From Bacteroidales bacterium (lineage in GTDB: Bacteria; Bacteroidota; Bacteroidia; Bacteroidales; UBA3824), in contig JAEERW010000006.1 of the NCBI GenBank assembly GCA_016286055.1, forward strand, positions 62,001 through 126,000: DNA of 64,000 nucleotides. Reading direction: 5' to 3'. A model generated the notes under the pieces. The model saw only the letters and a list, made by a program, of their open reading frames with translations. It did no database searches and was not told the DNA's origin. Made by a program: the position numbers and the translations under genes. Each line of letters begins with the position of its first letter. Position 1 is the first letter of the stretch. Shown here one piece after another: positions 1 to 64,000 of this stretch.

Positions 1-2
1 CG

Positions 3-1457
3 GTGGGCAAAAGTATCGACGGTATCAAAGTATTTCCTTTGGATAAACTCGAAGATCTTATTTATACTCAGGGCGTTACAATGCTTATTCTTTCTGAGCA
101 ACTGCCCAACACCAAACAAAAACAGTCAATCATTGATATCTGTCTTTCTAAAAATGTGAAAGTGCTTTCTACACCGAAAGTTAGCAACTGGATCAATGGT
201 GAATTGAGTTTCAAGCAGATACGTCAAATTAAGATTGAAGACCTTCTGGAACGCGACCCCATCAAACTCGACGAGATGGAAATCCGCAAAGACCTCGTTA
301 ACAAGACTATCCTCGTTACAGGTGCCGCAGGAAGTATCGGTAGCGAAATTGTCCGTCAGGTGGCAAAATTCAATCCTAAGACAATTGTAATTTTCGATCA
401 AGCAGAATCGCCTCTTTACGACCTTGAACTCGAACTCCAAGAAAAACTCAACTTCTTTAATTTTGAGATAGTTATCGGTAGCGTTACCGACCGTACTCGT
501 CTTACAGCCGTGTTTGAAAAGTTCCATCCTTCGGTAATTTACCACGCAGCAGCCTACAAACACGTGCCTATGATGGAAAACAACCCCTCACAGGCTATTC
601 AAAACAATGTTTTCGGCACAAAACTCTTAGCCGATTTTGCAGTAAAATATAAGGTGAACAAATTTGTGATGATTTCTACCGACAAGGCTGTAAATCCCAC
701 AAACGTAATGGGTTGCAGCAAGCGTATCTGCGAAATCTACACACAATCGCTCAACAGTTGTTTCCCCACCAAATTTATTACCACACGCTTTGGCAACGTT
801 CTCGGCAGCAACGGTTCAGTTATTCCGAGATTCAAAGCCCAGATTGAAAAGGGCGGACCCGTTACAGTTACCGACCCGAAAATCACACGTTTCTTTATGA
901 CAATTCCCGAGGCTTGTCAGTTGGTATTGCAGGCAGGCACTTTGGGCAATGGCGGTGAGATTTTCGTGTTTGATATGGGCAAGTCGGTTAAAATCATCGA
1001 TTTGGCTAAAAAAATGATTAAACTTTCGGGATTAACTCTCGGCAAGGATATTCAAATTTCGTTTACGGGTCTTCGTCCGGGCGAAAAACTCTACGAAGAG
1101 GTGCTCAACGACAAGGAGACCACACTTCCCACATCACACTCGCAAATTATGGTTGCCAAGGTTCGCGAATACGACTTTGCACAGGTTTCGGAACAAATCA
1201 ACCAACTTATCGGACTTGTAAAATGCGGCGACAACTTCAAGATTGTGGGTATGATGAAACGTATTGTTCCTGAGTTTAAGAGCGAAAATTCTGTTTACGA
1301 AGTGCTCGACAACAACCGCGAACAAGATTGCAATACTGCCGAAATATCACAGAACAACAAGGAGTTACCCAAAAATCAAAACCACAAAACCAACCAAGTT
1401 TTCCTCAACAACTCAACGGTGGTTTCCATCGGCAAGAAATTTTCGCTGATGAGGTAG
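3..1457 (+). CDS. Polysaccharide biosynthesis protein, CapD/FlaA1-like NDP-sugar dehydratase/epimerase (5' truncated by window edge)
   Basis: GAAGSIGSEIVRQ Rossmann motif, YHAAAYKHVPMME, STDKAVNPTNVMGCSKR, RFGNVLGSNGSVIPRF. Confidence 0.9.
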   Translation: MGKSIDGIKVFPLDKLEDLIYTQGVTMLILSEQLPNTKQKQSIIDICLSKNVKVLSTPKVSNWINGELSFKQIRQIKIEDLLERDPIKLDEMEIRKDLVNKTILVTGAAGSIGSEIVRQVAKFNPKTIVIFDQAESPLYDLELELQEKLNFFNFEIVIGSVTDRTRLTAVFEKFHPSVIYHAAAYKHVPMMENNPSQAIQNNVFGTKLLADFAVKYKVNKFVMISTDKAVNPTNVMGCSKRICEIYTQSLNSCFPTKFITTRFGNVLGSNGSVIPRFKAQIEKGGPVTVTDPKITRFFMTIPEACQLVLQAGTLGNGGEIFVFDMGKSVKIIDLAKKMIKLSGLTLGKDIQISFTGLRPGEKLYEEVLNDKETTLPTSHSQIMVAKVREYDFAQVSEQINQLIGLVKCGDNFKIVGMMKRIVPEFKSENSVYEVLDNNREQDCNTAEISQNNKELPKNQNHKTNQVFLNNSTVVSIGKKFSLMR

Positions 1458-1545
1458 TTTTTGACTCCAAAATATTATCAGATTATTTTGCGCTGAATTA
1501 CAAAAATGTGTAATTTAGCGCAAATTATTTTTAAATAAATCTGAT

Positions 1546-3090
1546 ATGAAAAGCAAATTATTATTTTTGTCCGCAGCCACAGCCATGATGATGGCATCGT
1601 GTGCAGGTGGCGACAACAATGGCGGCAATGCCAACGGCACTGCAACATCCGCCAAATCACCCAAGTACATTTTTTATTTTATCGGCGACGGAATGTCAAC
1701 ACCTCAAATCAATATGGCTGAAAAAGCCGTTAGCGAGGAGGGATTCTTGGAGTTTTTCAACCAAAAAACCGCCGGAAAATACAATCTTCAACCCGGAAAA
1801 CTCAACGTTAGGCAGTTTACCGCAGCGGGACTTGCCAATACACACGCTCAAAACCGCTTTATCACTTGTTCGGCTGCCGCTGCCACAGCACTCGCCACGG
1901 GCAACAAAACCGATATCAACCGCGTTTCGGTAACGCCTGACGCATCAGCACCTTACCGCACAATTGCCGAGATGGCTCACGACAAGGGAATGAAAGTGGG
2001 CATTATTACAAGCGTAAGTATCGACCACGCAACGCCTTCGTGCTTTTATGCTCACTGTGCCGACCGCAACGAATACGCGCGTATCGACAGTTTCCTCTTG
2101 AAAACCAATTTTGAGTATTTCGGCGGAGGCTTTGTTCGTTGGAACACCAAGCAGCATAAGGGTTTGTACGATTATTTAGACCAAATAAACGCTGCCGGAT
2201 ATAAGTTTGTGAACTCTCGCAAAGATTTCGACGCTTTGAAGGCGGGCGACAGCAAGGTGATTGCCACCATTGAGCGCACATCGTCAGACACCGCAAGTCT
2301 GCCCGACGACGCTTCGCTGCCTTACAATATGGACCTCTGCATTCAAAAGTCCGAAAACGACCAAATTGTGCTTTCTGAGTTCCTTTCTAAGGCTGTGGAA
2401 TTGCTCTACAACGACGACAAAGGCTTCTTTATAATGACCGAAGGTGGCAAAATCGACTGGACCGACCACGCCAACGACGCTGTAAGCAATGTTTACGAAA
2501 CTATCGGTCTTGACCGTGCTCTCGGCGTTGCCCTCGACTTTTACGCTAAGCATCCCGACGAAACCTTGATTGTGCTCACCGGCGATCACGAATGTGGCGG
2601 CTTGACCCTCGGTTTTGCAGGCACAGGCTACGAATCGGCTTTTAACTATATGAAAAATCAGCAAATTACGGCTTACTCGTTTTCCGATTCGGTGAGAGCA
2701 TATATGAAAAACAAGGCTTCGTTTGATTTTATCTTGAAAAAAATCGACGAGTATTTTGCTCTCGGCAACGAGGAAAAAGGTTTGAAACTTTCTGATTATG
2801 AGATTGATCGCCTTAAAAAAGCCTACAACGTTCACAAAGATTTTGTTAAGAACAACAAAATAATGATTCCGATAGAGGAATACAAACTCTACTACGGTTC
2901 GTATGAGCCTATCACTGTTACAGTTACACATATTCTTGACAACAAATCGGGTGTAGATTGGGCAAGTTTTGCGCACACTGCGTTGCCTGTTCCCGTGTTT
3001 GCAATCGGTGTGGGTGCCGACAATTTCAACGGCTACTACGACAACACAGATATTCCTAAAAAAATAATGCAATTGGCTGATTTAAAATAA
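1546..3090 (+). CDS. Alkaline phosphatase (lipoprotein)
   Basis: Lipobox-like MMMASCAGG; FIGDGMSTPQ, CSAAAATALATG, TGDHECGG metal/active-site motifs. Confidence 0.9.
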   Translation: MKSKLLFLSAATAMMMASCAGGDNNGGNANGTATSAKSPKYIFYFIGDGMSTPQINMAEKAVSEEGFLEFFNQKTAGKYNLQPGKLNVRQFTAAGLANTHAQNRFITCSAAAATALATGNKTDINRVSVTPDASAPYRTIAEMAHDKGMKVGIITSVSIDHATPSCFYAHCADRNEYARIDSFLLKTNFEYFGGGFVRWNTKQHKGLYDYLDQINAAGYKFVNSRKDFDALKAGDSKVIATIERTSSDTASLPDDASLPYNMDLCIQKSENDQIVLSEFLSKAVELLYNDDKGFFIMTEGGKIDWTDHANDAVSNVYETIGLDRALGVALDFYAKHPDETLIVLTGDHECGGLTLGFAGTGYESAFNYMKNQQITAYSFSDSVRAYMKNKASFDFILKKIDEYFALGNEEKGLKLSDYEIDRLKKAYNVHKDFVKNNKIMIPIEEYKLYYGSYEPITVTVTHILDNKSGVDWASFAHTALPVPVFAIGVGADNFNGYYDNTDIPKKIMQLADLK

Positions 3091-3196
3091 CATTTTATCA
3101 TCGAATTATATTTGTTTAATTTGGAGAATTATAATTTAACTTGTTAAATTATAATGTATTAGTTAAATAAATGATTTGTTTAATTAGTTTAATTCG

Positions 3197-4345
3197 TTGA
3201 TAAAAAATAATAATATGTTGACGAAAGAAAACAAACGCCGAAACCTTGTGTTTATCGCTGTAATTAGTGCGGTAACATTGGTTTTGGCGTTTTTGCCTAC
3301 GGGTTTCGACAATCCGTCGCTTGTAGAAAACACGCTTTACGAAAAAGCCGAGGTGCTCAGCACCGACGATGCCGCCCTCACCACCATTTCTGTGGTAACG
3401 CTCGGTAACCAAAAACTGCGTATCAAAGTTCTTTCGGGCAAATTCGACGGGCAAGAATACGATGCCGACAATATTCTCAACGGTCAAAAAAATATCGACA
3501 AGATTTTTAAACCCGGCGACCGCGTGCTTGCCGTCATCAACACCGACCCCACAGGCGAAAAAGTTATCGGTATCCGCGCCTCGGAGTATTACCGCAGCGG
3601 CATCGAGATTTTTCTTGTGGCTGTGTTTGTGGTGGCGCTTTTGGCGTTTGCCGGAATTACAGGTGTAAAGGCAATTATTTCGTTTATATTCACAGCGTTA
3701 GCCTTTTGGAAAATCCTTTTGCCGATGTATCTCAACGGAGTAAGTCCAATTCCGGCGGCATTGCTGATGGCATTTTTGTCGTCGGCGGTGATAATTTTTC
3801 TTGTGGTAGGTATCGACCGTAAAGGAGTTACGGCTGTTTTAGGTGCAACATCGGGCATAGCGTTTATGGCTGTGGTTTCGTTTGTTTCGGGACATTGGTT
3901 TAAGATTCCCGGCACGGTGCAAGATTACAGCGAAGCATTGATTTACAGCGGGTTTAACCTCAATTTGTCGGAGATTTTTCTCTCGGCAGTGTTTATTTCG
4001 GCGGCGGGAGCGTTGATGGACGTTGCCACCGACATTGCCGCCTCTATCGACGAAATTCATTCTCGCCGTCCCGACCTTCCGCGACGCGAACTTATGATTT
4101 CGGGATTTAAAATTGCCCGTCCTGTAATTGGCTCAGCCACAACCACTTTGCTCTTTGCCTATTCTGGCGGATTTATGTTTGCATTTATGGCATTTATGGC
4201 GAAAGGCGTGCCCTTTGTGTCGATTTTCAATTCAAATTTCATCTCTGCCGAAATCCTCCACACTATGGTCGGCAGCCTTGGTTTGGTTCTCGCCGCACCA
4301 CTTACGGCGATAATTGGGGCATTTATTTACGGTAGAGGTAAATAA
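3197..4345 (+). CDS. YibE/F-like multipass membrane protein
   Basis: Multiple TM segments; ALMDVATDIAASIDEI and ARPVIGSATTTLLFAYSGG motifs typical of YibE/F. Confidence 0.8.
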   Translation: MIKNNNMLTKENKRRNLVFIAVISAVTLVLAFLPTGFDNPSLVENTLYEKAEVLSTDDAALTTISVVTLGNQKLRIKVLSGKFDGQEYDADNILNGQKNIDKIFKPGDRVLAVINTDPTGEKVIGIRASEYYRSGIEIFLVAVFVVALLAFAGITGVKAIISFIFTALAFWKILLPMYLNGVSPIPAALLMAFLSSAVIIFLVVGIDRKGVTAVLGATSGIAFMAVVSFVSGHWFKIPGTVQDYSEALIYSGFNLNLSEIFLSAVFISAAGALMDVATDIAASIDEIHSRRPDLPRRELMISGFKIARPVIGSATTTLLFAYSGGFMFAFMAFMAKGVPFVSIFNSNFISAEILHTMVGSLGLVLAAPLTAIIGAFIYGRGK

Positions 4346-4356
4346 TGTTTTTTAGT

Positions 4357-4459
4357 AACAACGAATTAACCTAATAAAACGAACTGGTTTTATTAATTTA
4401 TTGATTTTTAATTTATTAGTTTGCTAAATGAATTAGTTTAATTCGTTTTATTCGTTGTT
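4357..4459. repeat. AT-rich intergenic element with terminal inverted repeats AACAACGAAT/ATTCGTTGTT
   Basis: aacaacgaat at 4357-4366 and attcgttgtt at 4450-4459; related element at 45860-46051. Confidence 0.5.
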
Positions 4460-4536
4460 TGAAAATAATATTTGTTATTAACAAAAAAAATCCTTAACTT
4501 AGTAAGCAAATTAATATTATAAATTTTTATACTATT

Positions 4537-5919
4537 ATGACAAAAGACGAACTGAAAAAACTTATGATGGATAGAAAAAACGCCTCGCTCTTATTAGACG
4601 ACAAGGAGATTGACAAGGCGTTTAAGTTTTGCGAAGGCTACAAAGACTTTATGTCGAAGGCCAAAACCGAACGCGAAATTAATATTTTCGCTATTGAAGC
4701 CGCTAAGAAAAAGGGTTTCAAAGAGTTCCATTTTGGCGACAAGGTGAAAGCCGGCGACAAAATCTATTTCGACAACCGTGGCAAGGCTGTAATTCTTGCC
4801 GTTATCGGAACAGAAGATATTGCAAAAGGCACTAATATCACCGCCGCCCATATCGATTCGCCCCGTTTAGACCTTAAAGAAAATCCGCTTTACGAACAGG
4901 AGGAACTCGCTCTCTTTAAAACCCATTACTATGGTGGTATAAAAAAATATCAGTGGACAACCGTTCCATTGTCGCTTCACGGCGTAATTATCAAGGCTAA
5001 CGGTGAAAAAATTACCGTTAACATCGGTGAAGACGACGGCGACCCTGTTTTTGTGGTTACCGACCTTTTGCCTCACTTGGCTCAAAATCAGATGAAACGT
5101 CCCGCTCCCGAAATTATTAAGGGCGAGGAACTTAATATTCTTATCGGCGCAAATTGCATCAAGGGCGAAGACCTCAGCAACCGCGTAAAAGCCAATGTGT
5201 TAGATATTTTGAACAAAAAATACGGCATTGTAGAATCCGACCTTCTCAACGCCGAACTCGAAGCCGTGCCTACTTACAAGCCCAAAGACGTTGGCTTTGA
5301 CCGCAGTATGGTGGGCGCTTACGGACACGACGACAAGGTGTGTGCTTATCCCGAGTTGATGGCTATTCTCGACATCAAAAAACCGAAAAAAACCGCTATT
5401 GCAGTGCTCACCGACAAGGAAGAAACCGGCAGCGACGGCAACACTGGCTTAAATTCTTCTTACCTTAAATATTTTATCGAAGACCTCGCCGCCACTCTCG
5501 GAGCCAATCCGCGTCAGGTTTTCAGCAATTCTAAATGCCTGAGCGCCGACGTTAACTCGGCTTTCGACCCCACTTTCCCCGATGTTTTTGAAAAAGCAAA
5601 CTCGTCGTTTATCAATTACGGAGTGGTTGTAACCAAGTTTACAGGTTCGCGCGGCAAGTCGGGTACGAGCGATGCCAATGCCGAATTTGTGGCTGAGATT
5701 CACCACCTTTTCGACAAGGAGAAAGTTATTTGGCAAAACGGCGAACTTGGTCGCGTAGACCTTGGCGGCGGCGGCACAGTTGCTCTCTATATGGCAAACC
5801 TCAATATCGACACCATCGATGTTGGCGTGCCTGTGCTTTCGATGCACGCGCCGTTTGAAATCGTCTCTAAATTAGATACTTATATGGCATACAAAGCGTT
5901 CTATGTCTTCCAAAAGTAA
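4537..5919 (+). CDS. M18 family aminopeptidase
   Basis: AAHIDSPRLDLK, DKEETGSDGNTG, SGTSDANAE zinc-peptidase motifs. Confidence 0.9.
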   Translation: MTKDELKKLMMDRKNASLLLDDKEIDKAFKFCEGYKDFMSKAKTEREINIFAIEAAKKKGFKEFHFGDKVKAGDKIYFDNRGKAVILAVIGTEDIAKGTNITAAHIDSPRLDLKENPLYEQEELALFKTHYYGGIKKYQWTTVPLSLHGVIIKANGEKITVNIGEDDGDPVFVVTDLLPHLAQNQMKRPAPEIIKGEELNILIGANCIKGEDLSNRVKANVLDILNKKYGIVESDLLNAELEAVPTYKPKDVGFDRSMVGAYGHDDKVCAYPELMAILDIKKPKKTAIAVLTDKEETGSDGNTGLNSSYLKYFIEDLAATLGANPRQVFSNSKCLSADVNSAFDPTFPDVFEKANSSFINYGVVVTKFTGSRGKSGTSDANAEFVAEIHHLFDKEKVIWQNGELGRVDLGGGGTVALYMANLNIDTIDVGVPVLSMHAPFEIVSKLDTYMAYKAFYVFQK

Positions 5920-6976
5920 ATATAGCGACGCCGCAGTCCTCAGATGTCCGTCGTGCGGGGCCAACATTGTCTATTCGCCTATCACAGGGCGGTGGACGTG
6001 CTCCTCGTGCGGCGGAACATTTACCGAGGATGATTTCAAAAACGTTGCAGATGAGAATGTTGCGACTGAGAAAAATACGGCTGAGGTTGAGCCCACCGTC
6101 ACCGAATCCGCTCAACCCGAATTAGATGTTTTTAGATGTCAAAGTTGTGGTGCAGAACTTGTTACCGACTCCAACACCGTCGCCACATTTTGCGCTTATT
6201 GCGGTAGCGCCGACATTATCAAAGAGCGTTTAGAGGGCGAATACCGTCCCGATTTTGTTTTGCCCTTTACCATCAGCAAAGATGAGGCATTAAACTGTTA
6301 CACAGAGCATTGCAAAGAAGCGAGTTTTGTGCCCGGAGTGTTTTTCGACCATAAAAATGTGAAGATTCAAGGCATTTATGTTCCGTTTTGCCTTTACAGC
6401 GGACGTTGCGAAGGCACTGTAACGGGTAAATACGAAACCACATCGCCTACAAACAGCAATATGTTAGATATTCACAGTTATGTGCGCAGCGGACGAATGG
6501 ATTTTGCACGTATTCCTGCCGATGTAAGCAAAAAAATGGACGATGCTCTGATGGATTCTATCGAACCGTTTGACTTTGAGCAACTTAAAGACTTTAATTA
6601 CGCCTATCTTTCGGGATTTCTTGCCGAAAAATACGATGTGGAGCGTGAAGGTAGTGCTCAGTTGCAACGTGTGTCTTCACGTATGCAATCTTCGCTCAAC
6701 AGAAAACTAACCAAAGGTTCCACCACAACAACGGAAATGAAAAGCGAATTTCCTACCATCGAATATGTTTTGATGCCGGTGTGGATGCTTAGTGTTGAGT
6801 ATAAAGGCACAGAATATCATTTTGCAATCAACGGTCAATCAGGCACTACCGAAGGATTTTTGCCTTGCGAGCCAAGCAAAAAATGGCTGTGGTTTTTGAT
6901 TCTTACAATTTCAATCTCGGCAGTGATAATTGTGCCACTTTATTTCTTTATTGTTTGGTTGTTTAATAATGCTTGA
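5903..6976 (+). CDS. Zinc-ribbon membrane protein
   Basis: CPSCGANI...CSSCGG and CQSCGAEL...CAYCGS ribbons; C-terminal TM helix; overlaps the preceding CDS. Confidence 0.75.
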   Translation: MSSKSKYSDAAVLRCPSCGANIVYSPITGRWTCSSCGGTFTEDDFKNVADENVATEKNTAEVEPTVTESAQPELDVFRCQSCGAELVTDSNTVATFCAYCGSADIIKERLEGEYRPDFVLPFTISKDEALNCYTEHCKEASFVPGVFFDHKNVKIQGIYVPFCLYSGRCEGTVTGKYETTSPTNSNMLDIHSYVRSGRMDFARIPADVSKKMDDALMDSIEPFDFEQLKDFNYAYLSGFLAEKYDVEREGSAQLQRVSSRMQSSLNRKLTKGSTTTTEMKSEFPTIEYVLMPVWMLSVEYKGTEYHFAINGQSGTTEGFLPCEPSKKWLWFLILTISISAVIIVPLYFFIVWLFNNA

Positions 6977-6979
6977 TGT

Positions 6980-8044
6980 ATGGAAGAAGATACAAAAAAA
7001 ACGCTTGTTGGCTGTGGCATTTTCCTCGTGTTTTTGGGATTATTAACTTGGGGAATAATTTGGCTTATAGGTTATATAGATTCATTGCCAAACGAAAGCA
7101 GCAATCCTGCAATTTCTGCCGTTAATGTTGCTCCCGATACACTTGATTATCAAGGCGGTTGGGAAAAATATGTGGTAGCACGCCGCAATTCATCAGATTA
7201 TCATATTTCTAAGAAATTTATCACCGATTCGTTGACAAATTCTAAGATTTCCGCCGCAATGAGTACCCCGTATGTGGATTCGTCGTTAAAAGTGTACGAT
7301 GCGGCCGGATTGTTGGGCGTTTCGGAGTATGAAATGGTGCAACGCCGTGTTAAACAGTTTATAAATTCTACGGGTTTGGATATGGCAATTGTTACCACCG
7401 ATTTTAACCCCAAAAAAGCCGGAAACGGTAATCAACCTTGGGAAGAATTTGCCATAGATTTTTATGAATACAACGATTTTGGTACTGGCGCAACCACAAA
7501 ATATGGTTACAACGGCGTTGTAATGGCAATAGATATGCAATACCGTGCTGTAAGCGTTTTTGATTTTGGAGAATTGTATTACACCTATAAAGTGGCGCGA
7601 TATAACTACAATACCTTTTTAGACCATATTGAGCCTAATGTTAAAGCCGGACGTTATGTGGATGCTGTTCTTGTTTTTGTCGACGATTACGAAAAAGAAT
7701 ACTATGCCTCTGTTGAAGCCTATAAACATAAAGATGAAAACGATGCAAAAACTCTCAAATGGATTCTTTGGATTGTTTTTGGCAGTGTGGTTGGTTTAGT
7801 AATGCTTTGTGTAGGATTGCCAATAGCATTGTTGAAAAATGCTTCACCGCAAACAAAATCTCGTAATGATGCCGATGATTATATTGTAGAAAACTCATTT
7901 GCTGTAACATACGAAGATGATAAGGTTATAGGTTCAAAAGCCAAGCCCCGCGAATCGCATAGTAGTTATCACTCTGGACGTAGTTCGGGAAGTCATCGCA
8001 CAAGTTCGGGGCGTCACGCAGGTGGTGGCAGCCGAAGATTCTAA
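6980..8044 (+). CDS. TPM-domain-like membrane protein with Ser/Gly/His-rich tail
   Basis: N-terminal and central TM; VYDAAGLLGVSEYEMVQRRVKQFINSTGLDMAIVTT resembles TPM; SSYHSGRSSGSHRTSSGRHAGGGSRRF tail. Confidence 0.6.
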   Translation: MEEDTKKTLVGCGIFLVFLGLLTWGIIWLIGYIDSLPNESSNPAISAVNVAPDTLDYQGGWEKYVVARRNSSDYHISKKFITDSLTNSKISAAMSTPYVDSSLKVYDAAGLLGVSEYEMVQRRVKQFINSTGLDMAIVTTDFNPKKAGNGNQPWEEFAIDFYEYNDFGTGATTKYGYNGVVMAIDMQYRAVSVFDFGELYYTYKVARYNYNTFLDHIEPNVKAGRYVDAVLVFVDDYEKEYYASVEAYKHKDENDAKTLKWILWIVFGSVVGLVMLCVGLPIALLKNASPQTKSRNDADDYIVENSFAVTYEDDKVIGSKAKPRESHSSYHSGRSSGSHRTSSGRHAGGGSRRF

Positions 8045-8077
8045 GTATTTTTGTATCACTTTTTAATGTAAACAACA

Positions 8078-8563
8078 ATGAATTTAAACAATATATCAAT
8101 CAATCCCGAAGAACGCCGAAAAATGGCTATGGACTATTTTCTTCAAGGATACAATTGTAGTCAGTCGGTGCTTTTAACATTCAGCGACGTTATCGAAGCC
8201 GACCCTAAAATGCTGAAAATAATTACATCAGGTTTTGGTGGTGGAATGGGTCGTTTACGTGAGGTTTGCGGAGCGTTTTCGGCAATGGTGATGATGGCAG
8301 GTTTTATCTCGCCTGCCGACGACCCAACTATCAAAGAATCACGCACTAATAACTATGCCTTGGTTCAATCTTTTGCCGAAAAATTCAAGTTGGAAAATGG
8401 CGGCAGCGTGGTTTGCCGCGAACTCCTCGGATTATCCAAAACTCCCGTTCAAGAATCGCCTGTGCCCTCTGACCGCACCGCCGAATATTACAAAAAACGT
8501 CCCTGCCCAGAGATTATTGGCAATGCGGCTAAGGTGGTGGCGGAGAGTTTATTGGAAAAATAG
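8078..8563 (+). CDS. C-GCAxxG-C-C family protein
   Basis: NCSQSV, FGGGMGRLREVCGAFSAMVM, conserved C-terminal Cys. Confidence 0.8.
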   Translation: MNLNNISINPEERRKMAMDYFLQGYNCSQSVLLTFSDVIEADPKMLKIITSGFGGGMGRLREVCGAFSAMVMMAGFISPADDPTIKESRTNNYALVQSFAEKFKLENGGSVVCRELLGLSKTPVQESPVPSDRTAEYYKKRPCPEIIGNAAKVVAESLLEK

Positions 8564-8651
8564 TACAAAAGTACTATTGCGGAGTGTGTATTTTGTTAGT
8601 TTATTTACGGCGATAATAAAAAACACGTTTAACTAATTTTAATTACCTACT

Positions 8652-9719
8652 ATGAAATATACGTTTAAATCATTAGCCGCAGTATTATTAGTAACTGCAT
8701 TTGCCCTTAACTCTTGCGATGAAGATGTTACAGAGGTTCAACCAAAACAGAATGAAACAATCTTAACTGAAGGTTTAGCAAAAAATCCGTTGGTTATTGA
8801 TGGGAAAAAAATGGAATGGAATTTTTCTCTCCAACCGCGAAAACTGACGAAAGGTATGTTAGTTGATGAAATTGATTGGTATTCATACGTACTTGAGGCC
8901 TTACGTTTGGAATATGGAGATGATTATAAATTGGTGGATACACTTAGATTTTCGTATAAGAATCAAAATTATGAGATAAAACTATTACGAGTAGATAGAA
9001 AATCCGAACCCGGTAAATATTTTTATGTAATGATTGACAATCTTGCTGTAAAATTAGATACTGCTTGTTGGGCTTATGGTGACGATGAGCGCAATGTAAG
9101 CAAATATGGAAGGCTATATACATGGAATGCTGCAAATGCTCTTGCCAATGAAATTTCAATGCGATTGCCTGTTTATGAAGCCAATAATCCTACACAAAAA
9201 AAATTTGGAGGTAGATTACAAATGCCGGTAAAGGCAAGATTATTGTCTCGTCAAGATATTTGTGATATAATTGAGAGTAATGCTATTGGTCAATATCCAG
9301 AAAACGGTTATACTCTCGATGACCATTATGAACAATCTTTGGAAAAACTTGCTAATGGAATTACGTTATTTTATTATGACGTTTTTGTTGGTGGATTAGA
9401 AGGTCCTGGTGGTGATGGAATAGATTATTCCCGTGCTGAGCACACTCTTGGTGGATTTAGGAATACAGAACAGCAACCAGAATGGGCTTGGCTTGATTGG
9501 GTGAACGGCTGGTATACAAGACTGAACGATGAAGCTATGATTTGGACATCTCAAGGATATTTATACGGAGAAAACTATTTTGATCCATTTCATTATCCTT
9601 TATCTATCTCAAGAAAAATTAATGAGTCAATATATGACTATTCTGCTTACATTAATTGTTTATGTTGGGATCAGTATGGGTTTTCTGTTCGCTATGTTTT
9701 TGAGCCTCTTTATAAATAG
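8652..9719 (+). CDS. Hypothetical lipoprotein
   Basis: Signal peptide/lipobox LVTAFALNSCDED; no recognised domain. Confidence 0.55.
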   Translation: MKYTFKSLAAVLLVTAFALNSCDEDVTEVQPKQNETILTEGLAKNPLVIDGKKMEWNFSLQPRKLTKGMLVDEIDWYSYVLEALRLEYGDDYKLVDTLRFSYKNQNYEIKLLRVDRKSEPGKYFYVMIDNLAVKLDTACWAYGDDERNVSKYGRLYTWNAANALANEISMRLPVYEANNPTQKKFGGRLQMPVKARLLSRQDICDIIESNAIGQYPENGYTLDDHYEQSLEKLANGITLFYYDVFVGGLEGPGGDGIDYSRAEHTLGGFRNTEQQPEWAWLDWVNGWYTRLNDEAMIWTSQGYLYGENYFDPFHYPLSISRKINESIYDYSAYINCLCWDQYGFSVRYVFEPLYK

Positions 9720-9729
9720 ACTTTTTACT

Positions 9730-11103
9730 ATGGTTGCAAAAATACGATTAAAGACTGCAATTTTAATAGCAGTCTTTTTGTGTTTTACAAAAAGCAATGC
9801 ACAGGAGTATAACAACTGGTTGCTTAGTGGTGGTGCTGTGTTATCTTTCGACACGTCTCCTGCCACGTTAATCTGTAATGATAAAGACAATCATTCCAAT
9901 GCATACAACAATTATACAGTTTCACTATCAGATGATAATGGAGATCTGATTCTTTACGGTTTTTTAGAGTCTGATGAGAATACAAATCAATCTACCTATG
10001 TAATCAAAAGTGCAGATGCCAGAAGTCTAATTACAATACCCAGTCCGAATCCGAGAAATGTTATCGGTTGCAAATTGCCACTCGGCGGATACTATATTGC
10101 TGGTGTATTCACAAATACAAACGACCCCTTCTATTCAGCTTTATATATATATAAATTTGACAATAACGGGAATTTGGATAGGGAATACATTTATGATGAA
10201 GGGCACTATTGTTTTTTTATTGATTTTGTTCGCATTGATGACTTTATTGCACTTATCGCTTACCGCAATAATCAAATTGAAACCTACAAACTATCTGCTA
10301 ATGGTTGTTTTCTTTGGAATACTTCAGAAATAAAATTAGATAAGTTTATCGCCATTGGACCCACTTTATTTGACGTAGAACATTCATCCGACAATACCCA
10401 AATAATTGCTACTGCTTTTGACGTTGTCTTTGTTCTCAATTTTAACGAATATAATGGCGAAGTAACTCTTTATCGTAGGTTTGAAAGCAACAAATTTAGA
10501 ACAATGTCGTTTTCTCCAACCAATAGATACTTTTTGATTGTTGATGACGTAAAATTAAAGGGGTTCAGATATGATAAAGATTTTGATTTTGTTCTTGACA
10601 ATCCTGACATAATATACGATTTACCTAAGAATGATAATAATGTAGTTTGCAATCATTGTTGGGAAATGGCAGTAGGGGTTGATGGTAAAATATACTTACA
10701 TCACCAAAATTATGATTATATTTTGGTCCTTGATGGCATAGAATCCGGTAGCATTACTGAAGAAATTATTCAATCTGAGTGTTTAAATCTTACATTTTTT
10801 CCACGAATTCCAAGGATATCAGATTGTAAAGCATCTGCACATTTCGACAATGTCTCTGTTTGTTATGGTGAACCTCTTAATGTAATGCTTTCGGGTACTG
10901 CTCCGTTTGAAGTTTTTTATACCTTGAACGGTGAGGCAAAAAGTTTTAAAACCGACAACATGGAATATCAGATGCCTAATATTTCGGGTAAGTATATAAT
11001 AACAAAAATAAAAGATAATAAATGTGAAACATTGAAGCATTATAACAATACAGCCATTATTGCCCCAAATTTTAAAACAGTGAAAATAATGGAGAAAAAT
11101 TAA
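9730..11103 (+). CDS. Hypothetical secreted protein with C-terminal domain shared with 11941-12549
   Basis: Start chosen at 9730 (signal peptide ILIAVFLCFTKSNAQ); C-terminus VCYGEPLNVMLSGTAPFEVFYTLNGEAKSFKTD. Confidence 0.6.
   Translation: MVAKIRLKTAILIAVFLCFTKSNAQEYNNWLLSGGAVLSFDTSPATLICNDKDNHSNAYNNYTVSLSDDNGDLILYGFLESDENTNQSTYVIKSADARSLITIPSPNPRNVIGCKLPLGGYYIAGVFTNTNDPFYSALYIYKFDNNGNLDREYIYDEGHYCFFIDFVRIDDFIALIAYRNNQIETYKLSANGCFLWNTSEIKLDKFIAIGPTLFDVEHSSDNTQIIATAFDVVFVLNFNEYNGEVTLYRRFESNKFRTMSFSPTNRYFLIVDDVKLKGFRYDKDFDFVLDNPDIIYDLPKNDNNVVCNHCWEMAVGVDGKIYLHHQNYDYILVLDGIESGSITEEIIQSECLNLTFFPRIPRISDCKASAHFDNVSVCYGEPLNVMLSGTAPFEVFYTLNGEAKSFKTDNMEYQMPNISGKYIITKIKDNKCETLKHYNNTAIIAPNFKTVKIMEKN
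9750..9780 (+). terminator. Intrinsic-terminator-like hairpin inside the 5' coding end of the 9730 CDS
   Basis: aaagactgc-aattttaata-gcagtcttt followed by T-tract. Confidence 0.55.
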
Positions 11104-11169
11104 TGGAAATAATAAATGATTGTTATTTTTGCCAAAAACTAAAACTAACACTATCAAAAACAATATAAT

Positions 11170-11922
11170 ATGAGTAATCAAGATTTGCAATCAAAAATAT
11201 CCGAGTTTTTTACAAAGCATAATACAATGCATATAGTTGAGGAACCGGATTATTCCAATTTTAACAACGTAATTGATACTGCAAAGGCTGTGGCAAGGGC
11301 TACTCAACACGGTGTGTATCTGTTTGATTATTATAAACGCGATGTGGTTTATGCTTCGCAAAATATGCTCTCGTGGTGTGGCATTACTAAGTCTGAGTTT
11401 AAAAAGTGTGGTTTTGAGGTGTATCTAAAATGTATTCCCGAAGAAGATTTAAAAATGTTGTTTGTAATTAACAATGCCGCATTTGAGTTCTTTAATAAAA
11501 ATATATCTATTAAAAATTTAAACTATTCACTTTCGTACGATTTTCGTGCATGCGATTTTATGTTGCATCAGCATTATACTCCCGTGTTGGCAAAAAACGA
11601 TAAAATTTGGTTGGCTATGTGCATTGTAACAGTGTCATCAACAAAAAAATCGGGCAATATAATTATGGAAACAGAACACGGTAATTATGAGTATTCATTA
11701 AAAAAAGGTCAATGGATACCGCTGCCTATAGTAAAATTATCTTATAAAGAAAAACTTATTATCCGTTATTCTTCACAGGGTTATTCTATGAAAGAAATTG
11801 CAGAGAAAACCAATTCGAGTGAATTTACCATAAAAAATCAAAAGCAAAAACTATTTAATAAATTGAAAGTAAATAGTATTTGTGAGGCAGTTCAATATTG
11901 TGTAACAAACGGTTTGTTGTAA
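11170..11922 (+). CDS. LuxR-type HTH transcriptional regulator with PAS-like N-terminus
   Basis: C-terminal SYKEKLIIRYSSQGYSMKEIAEKTNSSEFTIKNQKQKLFNKLKVNS. Confidence 0.75.
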   Translation: MSNQDLQSKISEFFTKHNTMHIVEEPDYSNFNNVIDTAKAVARATQHGVYLFDYYKRDVVYASQNMLSWCGITKSEFKKCGFEVYLKCIPEEDLKMLFVINNAAFEFFNKNISIKNLNYSLSYDFRACDFMLHQHYTPVLAKNDKIWLAMCIVTVSSTKKSGNIIMETEHGNYEYSLKKGQWIPLPIVKLSYKEKLIIRYSSQGYSMKEIAEKTNSSEFTIKNQKQKLFNKLKVNSICEAVQYCVTNGLL

Positions 11923-11940
11923 AATAATCAAATAGTAATT

Positions 11941-12549
11941 ATGGTTAGATTTTTATTCACATTGATTATTTCAATAGGCATATCTTTAATTTCTTTTTCT
12001 ATGTCTTTTGCTTTATCAAATGACCCCCCATCAATTCCCTTGCCCGATGTTTGCACCTCACAAACCAAAACTTACAGCGTAGACAATCCCGAACAAGGTA
12101 TAGTATATTATTGGGAAGTTGTAGGCGGAGAACTTAGTGCAACAACAGGCAGCGAAGTATCGGTAAAATGGGCTGATACCGAAGGAAACGGCACATTAAG
12201 CGTTTATAGTAAGCATATAGAATCAGGATGTGTGTCCGATAAAATTGTATACTCTGTAAAACGTAAAAAATCCCCTACGGTTGAATTCGACAACGCCTCA
12301 GTTTGTTACGGAGAGCCGCTCAAAGTTATTCTTTCGGGCTCTGCTCCGTTTGAAGTTTTTTATACCTTGAACAATGAATCTAAAAGTTTTAAAACCGATG
12401 TTGCCGAGGTTCAGATGCCTAATGTTTCGGGAAATTACCAACTTATAAAGGTTACAGATGATAGTGCATGCGAGTTTTCTCCGATTCAAAATAATACCGC
12501 GGTTATTGTTCCTGAATTAAAAAAACTGATTATACAAGTGGTAAAATAA
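11941..12549 (+). CDS. Hypothetical secreted protein with PKD-like domain
   Basis: Signal peptide; YWEVVGGELSATTGSEVSVKWADTEGNGTLSV; C-terminal repeat of the 9730 CDS domain. Confidence 0.6.
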   Translation: MVRFLFTLIISIGISLISFSMSFALSNDPPSIPLPDVCTSQTKTYSVDNPEQGIVYYWEVVGGELSATTGSEVSVKWADTEGNGTLSVYSKHIESGCVSDKIVYSVKRKKSPTVEFDNASVCYGEPLKVILSGSAPFEVFYTLNNESKSFKTDVAEVQMPNVSGNYQLIKVTDDSACEFSPIQNNTAVIVPELKKLIIQVVK

Positions 12550-12597
12550 TTTTTTTTCTATTTTTACCCCGAAAAAAAAACTAAAACCTCAATCATC

Positions 12598-13590
12598 ATG
12601 AAACACACCTTTTTATTATCATCATTATTATTCCTCTCTGCCTGCGGTGGTAGAGTGTCGGAAAATGTTAAAATTCAGTCTAATAGAGACAACATTATCG
12701 ACGTTAAGGATAAGGTTAAAATTATCGATTTTAAAGATGTTTTTATTGGAAGACGTGCAAATGCTCATATTGTTGATAACTATTTGGTTATCACCGATTA
12801 CACTTCTCATGAAAATATGCTTCATCTATTCGATAGCGAAACTTTTGAATATGTGGTTTCTACTGCACACTACGGTCAAGGTCCCGGTGAATTTGTATCT
12901 ATCGGTCCCGTTATCGACAACCATCGAGGCGAGTTTTATGTAGCCGATTTTGGTAAATATGAAATTATGTCATATAATATTGATAGCCTTGTAAAAATTC
13001 CTGATTATAAGCCATATACAAAGTTTATGATGTCAGGAAAAGCCTTTCCTGCCGATTATTATTATGTTAATGATACTCTTTGTTATTGCGAGGTTATTAT
13101 ACCAACAAGTGCATCTACTTTTCGTCAGTGTTCGGGAACTTGGAATATGAGCAACGGTAATTTAACACAATTTGCCGATAGTATTTCTACTAATAATCAA
13201 CGTTTTAGTGTAGCAGTTGATATTTCTGACAGTATTTTTGTAGAGTGTCATATCCAATTAGATTTATTGCGTTTTTTTAATTTCACAGGCGAATTACAAT
13301 ATTCAATTCAAGGACCAAATTATGGCAGTAGTATTAATGATAATTTCCATTCGGCCATTTTTACAAAAGACTATCTTTTAGCGCTTTATACCGGCGATGA
13401 ATGGAATAAAAGAGCCCAACCTAAGACACTCCAAATCTTTAAGAAAAACGGTGATTATGTTGCTACCTTGGATTTGGGGGTTCAATCATTCCGTTTTTGT
13501 TATGACGACCGCCACAATCGCCTTATTTTCTGTTTAATAAACGAAATCGACCAATTTGCTTATTTAGATTTAGACGATGTTAAACTATAA
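12598..13590 (+). CDS. 6-bladed beta-propeller-like lipoprotein
   Basis: Lipobox LLFLSACGG; GQGPGEF motif typical of Bacteroidetes beta-propeller lipoproteins. Confidence 0.65.
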   Translation: MKHTFLLSSLLFLSACGGRVSENVKIQSNRDNIIDVKDKVKIIDFKDVFIGRRANAHIVDNYLVITDYTSHENMLHLFDSETFEYVVSTAHYGQGPGEFVSIGPVIDNHRGEFYVADFGKYEIMSYNIDSLVKIPDYKPYTKFMMSGKAFPADYYYVNDTLCYCEVIIPTSASTFRQCSGTWNMSNGNLTQFADSISTNNQRFSVAVDISDSIFVECHIQLDLLRFFNFTGELQYSIQGPNYGSSINDNFHSAIFTKDYLLALYTGDEWNKRAQPKTLQIFKKNGDYVATLDLGVQSFRFCYDDRHNRLIFCLINEIDQFAYLDLDDVKL

Positions 13591-13600
13591 TAAGTATTCA

Positions 13601-13635
13601 AAAAAAATACCGCTCCATTCCGGGGCGGTATTTTT
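13601..13635. terminator. Bidirectional terminator between convergent genes
   Basis: aaaaaaataccgctccattccggggcggtattttt. Confidence 0.8.
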
Positions 13636-13660
13636 ATATAGATTATTGTAATTTAATCAA

Positions 13661-14656
13661 TTACATAGCCTGAGCCACAGCAACGGCAACTGCAACAGTA
13701 GCGCCTACCATGGGGTTGTTGCCCATGCCGAGGAATCCCATCATTTCTACGTGTGCGGGAACTGATGAAGAACCTGCAAACTGAGCATCTGAGTGCATAC
13801 GACCCATAGTGTCGGTCATACCGTAAGAAGCGGGACCTGCTGCCATATTGTCGGGGTGAAGTGTACGACCTGTACCACCGCCCGATGCTACTGAGAAGTA
13901 TTTCTTGCCCTGTTCAACACATTCTTTCTTGTATGTGCCGGCAACGGGGTGCTGAAAACGGGTGGGGTTGGTAGAGTTTCCTGTGATAGAAACGTCAACG
14001 CCCTCTTTGTGCATAATGGCAACGCCTTCGCGAACGTCGTCGGCACCGTAGCAGCGAACGCCACCGCGAACACCGTCAGAGTATTTGGTTTCGTTGATGA
14101 TTTTTACTTCGCCGGTGTAGTAGTCGAATTCAGTTTGAACGTATGTGAAACCGTTGATACGCGAAATAATTTTAGCGGCATCTTTTCCAAGACCGTTGAG
14201 GATTACGCGCAAGGGTTTTTTACGAACTTTGTTTGCCATTTCGGCGATTTTGATAGCACCTTCGGCAGCAGCGTAAGATTCGTGACCAGCGAGGAAAGCG
14301 AAACAAGCGGTTTCTTCGCGGAGCAGACGTGCTGCAAGGTTGCCGTGTCCGAGACCTACTTTGCGGTCGTCGGCAACAGAGCCGGGAATACAGAATGCCT
14401 GCAAGCCTTCGCCGATAGCCTCAGCAGCGTCGGCAGCGGTTTTAACGCCTTTTTTGATGGCGATAGCAGCGCCTACAACGTAAGCCCATTTTGCATTCTC
14501 GAAACAGATTTTCTGAGTGTCTTCGCACATTTTGTAGGGGTCGAGACCTTTGGCAGTGCAGATAGCCTTTGCTTCGTCGATATCTTTGATACCGTATTTA
14601 TTGAGAGCGGCGTTGATCTGGTTGATGCGGCGCTCGTAACTTTCAAATAATGCCAT
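13661..14656 (-). CDS. GGGtGRT protein
   Basis: SVASGGGTGRTLHPDNMAAGPASYG signature; adjacent to NifU-like gene. Confidence 0.85.
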   Translation of the reverse strand: MALFESYERRINQINAALNKYGIKDIDEAKAICTAKGLDPYKMCEDTQKICFENAKWAYVVGAAIAIKKGVKTAADAAEAIGEGLQAFCIPGSVADDRKVGLGHGNLAARLLREETACFAFLAGHESYAAAEGAIKIAEMANKVRKKPLRVILNGLGKDAAKIISRINGFTYVQTEFDYYTGEVKIINETKYSDGVRGGVRCYGADDVREGVAIMHKEGVDVSITGNSTNPTRFQHPVAGTYKKECVEQGKKYFSVASGGGTGRTLHPDNMAAGPASYGMTDTMGRMHSDAQFAGSSSVPAHVEMMGFLGMGNNPMVGATVAVAVAVAQAM

Positions 14657-14664
14657 AGTGTTTA

Positions 14665-15357
14665 TTATTCTTTACGTGGATCAATATATTTAACTGCGTC
14701 TTTGAAACGGCCGTATGTGCCTTTTGCCTTTTCGATAGCCTCAGGACCTGTTGCGCCGCCTTTGAGAGCGTCCATAAGTTTGCCTAGGTTTACAAATTCG
14801 TAACCGATAACTTCGTTGTTGGCATCGAGAGCCATCTTGGTGCAGTAGCCTTCGGTCATTTCAAGGTAGCGGCTGCCTTTTGCTTTTGTGCCGTACATTG
14901 TACCCACTTGGCTGCGGAGGTTTTTGCCGAGGTCTTCGAGCGATCCGCCAACGGGAAGTCCGCCTTCTGAGAAAGCCGACTGTGTACGTCCGTAAACAAT
15001 CTGCAAGAAAAGTTCGCGCATTGCGGTGTTGATAGCGTCGCATACGAGGTCGGTGTTGAGGGCTTCCAAAAGGGTCTTGCCAGGAAGAATTTCAGATGCC
15101 ATAGCGGCTGAGTGGGTCATACCAGAGCAACCGAGAGTTTCAACGAGTGCTTCCTCGATAATGCCCTCTTTTACGTTGAGGGTGAGTTTGCAGCATCCCT
15201 GTTGGGGTGCGCACCAACCGATACCGTGTGTAAGGCCCGAAATGTCCTTAATCTCTTTTGCATGCACCCATTTGCCTTCCTCAGGTATGGGAGCATTGGC
15301 GTGATTTGCGCCTTTTGCAACACAGCACATGTGCTGCACTTCGTTTGTGTAAATCAT
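14665..15357 (-). CDS. Iron-sulfur cluster assembly scaffold (NifU-like) protein
   Basis: VETLGCSGMTHSAAMASEILPGKTLLEAL; paired with the GGGtGRT gene. Confidence 0.75.
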   Translation of the reverse strand: MIYTNEVQHMCCVAKGANHANAPIPEEGKWVHAKEIKDISGLTHGIGWCAPQQGCCKLTLNVKEGIIEEALVETLGCSGMTHSAAMASEILPGKTLLEALNTDLVCDAINTAMRELFLQIVYGRTQSAFSEGGLPVGGSLEDLGKNLRSQVGTMYGTKAKGSRYLEMTEGYCTKMALDANNEVIGYEFVNLGKLMDALKGGATGPEAIEKAKGTYGRFKDAVKYIDPRKE

Positions 15358-15489
15358 AAAACTATCTATTTGTTTGTTTGTTTGTTTTGTTATCGCTATA
15401 ATATAATTCGCTGCAAATTTATAAAAATAATCAATCCACCGAATGTTTTTTCGGGATTTTTTTTGAATGACTACTAAGTGGCAAAAAAA

Positions 15490-15514
15490 TAGACCGCCAA
15501 TGGATGACGGTCTA
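15490..15514 (-). terminator. Terminator downstream of eno
   Basis: agaccgccaatggatgacggtct flanked by A/T tracts. Confidence 0.65.
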
Positions 15515-15552
15515 AAAAATTAAGTAAAACTAAGTAATTAGTTTATAATGAT

Positions 15553-16908
<1,356 letters not shown>

Positions 16909-16923
16909 TTAATATATAGTGTA

Positions 16924-18021
16924 TTATGATTTCACTTTAAAAAATTCTTCAAACAAGGCTACGGTTTTTTCTATTCCGTCGGTGATTTCGCTTAACAGAA
17001 TGTACTCGTCGGCTGTGTGCGAGCGGTTGCTGTCGCCAGGACCCATTTTGAGGCTTGCGTATGGCATAACGGCGCGGTCGGATGTGGTGGGCGAACCAAA
17101 CAACTTGAATCCACGTTTTGCTGCCAACTGTATAAACGGGTGATTTTCATCTATATGCGACGATTTCAACTTAAACGAACGGGGCTTTACCTCGGTGTCT
17201 TTGTTGGGAATTTCGCGACGGATAATGTCTAAAACCTCTTGGTGAGTGTATTTTTCGGTGATGCGCACGTCTACCATAAACGAACATTCCGAAGGAATAA
17301 CGTTGTGCAAAGTGCCTGCGTTAACGCCTGTTACTGTGCATTTTACATCGCCAAGCCACGGAGATGTTTTTTCAAATTTGTAGTTTTTAAACCACGCGAT
17401 GTCGTCCATAGCCTTGTAGATGGCGTTGATGCCTGTGTTGCGTGCGGCGTGTCCCGTTTTGCCGTGAGCCAGACAGTCGAGAACCAATATACCTTTCTCT
17501 GCCACAGATATTTCCATACAGGTAGGTTCGCCCACAACGGCAAATTCAATAGGCGGAAGTTTGTCTAATATACTTTGCACACCATTGTCGCCTGAATTTT
17601 CTTCTTCGGCAGTAATGGCAACTATCAGATTATAAGGTAATTGCTCATTATTGTAAAAGTATAAAAACGTGGTAATGAGGTTGATAGCCGGACCACCGGC
17701 ATCGTTTGAGCCGAGACCATAGAGAATGCCGTTTTCTACATCGGGCGAAAACGGGTCGCGAGTGTAAGTTTTGGCAGGTAACACCGTGTCGTGGTGCGAG
17801 TTAAAGAGGATAGTGGGCTTTTTTTCGTCGAAATTTTTGCTCACAGCCCATACATTATTAAGGTGTCGGTAAACGTCCGCCACGCCGTGATTCTTTAAGT
17901 AATTGAATATCAGTTCGGCAGTCTTATCCTCACTGCGCGAAACCGACGGCGTGCGTATTAGATTTTTTAAAAGTTCGATACCCTCGTCGGTCAGGGATTT
18001 TAACAGATTTGATTGTTGCAT
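16924..18021 (-). CDS. M20 family metallo-hydrolase (ArgE/DapE-like)
   Basis: FNSHHDTV, GLGSNDAGG, AITAEEENSG, VGEPT; start taken at MQQSNLLK. Confidence 0.85.
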   Translation of the reverse strand: MQQSNLLKSLTDEGIELLKNLIRTPSVSRSEDKTAELIFNYLKNHGVADVYRHLNNVWAVSKNFDEKKPTILFNSHHDTVLPAKTYTRDPFSPDVENGILYGLGSNDAGGPAINLITTFLYFYNNEQLPYNLIVAITAEEENSGDNGVQSILDKLPPIEFAVVGEPTCMEISVAEKGILVLDCLAHGKTGHAARNTGINAIYKAMDDIAWFKNYKFEKTSPWLGDVKCTVTGVNAGTLHNVIPSECSFMVDVRITEKYTHQEVLDIIRREIPNKDTEVKPRSFKLKSSHIDENHPFIQLAAKRGFKLFGSPTTSDRAVMPYASLKMGPGDSNRSHTADEYILLSEITDGIEKTVALFEEFFKVKS

Positions 18022-18151
18022 AAAGTTTAATTTTTTATCAATGCAAAAATACGAATAACCCACGGCATTGGCAAATATAATTTGTAGGGATATTTTGCCT
18101 CCGCCACAGTGCCGCCGATACCTATTTTTGGGGATAGGAGAGAAGGGGGGA

Positions 18152-18279
18152 TGTAAAATAGTGCGTTTTGCGGAGCGAAAATATGTAAAATAGTGCGTTT
18201 ATGAGAGAGAAAAAATGTAAAATAGTGCGTTTTGGGAAGTCAATTTTTGTAAAATAGTGCGTTTTGATTAGTGAAAATA
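18152..18279. repeat. 4-copy direct repeat array, exact 32 bp period
   Basis: tgtaaaatagtgcgttt at 18152, 18184, 18216, 18248 with divergent 14-nt spacers. Confidence 0.9.
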
Positions 18280-18294
18280 TTGGTTAACAGCGCA

Positions 18295-18558
18295 CTACGC
18301 TGCAATGCCTTCTTCAAATAGATATTCAGGAGCAATGTCGATTGAGCCGTTGAGCCAAGTTACAGTCCATCCGTCGAGAGCAAAGTTCTCGAAAACAGAT
18401 TTGTCGCGGAGCGGTTCAAATAGTTTGCACCGCTCAATCAGCGGAGTGCAGTCAAAAGTTTTAACGCTCCCCTCGTTAAAAGTGAGTTCTAATGTGCAGG
18501 GAGCGATTGTTTTTGCAGATGTTACCCAAATGGTAAGATTTGTTTCAGGCATACGCAA
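18295..18558 (-). CDS. DUF2442 domain protein
   Basis: Short protein with LTFNEGSVKTFDCTPLI...LDGWTVTWLNGSIDIAPEYLFEEG pattern. Confidence 0.8.
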   Translation of the reverse strand: MRMPETNLTIWVTSAKTIAPCTLELTFNEGSVKTFDCTPLIERCKLFEPLRDKSVFENFALDGWTVTWLNGSIDIAPEYLFEEGIAA

Positions 18559-18683
18559 ATGGTTTTAATGATTCTGCAAATGTACCTTTTTATTTTGACA
18601 ATGGCAAATTTTTTATTCATAAATATGAGAAAAAATGGAAATCACAATTTGTGATATCCATTTTTAGGTGGCTTAATGATTGT

Positions 18684-18712
18684 TTTTGAGGTCGCAAAAT
18701 GCGACCTCAAAA
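18684..18712. terminator. Hairpin ttttgaggtcgca-aaa-tgcgacctcaaaa
   Basis: Perfect 13-bp arms; related to hairpin at 20961-20987. Confidence 0.75.
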
Positions 18713-18931
18713 GATATTCTTATCAATGATAATTTGCTGAATACGAAGTACTAATTTTTTATTTAGTATCAAAACAGTGTCGTTCCCCATTTTTTTACGT
18801 GGTTCATTTGGCAAATATAAGATAATGTGATGGGCAAAAGAAGATTGTAAGTTGCCGTGTGTATTAAAAAAAATACTGATATACTCTTGGGAATAAACAA
18901 ATTGTTTTATATATTTGCAAAAAAAGAAATA

Positions 18932-20881
18932 ATGAGTTTTAGAATAGATAAAATTAAGATGTTAGATAAACAAGGATGTGAAGTTGAATTAAATTTTGCA
19001 ACCAATTCTAACTTGAATCTTATAATTGGATTAAATGGTTCTGGTAAATCTTATTTACTTGATCTTATATATTCTTCTTTTTTATTACGGGATAGTGGCT
19101 CTATTAATTTAGATATGGTTAATAATGGAGTAGAGATATACTTTTCAAGAGATGAGCATAAACTGGTTATTAATTCTGATACTTGGGATAGAGATGATGG
19201 ATATTTGACTATTATTTGTGATAATATACAGTATTATTATGGTGAGCAACATAAAGAATATAGGGACGGAGAGATTGTGAATTGTGAAAATGAAGAATTT
19301 GCGTATATTGATGATTTGAACAAGTATCTTCCATCTAATATTTTGGTTTTTAATAATTCAAAAGATGAGAATGCATGGTCTAGAAATAATAATTCTAATA
19401 TAATTCTCTTTAATGCTGAATTGGTATCCATTTCTCTATTGTCTTTGTTTTATGCAAGTACTTTGGGTAGCAATGATATTGTAAATGATTATATTCAATC
19501 AATTATCCATGATGAATCTTTATCGTTAAAAGAGATTTTTATAGATATTCAAGTTGATCCATCTTTGTCTAATAAATGGTTTGAATCGGAGTTTAAGATA
19601 AAGGAATGGAATAATGTAAAAGGGTTTTATAAGCAATCTTTAACGGATTATTTTTCTTTACATAAAGATTTAAATCGAAGCATAAAAGATTTCTTTTGGT
19701 TTCATTATCAAAATGTTTTTAGAGATCGGTTCTCTTGGACAGTATCAGAAAATGTTATTTCATCCTTATCTGATGGACTAAAAAACTACGCTTTGTTGTT
19801 ATGTATGGCTATTGTGGCTGACGAAAATTCGATTATTCTGTTGGATGAGCCTGATGCGAGCATTGATTATACAAAAAAAATGAAACTCATCAACATACTA
19901 AAAAAATGTCCCGGACAAATTTTTTTGACTTCTCATAATCCTGTATTAGTTAGTAATGTAGATCCAAATGCAATTATTATGTTGGATGGTGGGCATCTAA
20001 GTAAAAATGTAAATGTTGCAAGGGCATTGTCAGAATATGGGGACTATAATATGTTGGATGCTTTGGGAATTCAAGGAATGCCATATTTAGTTGTTGTTGA
20101 GGGTCCATCCGATGATAAAATTATTCGTAAGGCTATTGACTTCTTGGATTATACTCAGAGTTTTAATGACGTATTTTTCTTATCTGCCGGAGGTTCTGGT
20201 AATACGGAACATTTTTATAATAATACATTAACTCGATTCCCTAAAAACAATATTAAAAAAGTTTTGTTTATTTTTGACAGAGATAAAGCGGGATATAGTG
20301 GAGGAGACGTAATCGAACGGTTAAAAAAATCATATAAAAAAGATCCCTCACAATTTAATAATGACAATATAACACCTGATATGTTAGATTATTATTTATA
20401 TACAGAACAAGGGAAAAATGACAATTATTATAAATACAAACCACATAATCCTAATAAAACAAAGGATGCATATTTGTATTTTTTTTATTTGGAGAATTAT
20501 ATTAAGGAGGAGAATTATTTTTATGAAGGTAGGAATGTCGTAATTGTTGACAAAATGACTGGTAAACAATTGAAATTCAACGAACTGATGATGTTTTGTC
20601 CAAGTGAAAGTGAATCTAAAAGATGGAAAAAGAGTAATAATAATTCTTGGTGGTCAAAAGTATTGCATTGGTTTCAGTTTAGGGTTTCTAATAAAGATAT
20701 TATTTCTTCTATTGAGTATGGTGATAATAAAGGGAATATTACATATCAAGAGTTGGATAATATAGTCAAACATATAAAAGATGATGTCTTAAATGGCAAT
20801 CACGAAGATATTGGTTATTTTGAAAACTTTAAATATTTATTAGACGATATTTTACGAAAGTTAGGTATAATACAAGAATAG
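18932..20881 (+). CDS. OLD-like ATP-dependent nuclease (ABC-type ATPase + TOPRIM)
   Basis: Walker A IIGLNGSGKSYLL; IILLDEPDASID; TOPRIM-like VVVEGPSDDKII...LFIFDRDKAG; start at MSFRIDK with TATATTTG just upstream (18910-18917). Confidence 0.75.
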   Translation: MSFRIDKIKMLDKQGCEVELNFATNSNLNLIIGLNGSGKSYLLDLIYSSFLLRDSGSINLDMVNNGVEIYFSRDEHKLVINSDTWDRDDGYLTIICDNIQYYYGEQHKEYRDGEIVNCENEEFAYIDDLNKYLPSNILVFNNSKDENAWSRNNNSNIILFNAELVSISLLSLFYASTLGSNDIVNDYIQSIIHDESLSLKEIFIDIQVDPSLSNKWFESEFKIKEWNNVKGFYKQSLTDYFSLHKDLNRSIKDFFWFHYQNVFRDRFSWTVSENVISSLSDGLKNYALLLCMAIVADENSIILLDEPDASIDYTKKMKLINILKKCPGQIFLTSHNPVLVSNVDPNAIIMLDGGHLSKNVNVARALSEYGDYNMLDALGIQGMPYLVVVEGPSDDKIIRKAIDFLDYTQSFNDVFFLSAGGSGNTEHFYNNTLTRFPKNNIKKVLFIFDRDKAGYSGGDVIERLKKSYKKDPSQFNNDNITPDMLDYYLYTEQGKNDNYYKYKPHNPNKTKDAYLYFFYLENYIKEENYFYEGRNVVIVDKMTGKQLKFNELMMFCPSESESKRWKKSNNNSWWSKVLHWFQFRVSNKDIISSIEYGDNKGNITYQELDNIVKHIKDDVLNGNHEDIGYFENFKYLLDDILRKLGIIQE

Positions 20882-20960
20882 AGAGGAAGATAAGCACTAC
20901 TCCATAAATGTTGACTATTTATATTGCATACCTTTATTAAGGTAAATATTAATGAATTAT

Positions 20961-20987
20961 AAAGTGGTCGCAATTTGCGACCACTTT
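20961..20987. terminator. Hairpin aaagtggtcgcaa-t-ttgcgaccacttt
   Basis: Perfect 13-bp arms followed by T-tract. Confidence 0.8.
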
Positions 20988-21019
20988 TTTTGCTAATTGA
21001 TGGGCAAATTCCCTTTTGA

Positions 21020-21394
21020 TTACGCTATCAAACCTTCTTCACCAATTTCGGAGAATGATTCGTTTTCAAAAACAATCGCCAAACCGTGATCCATATCAAA
21101 TTTGAAATTGCACATTATGGCTACGGTTCGTTTTTCATTTTTATTGCGAACAACAAATAAGGCTTTGGGGATAACATACTTGAATATGTTATCTACCGAA
21201 CTAATTTGTCCATTGCTATGCTTTATACAATATTGTTCAACATTAGATTTGCAAGAATCAATTATAGAAGCGTTAGCAACAAAAGTCTTCAAGGCATTTT
21301 GTTGTTGTGTTGTAACTTCTTCGCCTTCAAAAACATCAAATACGATGTCCAAATCAAATTGGCGATTCCAAATAGTTAAAGTCTGTTTATTCAT
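21020..21394 (-). CDS. Putative immunity protein (DUF6985-like) for the adjacent toxin
   Basis: Small acidic protein, start overlaps the 3' end of the toxin gene; classic toxin-immunity gene order. Confidence 0.45.
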   Translation of the reverse strand: MNKQTLTIWNRQFDLDIVFDVFEGEEVTTQQQNALKTFVANASIIDSCKSNVEQYCIKHSNGQISSVDNIFKYVIPKALFVVRNKNEKRTVAIMCNFKFDMDHGLAIVFENESFSEIGEEGLIA

Positions 21395-22118
21395 CGAAAC
21401 CTCCGTTATTAAATTGTTTAATTTTTGCATTATATTCACCAACTCCGCCTGAGTGGGTAAAAAATTCATGTAAATCAGATCTAACAAAATCACATGTCTT
21501 CAAGTCGTTTCGTTCGTGAACTGTTAATGTGTGACCGTCATGTTTTGTTGTGTCTTTCGACCAATCCCATACATCACGAGTTGTCCAATCTGTTTTACCG
21601 TCTTTTATTTCAGCATTGAACTTATCGGCAAGTGCTGAATATGCTTGTTCAAAGTTTCCTCCTTTACCATATCTGTCGTTGGTCATATTACTTATTTCTA
21701 CCGATTCTTCTGCAACAGATGAAAAATCAGCACAAGCGTCTTTATATTCTAATCCGTTAAGATCTTTTGCTTTAAGGGAATCATTAATTTCTTTATTATC
21801 AGGTGTATCATTTGGTACAAACACTGATTCTCCTCGTTCACCTTCCCAAGTACCTTTCTCGGAATCTTTTGGAGTATGCCCCCATCGGTCATCATAATCA
21901 GAATACATAGAGTCGTCTTTGCGCTCTGTCTCCCTAGAATAATCTTGTTCCTTACTTGTGTCAAGTTTGGAGTTTTCGGAACTATTGTCAATTTCAGTAG
22001 GTCGCGAAAAGTCTAATGGACCGGAAGTGTCTAATCGCATATTAGAGACTTCCGGCTTGGAAGAGCCAATTTCGTTTAACGAATTTTTGGCAATATCAGT
22101 CAATCCTTCTATGTTCAT
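21387..22118 (-). CDS. Polymorphic toxin with C-terminal HNH/EndoVII-like nuclease domain
   Basis: C-terminal GHTLTVHERNDLKTCDFVRSDLHEFFTHSGGVGEY resembles xHH-type HNH toxin cores; Ser/Asp-rich N-terminal region. Confidence 0.6.
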   Translation of the reverse strand: MNIEGLTDIAKNSLNEIGSSKPEVSNMRLDTSGPLDFSRPTEIDNSSENSKLDTSKEQDYSRETERKDDSMYSDYDDRWGHTPKDSEKGTWEGERGESVFVPNDTPDNKEINDSLKAKDLNGLEYKDACADFSSVAEESVEISNMTNDRYGKGGNFEQAYSALADKFNAEIKDGKTDWTTRDVWDWSKDTTKHDGHTLTVHERNDLKTCDFVRSDLHEFFTHSGGVGEYNAKIKQFNNGGFDE

Positions 22119-22125
22119 ATCACTA

Positions 22126-25100
22126 TTATTTTGTTTGTGGATGAATTAGTTCGTTTAACAATTGTCGTTTGTTAAGTTCAAATATTATAAAATTTTGCAA
22201 AAGACATTGCAAAATGTTGTTTCGTAACAGTAGATCGTTTTCCAGATTACATTCACGAAGAACATTTTCTATTTGTTCTTGTAAATCATTGCGCCAAATA
22301 GAAGCATTGTCAGGATTTTTTAAGGCTGAATCTTTTAATGTTTTGGAAAACTCAGGGAATAAAGAAGATACTATGAACGAAAGTTTGTCGTAGTTAGGCT
22401 TCTTATCAGAGGATTCAAGATATTGAATGATTGCCACATATAGAGAACCGCTGAATTTGTATTCTTGTTTTGCTTTGTTTGCTATTTCCTTTATTTTTTC
22501 GGAATCATTTGCACATTGACACAAATATTTAGTAAATGTAATACGGTCTTTCAATGTTGCTTCCGCCTTTTCGGATTGAGCGGGTGTATATTTAAATGGT
22601 GTATTATTATCTGTGTAATGTGAAACCTTACACAAAACGCTTTCTATCCACTCGTTTTGATAGATTGCCGCAACTCCAAGCGGAAGTTTGGCAAGTTCCT
22701 CAATCTGACGGTCGTTTAAGTTGGCGGCTTTGCCAACAAGTTCGCGGTCGCCAAGGTCGGGCAGACGGTGAATGATTTTGGTGTTGGTATTGCGTATTAC
22801 TGCCATATCGAGCAATGCTGGGGCTTGGTCGGCAATGATAAACCCTTCGCCGTATGTGCGCATTTCAGCAATGGCATTAGTGAGCATTTCAACCGATTTG
22901 CCAACCAAATTGCCTGATTCTTGCAGTTGTGTTGTGTCGGTACGTTTAAGAAGATTATGGGCTTCTTCCAAAACGGTGATATGTTTAAGATTTGCATTTG
23001 TCGCACCTTTGGTTATGCGGTATTCTTGTAATTTAAGAACAAGCATACCCATAATAAGAGATTTTGTCTCCGAAGAACCCACACGGCTTAAATCTACGAT
23101 GACATTTTCGTCAAATAGTTTTTCATTTCCAAGTTCATCAGTTGTAAAAATCAAACCATTGATACCGTTAGTGAGGGATTTTAATCGCGTGATAAGAGAA
23201 CCTTTGTATGCTCCTTTGTTTTCAGCATCGTATTCTGACGAATCGATAATCGTGCGAATATTTCGTGTAACATCAGTAAATGTAGGATACAGATTATCTC
23301 CGTATTTGTTGGTAGATTCGGTTAAATTCCAACCGCAGTCTTCGTATGATTTTTCAACTGCTTCTTTTAATACTGCGGGCATAGCGGCATACATTGGCCA
23401 ACAAACATTGAAAATCTCCACAAGACGGTCAAGATGTTCCAAAACGTGAATCTCTGACGGAAAACTAAAAGGATTGATTCTCAATAAATCAGATAGTTTT
23501 TGGTTTGTGCCGTATACATGGACATCATTATTATTTCCTAAAACGTCTTTGTACTCTCCTTTTGCTGGTTCAATAACGAGGAATTTTTTATCCTCTTCGC
23601 TGCATTTGTCAAGTATTTGCAAAATAGTGTTTGTTTTTCCGCTACCTGTTGAACCTGCAACAAATGTATGCGATGCGAGAGAATTAATTGATAAATTAAC
23701 ATTGGCGGTTTCTTCGTGGTGCATATGGAAGATTTTGCCGATTTTGATAGTATTATCATCCGATTTAGAATCGAAAGTTGATATGTTTCTACCAAATTCT
23801 GCACATTCAATAACCGGCAAACCTGATATTGATTTTCTTGGAAAGTTTAATGAATAAGCAAGTTCTTTGCCTGAAAGCCCAGTTGTGGCGGTTACTACTG
23901 TGGGATATACCAAGAAATCAGGATATTGTTCGATTATTTTTTCATCGAGGCCAAAAATAGGGTGTCTTAATTGTTGCAGATAAGAGCATATTTCTTTTGC
24001 GGCTTTTGATTCTGAATTATCGTTTGCCAAATTACCTCTCCAAAAATTGATGGCAGATTGACTCATATAGGATTCTTCTCCTTGTGTAAGGGCAAGATAT
24101 GAATGTGCAACATTATTTGTAATGGTTTCATCTTTACTGATGACATAGGCACCAAAATCCCAAAATCCTAATGCAGAACTTGTGTCCAATCGTTTCATTT
24201 GCATTTCGAGTTTTTCTAATGCATGCTTAATGTTGTAGTTGGTAAACGACTGAGTGATTCCTTCACTTTTTCCGACTGTGGCAGTTACATTAGAAGCCCT
24301 TGCAAAATTTGCTCCGAAGTTTGCTCCTAAACTTAAATTCTTGGTAGCACCGAGTGTACTTGCTATCCCTTTTGTCAATGCTTGACCTAAACTTTTAGTT
24401 AGTGCGTGTGATACAGTTTTTGCTGTACTATTACCGACTGAATTTAAAATAGAAGTTCCTATTGAGTTAGAAATATTGCTGCCAGTTGTATTGGCGGTTG
24501 AACTATGCCAACTGTGATTATTATTTGCATTAGTGTCAATACCGATTCCAAAAGGTCTAAATCCACCACTAACTCCTTTTCCCTCACTATTACTGCTACC
24601 TTTGGTATTAGTATGGCTGATTTGAGAGCCTTCTGTATGTTGTGTGTTACTGCCTTCTGAATGTTGTGAATTTTGTCCTATTGTATCAGAAGTTCCATTG
24701 GTATCAGATGTGTTTGATGATTCTGTCGTAGAATTATTTAGTGTATTAAATTGGCTTGTACCATTTTGAAGACCTGCACTTGCACCAACATTGACACCAA
24801 AGGTCGCCATTGAATTGGTAGATGATGTATCAGTAAATGTAAAATTTGTTTGCCAACCTGCATAAGGTGCAAGTCCTGAATAAATTTCAGAAAGATGAAG
24901 TTTGCGTTCTTCGATGTCTCGAATTGGGGTGGCAAGAAGGATAATGGTATAATCAGATACGCCATTATTAGTCGGAACAATACCATCTAATAGTTTTTCA
25001 ATAGTCTGACAGACAAATTTTTCCGATTTTTCAGTTGGAATATTTGTGATACTTGCAACGGAACATTTTTCAAGGTTAAGATTATCTAAACAAGGTAATG

Positions 25101-25683
25101 ATTTGTTCTCGCTTGGTATTATGATGTTACCATATTCGGCACCCGGAAAGTTTCCTTTGATTGCGTTTGTTATTCTCTCTGTAAACTCTTTAACATCGGC
25201 TGAATTTATTGAATTTTTTAAATTGGTTACAGATAAATAAACATCAGTTTTGAATGCATCTCTATGGAAAATTAATCCTATATTACATTCTTCGTTGGAT
25301 AAAACTTCGTATACGTTTATCAACTTTTCGAGACTATTTTCTTCCGGATCAACTACCCATTTGGTGATATTAACATAACGGATGTTAGATGTTGTCTTAA
25401 AATTTGTAATATCAGACTTTTCGTGTTCGATTGGGGCATATAGTTGCGAAATTTGAGGCAGATAGGCATTGAATATTTCTGTTCCTGCCGATGCTAACAA
25501 TCTGTTTGTAAGTTTGATGGCTTCAAAATCGTTAGGATCTGGCTTTTCTGATAAATATTCATCTTTTTGTTGTTGTATCTTTTCTAATTGCTCAGGGCTT
25601 AATGAAGATAATTTTGCTATTTTATCAGCCGCTTTTTCTGCGGCTTTCCCTGCCTTTTTTATTATGAATGATTTGATTCCCAT
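22126..25683 (-). CDS. HerA/FtsK-like (DUF87-type) ATP-binding protein with Ser/Thr/Asn-rich insert
   Basis: HTFVAGSTGSGKTNTILQ Walker A; LKHITVLEEAHNLL Walker B; low-complexity S/T/N/G/H region in the middle. Confidence 0.8.
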   Translation of the reverse strand: MGIKSFIIKKAGKAAEKAADKIAKLSSLSPEQLEKIQQQKDEYLSEKPDPNDFEAIKLTNRLLASAGTEIFNAYLPQISQLYAPIEHEKSDITNFKTTSNIRYVNITKWVVDPEENSLEKLINVYEVLSNEECNIGLIFHRDAFKTDVYLSVTNLKNSINSADVKEFTERITNAIKGNFPGAEYGNIIIPSENKSLPCLDNLNLEKCSVASITNIPTEKSEKFVCQTIEKLLDGIVPTNNGVSDYTIILLATPIRDIEERKLHLSEIYSGLAPYAGWQTNFTFTDTSSTNSMATFGVNVGASAGLQNGTSQFNTLNNSTTESSNTSDTNGTSDTIGQNSQHSEGSNTQHTEGSQISHTNTKGSSNSEGKGVSGGFRPFGIGIDTNANNNHSWHSSTANTTGSNISNSIGTSILNSVGNSTAKTVSHALTKSLGQALTKGIASTLGATKNLSLGANFGANFARASNVTATVGKSEGITQSFTNYNIKHALEKLEMQMKRLDTSSALGFWDFGAYVISKDETITNNVAHSYLALTQGEESYMSQSAINFWRGNLANDNSESKAAKEICSYLQQLRHPIFGLDEKIIEQYPDFLVYPTVVTATTGLSGKELAYSLNFPRKSISGLPVIECAEFGRNISTFDSKSDDNTIKIGKIFHMHHEETANVNLSINSLASHTFVAGSTGSGKTNTILQILDKCSEEDKKFLVIEPAKGEYKDVLGNNNDVHVYGTNQKLSDLLRINPFSFPSEIHVLEHLDRLVEIFNVCWPMYAAMPAVLKEAVEKSYEDCGWNLTESTNKYGDNLYPTFTDVTRNIRTIIDSSEYDAENKGAYKGSLITRLKSLTNGINGLIFTTDELGNEKLFDENVIVDLSRVGSSETKSLIMGMLVLKLQEYRITKGATNANLKHITVLEEAHNLLKRTDTTQLQESGNLVGKSVEMLTNAIAEMRTYGEGFIIADQAPALLDMAVIRNTNTKIIHRLPDLGDRELVGKAANLNDRQIEELAKLPLGVAAIYQNEWIESVLCKVSHYTDNNTPFKYTPAQSEKAEATLKDRITFTKYLCQCANDSEKIKEIANKAKQEYKFSGSLYVAIIQYLESSDKKPNYDKLSFIVSSLFPEFSKTLKDSALKNPDNASIWRNDLQEQIENVLRECNLENDLLLRNNILQCLLQNFIIFELNKRQLLNELIHPQTK

Positions 25684-25694
25684 ATAATTGTCTC

Positions 25695-28205
25695 CTATTT
25701 ATTTGAAAAATTAATCATTTCTTCAATTTCGTTTTTGTATTGATTTAGTTGAACTCTATTGTTTTCTAATTCTTGTTTTCGGTTTTCTAACTCGGATTTT
25801 TCATTATTAAGTTCTATTAACGATGGATTATTCTCTAAAATAACACTATCCTGAGTAATCATATTGAGGAGATTGTTTGCCCAAGAATTAAAAGTATTAA
25901 TATGGTTTTCTTTTGATTCTTCGAACCATTTTACTATTGTTTGTCGCATTTTTGTATTAAAATCTAGTTCTACTTTTGAGACATCAATGCGTTCATTACC
26001 ACTAAAAAAACGCACAACCCAATTCCGTTTATATTTGTAGTATTGATTATCATCAAATTTTGGCATTTTGTTTTTAATTTGTTGATATTCAGCAATTTTA
26101 CCACATAAACGATCTTTGTCATTTTGTGTCAGGGCATCGGAGTCCGTTATAATTTTAGATAGTTCTTGTCTCAATATGTCGGAATAATTGTCTGAATAAT
26201 TTTTTAGATGATTGAATAATAAACTATTTTCACTTGTTGCTTTTTTATAAAACTCTTCTGAGAATACTTCAATTGATTTATTGTAAGAAGCAATTGCTGC
26301 TTCTTTTTGTTTTTGATCTAACGTATCGTCTTTTGAAAGGTATGTTTTTATGTCTTCCCAAACTTTCTTTAACCCTTTCCCTTTGTCCCATATTTCAGAT
26401 ATATTGACATCTTCCCACGCTTTATCCACGTTTGTTTTTAATTCCGAAATGCGAAGTTCGTTTGATTTTGATTTAAAAATGTTTTCTTCTCTTTCAGCGA
26501 GTTCTTTTGTTGTAAAATAGATTTTATTATTGATATCTACAATTTCCTTTTTGGTTTTTTCGTTCCAATCCAAACCGTAATCCATTCTTTTCCTAAAAAC
26601 AGCCTTTTGCAAGTTATCAATGAGTTCTTTTTTCTTCTTTGCTAATAGGGATTTGAATTCTTCGGTTTTTATCTCTATTTCTGTTGTTGCCTTTTCTATT
26701 TTCTTGTTAGTTTTAGTGATTATCTCATTTATTAACTCGTATGATTTAGTACATTTATTGTATGTGGAATACCGAGAAGCATACGTGTCAATGGCTTTTT
26801 CTATACTATACAATCCACTATTTAAATATACAGGGTCTATGTCATCGTTAACATCTTGTTTTAATTGAATAGGAAGTATATTGAATTTGTATAGACGTTT
26901 TGTAAAATGTGGGTCTGAGTTATCAAAATCTCTAACGTTTCTCGCATAAACTTCTGAGGCGTATTTATCTACAAAAGAACCTCCATTTTTATAACCGAGC
27001 CCGAACCATGAGGAAACAAAAAAGATACCTTGCAACCCAACATTAGCAATTTCTCGTGGAACTGTTTGGTTTAAAGTTTTGTTTTCGGCATCAACGTTCC
27101 ATTCTGTCTCTTTTAGATCATTAATGCTGTCTGCTTTGTTAATAGCAAGAATAGTAAATCGTTGATCTATGTTTGTGAAAGAACGTAATTCATTAATTAG
27201 GTTTTTGTTATCAGTGGTAGATAATCCTGAATAATCACTAATGTATATAATGAGTCCGTTGGTCATAGTTTTCATTAAATCCTGAACCAACTTTAAATCT
27301 TCATCATTATTGTCAAAATTAGAACCGGGTGTATCGAAGATAATGTACTTATTGTCAGTGCTTTGTAGAACTTTTGAATTAAAAGGAACTATAAGTTCTA
27401 TCAATTGATTGATATAAGATTCTTGATTTGTTTCATTGTATAGATTCAAATATTCTAATAGAGTATTTGTTTTTTGTGTTAAACTTGGGTTAATTAACTT
27501 TGTTTGTATTTCATTTTTGAACTCTTTGGGTAACTTACCTTCTATTATGATATCTTTATTAATGGTAATTTCCACAGGGTTTTCTTGATAACGAAACTTA
27601 ACAGTTATTGAGTTAGATTGTTCTGATTGTGCTATCTTATAGATTTTTGCTGTACAGCGGTCTTTGTCTTGTGGAAGATATTCTGCACCTAAAAGTGCAT
27701 TAATGAATGTTGATTTACCCATATTAGTATTGCCAATTATGCAAATGGGTATTGTATCATTTGATACATCTCTATATTGACTTATTACTTGTTTGATTTC
27801 TGTATCATCAATTTCGACACTATTATTAATTATTGGTTCTATTTTCTTGAAAATATCTTTAATCTCTTTTATGACAGTGTATCCATTTTCAAGAAATTTT
27901 ACTCCTTGATGGAGATTAATAGTATTAAATCTATCAAATGATAGTTTTTGTACTTGCTTTAATTCATCAAATTCTTCATCTGGTCCATCGAAGATGATTT
28001 TAAGATTATCTCCATATTCGGCTTTAATTTGATGTAAAATGTCTTTTGCTTTAAAAGGTAAAAAGCAATTTTTAAATTCGTTATTCCTCAGTTTACTATT
28101 TGCACTGTCATCCTCTACGGCAATGTACTCTTGTGTTGTTTCATCAAGTAGGTAATAACTGATGTTTTTCTTATATGGGTTGCTTTCTATTTTTATCGTA
28201 ATCAT
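25695..28205 (-). CDS. Dynamin-like GTPase
   Basis: G1 GNTNMGKSTFINALLG, G3 IFDTPGSN, G4 AINKADS; long coiled-coil C-terminal region; start taken at MITIKIES. Confidence 0.75.
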   Translation of the reverse strand: MITIKIESNPYKKNISYYLLDETTQEYIAVEDDSANSKLRNNEFKNCFLPFKAKDILHQIKAEYGDNLKIIFDGPDEEFDELKQVQKLSFDRFNTINLHQGVKFLENGYTVIKEIKDIFKKIEPIINNSVEIDDTEIKQVISQYRDVSNDTIPICIIGNTNMGKSTFINALLGAEYLPQDKDRCTAKIYKIAQSEQSNSITVKFRYQENPVEITINKDIIIEGKLPKEFKNEIQTKLINPSLTQKTNTLLEYLNLYNETNQESYINQLIELIVPFNSKVLQSTDNKYIIFDTPGSNFDNNDEDLKLVQDLMKTMTNGLIIYISDYSGLSTTDNKNLINELRSFTNIDQRFTILAINKADSINDLKETEWNVDAENKTLNQTVPREIANVGLQGIFFVSSWFGLGYKNGGSFVDKYASEVYARNVRDFDNSDPHFTKRLYKFNILPIQLKQDVNDDIDPVYLNSGLYSIEKAIDTYASRYSTYNKCTKSYELINEIITKTNKKIEKATTEIEIKTEEFKSLLAKKKKELIDNLQKAVFRKRMDYGLDWNEKTKKEIVDINNKIYFTTKELAEREENIFKSKSNELRISELKTNVDKAWEDVNISEIWDKGKGLKKVWEDIKTYLSKDDTLDQKQKEAAIASYNKSIEVFSEEFYKKATSENSLLFNHLKNYSDNYSDILRQELSKIITDSDALTQNDKDRLCGKIAEYQQIKNKMPKFDDNQYYKYKRNWVVRFFSGNERIDVSKVELDFNTKMRQTIVKWFEESKENHINTFNSWANNLLNMITQDSVILENNPSLIELNNEKSELENRKQELENNRVQLNQYKNEIEEMINFSNK

Positions 28206-28304
28206 AATACAGTTCTTTAATAATTCTCTATCTACGCAAATATACGGCGACCGATTCAAAAAGTCAAGCCATCAGAGTTTTTTTTTGAAAAAAAATATTA
28301 CAGT

Positions 28305-29111
28305 CTACTCGTTGTCTTTAATAAATTTGATGTTTTTCTGTTGGATGGTGGTGAGAGAGTGTTCTACGATTGAAGCATCGTCGTATAATGGTTTGTACCA
28401 CGAGTATTGCGAAAAGAATGTTTGAAGGTCTTTTGACTTGAATCGGTAGAAAAATCTTGCGTAGAAGTAGTTTCGTAGTATGCGTCTTTCTTTTTTGGAG
28501 AGGTTGGCGATGTCGCTGTAAGTGAGTGCGCGTTCAGATGCCACCCTCCAAAGCCGCTCGTAATTATCCTCGCAAACGTATTGCTCGTCAGCCTCTTCGG
28601 TATTGTCGAGTTGTTCTGTCGGTTCGGTGTACGTGGTTTGTTTTTGGGTTACTCTGTGAAACGTGATAAATCCGCCCTCATCGTATAATTTTAAGATTCG
28701 TTCGTTGAGTTCTATTATAGTGCTACCCTCTTCATTGTCGCTTCCTGAAAATGCGCTTCTAACGAGGCTTTCTACGTCAACGTCAATTGCAAAAATGTTT
28801 TTATCGGTTTTCAATGTGCTCATATCAGGGTAGAAGTTCAGAGTACCGAATGAGATATTCCAATCGCCTACTACTTGTGCCGCCATTTCTACAACTGATG
28901 CTTGCATGCCTATAAGCATTACAAATGTTCCACCCGAAGATTCTTGTCGGTTGAAGGTGATGCGGGCGGTGACGGTGGTAGTTACGCCGTCGTTGTATTC
29001 TGATTCTGTTCTTTCCCAAGTGCCTTCGATTTGTTTTGATTGTGTACTACTGCATGCAACTAATTGAAGCATACATATTAAGGCGATGATTGTTTTGATT
29101 GTTTTTTGCAT
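28305..29111 (-). CDS. Hypothetical lipoprotein
   Basis: Lipobox LQLVACSST; IEGTWERTESEYNDG lipocalin-like start. Confidence 0.6.
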   Translation of the reverse strand: MQKTIKTIIALICMLQLVACSSTQSKQIEGTWERTESEYNDGVTTTVTARITFNRQESSGGTFVMLIGMQASVVEMAAQVVGDWNISFGTLNFYPDMSTLKTDKNIFAIDVDVESLVRSAFSGSDNEEGSTIIELNERILKLYDEGGFITFHRVTQKQTTYTEPTEQLDNTEEADEQYVCEDNYERLWRVASERALTYSDIANLSKKERRILRNYFYARFFYRFKSKDLQTFFSQYSWYKPLYDDASIVEHSLTTIQQKNIKFIKDNE

Positions 29112-29399
29112 GTCTTTGTGTTTTTTAGTGGTTAATATATAAGTTTATCAACAGCAAAGATAGGGCTCTGAGATAATCAAAACAAATAAAATTGTATAAT
29201 TTTTAAGTGTAAATATAATGACGAAATATAATAAGGGCTTTGGGTCAAAAAAAACGCCTAAATTTGCAAAAATACTGTGCAGGAGTATGCGTGAGTATAT
29301 TGTTAAAAAATGTTAAAAGGATAACAAATCACCACCTTTTTACTTACGGTGAAATAATTTTTCTAAGTTATTGATTTTCTGCAAAATTAAAAAACTTTC

Positions 29400-29515
29400 T
29401 GCACAAATCCAAACATAAAATCGGCTTTTTTTTGCACAAATCCAAACATAAAAACGCCAAAATTTTGCACAAATCCAAACATTAATCACCCAAAATTTTG
29501 CACAAATCCAAACAT
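29400..29515. repeat. 4-copy direct repeat array, exact 33 bp period
   Basis: tgcacaaatccaaacat at 29400, 29433, 29466, 29499. Confidence 0.92.
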
Positions 29516-29522
29516 CGCGCCG

Positions 29523-30323
29523 CTACATTTGGGTGATGTCTTGGATTATCAGGCCGGCGAGGGTGAAGCCAAAGATGGCGGTGATGTGGGCTACTGTGCC
29601 GTTGATTTGGGCTTTTGACGAACACCATTCGTGGTTGATGAGGTCGGGGTTGCCAGCGGCGATTATGGCTTTGGGACACATACACGCATTTGTGCCGCAG
29701 GTGGAGGCGGTGCCTTTGTTGCAGAGCAGTTCGGGCGAGTAGACGCAGAGAAATTTCTTTTTGGGGAAGGTTTTGTTGCGTTTCATCCTATTGCGGACGG
29801 CACGCGCCAAGGGGCAGCCTTGCACTTTCCAAAATTCTGCCACCTCTACTTTTGTGGGGTCCATTTTTAGCGCGGCGCCCATTGCCGAAAATAGTTTGCC
29901 GTTACATTCCGACGCTCTAAGTATCAGACTTACTTTGTGTTCAAGACTGTCGATGGCATCGATGATATAGTCGTAGGTTTCGAGTTGAAACATCGGGTCG
30001 TTTTCGGCAGAATATATCTCCTGAACGGCGTTGATTTGAGCGTCGGGATTGATTTCTAACAGCCTCTCTTTCAGTACGTCCACTTTTACAAGACCCACGG
30101 TTTTGGTGGTGGCTTGCAACTGACGGTTTACGTTGGTGATGCACACGCGGTCGCTGTCGACGATGGTGAGGTGGCGTATTCCGCTGCGTATCAGGCTTTC
30201 GGCGCACCAACTGCCCACTCCGCCTACTCCAAATATTATCACACGTTTGGATTGTATGGCGTCCATTGCGTCGTTGCCCAAAAGGAGTGCCTGACGGTTG
30301 AATATTGCTTTCTCTTTGCCCAT
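29523..30323 (-). CDS. tcdA: tRNA threonylcarbamoyladenosine dehydratase (ThiF/E1-like)
   Basis: IFGVGGVGSWCAESLIRSGI, DSDRVCITNVNRQLQAT; start at MGKEKAIFNRQ. Confidence 0.85.
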   Translation of the reverse strand: MGKEKAIFNRQALLLGNDAMDAIQSKRVIIFGVGGVGSWCAESLIRSGIRHLTIVDSDRVCITNVNRQLQATTKTVGLVKVDVLKERLLEINPDAQINAVQEIYSAENDPMFQLETYDYIIDAIDSLEHKVSLILRASECNGKLFSAMGAALKMDPTKVEVAEFWKVQGCPLARAVRNRMKRNKTFPKKKFLCVYSPELLCNKGTASTCGTNACMCPKAIIAAGNPDLINHEWCSSKAQINGTVAHITAIFGFTLAGLIIQDITQM

Positions 30324-30392
30324 TTTGCGTTTTTTTAGGGCGCAAAAATACAAAAATTTTGTATGAATTAACGCCTTATGCCAAAAATGCTG

Positions 30393-32000
30393 CTATTTTT
30401 GCAACTCTGCGCACGTTTTGATAAAGTCCATAAACAAGGGGTGGGGGTGGAGCACGGTCGACGAGTATTCGGGGTGAAACTGCGTGCCAATGTACCACGG
30501 ATGCGATGGAATCTCCACAATCTCTACCAAGCCCGAACCGGGATTTGTGCCCACGCATTTCATTCCGGCGGCTTCAAAATCGGCTAAGTACTTGTTGTTA
30601 AACTCGTAACGGTGGCGGTGGCGTTCTTTGATAAGTTCTTTTTTGCCGTAAGCGTTGTAAGTGCGGGTGTCGGGCTTGATTTGGCAATCGTAAGCGCCCA
30701 GACGCATTGTGCCGCCGAGGTTGGTGATGTTTTTCTGCTCCTCCATAATATCGATAACGTTGTGGGGAGTGGAGGGGTTCATTTCAATGCTGTCGGCATC
30801 GGTGTAGCCAAGCACGTTGCGGGCAAACTCTATCACCATCATCTGCATTCCAAGGCAGATTCCAAAGGCGGGGAGATTGTGCTCTCGGGCATATTCTGCC
30901 GCAATTATCTTGCCCTCGATGCCGCGTTGACCAAATCCGGGACATATCACAATGCCTGCCATTCCTTTGAGCGTGTCGGCAATATTTTTACGTGTAATAT
31001 TCTCACTATTAACGAATAACGTCTTTACCTTGCGGTCGTTGTACACTCCGGCGTGGGCAAGACTTTCGAGAATGCTCTTGTATGCGTCTTGAAGGTCGTA
31101 TTTACCTACAAGTCCGATAGTTATGGTTTTAGTTGCGTTTTTGCGGCGTTCCAAATAGTCGCGCCACGGACCAAGTGCGGGACGTTCGCCCGGGGTAATG
31201 CCCATTTTGGTTAAAATCACCTCGTCGAAACCCTGATTTTGCATATTTACAGGCACTTCGTAAATGCTCGGAAGGTCTTGACTTTGTATAACTGCGGCGG
31301 TGTCAACGTTGCAAAAATGAGCCACTTTTGAACGAAGTTCGTCGCTGAGGGGGTGTTCGGTGCGCAAAACAAGCACTTCGGGCTGAATACCAAGACCTTG
31401 CAACTGTTTTACGCTTGTTTGTGTGGGTTTGGTTTTGAGTTCGCCTGCCGCTGCAAGATATGGCACAAGCGTAAGGTGCACGTTTAGAGAGTTTTGCGGA
31501 CCAAGTTCCCAACGCAGTTGACGTATTGCTTCGAGAAAAGGCTGACTTTCTATGTCGCCGATGGTGCCGCCAATTTCGGTGATGACAAAGTCGAAATGCT
31601 CTTTTGAGGCGTTGAGGCGTATTCGATGCTTGATTTCGTCGGTGATATGCGGCACCACTTGGATAGTTTTGCCGAGATAGTCGCCGTGACGCTCTTTTTC
31701 GATGACGCTCAGGTAGATACGTCCTGTGGTAACGCTGTTGTTGCGGGTGGTTTCGATACCTGTAAAACGCTCGTAATGACCAAGATCGAGGTCGGTTTCC
31801 ATACCGTCGGCTGTTACGTAACATTCGCCGTGTTCGTAAGGGTTAAGCGTACCCGGGTCGATATTGATATACGGGTCGAATTTTTGGATAGTGATTTTGT
31901 AGCCCCTTGCTTGGAGCAATTTGCCGAGCGATGCGGAAATTATTCCCTTGCCCAACGACGATGTAACGCCGCCTGTAATAAATATGTACTTAGTGTCCAT
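30393..32000 (-). CDS. pyrG: CTP synthase
   Basis: KYIFITGGVTSSLGKGIISASLG; GATase domain FGICLGMQ. Confidence 0.97.
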   Translation of the reverse strand: MDTKYIFITGGVTSSLGKGIISASLGKLLQARGYKITIQKFDPYINIDPGTLNPYEHGECYVTADGMETDLDLGHYERFTGIETTRNNSVTTGRIYLSVIEKERHGDYLGKTIQVVPHITDEIKHRIRLNASKEHFDFVITEIGGTIGDIESQPFLEAIRQLRWELGPQNSLNVHLTLVPYLAAAGELKTKPTQTSVKQLQGLGIQPEVLVLRTEHPLSDELRSKVAHFCNVDTAAVIQSQDLPSIYEVPVNMQNQGFDEVILTKMGITPGERPALGPWRDYLERRKNATKTITIGLVGKYDLQDAYKSILESLAHAGVYNDRKVKTLFVNSENITRKNIADTLKGMAGIVICPGFGQRGIEGKIIAAEYAREHNLPAFGICLGMQMMVIEFARNVLGYTDADSIEMNPSTPHNVIDIMEEQKNITNLGGTMRLGAYDCQIKPDTRTYNAYGKKELIKERHRHRYEFNNKYLADFEAAGMKCVGTNPGSGLVEIVEIPSHPWYIGTQFHPEYSSTVLHPHPLFMDFIKTCAELQK

Positions 32001-32118
32001 CTTGCATTGTTTTGTTTGCAAAATTGGCTAAAAAACCGTTTCGTTTTTACGTAATTTTAGATTTAATAGAATGCTATAACTTGTGGAAATGTGGCAAAAA
32101 AAATGAGATTTCCACAGA

Positions 32119-33483
32119 TTATGATTTGTAGATTTCAGTCGGATACTGCCCTGTAAAGCACGCGGCGCACATATCGGTGCGGTTGCCGGCTTTGAAAAGG
32201 GCTTCTTTGGAGAGGAAATGGAGCGAGTCGGCACCGATAAATTCACGCATTTGCTCAACGGTGTAGTGCGAGCCGAGGAGTTCTTCGTAGGTGCCGGTGT
32301 CCACGCCGTAGTAACAGGGAAAGGCATATTTGGGACTTGCTATGCAGAGGTGAACCTCCTTTGCGCCGGCGTCGCGAAGTAGCGATACAATTTGTTTGGA
32401 TGTGGTGCCGCGCACAATGCTGTCGTCGATGAGCACAAGACTTTTGCCGGCTACAACGCTTCGTACTGGCGAAAGTTTCATCTTTACGCCTCGGCTGCGG
32501 AGTTCTTGCGTGGGCTGTATAAATGTGCGGGCAACGTATTTGCTTTTTACCAAACCCATTTCGTAAGGTATGCCGCTGGCTTCGGAGTAACCTATTGCTG
32601 CACTGAGACTTGAATCGGGTACGCCTACCACAATATCTGCCTTTACTTTACATTCTTCGTAGAGCAAACGACCCGAATTGTGGCGGAATGTGTGCACGTT
32701 GCAACCCTCGATGTCGCTGTCGGGACGGGCAAAATAGATAAACTCCATTATGCACATTTTGTGGTGTTTATCGTCGGAATAATGGCTGCTGCGTAGTCCG
32801 TGATGGTCGATGGAGAGGATTTCGCCGGGTTCGATGTCGCGGATAAATTCTGCGCCCACAGCGTCGAACGCGCAGGTTTCGCTTGCCACCATATAGCCGT
32901 TGCCGAGCCGGGCAAGCGAGAGGGGATGAAAACCAAATTTATCGCGGCAAACGTAAAGGCGGTTGGTGGTCATAATCACCATTGAAAAAGCACCTTGAAG
33001 CATGCTGAGAGCCTCGTTGATGTTGTAAATACGGTGTTCTTCGGTGCGGTCTTTTTTGATTAGATGCGCAAAAAGTTCGCTGTCGGAAGTGGTTTGAAAA
33101 AGGCTTCCGCGATTTTCTAACATCATGCGCAACTCTTTGGAATTGATTATGTTACCATTGTGCACAAGGGCAAAATCGCCGGTGTGATGACGAAATGTTA
33201 GGGGCTGCACGTTTTCGATTCCGCCCACGTCGGTGGTGGGGTAGCGCACGTGACCAATGGCAATTGAACCTGTAAGGTCGGCGATGTTTTGCTTGTTGAA
33301 CACCTCGCCAACAAGTCCTATACCCTTGTGGGTGAGCATTTTGCCATTGTCGAAAGTTGTAATACCGCAGCCCTGTTGACCACGGTGTTGAAGGCTGTGA
33401 AGGGCGTAATAGGCAAAGTCGGCGGCATTTTCCACGCCGTAGAACCCGCATACGCCACATTCGTGGTGGATTTCGTCTTCCAT
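32119..33483 (-). CDS. purF: Amidophosphoribosyltransferase
   Basis: MEDEIHHECGVCGFYG N-terminal Cys nucleophile; PRPP motif VLIDDSIVRGTTS. Confidence 0.92.
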   Translation of the reverse strand: MEDEIHHECGVCGFYGVENAADFAYYALHSLQHRGQQGCGITTFDNGKMLTHKGIGLVGEVFNKQNIADLTGSIAIGHVRYPTTDVGGIENVQPLTFRHHTGDFALVHNGNIINSKELRMMLENRGSLFQTTSDSELFAHLIKKDRTEEHRIYNINEALSMLQGAFSMVIMTTNRLYVCRDKFGFHPLSLARLGNGYMVASETCAFDAVGAEFIRDIEPGEILSIDHHGLRSSHYSDDKHHKMCIMEFIYFARPDSDIEGCNVHTFRHNSGRLLYEECKVKADIVVGVPDSSLSAAIGYSEASGIPYEMGLVKSKYVARTFIQPTQELRSRGVKMKLSPVRSVVAGKSLVLIDDSIVRGTTSKQIVSLLRDAGAKEVHLCIASPKYAFPCYYGVDTGTYEELLGSHYTVEQMREFIGADSLHFLSKEALFKAGNRTDMCAACFTGQYPTEIYKS

Positions 33484-33516
33484 ATTATGTTGTTTTTTTA
33501 ATTTGCTTCTTTGCAA

Positions 33517-33566
33517 CAAAAGTATCAATTAAAAAACGGCTATGAAATACGAAAAAGACTGAATTT
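33517..33566 (-). promoter_or_regulatory. Predicted purF promoter with upstream motif AAATTCAGTCTTTTTCGTAT
   Basis: -7-like TACTTTTG (33517-33524, minus) and motif at 33547-33566 sharing sequence and spacing with carA. Confidence 0.5.
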
Positions 33567-33584
33567 GATGCGGAATTTGGTTGC

Positions 33585-34727
33585 TTACATTATATTCCCT
33601 TCCCAAAGATCCTTGAAGAAAGTATTGATATTCATTATCTCTATTCCTGAATCTGTTTTTCTGTCAAAGGGGTCGAGCGAAACTATGATGAGGCGGGCGG
33701 TAGGAAAATCGTCGTGAAACGCTTTGAGACCTTTTAAATGGCGATTTTCGATGTTATCCGACGATTTTATTTCAATGGCAACCTCTGCATCGCCCAAGAC
33801 CACATCTACCTCCTGACCTGTATATGCGTGCCAATAACTTATTCGCAAATCCTTGTGTGTATATCCGTTGTAAGCGATAATTTCCTGAATTACAAGATGT
33901 TCAAAAGCGTGCCCGTATTCAGGACTTCCGTGTTGAAGGTTTTGTCGGCGTAGCAAATGGTTGGTTATACCAATGTCGAAATAATAAAACCTACTTGCTT
34001 GTACAATTTTCCTTTTCTGCGACTTGGTGTAAGCCGGTATCATATAGCCTATTAAGGTGTCGGTAAGTATGTTGAAATACTCTTTCGCCGTGTTTGCGCT
34101 AACTCCGCAGTCAGAGGCTATGTTTTGATAATTAACCATTTCGCCATCGGTCATTGCCGCAATTTCGAGAAATTTGGTAAAACTTGCAAGGTTGCGCACC
34201 AACGCTTCTGCCTTGATTTCTTCTTTGAGATACACGTCAACGTATGCTTGCAAGAGTCGTTTGGGATTCGACGATGTGTAAAACTTTGGCAGCATACCAT
34301 AGTTGATGGCTTTGTTGATGTCAAAATCATCTATTTCCTGACTTACAAGGGGATAAAGATTGCAAGGCAGAGCCCTTCCGCCAAGTGTGTTGATGCCGCT
34401 GCGTTTGAGTTTACGTGCGCTCGATCCACATAGTATGAACCTTATTCCGCAGTTTGAAATCAACCAATGTATCTCGTTGAGTAGCAATGGCAACTGTTGT
34501 ATTTCGTCGATAATGACGGTAGTGCCGGCAGGTTTGTTTTCGAGTTGCTGTCTGAGCCGTTCAGGATTTTTTTGCAGACGGGTGAATATTTCAGATTTGA
34601 GCAAGTCGATAAAAATTGCATCGGGAAATCTTGCGCGAATTAGTGTCGTTTTTCCTGTCTGCCGCGCTCCAAATAGGAACAGACTCTCTTCCGGCTCGTC
34701 TTCGATTTTGTATATTCTCTTAAACAT
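33585..34727 (-). CDS. ATP-binding protein, AAA + DUF4143 type
   Basis: LFGARQTGKTTLIRARFPDA; TVIIDEIQQLP; C-terminal nuclease-like region; start at MFKRIYKI. Confidence 0.85.
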   Translation of the reverse strand: MFKRIYKIEDEPEESLFLFGARQTGKTTLIRARFPDAIFIDLLKSEIFTRLQKNPERLRQQLENKPAGTTVIIDEIQQLPLLLNEIHWLISNCGIRFILCGSSARKLKRSGINTLGGRALPCNLYPLVSQEIDDFDINKAINYGMLPKFYTSSNPKRLLQAYVDVYLKEEIKAEALVRNLASFTKFLEIAAMTDGEMVNYQNIASDCGVSANTAKEYFNILTDTLIGYMIPAYTKSQKRKIVQASRFYYFDIGITNHLLRRQNLQHGSPEYGHAFEHLVIQEIIAYNGYTHKDLRISYWHAYTGQEVDVVLGDAEVAIEIKSSDNIENRHLKGLKAFHDDFPTARLIIVSLDPFDRKTDSGIEIMNINTFFKDLWEGNIM

Positions 34728-34777
34728 AGGCGTAATGTTTGTAACTGTCTGCAAATATACAAACTTTTTTTTGAAAA

Positions 34778-34840
34778 TCCGCAACTCTATTGCGGATTTT
34801 TTATGAAATTCCGCAGTGGTGCTGCGGATTTTTAATGATT
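34778..34840. repeat. Two tandem hairpin units, 32 bp period
   Basis: tccgcaactctattgcggattttt (34778) and tccgcagtggtgctgcggattttt (34810). Confidence 0.7.
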
Positions 34841-34939
34841 ATTAAATTAATAATCAAGGATTTAAATGTTTATTTTAGCAAAATTTTTTATAATGAATTT
34901 ATGTATTATTTTTTGTGTGCCCCTTGTATAAAAACACAA

Positions 34940-34973
34940 AATTTCGGCAATATCAATTTTTATTGCCGAAATT
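34940..34973. terminator. Hairpin downstream of carB
   Basis: aatttcggcaata...tattgccgaaatt. Confidence 0.7.
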
Positions 34974-35013
34974 TTGAAATATTTAAGGGTTAGACTATGA
35001 ATGCCTGATGTGA

Positions 35014-38000
35014 CTAATATTCATTCCACGGCTTTATCTTCAAGTTTTCTACGCCGATTTGGCAGACGGAGTAGATGTAGGCACTTGCAAGGCGGGCGTT
35101 GGTGATGAGCGGAATGTTGAAGTCGATGGCGGTGCGACGGATCTTGTGTCCGTTTTCAAGTTCCCTTGCAGTATTGTTTTTGGGAATGTTGATCACAAGG
35201 TCAATCTTATGATTTGACAGATAGTCGATTACGTTGGGCGATTTGCCAGTGTCGGGCCAATGCAGCACTTCGGATTCGATACCGTTGGCGGCAAGAAAAT
35301 CGGCTGTTCCGCCAGTGGCGTAAAGTTTGTAACCCTTGGCTTTGAGCATCCGAGATGCGTCCAAAAGATCTACCTTTGATTTCGCTGAGCCTGAGGATAT
35401 TAATACGCCCTTGTTTTTATCGGGAATGCGGTGACCAACCGAGAGCATACTTTTGAGGAGCGCGGCGTGATAGTTGTCGCCAATGCAGGCCACCTCGCCG
35501 GTAGATGCCATATCCACACCCAAAACAGGGTCGGCTTTGAGCAAGCGGGCAAACGAGAATTGCGACGACTTAACGCCCACATAATCAATATCTGCGAAGG
35601 TTTTGCCGTAGGGTTCAACTTCTTTGCCGAGCATTATTTCGGTTGCCATGCCTATGAAGTTGAATTTTGTGATTTTCGACACAAACGGGAAACTGCGCGA
35701 AGCCCTTAAATTACACTCAATTACACGCAACGAATTGTCCTTGGCAAGAAACTGAATGTTAAACGGTCCGGAGATGTTCAACGTTTGTGCTATCTGTTTG
35801 GAAATCTTTTTGATACGGCGTATTGTCTCGTAATAGAGTTTCTGCGCGGGAAAAACCACAGTGGCGTCGCCAGAGTGAACGCCTGCGTATTCGATATGTT
35901 CGCTAATGGCGTAACATTTAATTACTCCGCGCTGCGCAACTGCGTCTATTTCAACCTCTTTGGCACGTTGAAGAAATTCCGTTACCACTACGGGGTGTTC
36001 CTGACTTACCACGGCGGCGTTTTTGAGAGCGTTTTCAAGTTCGTCGCGACTTTCTACCACGCGCATTGCAGCACCCGAAAGCACATACGAGGGACGAATC
36101 AAAACTGGCAGTCCCACTTCGTCAACAAAACTGTAAATATCCTTTATATCAGTAAGTTCCTTCCAGCGCGGTTGGTCAATTCCAAGACTGTCGCACATTT
36201 CGGAAAACTTTTGACGGTCTTCGGCCATATCGATAGATTTCGCGGGAGTTCCGAGAATGTTAACGCCTTGTTTATCAAGCAATAATGCAAGGTTGTTGGG
36301 AATTTGTCCGCCGGTGGAAACTATTACGCCTTTGGGCTGTTCCATCTCGTAAATATCAAGCACGCGTTCGAGGGTGAGTTCGTCGAAAAACAGCCGGTCG
36401 CAAATGTCGTAGTCGGTGCTGACGGTTTCGGGGTTGTAATTTATCATAATGGCGCGGTAACCCATCTCCTGAATTTTCTTAACCGCAGCCACGCCGCACC
36501 AGTCGAATTCTACCGACGAACCAATGCGGTAAGCACCTGAACCAAGCACAATTACAGATTTTCCGTCGTGATTAAAATCTACATCGTTTTCGGTGCCGTT
36601 GTATGTAATATAAAGGTAATTGGTTTGTGCAGGATATTCGCCGGCAAGTGTATCTATTTGTTTTACAACGGGTTTGATACCAAGTTTTTGACGATATTTG
36701 CGCACTTCCAATGCCTTTTTGTGAGGGTCGATATTGTCTTTGATAACGATTTTGCCAATTTGATAATCGGAATATCCCATTTGCTTGGCTTCCAGCAACA
36801 AAGCCTGCGGAATTTGTTCCAAACTGGCGCATTTGGCAAGTTCGAGTTTAAGAAGGTGAATGTTTTCGAGGCGGGCAAGAAACCATTTGTCAATTTTGGT
36901 CATATCGTGCAGACGGTCAACGGTATAGCCTCGGTCGAAAGCAATTTCAATGGCAGCCAAACGTTTGTCGGTGGGGTTGTTGAGTTCAAAATCGAGGTCG
37001 GGAATGGTGATGGTGTTGCCCGTAAAGCCGTGCATGCCTTGTCCCACCATGCGGAGACCCTTCTGAATGGCCTCTTCAAAGGTGCGTCCAATCGACATTA
37101 CCTCGCCAACCGATTTCATCGATGAGCCAATCAACTTGCTAACTCCCTCAAATTTACCAAGATCCCAACGAGGAATTTTGCAGACAACGTAATCGAGAGC
37201 GGGTTCAAAGCAAGCCTTGGTAACTTTGGTAACGGCGTTTGGAATCTCGTCGAGACCATATCCTAAGCCCAATTTGGCTGCCACGGCTGCCAACGGATAA
37301 CCTGTGGCTTTGGAGGCAAGTGCCGACGAACGACTCAATCGGGCGTTTACCTCAATTACGCGATAATCGTCGCTTTCGGGGTCGAGAGCATACTGTACGT
37401 TGCATTCGCCCACAATGCCCACGTTTCTTACAATCTTGATGGCAATGCTTCGGAGAAGATGATATTCGTGGTCGCTGAGGGTTTGCGAGGGAGCCACCAC
37501 AACACTTTCGCCGGTATGTATTCCAAGGGGGTCGAAATTCTCCATGTTGCAGACTGTGATGCAGTTATCGTAACGGTCGCGCACCACTTCGTACTCAATT
37601 TCTTTCCAACCTTTGAGCGATTTTTCGATTAGAATTTGGGGCGAATACGAAAACGCAGATTCGGCAAGGCGACGGAGTTCGTCATCGTTGGCACAGAAAC
37701 CAGAACCGAGACCGCCGAGAGTGTAAGCCGCACGCACAATCACAGGGTAACCAATTTCGCGAACCACCTTTAATGCCTCGTCTATGTTGTTAACAGCCAC
37801 GCTTTTAGCCGTTTTAACGCCGATTTTGTGCATCATTTCGGCAAATAGTTCGCGGTCTTCGGTGTTGATAATGGCTTCAACGGGTGTGCCGAGAACTTTA
37901 ATATTATATTTTTTTAGAATACCCATTTTGTGCAAAGCCACGCCGCAGTTGAGTGCAGTTTGACCTCCAAACGCCAAAAGAATGGCATCGGGTTTTTCTT

Positions 38001-38229
38001 TAATAATTACCTTTTCAACAAATTCGGGAGTAACGGGCAGATAATAAATCACGTCGGCAATGCCTTCTGAGGTCTGCACCGTGGCAATATTCGGGTTGAT
38101 GAGGATTGTGAATTTTCCCTCCTCGCGCAAAGCCTTCAAAGCCTGAGAGCCTGAATAATCAAACTCGCCCGATTCGCCAATTTTTAATGCGCCCGAGCCA
38201 AGTACTAATATTTTTTTACAATCTTCCAT
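35014..38229 (-). CDS. carB: Carbamoyl-phosphate synthase large subunit
   Basis: 1071 aa; duplicated ATP-grasp halves, VLGSGALKIGESGEFDYSG and VLGSGAYRIGSSVEFDW. Confidence 0.97.
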   Translation of the reverse strand: MEDCKKILVLGSGALKIGESGEFDYSGSQALKALREEGKFTILINPNIATVQTSEGIADVIYYLPVTPEFVEKVIIKEKPDAILLAFGGQTALNCGVALHKMGILKKYNIKVLGTPVEAIINTEDRELFAEMMHKIGVKTAKSVAVNNIDEALKVVREIGYPVIVRAAYTLGGLGSGFCANDDELRRLAESAFSYSPQILIEKSLKGWKEIEYEVVRDRYDNCITVCNMENFDPLGIHTGESVVVAPSQTLSDHEYHLLRSIAIKIVRNVGIVGECNVQYALDPESDDYRVIEVNARLSRSSALASKATGYPLAAVAAKLGLGYGLDEIPNAVTKVTKACFEPALDYVVCKIPRWDLGKFEGVSKLIGSSMKSVGEVMSIGRTFEEAIQKGLRMVGQGMHGFTGNTITIPDLDFELNNPTDKRLAAIEIAFDRGYTVDRLHDMTKIDKWFLARLENIHLLKLELAKCASLEQIPQALLLEAKQMGYSDYQIGKIVIKDNIDPHKKALEVRKYRQKLGIKPVVKQIDTLAGEYPAQTNYLYITYNGTENDVDFNHDGKSVIVLGSGAYRIGSSVEFDWCGVAAVKKIQEMGYRAIMINYNPETVSTDYDICDRLFFDELTLERVLDIYEMEQPKGVIVSTGGQIPNNLALLLDKQGVNILGTPAKSIDMAEDRQKFSEMCDSLGIDQPRWKELTDIKDIYSFVDEVGLPVLIRPSYVLSGAAMRVVESRDELENALKNAAVVSQEHPVVVTEFLQRAKEVEIDAVAQRGVIKCYAISEHIEYAGVHSGDATVVFPAQKLYYETIRRIKKISKQIAQTLNISGPFNIQFLAKDNSLRVIECNLRASRSFPFVSKITKFNFIGMATEIMLGKEVEPYGKTFADIDYVGVKSSQFSFARLLKADPVLGVDMASTGEVACIGDNYHAALLKSMLSVGHRIPDKNKGVLISSGSAKSKVDLLDASRMLKAKGYKLYATGGTADFLAANGIESEVLHWPDTGKSPNVIDYLSNHKIDLVINIPKNNTARELENGHKIRRTAIDFNIPLITNARLASAYIYSVCQIGVENLKIKPWNEY

Positions 38230-38236
38230 AATTCTA

Positions 38237-39319
38237 TTATCTGTTTTTGTATTTTACCATATTGTTGAAAAATTCGGCAAAAAGCGATTCGGTATCCACT
38301 GGTCCGCTCGAAGCCTCAGGGTGAAACTGTGTTGAGAAAAACGGTTTCTCTTTGTGACGGATGCCCTCGTTGGTGCCGTCGTTGAGGTTGATAAACATTG
38401 TTTCCCAATCGCTTGGAATTGTCTTATCGTCAATGGCATAGCCGTGATTTTGACTTGTAATAAAACAGCGGTGAGTGCCCGGAATCAGCACCGGTTGATT
38501 GTGGCTGCGGTGACCATATTTTAGTTTGTAAGTGGTGGCTCCGGCAGCAAGTGCAAGCAACTGATTTCCAAGACATATACCCATAATCGGACGGTCTTCT
38601 TTTAGAGCCTTTTTGATGTGTTCCACGGTTTCGGTGCATTTGGCAGGGTCGCCGGGACCATTTGAAATAAACAATCCGTCGTAATCTTCGTTAATAAAAT
38701 CATAGTTCCACGGCACGCGCTTGATGGTAACATCGTGTTTCAAAAGGCAGCGGAGAATATTGTTTTTCATTCCGCAGTCTACCATCAAAACTTTGTATTT
38801 GCCTGAGCCGTAGGTGGTTATATCTTTTGTTGAGACCATTGCCACAAGATTGTCTTGATTGGGGTCGTAAAATGGAATATCCTCATTATCAAATATTATC
38901 TTGCCCGACATTGAGCCGTATTCGCGTAGTTTTTTGGTGAGAGCGCGAGTGTCGATGCCGCAAATACCGGGCACTTGCCACTCTTTGAGCCAATCGCCGA
39001 GACTTTTTTTCGAGTCCCAATGGCTGTAACGCTCCGAATAGTTAGAAATAACAAGAGCCGAACATTGAATCTTGTCCGACTCGTAAAAGTTTGATACACC
39101 GTTAGTTTTTTCATCGCCCGGCACACCGTAATTACCAATCATAGGGTAGGTGGGAATAAGAATCTGCCCCTTGTAACTTGGGTCGGTGAGGCTTTCGGGA
39201 TAGCCCGTCATAGCGGTGTAGAACACCAATTCGCCCGCTACCGATTTTTCGTAGCCAAACGACAGCCCCTCGTATTCGCTGCCGTCGGCAAGTTTCAAAA
39301 TTGCTTTTTTCATTGCCAT
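38237..39319 (-). CDS. carA: Carbamoyl-phosphate synthase small subunit
   Basis: FYTAMTGYPESLTDPSY; GATase PIMGICLGNQLLALA. Confidence 0.96.
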   Translation of the reverse strand: MAMKKAILKLADGSEYEGLSFGYEKSVAGELVFYTAMTGYPESLTDPSYKGQILIPTYPMIGNYGVPGDEKTNGVSNFYESDKIQCSALVISNYSERYSHWDSKKSLGDWLKEWQVPGICGIDTRALTKKLREYGSMSGKIIFDNEDIPFYDPNQDNLVAMVSTKDITTYGSGKYKVLMVDCGMKNNILRCLLKHDVTIKRVPWNYDFINEDYDGLFISNGPGDPAKCTETVEHIKKALKEDRPIMGICLGNQLLALAAGATTYKLKYGHRSHNQPVLIPGTHRCFITSQNHGYAIDDKTIPSDWETMFINLNDGTNEGIRHKEKPFFSTQFHPEASSGPVDTESLFAEFFNNMVKYKNR

Positions 39320-39338
39320 GTAATTATTTTCAACGCCG

Positions 39339-39388
39339 CAAAATTACAGATAAAAACCGACGGCGAGAATACGAGAAAAACTGAATTT
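39339..39388 (-). promoter_or_regulatory. Predicted carA promoter with upstream motif AAATTCAGTTTTTCTCGTAT
   Basis: -7-like TAATTTTG (39339-39346, minus) and motif at 39369-39388, same 22-nt gap as purF. Confidence 0.5.
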
Positions 39389-39446
39389 TTGATTTGGGAT
39401 TTGAGAAAAATGGATTACCTTTGCAGAGACAATAAAGGCAAAAGTT

Positions 39447-41003
39447 ATGGCAAAAGAATTTAACACATCGGTAACTTGCAATCCAAAACGTCACTATATG
39501 GTGGACGTTACGGCAAAGATGAAGGTTTTTGAAGGCTTGATAGACGACGGTAAATATTTTACAATCACTCGTGCACGACAGTTTGGAAAATCCACCTCGC
39601 TTAATTGGATTTACAATAATTTGAGTGATAGGTATTTAGTGATACCTGCAAGTTTTGAAAAATACTCAGAAGATAGTTGGAATGACGATGATTCTTTTTG
39701 TAAATATTTTTGTACCAAGATTATAGATGCTTGTGTTCGAGAAAACGACAAAAGTGTTATAAGTTTTTGGCAGGATGCAAAAAATACACAAAAGTTTGAT
39801 TTTGACCAATTATCTCAAAAAATTACCGATTTTTGCCAGAAATGCGGTAGAAAAGTGGTGCTTACCATCGACGAAGTAGACAAGGCAAGCAACCACGAGG
39901 TTTTTGTAAGATTTCTTGGAATGTTGCGCAATCTGTATCTCGACCGCGAAAAATTTAGCGATGAAACCCTCACATTTTGGTCGGTAATACTTGCGGGTGT
40001 TTACGATGTCAAGAATTTGAAACTTAAAATACGTCCCGAAGAGGAGCATCAATTCAATTCGCCGTGGAATGTTGCCTCCGATTACAAACTCGATATGACA
40101 TTTAATCCTCAGGAAATAAGCACGATGCTTGCCGATTATGAAAATGATTATCATTTTGGATTCAACATAAAAGAAATTTCTGAGGAGATTTATAAATATA
40201 CGTCGGGCTATCCAGTTTTGGTGAGTGCGGTTTGCAAGGCAATCGACGAACAATTAGACAAGGATTGGACTTTGGACGGTGTTTTGAAAGGTGTAAAAAC
40301 TGTGTTGAGAGACGAAAATTTCACACTTTTGAAGTACATCAAAAGGAATATGGAACAATATCCCGAACTAAAAACGTTTCTCAGAGCGGTTACATTAGAC
40401 CGAATTTACATCAATTATTACGCGTTGAATACCCCGGTTGATTTGGCGAGAATGTTTGCCTACATACGTCCTGACAAAAATTCGAGGGCGCAGATTCACA
40501 ATCTGATTTTTCAACAGGTTTTGTATGAATATTTCATTGCCGAAAATACGCTCAGTCAGTTGAATAGCAATACAGGTGTCTTCGTAGATAAAAACGGCGA
40601 CCTTAATATGCCATTGATTATCAATCGTTTTAAAGATTTGATGTCGAAGAAACAGAACAAAGAGGAGTTTCTTGAACGTGAGGGACGCTTTATGTTCATC
40701 TGTTTTCTTAAACCGATTATCAACGGCACAGGCTTTTATTATTCCGAGCCCGAAAACGACGACGGCAGCCGTATGGATTTGGTAATCACCTACAATCGCA
40801 AAGAGTACGTTATAGAACTAAAAATATGGCACGGCACCGAATACGAAATCTCTGGCAGAGACCAACTTTCGGAATACCTTACCTCCCGCAACCTATCCGA
40901 AGGCTACCTTGTAACCTTCTCATTCCTCAAAAACAAAGTGGTTCAAGAAAAACCCGAATGGATTGAGTATGAGGGGAAAAGGATATATGAGGCGGTGATA
41001 TAG
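39447..41003 (+). CDS. AAA-ATPase-like protein with C-terminal PD-(D/E)XK nuclease domain
   Basis: FTITRARQFGKSTSLNWI; VVLTIDEVDKAS; C-terminal RMDLVITYNRKEYVIELKIWHG. Confidence 0.85.
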   Translation: MAKEFNTSVTCNPKRHYMVDVTAKMKVFEGLIDDGKYFTITRARQFGKSTSLNWIYNNLSDRYLVIPASFEKYSEDSWNDDDSFCKYFCTKIIDACVRENDKSVISFWQDAKNTQKFDFDQLSQKITDFCQKCGRKVVLTIDEVDKASNHEVFVRFLGMLRNLYLDREKFSDETLTFWSVILAGVYDVKNLKLKIRPEEEHQFNSPWNVASDYKLDMTFNPQEISTMLADYENDYHFGFNIKEISEEIYKYTSGYPVLVSAVCKAIDEQLDKDWTLDGVLKGVKTVLRDENFTLLKYIKRNMEQYPELKTFLRAVTLDRIYINYYALNTPVDLARMFAYIRPDKNSRAQIHNLIFQQVLYEYFIAENTLSQLNSNTGVFVDKNGDLNMPLIINRFKDLMSKKQNKEEFLEREGRFMFICFLKPIINGTGFYYSEPENDDGSRMDLVITYNRKEYVIELKIWHGTEYEISGRDQLSEYLTSRNLSEGYLVTFSFLKNKVVQEKPEWIEYEGKRIYEAVI

Positions 41004-41045
41004 ATTTTTTTTATCCCGGAAACAAAAAAATGGCAACGATGAGTA

Positions 41046-41132
41046 TGCAACTTATAGGTTGCATATTTTTACCAAAAGTTGCAACTTATAAGTGACATAT
41101 TTTTGCCAAAAGTTGCAACTTATAATTTTTGC
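41046..41132. repeat. 3-copy tandem repeat, exact 34 bp period
   Basis: tgcaacttata at 41046, 41080, 41114; 34-bp unit tgcaacttataagtgacatatttttgccaaaagt. Confidence 0.88.
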
Positions 41133-41295
41133 TTGTGTATAATTAATTGATAATCAAGTGTGATTATGAATTAGTATTCAAAATCAAACAACTGAATACG
41201 ATGGTTCAAAAATCAGCGTGATTCCTGTTTGAATTTTTTTGATTGAGAATGAGTGATTGTTATATATTGTTTTTTAGACACTTGCAACTTTTTTT

Positions 41296-41394
41296 GATAA
41301 AACTGAGAGGAATAATTGCCTGTTTTTTGACAAAACCGAGAGGAATAATTGCCCTTTTTTTGACAAAACCGAGAGGAATAATTGCTTTTTTGTG
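41296..41394. repeat. 3-copy tandem repeat, exact 33 bp period
   Basis: gacaaaaccgagaggaataattgc at 41296, 41329, 41362. Confidence 0.92.
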
Positions 41395-41454
41395 TTGTAT
41401 GTGTCTTTTCTTTTTTTACCTTTGCGGTATTAAAAACCGAAACCATTTGCAACA

Positions 41455-41811
41455 ATGAACAGTGAAAAATATACAAACGATGATGTCTACGATTTTTTGA
41501 GCGAGGAACTAAAATATCACTCAGATATTAAGCATTATACAAGTAAACAACTGAAAAAGCACGAAGGAGATGCCGAGTTTTGGAATACATTATCGGACTC
41601 GTTGGATTGTTTTCGTGTTTGTGAGGTTTGTCAAAAACCTATGATAGTAGGTTACTGTGTAGATGGTTCGTGTTTTTGTTCGGACGAATGTCTGCATCAA
41701 GTAATGACAGACGTGGCATTTAAAGAAGCCTGCGAAGGAGACGAAGGTGATTCTTTCTATACTGTATGGTATGAAGATTCAATAACTTTTCAGAAACATA
41801 AAGGAGAATGA
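41455..41811 (+). CDS. Small Cys-rich hypothetical protein, first gene of R-M operon
   Basis: CEVCQKPMIVGYCVDGSCFCSDEC; ATGA-type overlap with downstream methylase. Confidence 0.55.
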   Translation: MNSEKYTNDDVYDFLSEELKYHSDIKHYTSKQLKKHEGDAEFWNTLSDSLDCFRVCEVCQKPMIVGYCVDGSCFCSDECLHQVMTDVAFKEACEGDEGDSFYTVWYEDSITFQKHKGE

Positions 41812-42689
41812 AAACAGCGAAGCCATTCATAAAGTGGGCAGGCGGCAAATCGCAGTTGTTAAGCGAAATCCGTTCTAAGTACCCTGCAACGATAGAGAAA
41901 TATTGCGAGCCGTTTGTAGGCGGCGGCGCGGTGTTGTTCGATGTTTTGTCGAATTTTACCCCAAAAGAGGTACTAATCAACGATATAAACGCCGAACTAA
42001 TAAACACGTACCGTCAGATTAAGACCAATTGTGAGTCATTAATTTCGCAACTTGCTGATTTACAAGATAAATACAAATTTCTTTCTGACGAACAGCGCAA
42101 AGCGTTGTTTTTTGAGAAACGCGAAAGATTTAATTCTTTGAAAATCAATGGCAATGCAGATGAAAATCTTGAAAAGGCTGCGTTGTTTATCTTTATAAAC
42201 AAGACTTGCTTTAATGGCTTGTATCGTGTAAACTCCAAAGGACTGTTTAACGTTCCGTTCAATAACGCGAAGAATCCTTTGATGTGTGATGAGGTAAATT
42301 TGCGGGCTTGTTCGGAGGTTTTGCAGAATGTAGAAATGACGGTTGGAGATTATTCTCTGTGCGAGAGTTATATCGATGCTAACACTTTTGTTTACATTGA
42401 CCCACCGTATCGTCCTTTGACGCAGACTGCGGCGTTTACATCGTACAGCGAGAGTGATTTTTCCGATATTCAACAGGTCGAGTTAGAAATGTTTGTAGAA
42501 AGAATTTCTCGCAAGGGTGCGCGAGTTGTTGCAAGCAACTCCGACCCGAAAAATGTTAATATAGAGGACAATTTTTTCGACGATCTCTATTCAAAGTTCA
42601 AAATAGAGAGGATTTTTGCAAGCCGTGCCATCAATTCAAAAGGCAACGGTCGTGGCAAAATTTCGGAATTGTTAGTGGCAAATTTTTAG
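41808..42689 (+). CDS. Dam/DpnM-type DNA adenine methyltransferase (D12 class)
   Basis: PFIKWAGGKSQLL; FVYIDPPYRPL. Confidence 0.92.
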   Translation: MKTAKPFIKWAGGKSQLLSEIRSKYPATIEKYCEPFVGGGAVLFDVLSNFTPKEVLINDINAELINTYRQIKTNCESLISQLADLQDKYKFLSDEQRKALFFEKRERFNSLKINGNADENLEKAALFIFINKTCFNGLYRVNSKGLFNVPFNNAKNPLMCDEVNLRACSEVLQNVEMTVGDYSLCESYIDANTFVYIDPPYRPLTQTAAFTSYSESDFSDIQQVELEMFVERISRKGARVVASNSDPKNVNIEDNFFDDLYSKFKIERIFASRAINSKGNGRGKISELLVANF

Positions 42690-42698
42690 TATTTAACT

Positions 42699-43469
42699 AT
42701 GGCAAGTAATAATTCGTGGCAAAAAATATTTGACGATTATAAGATTTTGGAACACGATTTTTCAAAATCTTATTATTTACTAAGTGCTGAACAGATAAAA
42801 CGCTCGTGCCAAGATTTCAAAGCCACAAGCGAAAAAGAAGTTCGTGTTCTGTGTAAACAAGACACTCGTCAATCACGTCCCACAGTTTTCCAAGACAATG
42901 GTCTTTTTATTTTACCAATAAAAAACGGGCAATATGCCATCTGTAAGGGTGAAGGATATGTGGATATTCCGGATATAACTACTCCTGTGCAAGTTTATAA
43001 CAGTAAACTTGACTTTGAATTAACAAGTTCGAAGGTTGGTGATTCTGAAATGCAGTATTTGGATTTTGCGTATGCTAATTCCTTGATTAGAACTTTTATG
43101 AATGATACGTCATTGGTTTTAACAATTCGAGGAAGAAAATATACTCCAAAATTCACTTTCAAAACAGGTTCAATAGAGTTGGAAGTAAATAGTGTGCAAA
43201 CAGAAGTAGATGCAGGATATGAGGGTAGAGATTTTATTGTTTTAGTTGAGGCCAAAAACTCATCTGCAACAGATACGATAATTAGACAGTTATATTATCC
43301 TTTCAGACAATGGCAGGAAAATACGCATAAAAAAGTCTATACACTGTTTTTTGAACGTCGTTTCATAGATAATGAAACTCTGTTTTATATTTGGCAGTAT
43401 GAATTTACTGACGAGTATGATTATAACAGCATAAGTTTGGTAAAATCAGGACGTTACAAAATTGTGTAA
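42699..43469 (+). CDS. Putative type II restriction endonuclease
   Basis: Lies between two methylases; EVDAGYEGRDFIVLVEAKNS fits a D...ExK nuclease core. Confidence 0.7.
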   Translation: MASNNSWQKIFDDYKILEHDFSKSYYLLSAEQIKRSCQDFKATSEKEVRVLCKQDTRQSRPTVFQDNGLFILPIKNGQYAICKGEGYVDIPDITTPVQVYNSKLDFELTSSKVGDSEMQYLDFAYANSLIRTFMNDTSLVLTIRGRKYTPKFTFKTGSIELEVNSVQTEVDAGYEGRDFIVLVEAKNSSATDTIIRQLYYPFRQWQENTHKKVYTLFFERRFIDNETLFYIWQYEFTDEYDYNSISLVKSGRYKIV

Positions 43470-43472
43470 ATA

Positions 43473-44642
43473 ATGAAGTACTCAGTTCCATTGTTCACCC
43501 TTCACCGCGCCGACTGCATCGATATTATTCCGCAACTGCCTGATAATTCCATCAATGCCGTCTTTGCTGACCCTCCTTATTTCCTCTCAAACGGAGGAAT
43601 AAGCGTTCAGAGCGGCAAACAGGTTTGCGTTGACAAAGGCGATTGGGACAAGGGCGGAACTCCTGAGCATATTTACAATTTCAACCGGAAATGGTTGGAA
43701 CTTTGTCGTCCGAAATTAAAAGACAACGGAACAATTTGGATTTCAGGTACATATCATAATATTTTTGTAGTTCAACGTTGTTTGCAGGAACTTGGTTACA
43801 AAATCCTAAATATCATAACGTGGCAGAAAACCGACCCACCGCCAAACCTTTCGTGTAGGTATTTCAACTTTTCGACCGAGTTGATAATTTGGGCGCGTAA
43901 ATCCGAAAAAGTGCCTCACAAATTCAACTATGACGTAATGAAAAAACTAAATGGCGACAAGCAAATGACTGATGTTTGGCGTTTGCCTGCCGTCGGTAAA
44001 TGGGAAAAAACTTGTGGTAAACACCCAACGCAAAAGCCTTTGCGTTTGCTTTATCGTATTATTTTGGCATCTACCGACGAAGGAGGAACCATATTAGACC
44101 CTTTTGCCGGAAGTAGCACTACGGGCATTGCTGCAAATCTTTTGGGCAGAAATTATATCGGAATCGAAAAAGAAAAGGAGTTTTACGATTTAAGTATTGC
44201 TCGCCGCAATGAGTTGGAAAACAACGAAAAACGTCAAAAACTTTTAGATAACATTCGCAAAACAGAAAACAGTGCAACCGTTCTCGTTAATCACGCCCGA
44301 AAAGAATTGCGCGAGTTGATGATAGAGAAAGGGCTTTGCTATCTCCGCGCCGGAGATTCAAAAGGTTCACTGCAAGTTACGCCCGGTTTTGAGCGAATGA
44401 AATATGTTTTACTTCATACCAACGGTGAAAACTATCAATTGTTTAAATTGAAAAAAGAAGGCACGTTTCAGATTTGGACAAAAGAAAACCTCGAAAAATA
44501 CGGTTTCTCGCCTGAACATTCGCCGTATTATATTGTGCTTCATTTTGATAACAAACCACTTGATTTGTCATATACTCCAAATCTGAAACAGCGTCAAAAT
44601 ACTTATAAGGCAAAACTTTATCCGCTGACGGATTTTGTATAA
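43473..44642 (+). CDS. DpnA-like adenine-specific DNA methyltransferase
   Basis: AVFADPPYFLSNGG; DPFAGSSTTGIAA. Confidence 0.88.
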   Translation: MKYSVPLFTLHRADCIDIIPQLPDNSINAVFADPPYFLSNGGISVQSGKQVCVDKGDWDKGGTPEHIYNFNRKWLELCRPKLKDNGTIWISGTYHNIFVVQRCLQELGYKILNIITWQKTDPPPNLSCRYFNFSTELIIWARKSEKVPHKFNYDVMKKLNGDKQMTDVWRLPAVGKWEKTCGKHPTQKPLRLLYRIILASTDEGGTILDPFAGSSTTGIAANLLGRNYIGIEKEKEFYDLSIARRNELENNEKRQKLLDNIRKTENSATVLVNHARKELRELMIEKGLCYLRAGDSKGSLQVTPGFERMKYVLLHTNGENYQLFKLKKEGTFQIWTKENLEKYGFSPEHSPYYIVLHFDNKPLDLSYTPNLKQRQNTYKAKLYPLTDFV

Positions 44643-44646
44643 TCCC

Positions 44647-45840
44647 CTACAAACTCCTCTCTATCCTCTCAATTGCCTCCTTGGTATTCTCTCTTGTTCC
44701 AAATGCTGTGATGCGGATGTAGCCTTCGCCAGAGGGTCCGAAACCAGCACCGGGGGTTACTACTACTTGGGCACGATGGAGAAGATGGTCGAAAAATTTC
44801 CACGAATCGTGCTCGGGGGTGCGAACCCAAATGTAGGGTGCGTTTTCGCCGCCGAATACCTCTAAGCCGGATTTCGATAGACTGTCGCGAATGATTTGGG
44901 CGTTGGTGAGATAATATTGAATGGTGGCGCGGGTTTGACTGTAACCTTCTGCCGAAAATACTGCCTCGGCACCTCGCTGCGAAATGTACGATGCACCGTT
45001 GAATTTTGAACATTGACGACGATTCCAAACGGGATTGAGGGCTACGCGTTTGCCACTTTCGGATTGTATCTTCAACTCGTTGGGTATCACGGTGTAACCG
45101 CAACGTATGCCGGTGAATCCTGCCGTTTTTGAAAAACTGCGAAATTCTATGGCACATTCTTTTGATCCGTCGATTTCGTATATAGAGTGAGGAATGGCGG
45201 GGTCGGTGATAAATGCCTCGTATGCAGAATCATAAAGAATGAGAGTGTCGTTTTTGAGGGCGTAGTCTACCCATTGTTTTAGTCCTTGGCGGGTGATGAC
45301 TGCGCCGGTGGGGTTGTTGGGGAAACAGAGGTACATCACGTCGATTTTTTCTGACGGAATGTCGCCTGTGAAACCGTTTTCGGCGGTGCAGGGGATGTAT
45401 TTTATGGTTCGTCCTGCCATACTGTTGGTGTCTACGTAGACGGGGTATACGGGGTCGGTTACGCCGATTATGTTGTTGACGGATAGAATGTCGCCGATAT
45501 TGCCAAGGTCGCTTTTTGCGCCATCGGAAATGAAAATCTCGTCAACCGTCAGAGAAATTCCACGTTTGGCATAGTCATTTTCTATGATTTTTGAGCGGAG
45601 AAAATCATAACCTTGTTCTGGTCCGTAGCCGTGAAAATTTTGGGTTGTGGTGCAGTCGTCTACTGCCTTTTTCATTGCTTGGGTAACGGCTGAGGCAAGA
45701 GGTTGGGTAACGTCGCCTATGCCGAGACTAATTATTTTTGCGGCGGGATTCGCCTCTTTATATGCCGCTACACGTTTTGCTATTTCAGCAAATAAATAAC
45801 GGTGCTGTATTTTGGTAAAATTATCGTTTATGTATGCCAT
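44647..45840 (-). CDS. dapL: LL-diaminopimelate aminotransferase
   Basis: [23 protein letters not shown]-type motif, [17 protein letters not shown]; start at MAYINDNF. Confidence 0.9.
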
Positions 45841-45859
45841 TTCTATATATGTTTTTTTT

Positions 45860-46051
45860 AACAACGAATTAAACTAATTAAACAAATAGTTTTTTTTAAA
45901 AAAGAAATTAAATTACAACAAGTTGTATTTTAATTTACGAATTAAACAAATACATATTGATTATCATTAATTTGTATTCGTATACCGCTTGCGGTTTTTG
46001 TTTTTATTTTGTTTTTTTTACTGTTTCGTTTATTTCGTTTTATTCGTTGTT
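45860..46051. repeat. AT-rich intergenic element with AACAACGAAT terminal inverted repeats
   Basis: aacaacgaat 45860-45869; attcgttgtt 46042-46051. Confidence 0.5.
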
Positions 46052-46074
46052 AATAATTAATTATGCATTATGAA

Positions 46075-46914
46075 TTATGCATTGATTGTAACCTCTCCTT
46101 CAAAAACAGTATTAGCCGTGCCGGACATTTTTACTTGTTTTGTGTAGGTGCTGTACGTTATTGTGAGACTTCCGCCGTCCATTTGCACAAGGCATTTTTC
46201 GGGGTCGGTTAAACCTGCCATTGCGCAGGCTACTGCCGATGCGCAAGCACCTGTGCCACAGGCTTGTGTAATGCCGCTGCCGCGTTCCCATACTCGCATA
46301 CGAATATGGTTGCGGTTGATAACTTGCACAAACTCAACGTTGATGCCGCCGGGAAACTTTGGATTGGTTTCTAACGATGCGCCTATGTTGGCAATGTCGA
46401 TGGTTTCGGCATTGTTGACAAACAGCACAAGATGCGGATTGCCCATATCGATGGCTGTGGCTGTAAATCGTTGACCAAAAGCCTCTACCGAGCCGCGATC
46501 GATGGTGCCGTCGGGAAGTTGTAATAGTTTGCCTTCGCCCATATCCACGTCAACGGTGTCTACCTGGTTTGAGTCGTCGATATGAAGGTTGAGGGTCTTG
46601 ATGCCCGAAAGAGTTTCAAGTTTGATAACCTTTTTGTCGGTTAAACCTTTGTCGTAGAGATATTTGCCAATGCAGCGCGAAGCATTTCCGCACATTTTGG
46701 CTTCTGAACCGTCGGCGTTGAAAATTCTCATGCTGAAATCGCCGACCGAAGAATTGCCGATTAACACAATGCCATCGCCGCCGATACCTTTGTGGCGGTC
46801 GCTGAGCGTTACCGACAACCCGTTCGGATTGGGCAAATGCCTTTCCCTTACATCAATGTAGATGTAATCGTTGCCCAATCCGTGCATCTTGGTAAAGTGT
46901 ATTGTGTCTGACAT
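46075..46914 (-). CDS. dapF: Diaminopimelate epimerase
   Basis: FTKMHGLGNDYIYID; MCGNASRCIG; ACGTGACAS. Confidence 0.96.
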   Translation of the reverse strand: MSDTIHFTKMHGLGNDYIYIDVRERHLPNPNGLSVTLSDRHKGIGGDGIVLIGNSSVGDFSMRIFNADGSEAKMCGNASRCIGKYLYDKGLTDKKVIKLETLSGIKTLNLHIDDSNQVDTVDVDMGEGKLLQLPDGTIDRGSVEAFGQRFTATAIDMGNPHLVLFVNNAETIDIANIGASLETNPKFPGGINVEFVQVINRNHIRMRVWERGSGITQACGTGACASAVACAMAGLTDPEKCLVQMDGGSLTITYSTYTKQVKMSGTANTVFEGEVTINA

Positions 46915-46916
46915 TT

Positions 46917-48263
46917 CTACTTGGTTTTTAAGTATTTATCTACCTGTTCGGCGGTTTTGCGACCGGAGGCAATGGCGCGTACCACAAGACTTGCACCCGA
47001 TTGTGCGTCGCCGGCAAGAAATACGTTTTCGGCAAACTGCGGATGTTCGGGTTTAAGGAATCCCATTGCAAGGAGAACCATCTCACATTCAATAAGTTCC
47101 TTCTTGCCGGTGGTTTGCATTGTGGGGCGTCCGCCTTCGGCTGCGGGAATCCATTCAACTTCCTCTACTTCAACGCCTTTGAGGTTGCCATCGTTGTCGC
47201 CAATGAATTTGTTTGACGTTAAGCACCAACGACGTGTGCAGCCTTCTTCGTGGCTTGTGGTGGTTTTGAGGATAACGGGCCAATTGGGCCAAGGTGTTGC
47301 AGGATTGTGTCCCTCAGGCGGTTTTGGCATAATTTCAATTTGAGTTACGCTTTTAGCACCCTGACGATGACATGTACCGATACAATCTGAGCCGGTGTCG
47401 CCGCCGCCAATTACAAGCACTCGTTTGCCTTTGGCGTTTACAAGTTCCTCTTTTTTAAAGGTTTTGCCTGCAAGTATTTGGTTTTGCTGAGTTAGCATTT
47501 GAAGGGCAAAATATATTCCTTTGAGTTCGCGTCCTTCGATTTTGAGGTCGCGGGCTGTGGGAGTGCCTGTTGCAATTACGTATGCGTCAAAACCTTGCGG
47601 AAGTTTTTGCGGGTCGATGGTTTCGCCAAATTTAAAATCAATACCCTCTTGACGCATAAGGTTGGTGCGGCGTGTTACCACGTATTTGTCTAATTTAAAG
47701 TTTGGTATGCCGTAGCGAACAAGTCCGCCTGCATCTTCCATTTTGTCGAAAATTGTTACCTTGTAGCCGCGTTTATTTAACTGAACGGCAGTGCTTAAAC
47801 CGGCAGGACCTGCGCCTATAACTGCAACCGATTTGCCATTGCGTTCGTAGGTTTTGGGCTGAATATAACCCTCGGCAAAAGCCTTTTCGATAATAGAGCA
47901 CTCGTTTTCGCGAATGGTAACGGGCGCATCGATGCAGTGGTTGAGCACGCAACTTTTTTCGCAAAGGGCGGGACAGATACGACCTGTAAATTCAGGAAAG
48001 TCGTTGGTTTCTGATAAGATACGATATGCCAATTGCCATTTTCCTTTGTAAACGGCGTCTTGCCATTCGGGTTGTTTGTTGCCAAGGGGACATGCCCAAT
48101 GGCAGAACGGAACGCCGCAGTCCATACATCTTGATGCCTGCAAAATTCGGCTTCCTTCGTTTAGTACTTGCTCCACTTCGCTAAAATCAGATATGCGCTC
48201 GTGAATGGGGCGATGTCCCGATTCTTGACGTGGAACTGTTAAAAACGCTTTTGGATTTCCCAT
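46917..48263 (-). CDS. gltD: Glutamate synthase small subunit
   Basis: CMDCGVPFCHWACPLGN; AVIGAGPAGLSTA; VIGGGDTGSDC. Confidence 0.95.
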   Translation of the reverse strand: MGNPKAFLTVPRQESGHRPIHERISDFSEVEQVLNEGSRILQASRCMDCGVPFCHWACPLGNKQPEWQDAVYKGKWQLAYRILSETNDFPEFTGRICPALCEKSCVLNHCIDAPVTIRENECSIIEKAFAEGYIQPKTYERNGKSVAVIGAGPAGLSTAVQLNKRGYKVTIFDKMEDAGGLVRYGIPNFKLDKYVVTRRTNLMRQEGIDFKFGETIDPQKLPQGFDAYVIATGTPTARDLKIEGRELKGIYFALQMLTQQNQILAGKTFKKEELVNAKGKRVLVIGGGDTGSDCIGTCHRQGAKSVTQIEIMPKPPEGHNPATPWPNWPVILKTTTSHEEGCTRRWCLTSNKFIGDNDGNLKGVEVEEVEWIPAAEGGRPTMQTTGKKELIECEMVLLAMGFLKPEHPQFAENVFLAGDAQSGASLVVRAIASGRKTAEQVDKYLKTK

Positions 48264-48278
48264 TGTTCTGTCCTCCTG

Positions 48279-51200
48279 TTATTCTTGTTGAACATTTTTC
48301 ATTTTCTTTTGAATTTCGCGCAAAGCATCTTCGTGCAAAACGCGTTTGTATTCGATAGGCGTTACTTGGATAAACTCTTCGATATAAGTGTCCCAATCGT
48401 CTAACATTCGCTTAGCCAAGGGCGAATTTGTGTGGCGGTAGTGGCTTTCGATAAGTGAGCGAAGTTCGTTGCGGCGGGCTTTTTCTTCAATAAGGCTGAG
48501 TTCAATCATATCCATATTGCAGTAGTAGTCGAAGTTGTGGTTTTTGTCCCATACGTAGGCAAGACCGCCACTCATACCGGCTGCAAAGTTGCGTCCTGTG
48601 GTGCCGAGAACTACCACGCGACCGCCTGTCATATATTCGCAGCAATGGTCGCCTGTGCCCTCTACCACGGCTGTGGCACCTGAGTTGCGCACTGCAAAAC
48701 GTTCGCCTACACGTCCGTTGATGTAAATTTCGCCTGATGTAGCGCCGTAAAGTATTGTGTTGCCGGCAATTATGTTTTCCTCAGGGGCAAATGTGGCGTT
48801 GTGTGCAGGGTAAATGCTTATTGAGCCGCCCGAAAGCCCTTTGCCTACATAGTCGTTGGCCTCGCCTTCGAGTTTGAAACTTACGCCCGGAGCAAGGAAT
48901 GCACCGAAACTTTGTCCTGCCGAACCACGGAACTGAATGTTTACCGTATCCTGAGGCAATCCGGCTGCACCGTATTTCTTAGCAATTGAGCCTGAGAGCA
49001 TTGCGCCCACAGCACGGTCGGTGTTGATAATGTTGTAATAGAGGCTTACCGGTTTTTTGGTTTCTATTGCGTTGGTTGCGCCTGTAATTATCTTGTTGTC
49101 AAGCACTTCGGGTAATGTATGAACATTGTCCTGTGTTTTGTGCAATGCTGCATTGCCGCTGATGCGAGTAAGCATTTTGGCAAAATCGAGATTGCGAGTT
49201 TTGTCGGTAAATTTGGTTTGGTCAATTTCGATGAGATCGGTGCGTCCGATAATGTCGTCGAACTTGCGGAAGCCCATTTCTGCCAAATATTCACGTACTT
49301 CCTGAGCCAAAAATGTGTAGTAATTAACCAAATATTCGCTGCGACCAAGGAAACGTTCGCGCAATTTTGGGTCTTGGGTTGCCACGCCCACGGGACAAGC
49401 GTTGGTATGACATTTACGCATTAATACACAGCCAAGTACAATCAATTGAGCCGTTCCAAATCCGAACTCACCTGCACCAAGAAGTCCCATTGCTATAATG
49501 TCGCGACCGGTTTTCAGTTGTCCGTCGGTTTGAACCTCTACTTGCGAACGTAAGTTGTTGAGTACCAATGTTTGCTGAGTTTCCGCCAAACCAATTTCGG
49601 GCGAAATACCTGCGTAACGTATTGATGATGCGGGAGATGCACCTGTTCCGCCTTCTGCACCAGAAATTACAATCAAATCGGCTTTTGCTTTTGCCACACC
49701 TGCGGCAATGGTTCCTACGCCTGTTTCGGCCACAAGTTTAACGCTGATTTTGGCTTTGGGGTTAACATTGCGAAGGTCGTAAATCAACTGTGCAAGGTCT
49801 TCGATAGAGTAAATATCGTGGTGAGGCGGTGGCGAAATCAACGAAATGCCGGGGATAGAGTTACGAGTTTTGGCAATTACCTCGTTTACCTTAAATCCGG
49901 GCAACTGTCCACCCTCACCTGGTTTTGCGCCCTGAGCCACTTTAATTTGAATTTCAGAGGCGTTTACAAGATATTCAGCCGTTACGCCAAAACGTCCGCT
50001 TGCCACCTGTTTAATGGCACTACTGAGCGAAACTCCGTCTTTGTTGGTGTAGAAACGGGCATTGTCTTCGCCGCCTTCACCTGTATTGCTACGACTGTGT
50101 AATTTGTTGAGTGCAAGAGCAATAGCCTCGTGAGCCTCTTTGCTGATTGCACCAAACGACATAGCCGCGCCAATAAAACGCTTAACAATGTTGTCGACCG
50201 GCTCAACCTCGTCGATAGAAATGGGATTGCTCTTAAACTTGAAATAATCGCGCAAGAAAAGAGGCTCGGGCTTATTGTCAATGATAGAAGTAAATTCTTT
50301 GAATTTTTTGTAACTGCCTGTGCGTGTTGACAATTGAAGTGCTGCAATGGCTTCGGGAGTCCAAGCGTGACGGATTCCGTCTTTGCGATACGAGAATTGT
50401 CCAACGTAGGGCAGGAGGGTGTCGCTGTCGATTTTGGCAGTGAAACCGTTGTCGTGCATTTTAATAGAGTCGGTGGTGATGCGGTCTAAACCGATTCCGC
50501 CAACGCTGCATTTTTTGGTTCCAAAATAGGTTTGCAAAAAGTCGCTTCCAAGGCCGATAGATTCAAAAATCTTGGCACCGCGGAACGAACGTATTGTGCT
50601 GATACCCATTTTGCTCATTATCTTCAAAAGACCCTTGTCGATAGCCTTGATGTAGTTGTGTTCGGCGGTGGCATAGTCGAGTTGGAGTTCGTCATTTTTA
50701 ACAAGGTCGTCGATAACGGCAAACGCCATGTAGGGGTTGATTGCGCTTGCACCAAAACCGAGCAAAAGTGCTGCGTGCATTACCTCGCGGATTTCGCCAG
50801 ATTCTACAATCAACGCTGTTTGAACACGTTTTTTGATAGAAACAAGGTAATGGTGAATGGCGCTAACAGCCAACAAAGAAGGAATGGCGGCGTGGTCTTT
50901 GTCGATGCCACGGTCGGTAAGAATAATATAGTTAATGCCCTTGTTTACAGATTCTTCGGCGGTTTTGCAAAGGTTGTCGATAGCCTCGCGCATACCTTGT
51001 GCGCCTTTTTTGATTTCAAACAAGATGGGCAATTTTTCGGTATTGAATCCTTTGTAACGAATGTTGCAGAGGGTTTCTAATTCGGTGTTGGTAAGCACTG
51101 GCTGAGGCAAACGAACCATTTTGCAGTTGCTTGGATCGGGGTTTAGAATATTGGTGCTTACTGCGCCGATGTATTCGGTGAGCGACATTACAAGTTCCTC

Positions 51201-52748
51201 GCGAATGGGGTCGATAGGCGGGTTGGTAACCTGTGCAAACTGTTGACGGAAATAGTTGAACAACAATTGCGGACGGTCAGACAGTGCTGCAAGTTGAGTG
51301 TCGTTGCCCATAGAAGCGAGCGGCTCTTGCGCATTGGCACACATTGGGGTAATGGTGCGTTCCACATCTTCGCGGGTAAAATCAAAACAGCGGAGTTTGA
51401 GTTGATAATCGTCAACCGTGTTGGCTGCGTGACGACCCGAATGAAGTTTTGCAAGTTCGATTCTATTATCTTGAAGCCAACCTGTGTAATCTTTTTCGTC
51501 GGCGAGTTTTTGTTTGATTTCGTCGTTAGAATATATTGTACCGGTTTCGGAGTCGATAACAACGATTTTGCCCGGCTGCAAACGACCGTTAGCCTTAATT
51601 TTGTCGGCGTCGATATGCAGGCATCCAACCTCCGACGAAAGAATCAACCTTCCCTCGGTGGTGAGCACATAACGTGCGGGGCGAAGTCCGTTGCGGTCTA
51701 ACATTCCACCGGCGTAACGTCCATCGGTAAAAATCAGAGCGGCAGGACCATCCCACGGCTCCATCAATATAGAATGATATTCGTAGAAAGCCTTGATTTT
51801 GTTGCTGATAGGGTTCTTTTCGTTAAACGATTCGGGCACCATCATTGCCATAGCGTGAGGCAACGACATACCTGAACGAACAAAAAATTCCAAAACATTG
51901 TCGAATGCAGCACTATCGCTCATATCGGCTTGAATAATAGGCGAAAAGTTTTCTAAACCGCCGAGTTTTTCGGACGATAGAACGCTTTCGCGGGCTTCCA
52001 TCCATTTGCGGTTGCCACGGATGGTGTTGATTTCGCCGTTGTGGGCAAGCATACGGAAGGGCTGTGCCAACGGCCATGTGGGGAAGGTATTGGTGCTAAA
52101 ACGAGAGTGTACCAACGCCAATCCGCTTGTAAAATTGGGGTTAGAAAGGTCGGCATAATATTGACGCAATTGCATCGACGACAACATTCCTTTATAGATA
52201 ATTGTGCGAGTAGAAAGCGACACAATGTAGAAATCCTTGTCTTGAATACGTTTTTCGATACGTTTGCGGAGAAGGTAAAGACGGGTCTCAAATTTGGCTG
52301 TATCATCTTCGCCTGTGATAAAAATCTGAACAATACGGGGTTCGGCGGCACGCGCCTCCTCACCGAGCACATCTGAATTAACGGGCACTTCGCGCACCTT
52401 CAAAAGGTTGAGTCCCTCGTTTTCGGTTTCTTCGATAATGGCGGCTAAATATTTGTCGCCGAGTGCTTTATCTTTGGGCAGGAACACCATTCCCGCGCCA
52501 TATTTAAGTTTTTCGGGCACGGGAATGCCCTGTAATAGGATAAATTCGTGCGGAATTTGCACGAGAATACCGGCACCGTCGCCGGTTTTGTTGTCGGCAG
52601 CCTCAGCACCGCGGTGTTTGAGGTTTTCGAGCACGGTAAGTGCGTCAGCCACAAGTTGGTGGGTTTTGTTACCCTTCAAGTCAACGAGCAAACCGATACC
52701 GCAAGCATCGTGTTCGTTGTCTTTTGAGTATAGTCCTATGTCTTTCAT
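48279..52748 (-). CDS. gltB: Glutamate synthase large subunit
   Basis: DACGIGLLVDLKG; GGEDNARF; SGAEGGTGASP; start at MKDIGLY. Confidence 0.96.
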   Translation of the reverse strand: MKDIGLYSKDNEHDACGIGLLVDLKGNKTHQLVADALTVLENLKHRGAEAADNKTGDGAGILVQIPHEFILLQGIPVPEKLKYGAGMVFLPKDKALGDKYLAAIIEETENEGLNLLKVREVPVNSDVLGEEARAAEPRIVQIFITGEDDTAKFETRLYLLRKRIEKRIQDKDFYIVSLSTRTIIYKGMLSSMQLRQYYADLSNPNFTSGLALVHSRFSTNTFPTWPLAQPFRMLAHNGEINTIRGNRKWMEARESVLSSEKLGGLENFSPIIQADMSDSAAFDNVLEFFVRSGMSLPHAMAMMVPESFNEKNPISNKIKAFYEYHSILMEPWDGPAALIFTDGRYAGGMLDRNGLRPARYVLTTEGRLILSSEVGCLHIDADKIKANGRLQPGKIVVIDSETGTIYSNDEIKQKLADEKDYTGWLQDNRIELAKLHSGRHAANTVDDYQLKLRCFDFTREDVERTITPMCANAQEPLASMGNDTQLAALSDRPQLLFNYFRQQFAQVTNPPIDPIREELVMSLTEYIGAVSTNILNPDPSNCKMVRLPQPVLTNTELETLCNIRYKGFNTEKLPILFEIKKGAQGMREAIDNLCKTAEESVNKGINYIILTDRGIDKDHAAIPSLLAVSAIHHYLVSIKKRVQTALIVESGEIREVMHAALLLGFGASAINPYMAFAVIDDLVKNDELQLDYATAEHNYIKAIDKGLLKIMSKMGISTIRSFRGAKIFESIGLGSDFLQTYFGTKKCSVGGIGLDRITTDSIKMHDNGFTAKIDSDTLLPYVGQFSYRKDGIRHAWTPEAIAALQLSTRTGSYKKFKEFTSIIDNKPEPLFLRDYFKFKSNPISIDEVEPVDNIVKRFIGAAMSFGAISKEAHEAIALALNKLHSRSNTGEGGEDNARFYTNKDGVSLSSAIKQVASGRFGVTAEYLVNASEIQIKVAQGAKPGEGGQLPGFKVNEVIAKTRNSIPGISLISPPPHHDIYSIEDLAQLIYDLRNVNPKAKISVKLVAETGVGTIAAGVAKAKADLIVISGAEGGTGASPASSIRYAGISPEIGLAETQQTLVLNNLRSQVEVQTDGQLKTGRDIIAMGLLGAGEFGFGTAQLIVLGCVLMRKCHTNACPVGVATQDPKLRERFLGRSEYLVNYYTFLAQEVREYLAEMGFRKFDDIIGRTDLIEIDQTKFTDKTRNLDFAKMLTRISGNAALHKTQDNVHTLPEVLDNKIITGATNAIETKKPVSLYYNIINTDRAVGAMLSGSIAKKYGAAGLPQDTVNIQFRGSAGQSFGAFLAPGVSFKLEGEANDYVGKGLSGGSISIYPAHNATFAPEENIIAGNTILYGATSGEIYINGRVGERFAVRNSGATAVVEGTGDHCCEYMTGGRVVVLGTTGRNFAAGMSGGLAYVWDKNHNFDYYCNMDMIELSLIEEKARRNELRSLIESHYRHTNSPLAKRMLDDWDTYIEEFIQVTPIEYKRVLHEDALREIQKKMKNVQQE

Positions 52749-52793
52749 TCCTTTCAAAATTATGACGTTTGTTCCATTATTATTTTGACACTG

Positions 52794-52920
52794 CAAAAGT
52801 ATTTTGGGGGCATATTTTATGCAATACCGATTGTTCGTAATGGGTTATAAAAAAATGTACGTGAATATACGCAGAAAGAATAAGGGTTTTTTGTAGGGGG
52901 GATAAGAGAAATACGGATGG
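52794..52920 (-). promoter_or_regulatory. gltB upstream region with conserved nitrogen-gene promoter elements
   Basis: TACTTTTG (52794-52801), CCATTACGAACAATCGGTATTGCAT (52819-52843), CCGTATTTCTCTTA (near 52903-52920), all minus strand. Confidence 0.75.
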
Positions 52921-52940
52921 GGTTGGCAATGACAAATGAT

Positions 52941-52969
52941 GTAGAGACGCCATAATATGACGTCTCTAC
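52941..52969. repeat. REP palindrome
   Basis: gtagagacgccataatatgacgtctctac. Confidence 0.9.
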
Positions 52970-53141
52970 GGGGTGGAATAATTATGGCGAATTCACCACA
53001 ATTAAATGTAATTCGGAATAGAATAGGTTATACCACAATAAATCAACTAATTTGCCTCTCAAATCTTGATGAGATTTTGCTTTTTGTGTAGATATTCCTG
53101 ATAATATTTGCTAATCGTTCAAATATCCAGCAATGTTACAC

Positions 53142-53168
53142 CTTCAATAAATCCTTTACCGAAAAAAT
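53142..53168 (-). pseudogene. Residual 3' tail of a DUF2442-like gene
   Basis: cttcaataaatcctttaccgaaaaaat identical to 53921-53947, the 3' end of the DUF2442 CDS (KIFSVKDLLK). Confidence 0.5.
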
Positions 53169-53169
53169 C

Positions 53170-53490
53170 TTACACCGCCACACCAGTGCGCATCACGTCA
53201 TCATACAACGGACACCAACTATCCTCCGCCATTAAAACAGGCTCTATAAGGAAACTTACATCACGAACATCGCGCCACAATTTCAACGAAATATCGTGTT
53301 TGTCTTTTCCTCCATACGTTGGCACAATGACCGCAACATCAATATCGCTATCGGGATTGGCATAACCCTTCGAGTACGAGCCAAACATTAGCACCTTGGG
53401 TTCTTGTTCAAACCTCGGTCTAATAACTTGCTTGTACCGACGAACTAACGACAATGCCTCGTCTTTTGTTAAAGTTGTTCTTTTATCCAT
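53170..53490 (-). CDS. MNT-type nucleotidyltransferase (HEPN/MNT TA pair)
   Basis: VLMFGSYSKGYANPDSDIDVAVIV. Confidence 0.88.
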   Translation of the reverse strand: MDKRTTLTKDEALSLVRRYKQVIRPRFEQEPKVLMFGSYSKGYANPDSDIDVAVIVPTYGGKDKHDISLKLWRDVRDVSFLIEPVLMAEDSWCPLYDDVMRTGVAV

Positions 53491-53858
53491 TGTTGCAGTT
53501 TTTTTGTTTCGTCAATAATGTTGCGACAAAATTGTTCTGAAAGCGTCTGCGAAAGTTTTTGTCTATCCTCAGGATAACGAGATTCAATGTTGTAATCTGT
53601 TATCTTGTCGAGAAAATCGTGCTGTTCGTCGCTCATCAAACCATACAGTCCGCATCCATCAGCCAATCGCATGTGGTTGTGCGTGTACGGTGGTTCATTC
53701 GCTTGCGTACTACACCAATACGCCTTCAATGTTTTTTCAATCGCTTGATGACACATAAAGGCTACATAAAGCCATCGTTTGGTTTTATACATCGCCTCTG
53801 CGGTTTCAAGGTCATAATCGGCTATGTCAATCCAATATGCTACTTTGTCTGTCGCCAT
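53469..53858 (-). CDS. HEPN domain protein (HEPN/MNT TA pair)
   Basis: DIADYDLETAEAMYKTKRWLYVAFMCHQAIEKTLKAYW; C-terminal overlap with MNT gene. Confidence 0.88.
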   Translation of the reverse strand: MATDKVAYWIDIADYDLETAEAMYKTKRWLYVAFMCHQAIEKTLKAYWCSTQANEPPYTHNHMRLADGCGLYGLMSDEQHDFLDKITDYNIESRYPEDRQKLSQTLSEQFCRNIIDETKKLQQWIKEQL

Positions 53859-53914
53859 ATTTTAATTATTTAACGTTCCAAAAATAAAAAGTACTTTTGA
53901 AACAACAAAAAAAA

Positions 53915-54154
53915 TTACATCTTCAATAAATCCTTTACCGAAAAAATTTTGCTTATAGCCTCAAAAGAGAAGTATTGGTCGTCCATAATCATCCATTCCT
54001 CACGTTGTTTGCGTGAAAGACTTTTGATGTCGGGAAACATCGAAACAGGGACAATGATTTCTCGTCCGTCGGTAAGAAACGCCGCCATCGCTCCGCGTTT
54101 GACGTTAAAATCAAGTTTCTTGATACCCAAATTTGTATCTTTATATCTGCACAT
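53915..54154 (-). CDS. DUF2442-like protein
   Basis: LDFNVKRGAMAAFLTDGREIIVPVSMFPDIKSLSRKQREEW. Confidence 0.75.
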   Translation of the reverse strand: MCRYKDTNLGIKKLDFNVKRGAMAAFLTDGREIIVPVSMFPDIKSLSRKQREEWMIMDDQYFSFEAISKIFSVKDLLKM

Positions 54155-54212
54155 TTTTTCAATCTAAAAGCGTCTGTTCTATTCTTCTTTTGCAATATAT
54201 TATTAATCAAAT

Positions 54213-54440
54213 ATTTGACATTTTTTCAAGGGACTTTTCGAGGCAAAATAACATTTTTTCAAGGGACTTTGTAAATTTTACCGAACATTTTTCTAATTGA
54301 GCGAAGTGATTTTTCCCCCATTTTTTATAATTGATTTTTTCCCTAAAATAGTCAAAAAATGGCTATCCCCAAAATTTTTTTGCCTAAAATATGTCGTATC
54401 CCCGAAATTTTTTACCCCAATTTATGTCGTATCCCCGAAA
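54213..54440. repeat. Long intergenic direct repeat, copy 1, containing two short ~33-bp-period arrays
   Basis: Near-identical to 58273-58500; internal acattttttcaagggactt at 54218/54251 and tatcccc at 54364/54397/54430. Confidence 0.9.
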
Positions 54441-54459
54441 TTTGGCAATGCCAATTGAT

Positions 54460-54488
54460 GTAGAGACGCCATAATATGACGTCTCTAC
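54460..54488. repeat. REP palindrome
   Basis: gtagagacgccataatatgacgtctctac. Confidence 0.9.
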
Positions 54489-54633
54489 CATGATGGTGGG
54501 GATAATATTAAATGAAAATTATTGATAATAAATGTGTTATAAAATGATTGCAAAATAGTTGATTAAAAAATTACTAAAAACGAAATATGTTTTTATATTT
54601 GTAGGTCGTTTTTTTTTTATTAATATTTGTGTT

Positions 54634-54867
54634 ATGGCAAAGAGAACACCAATAGAACAGCAAGAGGTTGATTGTCAGTTGAAAGCACTGTTGAAACTGA
54701 TTCTCAAAAAGACCGGTATTTCGTACAATGACATGATACGCAGTGCCGAACAGGATTTTATTACCGCCAACCTCGAATATGTCAGCGATGAAGAAAAAAA
54801 ACAGTTTGATAAGTTAATCTTTGCAAATAATGACAAGGAAGCCGCAAGTTTTGCGTTTGTACGTTGA
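54634..54867 (+). CDS. Putative antitoxin-like small protein upstream of a PIN remnant
   Basis: Short ORF from MAKRTPIEQQ overlapping the PIN-like remnant frame. Confidence 0.45.
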   Translation: MAKRTPIEQQEVDCQLKALLKLILKKTGISYNDMIRSAEQDFITANLEYVSDEEKKQFDKLIFANNDKEAASFAFVR

Positions 54868-54970
54868 TACAAACGTTTTGGTTACCAACAACGTAAAAGA
54901 TTTTTCTAACTTTACAGATATCTATAAAATATTGCCTCAACCGTATTTGGTGAATAAGTATTTGAAGTAG
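54851..54970 (+). pseudogene. Internally deleted PIN-domain (VapC-like) toxin remnant
   Basis: Frame from TTG at 54851: MRLYVDTNVLVTNNVKDFSNFTDIYKILPQPYLVNKYLK; PIN start joined directly to PIN-like C-terminus. Confidence 0.6.
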
Positions 54971-55100
54971 GGTTTGCCAAAATCCGAAAGACTATAAGAA
55001 CTCCCGTATCCATATTAATCAATCGTTTTGGGAATTGAGATTAAAAAAAATGGAATTAAAAAAAACAATTCTTCTCCTCCATCCGTAAATATCTACAAAA

Positions 55101-55790
55101 ATGTGCATTATGGAATTTGTATTTTCGATATTGATGGCTGCAATGGGCGTGTCAATGCTGATTTACGCCGGATTTGCTTATTTGGAGGGCGACCCGATAA
55201 TTATGTTTCAAGGCGTGTATAGTTTCCCAAAAGACAAAGAGGCAAGAAAAGAATATGTCCGCAAAAAGTTTGTGAAAATTATCGCATTGATTGCGGTTTC
55301 GTTTTTGGCAAGCGCACTTGTGGGACTCTCTCAGATTTATTGGCTCGCCGTGGCGGTTTTTGTTTTGGGAATCGTCTTTACCATTAAACAAGGCAAAAAG
55401 ATAATGGGCGAAGGAACATCGGTAAATAGTGTAAAAATGCCAAGTGTGCAAGTGCCTACAAATTATTATGCATACTACGATGGCGTTCCTCTAATCAAGA
55501 AACTTGACGATACTATTGCTCAACGATTTTCGCAATACAGTGTCCGACATAATGTTTCGCCAATAGAAATTGGTGGCGCAGGTAAGTTTATGAATTATTC
55601 CGTAGGCGTTTATCTCAATGGTGCGCCGAAACTTTTTATAATGATAGTTGGCAAAAATACCTGCAAACTTCGCCTTTACCGTTGGTCGAAAGAACAGGCT
55701 GACAAAGTCGGTATTCCGATGATCAACTTTGTTGAGCATTTCCCCAACCGCCTCGAATATGTGGCTGAAAGGATTGGTAGGTATTTGTGA
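55101..55790 (+). CDS. Hypothetical membrane protein
   Basis: Three predicted TM segments in the N-terminal half, soluble C-terminal domain. Confidence 0.55.
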   Translation: MCIMEFVFSILMAAMGVSMLIYAGFAYLEGDPIIMFQGVYSFPKDKEARKEYVRKKFVKIIALIAVSFLASALVGLSQIYWLAVAVFVLGIVFTIKQGKKIMGEGTSVNSVKMPSVQVPTNYYAYYDGVPLIKKLDDTIAQRFSQYSVRHNVSPIEIGGAGKFMNYSVGVYLNGAPKLFIMIVGKNTCKLRLYRWSKEQADKVGIPMINFVEHFPNRLEYVAERIGRYL

Positions 55791-55861
55791 TTATACAATG
55801 CCAAACCATCAAATCATTTCTACGTAAATAATTGCAAAAAAGAGCATTATGCAATTTGTTT

Positions 55862-56295
55862 TCACTCCACCATCGCCAAAATTCCCTGTTCCAAAATCTC
55901 CTCAAAACTATGCCTTTCCAAAATCTCAGAATATCGTTCATAAAACTCTGCGTCAAGGCAAGAATATACTAAATTGCTTTCAATCAAATTGTTAATATCA
56001 GCATTTGAAATCTTGAAATCTTTTTTCAACCTCACAATTAAATCATCAATTTGAGATATTCCAACGGTTGTGGGACGGATTTGATAGTTATGTTTTTGAG
56101 ATGGTTGGGCGTTGTCTGCATTATAGCAAAGGCGTAATCGTTTTCTTCAATCACCTTCGGAAGTTTTAAATCTGACTTTTTGAATGGCGTTTTTGCCCAA
56201 TCTATCGGATGAAAACGCAACGCTTTGCTGCCTGAATTTTCGCCTAAAAGTTGGTCTTTGGTTAGGTCGGAGAGGGTTTTAAGTCGTTCAATCAA
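55862..56295 (-). pseudogene. Possible frameshifted partner gene of the DUF4065 protein
   Basis: ORF 56038-56295 (TTG start, 9 nt after DUF4065 stop) ends at MI*; another frame continues QIDDLIVRLKKDFKISNADINNLIESNLVYSCLDAEFYERYSEILERHSFEEILEQGILAMVE*. Confidence 0.4.
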
Positions 56296-56304
56296 GCCTA
56301 CAAA

Positions 56305-56787
56305 CTACCTGTTAATTTCTTGCCACTTTTTTCCATAATAATCTTTCATTGACTGTGCCGAAATCACTGTGTCGCACTTTTCGTAACGGTCTTTGTTGCC
56401 TCGTGCCGAAATCCACGGTTGTTCATGATGTGAAAGGTTTTCTAACTGAACGCCCGAAAATTTGGCGTAGTTTTCCATTATGAAATCAAAAAACTCTTCG
56501 TCGTCTGGCGTGTTGAGTTTAACGTTAACATTCTTTCTGTCAGAAAGTTCTATTTCGGAATAAAGTGTTTTTTGCGGATTGAAACGGTTGAAAATCTCAC
56601 GGTTAACAGGACCGTGAACCCACGCCTCAAATTCGCCGTTGAAAAATGGTTGTCCGTTGATGCCATACGACCACGCCTGAACATAGTATAACAACTTTTG
56701 CAACTTTAAATTGATTAAAGAAGCATTCTCGTCATCACACTTTATCTTGGTGATTATTAAATCGGCTATGTCGTTTACAGCATACAT
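56305..56787 (-). CDS. DUF4065 (Panacea-like) protein
   Basis: VNDIADLIITKIKCDD...LKLQKLLYYVQAWSYGINGQPFFNGEFEAWVHGPVNREIFNRF. Confidence 0.85.
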   Translation of the reverse strand: MYAVNDIADLIITKIKCDDENASLINLKLQKLLYYVQAWSYGINGQPFFNGEFEAWVHGPVNREIFNRFNPQKTLYSEIELSDRKNVNVKLNTPDDEEFFDFIMENYAKFSGVQLENLSHHEQPWISARGNKDRYEKCDTVISAQSMKDYYGKKWQEINR

Positions 56788-56877
56788 AATCTCTATGTTT
56801 TGAGCGCAAATTAAATAATTATTTTAATTTATTTTATTTGATAAATCTTCTTATTCTCTAATCACTTAAATATCAAA

Positions 56878-57360
56878 TTATTCATGGTGCTGTAATCTCA
56901 AAAAATGTCCATCATCTAAGTATTTGTTAAATTTATCTTTTGCGTACTCAACCTGTTGTCCATCAGAGTTTTTCTTGCAGCCGTTAAACCAAATGCTATG
57001 TTTGCCTGCATTTTTCCCGTTTTGGTTAGTTACACATTCTTGTAAAAATTCTTCGGAAGACATAATCCATGTTTTTTGTAATCTTTCCGAATAAAAAATA
57101 AAGAAATAGTTTTGTCTTGGTTCGTGTTCAAGCGCGGCAAATAAAGCCGCATCCCCCGTTTTAACATCGTTGGAACGGGCTTTTATCTGTACTTCAATAT
57201 ATTGACCATTCTTTTGGCGGACAACACAGTCTATGCCGTCGTCATCAACCAACGGGACAAAACAATCCAAACCTTCTTTGAGCATTAAACCAATTATATA
57301 ATACTCAATTCTTTTTCCGAAACTCGCTTTATGTCTGAAAGAAGAGTCCATATTATTCAA
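56878..57360 (-). CDS. DUF4365/PD-(D/E)XK-like hypothetical protein
   Basis: DDDGIDCVVRQKNGQYIEVQIKARS fits a D...ExK core. Confidence 0.55.
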   Translation of the reverse strand: MNNMDSSFRHKASFGKRIEYYIIGLMLKEGLDCFVPLVDDDGIDCVVRQKNGQYIEVQIKARSNDVKTGDAALFAALEHEPRQNYFFIFYSERLQKTWIMSSEEFLQECVTNQNGKNAGKHSIWFNGCKKNSDGQQVEYAKDKFNKYLDDGHFLRLQHHE

Positions 57361-57416
57361 TCGTTTTTGTAATTGAAAATTAATTATTCTGATACCTTGA
57401 CCGAGAAGTTCTATTT

Positions 57417-57686
57417 TTACGCACTCACCTCAATTATCCTTTCCCCAAAAAATGTCGACAATAGAGAAATTGTTCTCAGTGTAAAGTTGTGCTGACCGCT
57501 GAGCCATTTGGTGATTTCGCTCGGGCGTTTGCCGAGTTTACGGGCAAATTCAAGTTTGGTGAGGTGGTGCTTTTTCATCAGGAAGTCGATACGGTTTGAA
57601 ATATCCATCTCGAAATCAATTTCTTGTTTGACTTCGGGCGGTACTTGCGAAACCATTTGATTGAATACTGTGTTAATTGTTTTCAT
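57417..57686 (-). CDS. HTH (XRE/HigA-like) antitoxin
   Basis: LTKLEFARKLGKRPSEITKWLSGQHNFTLRTISLL. Confidence 0.85.
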   Translation of the reverse strand: MKTINTVFNQMVSQVPPEVKQEIDFEMDISNRIDFLMKKHHLTKLEFARKLGKRPSEITKWLSGQHNFTLRTISLLSTFFGERIIEVSA

Positions 57687-58153
57687 AGGTCAAAGGTTTT
57701 ATCGGTTTTGATTGTGTTTTCGGTTATGGCAATGGTCTTGTTTTTGACACCTTCTTTAATCAGTTTGTCAAATTTTTGAAGTGTTAGCACATAGCCGCTA
57801 AGTTCGCTGTCCTGTTCATAGGTCTTGGATTTTTTAACACCGCCATTTCCCAAAATCAGTATTTTGTCAGAAAGTCGCAGACAATACAGACGCAATTTGG
57901 ATGTTACAACCGGCAATGCAACTACATTGTCGCTCATTTTGCCTTCCGGTCTGAAAAATCTTTCCAAAGCACCAAAATCTGCAATCTTGTTCAAAAAGCC
58001 AACAATTCGCATTAAGTCGGGGTTGAAATCCACCTCGTCTTTAAACTTGTTGTAAAACTTCTCAAACTCAGTTTCATTGTCCGACAAAAACTGAATTGTG
58101 TATAAAGTACATTCCTTGGCTTGGTTTACCAACACTAATTCTGCATTGCTCAT
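57683..58153 (-). CDS. Putative type II toxin paired with the HTH antitoxin
   Basis: 4-bp overlap with downstream HTH gene; LRLYCLRLSDKILILGNGGVKKSKTYEQ RelE/HigB-like core. Confidence 0.65.
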   Translation of the reverse strand: MSNAELVLVNQAKECTLYTIQFLSDNETEFEKFYNKFKDEVDFNPDLMRIVGFLNKIADFGALERFFRPEGKMSDNVVALPVVTSKLRLYCLRLSDKILILGNGGVKKSKTYEQDSELSGYVLTLQKFDKLIKEGVKNKTIAITENTIKTDKTFDL

Positions 58154-58272
58154 AATGTTTCTGTTTAATATTACAACGCAAAGATAGAATAAATATTTTA
58201 TTTATAAGTGAAATGACGCTTTATTTTTTCTTATATTTATCTGTTTTTTTCAAAACCGCTTGATTGTTAATT

Positions 58273-58500
58273 ATTTGACATTTTTTCAAGGGACTTTTCG
58301 TGGTAAACTTACACTTTTTCAAGGGACTTTGTAAATTTTACCGAACATTTTTCTAATTGAGCAAAGTGATTTTTCCCCCATTTTTTATAATTGATTTTTT
58401 CCCTAAAATAGTCAAAAAAGTGCTATCCCCATTTTTATTTAGCCTAAAATATGTCGTATCCCCAAAATTTTTTACCCCAATTTATGTCGTCTTCCCAAAA
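58273..58500. repeat. Long intergenic direct repeat, copy 2
   Basis: Same order of elements as 54213-54440; acatttttt/acacttttt...caagggactt at 58278 and 58311 (33 bp). Confidence 0.9.
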
Positions 58501-58536
58501 TAATCTACCTTTGCCCCGCACAAAAAAATACAAAAC

Positions 58537-58752
58537 ATGTTAAATAAGACGTTCCCCAAAAAGATATTTTTCTGCGTTTATTCGCCCGAATTGCTTAGCA
58601 ACAAAGGGGAGAATTCTACCGAGAAAGATGCAGGGATGTTTAAAAAAGCCCAAATCAATGGCACTGTGGCACATATTACGGCTATTTTTGGATTTACTAT
58701 TGCGGGGTTGGTTGTGCAGGATATTTATAAAAATAGAGACGCCATAATATGA
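58537..58752 (+). pseudogene. Truncated, internally deleted tcdA 3' fragment
   Basis: NKTFPKKIFFCVYSPELLSNKG...KAQINGTVAHITAIFGFTIAGLVVQDI matches the C-terminus of TcdA at 29523-30323. Confidence 0.85.
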
Positions 58753-58760
58753 CGTCTCTA
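58734..58760. repeat. REP palindrome
   Basis: tagagacgccataatatgacgtctcta. Confidence 0.85.
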
Positions 58761-58781
58761 CGGTGTCTAATAATCACATGT

Positions 58782-60968
58782 TTAATTGATAAACAGCAAT
58801 TCACGGTATTTGGGAAGAGGCCACATGTCGTTGTCGACTACCTCTTCAAGTTTGTCGATGGGTTTGCGGATGGCAAAGAGCGATTCGGCTATTTTGTAAT
58901 ATGCCATGGCTTTTTCGTATTCGTCGGTGATCTTGTTGGCTACCTTGCGGGCTTCAATCATGGCGTAAACCTTGTCGTGAATGTCGGTTACACGCTCAGA
59001 GATTTTTTCTACAAGTTCGATTTCTACTTTTGCCATTTGCTGATATTTGTTGGGGAAAAGTTCTTTGATTTTGGCAATGTTGTCCAAAAGTTTGGTTTGA
59101 TATGCAAGCGCGGCGGGAATAATGTTGTTGATTGCCATTAAGCCCATTACGCGTGCCTCAATCTGAACTTTCTTAGAGTAGATTTCCCAACGTACCTCGT
59201 TGCGGGCTTCGAGTTCTTTTTCGGTGTAAACGCCCATACGGGTAAACATCTCGATGTTCTGTTTTTCGGTGAAAGCCTTAAACATCTGGGGAACGCAAGT
59301 TTCAACGTCCAAACCACGTTTTTTAGCCTCTTTCTGCCATTCGTCGGAATATCCGTTGCCGTCGAAGCAAATTACATTGATAATCTTCTTGATAATGGGT
59401 TTGAGAGTGTCCATTATGGCAATGTTCATAGATTTTCCGGCAGCCATTTCTTTGTCGACAGCGGCTTTAAATTCGGTAAGTTGGTCGGCAACGGCGGCGT
59501 TGAGGGTGGTCATTGCGTTGGCACAGTTGGCGCTTGAACCTACGGCGCGGAACTCAAATCTGTTGCCGGTGAATGCAAACGGTGATGTACGGTTGCGGTC
59601 GGTGTTGTCGATAAAGATTTCGGGAATCTCAACCAAGCCAACCGATTTGCCCTTTTTGCCGGCGATTTCGATGGGGGTATCCGACGGAACTTCAAGAAGT
59701 TTGTGCAATACGTCGGTCATAGTTTTGCCAAGGAATGCCGAAACAATAGCCGGAGGTGCTTCGTTGGCGCCAAGACGGTGTGCGTTGGTGGCAGATGCGA
59801 TTGAGGCTTTGAGCAATGCGTTGTATTTCTGAACGGCTGCCAAAACGTTTACAAAGAATGTTACAAACTGCAAGTTGCCTTTTGAATCTTTGCCGGGAGC
59901 GAGTAGGAGAGTGCCTGTGTCGGTACCCAACGACCAGTTGTTGTGTTTGCCCGAACCGTTGATACCGTCGAAGGGTTTTTCGTGCATCAACACTACAAAT
60001 CCGTGTTTACGAGCAACGGCGTTCATAGTGTTCATTATCAATTGGTTCTGGTCGTTGCTGAGGTTGGTTTCGCCAAAAATGGGCGCAAGTTCAAACTGGT
60101 TGGGGGCAACCTCGTTGTGACGGGTTTTCAAAGGAATACCGAGTTTGTAACCTGCAATTTCGATGTCACGCATAAAAGCCATCACACGCGAAGGAATTGC
60201 GCCAAAATAGTGGTCGTCTAACTGTTGGTTCTTAGACGAAGCGTGACCCATAAGAGTGCGTCCGGTGAGCATAAGGTCGGGACGTGCGGCGTAAAGGTCT
60301 TCGTCTACAAGAAAATACTCCTGTTCCCAACCCAAGTAAGAGTATACCTTTTTAACCTTGGGGTCGAACATTTTGCAGATAGGCAGAGCGGCGTCGTTAA
60401 CCGCTTTGAGAGCCTTTTTGAGGGGGGTCTTATAGTCGAGAGCCTCACCTGTGTATGCTATAAATACTGTGGGAATACAGAGGGTGTCGTCCTGAATAAA
60501 AACGGGTGAAGTGGGGTCCCAAGCCGTGTAGCCGCGAGCCTCAAAAGTGGCACGAATACCGCCGCTTGGAAACGACGAAGCGTCAGGCTCTTGCTGAGCA
60601 AGCGATTTGCCGTCGAAAGTTTCAATCATGCCGCCCTTGTTGTCGTAATCCATAAAGGAGTCGTGCTTTTCGGCAGTTCCTTCGGTAAGGGGCTGAAACC
60701 AGTGAGTAATGTGGGTTACACCGTGAGCCAGAGCCCAAGTTTTCATACCGGCAGCCACGTGATCGGCGGTTTCGCGGTCGAGGGGTTTTCCGTTGTCGAT
60801 GCAGTCGATAAGCGCATTGTAAGTCTTGATATCGAGATACTTATGCATTTTTTCGCGGTTGAACACCAACTCGCCGAAATATTCCGACGGACGTGCGTCG
60901 GGAGTGTCCACTGCAACGGCTTTCTTTTTGAAAGCGTCCTGTACTACGTCAAATCTAAGTTTGCTCAT
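58782..60968 (-). CDS. glnN: Glutamine synthetase type III
   Basis: 728 aa; FDGINGSGKHNNWSLGT, RNRTSPFAFTGNRFEFRAVGSS. Confidence 0.95.
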   Translation of the reverse strand: MSKLRFDVVQDAFKKKAVAVDTPDARPSEYFGELVFNREKMHKYLDIKTYNALIDCIDNGKPLDRETADHVAAGMKTWALAHGVTHITHWFQPLTEGTAEKHDSFMDYDNKGGMIETFDGKSLAQQEPDASSFPSGGIRATFEARGYTAWDPTSPVFIQDDTLCIPTVFIAYTGEALDYKTPLKKALKAVNDAALPICKMFDPKVKKVYSYLGWEQEYFLVDEDLYAARPDLMLTGRTLMGHASSKNQQLDDHYFGAIPSRVMAFMRDIEIAGYKLGIPLKTRHNEVAPNQFELAPIFGETNLSNDQNQLIMNTMNAVARKHGFVVLMHEKPFDGINGSGKHNNWSLGTDTGTLLLAPGKDSKGNLQFVTFFVNVLAAVQKYNALLKASIASATNAHRLGANEAPPAIVSAFLGKTMTDVLHKLLEVPSDTPIEIAGKKGKSVGLVEIPEIFIDNTDRNRTSPFAFTGNRFEFRAVGSSANCANAMTTLNAAVADQLTEFKAAVDKEMAAGKSMNIAIMDTLKPIIKKIINVICFDGNGYSDEWQKEAKKRGLDVETCVPQMFKAFTEKQNIEMFTRMGVYTEKELEARNEVRWEIYSKKVQIEARVMGLMAINNIIPAALAYQTKLLDNIAKIKELFPNKYQQMAKVEIELVEKISERVTDIHDKVYAMIEARKVANKITDEYEKAMAYYKIAESLFAIRKPIDKLEEVVDNDMWPLPKYRELLFIN

Positions 60969-61015
60969 AATGTAATTATTTTATGTGTTGTTTATATTCG
61001 TTATTTTTAACAATG

Positions 61016-61141
61016 CAAAGGTATTGTAGGGGTGTTTTATATGCAATACCGATTGTTCGTAATGGAAAGAAAAAAAATGTACGAGATTTTGTTATGTGAG
61101 GTACGAGTTTTTGTTAGAGGGGATAAGGGAAATACGGAAGG
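61016..61141 (-). promoter_or_regulatory. glnN upstream region with conserved nitrogen-gene promoter elements
   Basis: TACCTTTG (61016-61023), CCATTACGAACAATCGGTATTGCAT (61041-61065), CCGTATTTCCCTTA (near 61124-61140). Confidence 0.75.
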
Positions 61142-61182
61142 GGGAGGGGGTATATTGATTTTTTTGATATATTTGCAATATC

Positions 61183-61211
61183 GTAGAGACGTCATTTTAT
61201 GGCGTCTGTAC
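61183..61211. repeat. REP palindrome (variant)
   Basis: gtagagacgtcattttatggcgtctgtac. Confidence 0.8.
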
Positions 61212-61232
61212 AAATGCGTAATGGTACACCGC

Positions 61233-61261
61233 GTAGAGACGCCATATTATGACGTCTCTAC
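61233..61261. repeat. REP palindrome
   Basis: gtagagacgccatattatgacgtctctac. Confidence 0.9.
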
Positions 61262-61302
61262 AACAACCAATCGAACCAACAACCAAACGAAAACGAATAA
61301 AT

Positions 61303-61959
61303 ATGACCGACGATAAATTCAAAAATAAATACCGTATACAATCTGCACGTGCAGCGTGGCACGATTACAGTGGCGGAACGTATTTCGTGACAATATGCAC
61401 CAAAAATCGTGAACATTATTTCGGTGAAATTGTTTATGACCAAAAACAAGAGGCAAAAATGGATTTTTCGGAAATGGGTGATTTTACAGAAAAATGTATT
61501 GCCAAAATGGAAACGTTGCATAATGATATTGATGTTCCCCTGTGGGTTGTAATGCCAAATCATATTCATTTGTTGGTGATTGTAAAACGTGATGTTGAAT
61601 TGGGGCAAAATGGACAAAACGCCAAATCCGGTCAATACGCCCAATCCGTAGAGACGCCATATTATGACGTCTCTACAACAAATGACGTTTCCACCAATGA
61701 CGACCCCACCAATGCAAAAAAAATCCAAATGAAAAATATTGCAAATCAATGTGGTAGGTTGTCGCATATTATATCACGATTTAAAACTGCCGTAACAAAA
61801 TATGCCCGTGAAAAAGGAATTTATTTTCAATGGCAATCACGTTTTCACGACCATATTGTCCGTGATTGGGACGAATTGAATCGTATTTCTGATTATATCG
61901 AACATAACCCTGATCGATGGGCGCAAGATATTTTTAATACAACCATTGATTCGCCATAA
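61303..61959 (+). mobile_element. REP-associated tyrosine transposase (RAYT, IS200/Y1-like)
   Basis: GGTYFVTICTKNREHYFGEI; WVVMPNHIHLLVIV (HUH motif); C-terminal YIEHNPDRW; flanked by REP palindromes. Confidence 0.92.
61648..61676. repeat. REP palindrome inside the RAYT coding sequence
   Basis: gtagagacgccatattatgacgtctctac, read in frame as VETPYYDVST. Confidence 0.92.
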
Positions 61960-61961
61960 TC

Positions 61962-61990
61962 GTAGAGACGTCATATTATGGCGTCTCTAC
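61962..61990. repeat. REP palindrome, opposite orientation
   Basis: gtagagacgtcatattatggcgtctctac = exact reverse complement of the 52941 copy. Confidence 0.9.
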
Positions 61991-62017
61991 AATAATATGG
62001 TATTTGCAAACATCCTA

Positions 62018-63685
62018 TCAATACGCATTTTCGTGTACCCCTTTTACTGCCCTGCCGCTGGGGTCGTTGAGGTTTTTGAATGAGGGGTCCCATGCCAAGG
62101 CTTCGGCGGTAGAACATGCCACACTCGGTACGCTCGGTACGCTCATTGCCGCAGAATCGCTTGGGAAAAGTTCTGAGAAAATTGAACGGTAATAATATTC
62201 CTCCTTGTTCATGGGAGTGTTGATGGGGAAACGTTCGGCTGCGTGAGCCATCTGTTCGTCGGTAACTGCCTTTGAAGTCATATCTTTGAGACTATCGATC
62301 CAACTGTAACCCACGCCGTCGGAAAACTGTTCTTTCTGTCGCCAAGCAATGCTTTCGGGCAACATATCCGAAAATGCAAGACGTACCACGCGTTTTTCTA
62401 TCTCCTTGCCGGGACACATTTTGGCTTCGGGATTCAGGCGCATTGCCACGTCTAAAAATTCTTTGTCTAAAAACGGAACGCGCCCCTCGACACCCCATGC
62501 CGCAAGCGACTTGTTTGCCCTCAGACAGTCGTAGAGGTAAAGTTTGCCGAGTTTGCGCACCGTCTCGTCATGAAAACTCTTTGCATCGGGTGCTTTGTGA
62601 AAATAGAGGTAACCGCCAAAAATTTCGTCGGCACCCTCGCCGCTGAGCACCATCTTGATGCCCATAGATTTTATTACCCTTGCCAAAAGATACATTGGTG
62701 TACTTGCGCGGACAGTGGTAACGTCGTATGTTTCAATGTGATAGATTACGTCGCGAATAGCATCCAAACCTTCCTGCACGGTGTAGTTAACCTCGTGGTG
62801 CACAGTGCCGAGATGATCTGCCATAACGCGAGCCTTAGCCAAGTCGGGCGAACCTTTGATGCCCACTGCAAACGAGTGCAGACGCGGCCACCAAGCATGT
62901 TCCTGATCGTCGGTTTCAACGCGTTTGGCTGAATACTTGTTGGCAACGGCCGAAATTACCGAACTGTCTAATCCGCCCGAAAGCAACACTCCGTAAGGCA
63001 CATCGCTCATAAGTTGACGTTTAACAGCGGCTTTGAGAGCATCGCCAAGTTCTGTTACGTCGGCTTTGTTGTTTTTTACTGCCTCGTAGTTGAACCAATC
63101 GCGGTGCCACCAACGGCGCATTTTGCCCTCCTTGCTGTAATAATAGTATCCGGGGAGGAAAGGTTCGTATTTTTCGCAAAAACCCTCCAAAGCCTTCAAC
63201 TCGCTTGCTACATAGACAGTTCCGTCGTAATCGTAGCCTATATAAAGAGGAATAATTCCGATATGGTCGCGAGCGATAAGGAAAGTGTCGTTTTCCTCGT
63301 CGTAAAGGCAGAAAGCAAAAATACCGTTGAGGTCTTCGATAAAATTGATACCCTTTTCTCTGTAAAGGGCAAGAATCACCTCGCAGTCAGATCCGGTTTG
63401 AAACTCGTATTTGCCTTTGAGACGTTCGCGTATCTGTTGATGGTTGTAAATTTCGCCGTTGACAGCCAGTGCCACCTTTTTGTCTTTGGTGTAAAGCGGC
63501 TGACCGCCCGAAAGCGGGTCCACGATAGCGAGCCTTTCGTGAGCCAGCACACAACGTTTGCTACTATATACTCCGCTCCAATCCGGACCGCGGTGTCTAA
63601 TTTTCGACGACATCAGCAACGCCTTTTCGCGCATCTTTGCCGACATTCCGTCGCATATATTCAGTATTGCTACAAATCCGCACAT
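62018..63685 (-). CDS. asnB: Asparagine synthase (glutamine-hydrolysing)
   Basis: MCGFVAILN; IRHRGPDWSG; GVLLSGGLDSSVISA. Confidence 0.95.
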   Translation of the reverse strand: MCGFVAILNICDGMSAKMREKALLMSSKIRHRGPDWSGVYSSKRCVLAHERLAIVDPLSGGQPLYTKDKKVALAVNGEIYNHQQIRERLKGKYEFQTGSDCEVILALYREKGINFIEDLNGIFAFCLYDEENDTFLIARDHIGIIPLYIGYDYDGTVYVASELKALEGFCEKYEPFLPGYYYYSKEGKMRRWWHRDWFNYEAVKNNKADVTELGDALKAAVKRQLMSDVPYGVLLSGGLDSSVISAVANKYSAKRVETDDQEHAWWPRLHSFAVGIKGSPDLAKARVMADHLGTVHHEVNYTVQEGLDAIRDVIYHIETYDVTTVRASTPMYLLARVIKSMGIKMVLSGEGADEIFGGYLYFHKAPDAKSFHDETVRKLGKLYLYDCLRANKSLAAWGVEGRVPFLDKEFLDVAMRLNPEAKMCPGKEIEKRVVRLAFSDMLPESIAWRQKEQFSDGVGYSWIDSLKDMTSKAVTDEQMAHAAERFPINTPMNKEEYYYRSIFSELFPSDSAAMSVPSVPSVACSTAEALAWDPSFKNLNDPSGRAVKGVHENAY

Positions 63686-63714
63686 AATAATAATGTTTAG
63701 TTATTTTTATACCG

Positions 63715-63840
63715 CAAAGTTATGGCTGAGCCACATTGTATGCAATACCGATTGTTCTTAATCGGATGAAAGTTTTTTTACGAGATACCTTTACGAAGTG
63801 TAAGAGAAATTGGTATGGCAAGTAAGGGAAATACGGATGG
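63715..63840 (-). promoter_or_regulatory. asnB upstream region with conserved nitrogen-gene promoter elements
   Basis: TAACTTTG (63715-63722), ATTAAGAACAATCGGTATTGCAT (63740-63762), CCATCCGTATTTCCCTTA (63823-63840), plus degenerate copy 63801-63818. Confidence 0.75.
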
Positions 63841-63930
63841 TGGAGGAAAAAAATTAAAAAAAAATCCATATTCTTGTTGCGTATATCAAAATTATTTTTA
63901 TCTTTACACAAAAATTAATAACTAAACATT

Positions 63931-64000
63931 ATGGAAAATATATTTGATAAAGAAACAATTTTAGTAAATCAAAAATTTACTATTGTCAACAACGAGTATC
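63931..64000 (+). CDS. Start of a CDS truncated by the window edge
   Basis: ATG at 63931: MENIFDKETILVNQKFTIVNNEY... Confidence 0.4.
   Translation, partial: MENIFDKETILVNQKFTIVNNEY

Follow-up and report, generated by a model that had tools for sequence, protein, structure and literature searches.

A RAYT gene of a Bacteroidales bacterium with its cognate REP palindrome in frame

Our analysis of a 64,000-nt stretch of Bacteroidales DNA (the window) shows that a RAYT gene carries its own REP within its coding sequence: GTAGAGACGCCATATTATGACGTCTCTAC, a 29-nt REP at 61648–61676 on the plus strand, lies in frame and encodes VETPYYDVST, residues 116–125 when numbered from the ATG at 61303. A preliminary description had noticed this palindrome inside the transposase ORF, with the same translation and with the frame open to the conserved C-terminus, and we find both the element and an uninterrupted frame. 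It had also called the palindrome the gene's own REP, which agrees with our finding that it is the cognate REP of the gene and matches the REPs in the gene's flanks. The observation is real and ordinary for this RAYT subclass; its extension is that RAYT-borne REPs may outlive all of a genome's other copies.

The RAYT gene and the REP in its linker

The RAYT (TnpAREP) coding sequence extends from 61303 to 61959 on the plus strand and comprises 218 aa plus the stop codon TAA (61957–61959). Alignment of homologues places the start at ATG 61303, which on homology replaces ATG 61249, the start of the program's longest ORF, located inside an upstream REP. The earlier identification as a RAYT is borne out by a match to NCBIfam REP_Tyr_transpos (NF047646; 53.6 bits, E=2.1e-14), which is below the curated cut-off of 80 bits required for assignment to this equivalog, and by a Foldseek search of an AlphaFold2 model (built with 35 sequences) against the PDB, in which the top hit is the REP-bound TnpAREP 4er8 (E=2.6e-6, prob 1.00). 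Pfam Y1_Tnp matches weakly (20.6 against a cut-off of 23), and a profile made from ten homologues retrieves E. coli TnpAREP 4er8 with E=1e-7.

The protein carries the HUH motif NHIH (residues 86–89; 61558–61569, plus strand), WQ at residues 177–178 and the catalytic tyrosine Y198 in YIEHNP (codon 61894–61896, plus strand). A set of 133 non-redundant full-length homologues from genome collections shows no variation at H87, H89, Q178 and Y198, and all but one of them (132) have W177. Based on AlphaFold2 pLDDT and homologue lengths, the linker from strand beta3, which holds the HUH motif, to helix alphaC spans about residues 95–151 (61585–61755, plus strand), and its length varies from 20 to 149 aa among the homologues. 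While most of the modelled core has pLDDT values above 90, residues 101–104 and 106–132 are below 50, and the REP-coded residues 116–125 fall within this stretch between beta3 and alphaC. The REP thus serves as linker-coding sequence, as had been read from the DNA, in a segment that the model predicts to be disordered.

The term palindrome fits the outer 9-bp stem, which is perfect, and needs qualifying for the arms as a whole, which differ by one C/A mismatch. As RNA of the coding strand, the linker REP is predicted to fold into a hairpin of −15.4 kcal/mol (z −6.6), in line with the mRNA hairpin proposed earlier, and the predicted energies as ssDNA are −9.3 kcal/mol for the plus and −11.3 kcal/mol for the minus strand. 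The preliminary description had considered a sequencing or assembly artefact at 61640–61680. Such an artefact is ruled out because orthologues in two other, independent assemblies (L017 and L074) hold a REP in the same linker and phase; it is identical to the window REP in L017 and agrees at 28/29 nt in L074.

Searching the window with the REP outer-arm pattern GTAGAGACG-N11-CGTCTCTAC at up to 3 mismatches gave seven matches (52941, 54460, 58733, 61183, 61233, 61648 and 61962) where none is expected, which leaves six relatives of the linker REP in the rest of the window, three of them in the flanks of the RAYT gene; the window's genome contains 22 matches in all. Upstream REP 1 (61183–61211, minus strand) is inverted relative to the linker REP and slightly degenerate, with one arm mismatch, and upstream REP 2 (61233–61261, plus strand) shares with the linker REP an identical 35-nt stretch that takes in flanking letters, CGTAG...CTACAACAA, found at 61232–61266 and 61647–61681 as had been noted before. 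This earlier placement of a further copy upstream stands, but REPs are not confined to that side: a downstream REP (61962–61990, minus strand), also inverted relative to the linker REP, starts 2 nt past the stop codon. The ends of the three flank REPs, GTAG...TAC, fit the double-foot GT[AG]G flanks of TnpAREP subclass 2.4. In the RAYT leader, upstream REPs 1 and 2 are predicted to pair into a long hairpin of −46.7 kcal/mol. The remaining family members in the window, at 52941–52969, 54460–54488 and 58733–58761 (the last with 1 mismatch), are dispersed and all on the plus strand. A footed palindrome lies downstream in 36 RAYTs, in 14 of them no more than 15 nt away from the stop codon; ribosomes are reportedly stalled by REPs close to stop codons, in work ascribed to Liang in 2015. 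Three RAYTs of the family were found in the window's own genome (the window gene, L046 on contig C23 and L184 on contig C5), and each has a different REP in its linker.

Apart from the REPs, a 26-mer, TATGCAATACCGATTGTTC[GT]TAAT[GC]G, is found at 52818–52843, 61040–61065 and 63739–63764, upstream of three minus-strand genes read as glutamate synthase (48279–52796), glutamine synthetase (58782–60968) and asparagine synthetase (62018–63685), and each copy has AAATACGGA, another shared element, some 65–70 nt further upstream. No further match to the 26-mer was found in the window's genome at up to 3 mismatches; it recurs with one to four copies each in 9 of 18 genomes of the genus that were searched, the window's own among them. 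The 26-mer is a candidate operator of a nitrogen regulon.

Relation to TnpAREP subclass 2.4 and other systems

REPs in frame inside tnpAREP genes have been described for subclass 2.4 (RAYT group 4) by Quentin et al. 2018 (PMC6006769); the parts of that paper drawn on here restrict the feature to subclass 2.4 and some of subclass 2.8, not subclass 2.2, and describe the loop as peripheral and able to tolerate insertions. Like the members described there, the window gene encodes an HUH-Y1 protein of Bacteroidota with a variable beta3-alphaC insertion, and its double-foot GTAG...CTAC REPs lie both in the flanks and in frame between the HUH and Y motifs. NHIH and WQ conform to the NH[IFV]H and WQ of the subclass, whereas the Y motif YIEHNP departs from the published YIxNNP at a position that is H in 7 and N in 93 of the 133 homologues. 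Motifs and REP features together place the window gene as a predicted nuclease gene of TnpAREP subclass 2.4 (RAYT group 4), and its internal REP is another case of the phenomenon reported in 2018. Because in-frame REPs of this subclass are already on record there, we make no claim to first discovery; single-copy linker REPs assessed genome-wide and phylogenetic tracking were not found in the main-text parts of PMC6006769 that were searched.

As discussed in PMC8266576 and PMC3733652, GTAG-footed REPs are bound and cleaved as ssDNA by E. coli TnpAREP. The window protein resembles it in fold and in the HUH/WQ/Y core, and by analogy a GTAG-footed hairpin would be its substrate; the E. coli protein (4er8) differs as a 165-aa chain of subclass 2.2, for which the parts of PMC6006769 drawn on here give no REP-in-gene feature. 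Short palindromic repeats also lie in frame within proteins as Rickettsia palindromic elements and as REPs in many other genes (Di Nocera 2013, PMC3733652), but there the hosts are unrelated to the repeat's transposase, whereas the host in the window is the repeat's own RAYT. REP hairpins were suggested in the same study to be able to lower RAYT expression.

The HUH-Y1 fold is shared with the IS200/IS605 transposases, where expression can likewise be reduced by hairpins within or close to the gene. The control hairpin of IS200 is located upstream of the coding sequence, in contrast to the window RAYT, which has a hairpin inside the coding sequence as well. We know of no demonstration of RNA binding by the RAYT family.

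Linker REPs among homologues and their genomes

Palindromes with a score of at least 9 were detected in the linkers of 97 of the 133 homologues, compared with 9 in the N part and 4 in the C part, and at a score of at least 11 the counts are 80, 3 and 2. The refutation considered earlier, homologues that all carry non-REP linkers, therefore fails; in 36 of the 133 RAYTs no palindrome could be recognised in the linker. Shared 14-mers between a gene and its own 1-kb flanks fall into the linker in 60 genes, into the N part in 7 and into the C part in 4; with the flanks of another gene as control, the linker count is 7. A footed REP could be recognised in the flanks of 55 genes, and in 37 of these the linker holds a copy at no more than 4/28 mismatches, 20 of them exact; the remaining core yields 2 such copies and another RAYT's linker 6. 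Mismatches are distributed bimodally, with few values between 5 and 10. Judged by such matching, the linker REP usually corresponds to the flank REPs of its own gene.

The GTAG foot is read as GTA/G (Val-Glu-Thr...) in 22 linker REPs and as xGT/AGA (Cys/Gly-Arg-Asp...) in 19, and never in the third phase, which would give a TAG stop. On a tree that was built without the linker and has many weakly supported branches, the phase switches at least 12 times and the linker REP is gained or lost at least 34 times. Since both stop-free frames are used, the REP peptide appears not to be what is kept.

In L052, a 347-aa ORF on the minus strand, the RAYT linker holds seven tandem in-frame REP peptides (VQTVCTPSLPxQNDANSI). 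Some linker palindromes outrun the REP, with arms of 19–28 bp; in L136, L149, L156, L174, L045 and L064 the arms reach 21–26 bp, well past the REP foot, which suggests that one arm was the template for the other or that inverted REP pairs collapsed.

REPs were counted genome-wide by a pattern search for canonical arms in draft assemblies. Under this definition, 19 RAYT-holding genomes have exactly one canonical REP, and it lies inside the RAYT in 11 of them (G155, G165, G170, G197, G214, G236, G296, G300, G315, G353 and G441), in the RAYT flank in one (G239) and elsewhere in seven. In other genomes the linker type is single-copy amid other REP types (G098, G164, G475 and, from a Flavobacterium clade, G487–G489), and in G490 the linker REP is the only exact match of its type. 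When 2 mismatches are allowed, nine such genomes yield few extra matches, mostly of other types or in other RAYTs.

In four RAYTs of the Flavobacterium clade, whose shared linker REP type is single-copy in every one of the genomes, the linker REPs are identical at 27–28 of 28 positions, while the remaining linker is 74–86% identical with many gaps. The Flavobacterium defluvii homologue at L127 has a single-copy linker REP too. Between the window RAYT and L017 the REP is exact, third positions of the core agree at 52% and the remaining linker at 75/120. Linker-REP similarity correlates with RAYT similarity (Mantel r=0.35, 0/2000 permutations; r=0.26 for pairs below 65% identity), and the linker REP sequence follows RAYT phylogeny. 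Stem differences between relatives are compensated in 77 cases vs 40 that are not, and paired changes usually keep the stem where REPs differ between near relatives, as in L065/L131 and L156/L146. A sign test also finds the REP better conserved than the remaining linker (24 vs 4 disjoint pairs, p=9e-5), but the test is weak evidence, as outer arms are common to REP families and inflate raw REP identity; unrelated REPs come close to the pooled REP identity of 0.74. For conservation we rely, instead of the sign test, on the Flavobacterium-clade set with its single-copy REPs and on the phylogenetic tracking.

In-frame REPs occur in other proteins of the genus as well. Among the genes for MmeI-type (type IIL) restriction-modification enzymes (L193, L196, L204–L210), all eight complete ones have an in-frame REP, perfect or nearly so, in the linker that joins the methyltransferase to the target-recognition domain (TRD); four different REP types, including the window's own in L209, occupy this homologous site. 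In the window's genome, putative lipoproteins have REPs in frame right after the lipobox cysteine (L001, L004, L005, L006, L009, L188 and L199), and in L006 a near-palindrome has the opposite orientation with the phase unchanged. RAYT autoregulation cannot account for the REPs in these two groups, and in-frame REPs in unrelated proteins lean towards tolerance.

Explanations for the linker REP

Retention in genomes without other copies leans the other way, towards the linker REP being used. We favour, at about an even chance, the reading that it is kept as a nucleic-acid element because it forms a hairpin that its own RAYT recognises. The coding sequence would then double as the RAYT's own GTAG-footed recognition hairpin, a double-foot REP set into the codons of a disordered loop, and the protein may recognise it in the gene, as ssDNA, or in the mRNA. 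The likeliest use would be that recognition limits the RAYT's own expression or activity. As the hairpin itself would be what the RAYT recognises, it, and not the peptide, would be retained while the peptide drifts, and the gene would always travel with one cognate REP. Autoregulation proper through the linker REP, which the preliminary description had also raised, is a tentative idea, well short of evenly balanced. Slightly less doubtful, yet still below even, is the reading in which selection keeps the linker REP as a cis-element integral to group-4 RAYT genes, even after all other REPs of its type are gone from the genome, with a domesticated RAYT regulating itself through it.

According to Quentin et al. 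2018 (PMC6006769), in the parts drawn on here, a RAYT often drops REPs nearby, and those that arrive in frame in a disordered linker survive as harmless insertions without function. We hold this to be rather doubtful for the linker REPs, even with the predicted disorder of the linker, the about equal use of both open frames, the at least 34 gains or losses on the tree, the tandem pile-up in L052, the different REP families in one MmeI interdomain linker and in lipoprotein tethers, and the many genes with in-frame REPs of Di Nocera 2013 (PMC3733652) in its favour. Exact palindromes last in the RAYT linkers of genomes that have no other copy of the type, and there the REP is more alike among relatives than the remaining linker; REP type tracks RAYT phylogeny, and matching to a gene's own flanks far exceeds matching to the REPs of other genes. 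Because 11 of the 19 single-REP genomes have their sole canonical REP within the RAYT, passive capture from dispersed REPs apparently cannot explain everything, and pure capture is weakened by the single-copy linker REPs.

The palindromes could also be upheld by mutation without selection, if template switching at ssDNA hairpins copied arm to arm and RAYT-mediated REP exchange swapped the centres. The mostly paired stem changes, the arms that extend beyond the REP and the different centres at the homologous MmeI site would fit; arm-copying, however, preserves symmetry and not sequence, yet sequence is kept across species that lack donor copies, and we regard such upkeep as unlikely. A role of the encoded decapeptide at the protein level, as a hinge or interaction motif, is highly improbable. 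RAYTs that read the REP in one phase do arrive at similar peptides (VET..SLQ or CRD..VST), but the centres vary freely, and third codon positions of the REP agree at 194/253 vs about 140 expected from the core, a count inflated by the shared arms; with two frames in use, we rejected peptide-level function as the main cause.

To date, REPs inside their own RAYT genes have been taken for harmless insertions. The comparisons with related genomes suggest that the linker REP is kept for a reason and is more than tolerated. Where a genome's only REP lies inside the RAYT, the spreading of REPs can be told apart from a need of the RAYT gene itself. Such genomes offer a clean experimental system for the role of RAYTs in their hosts.
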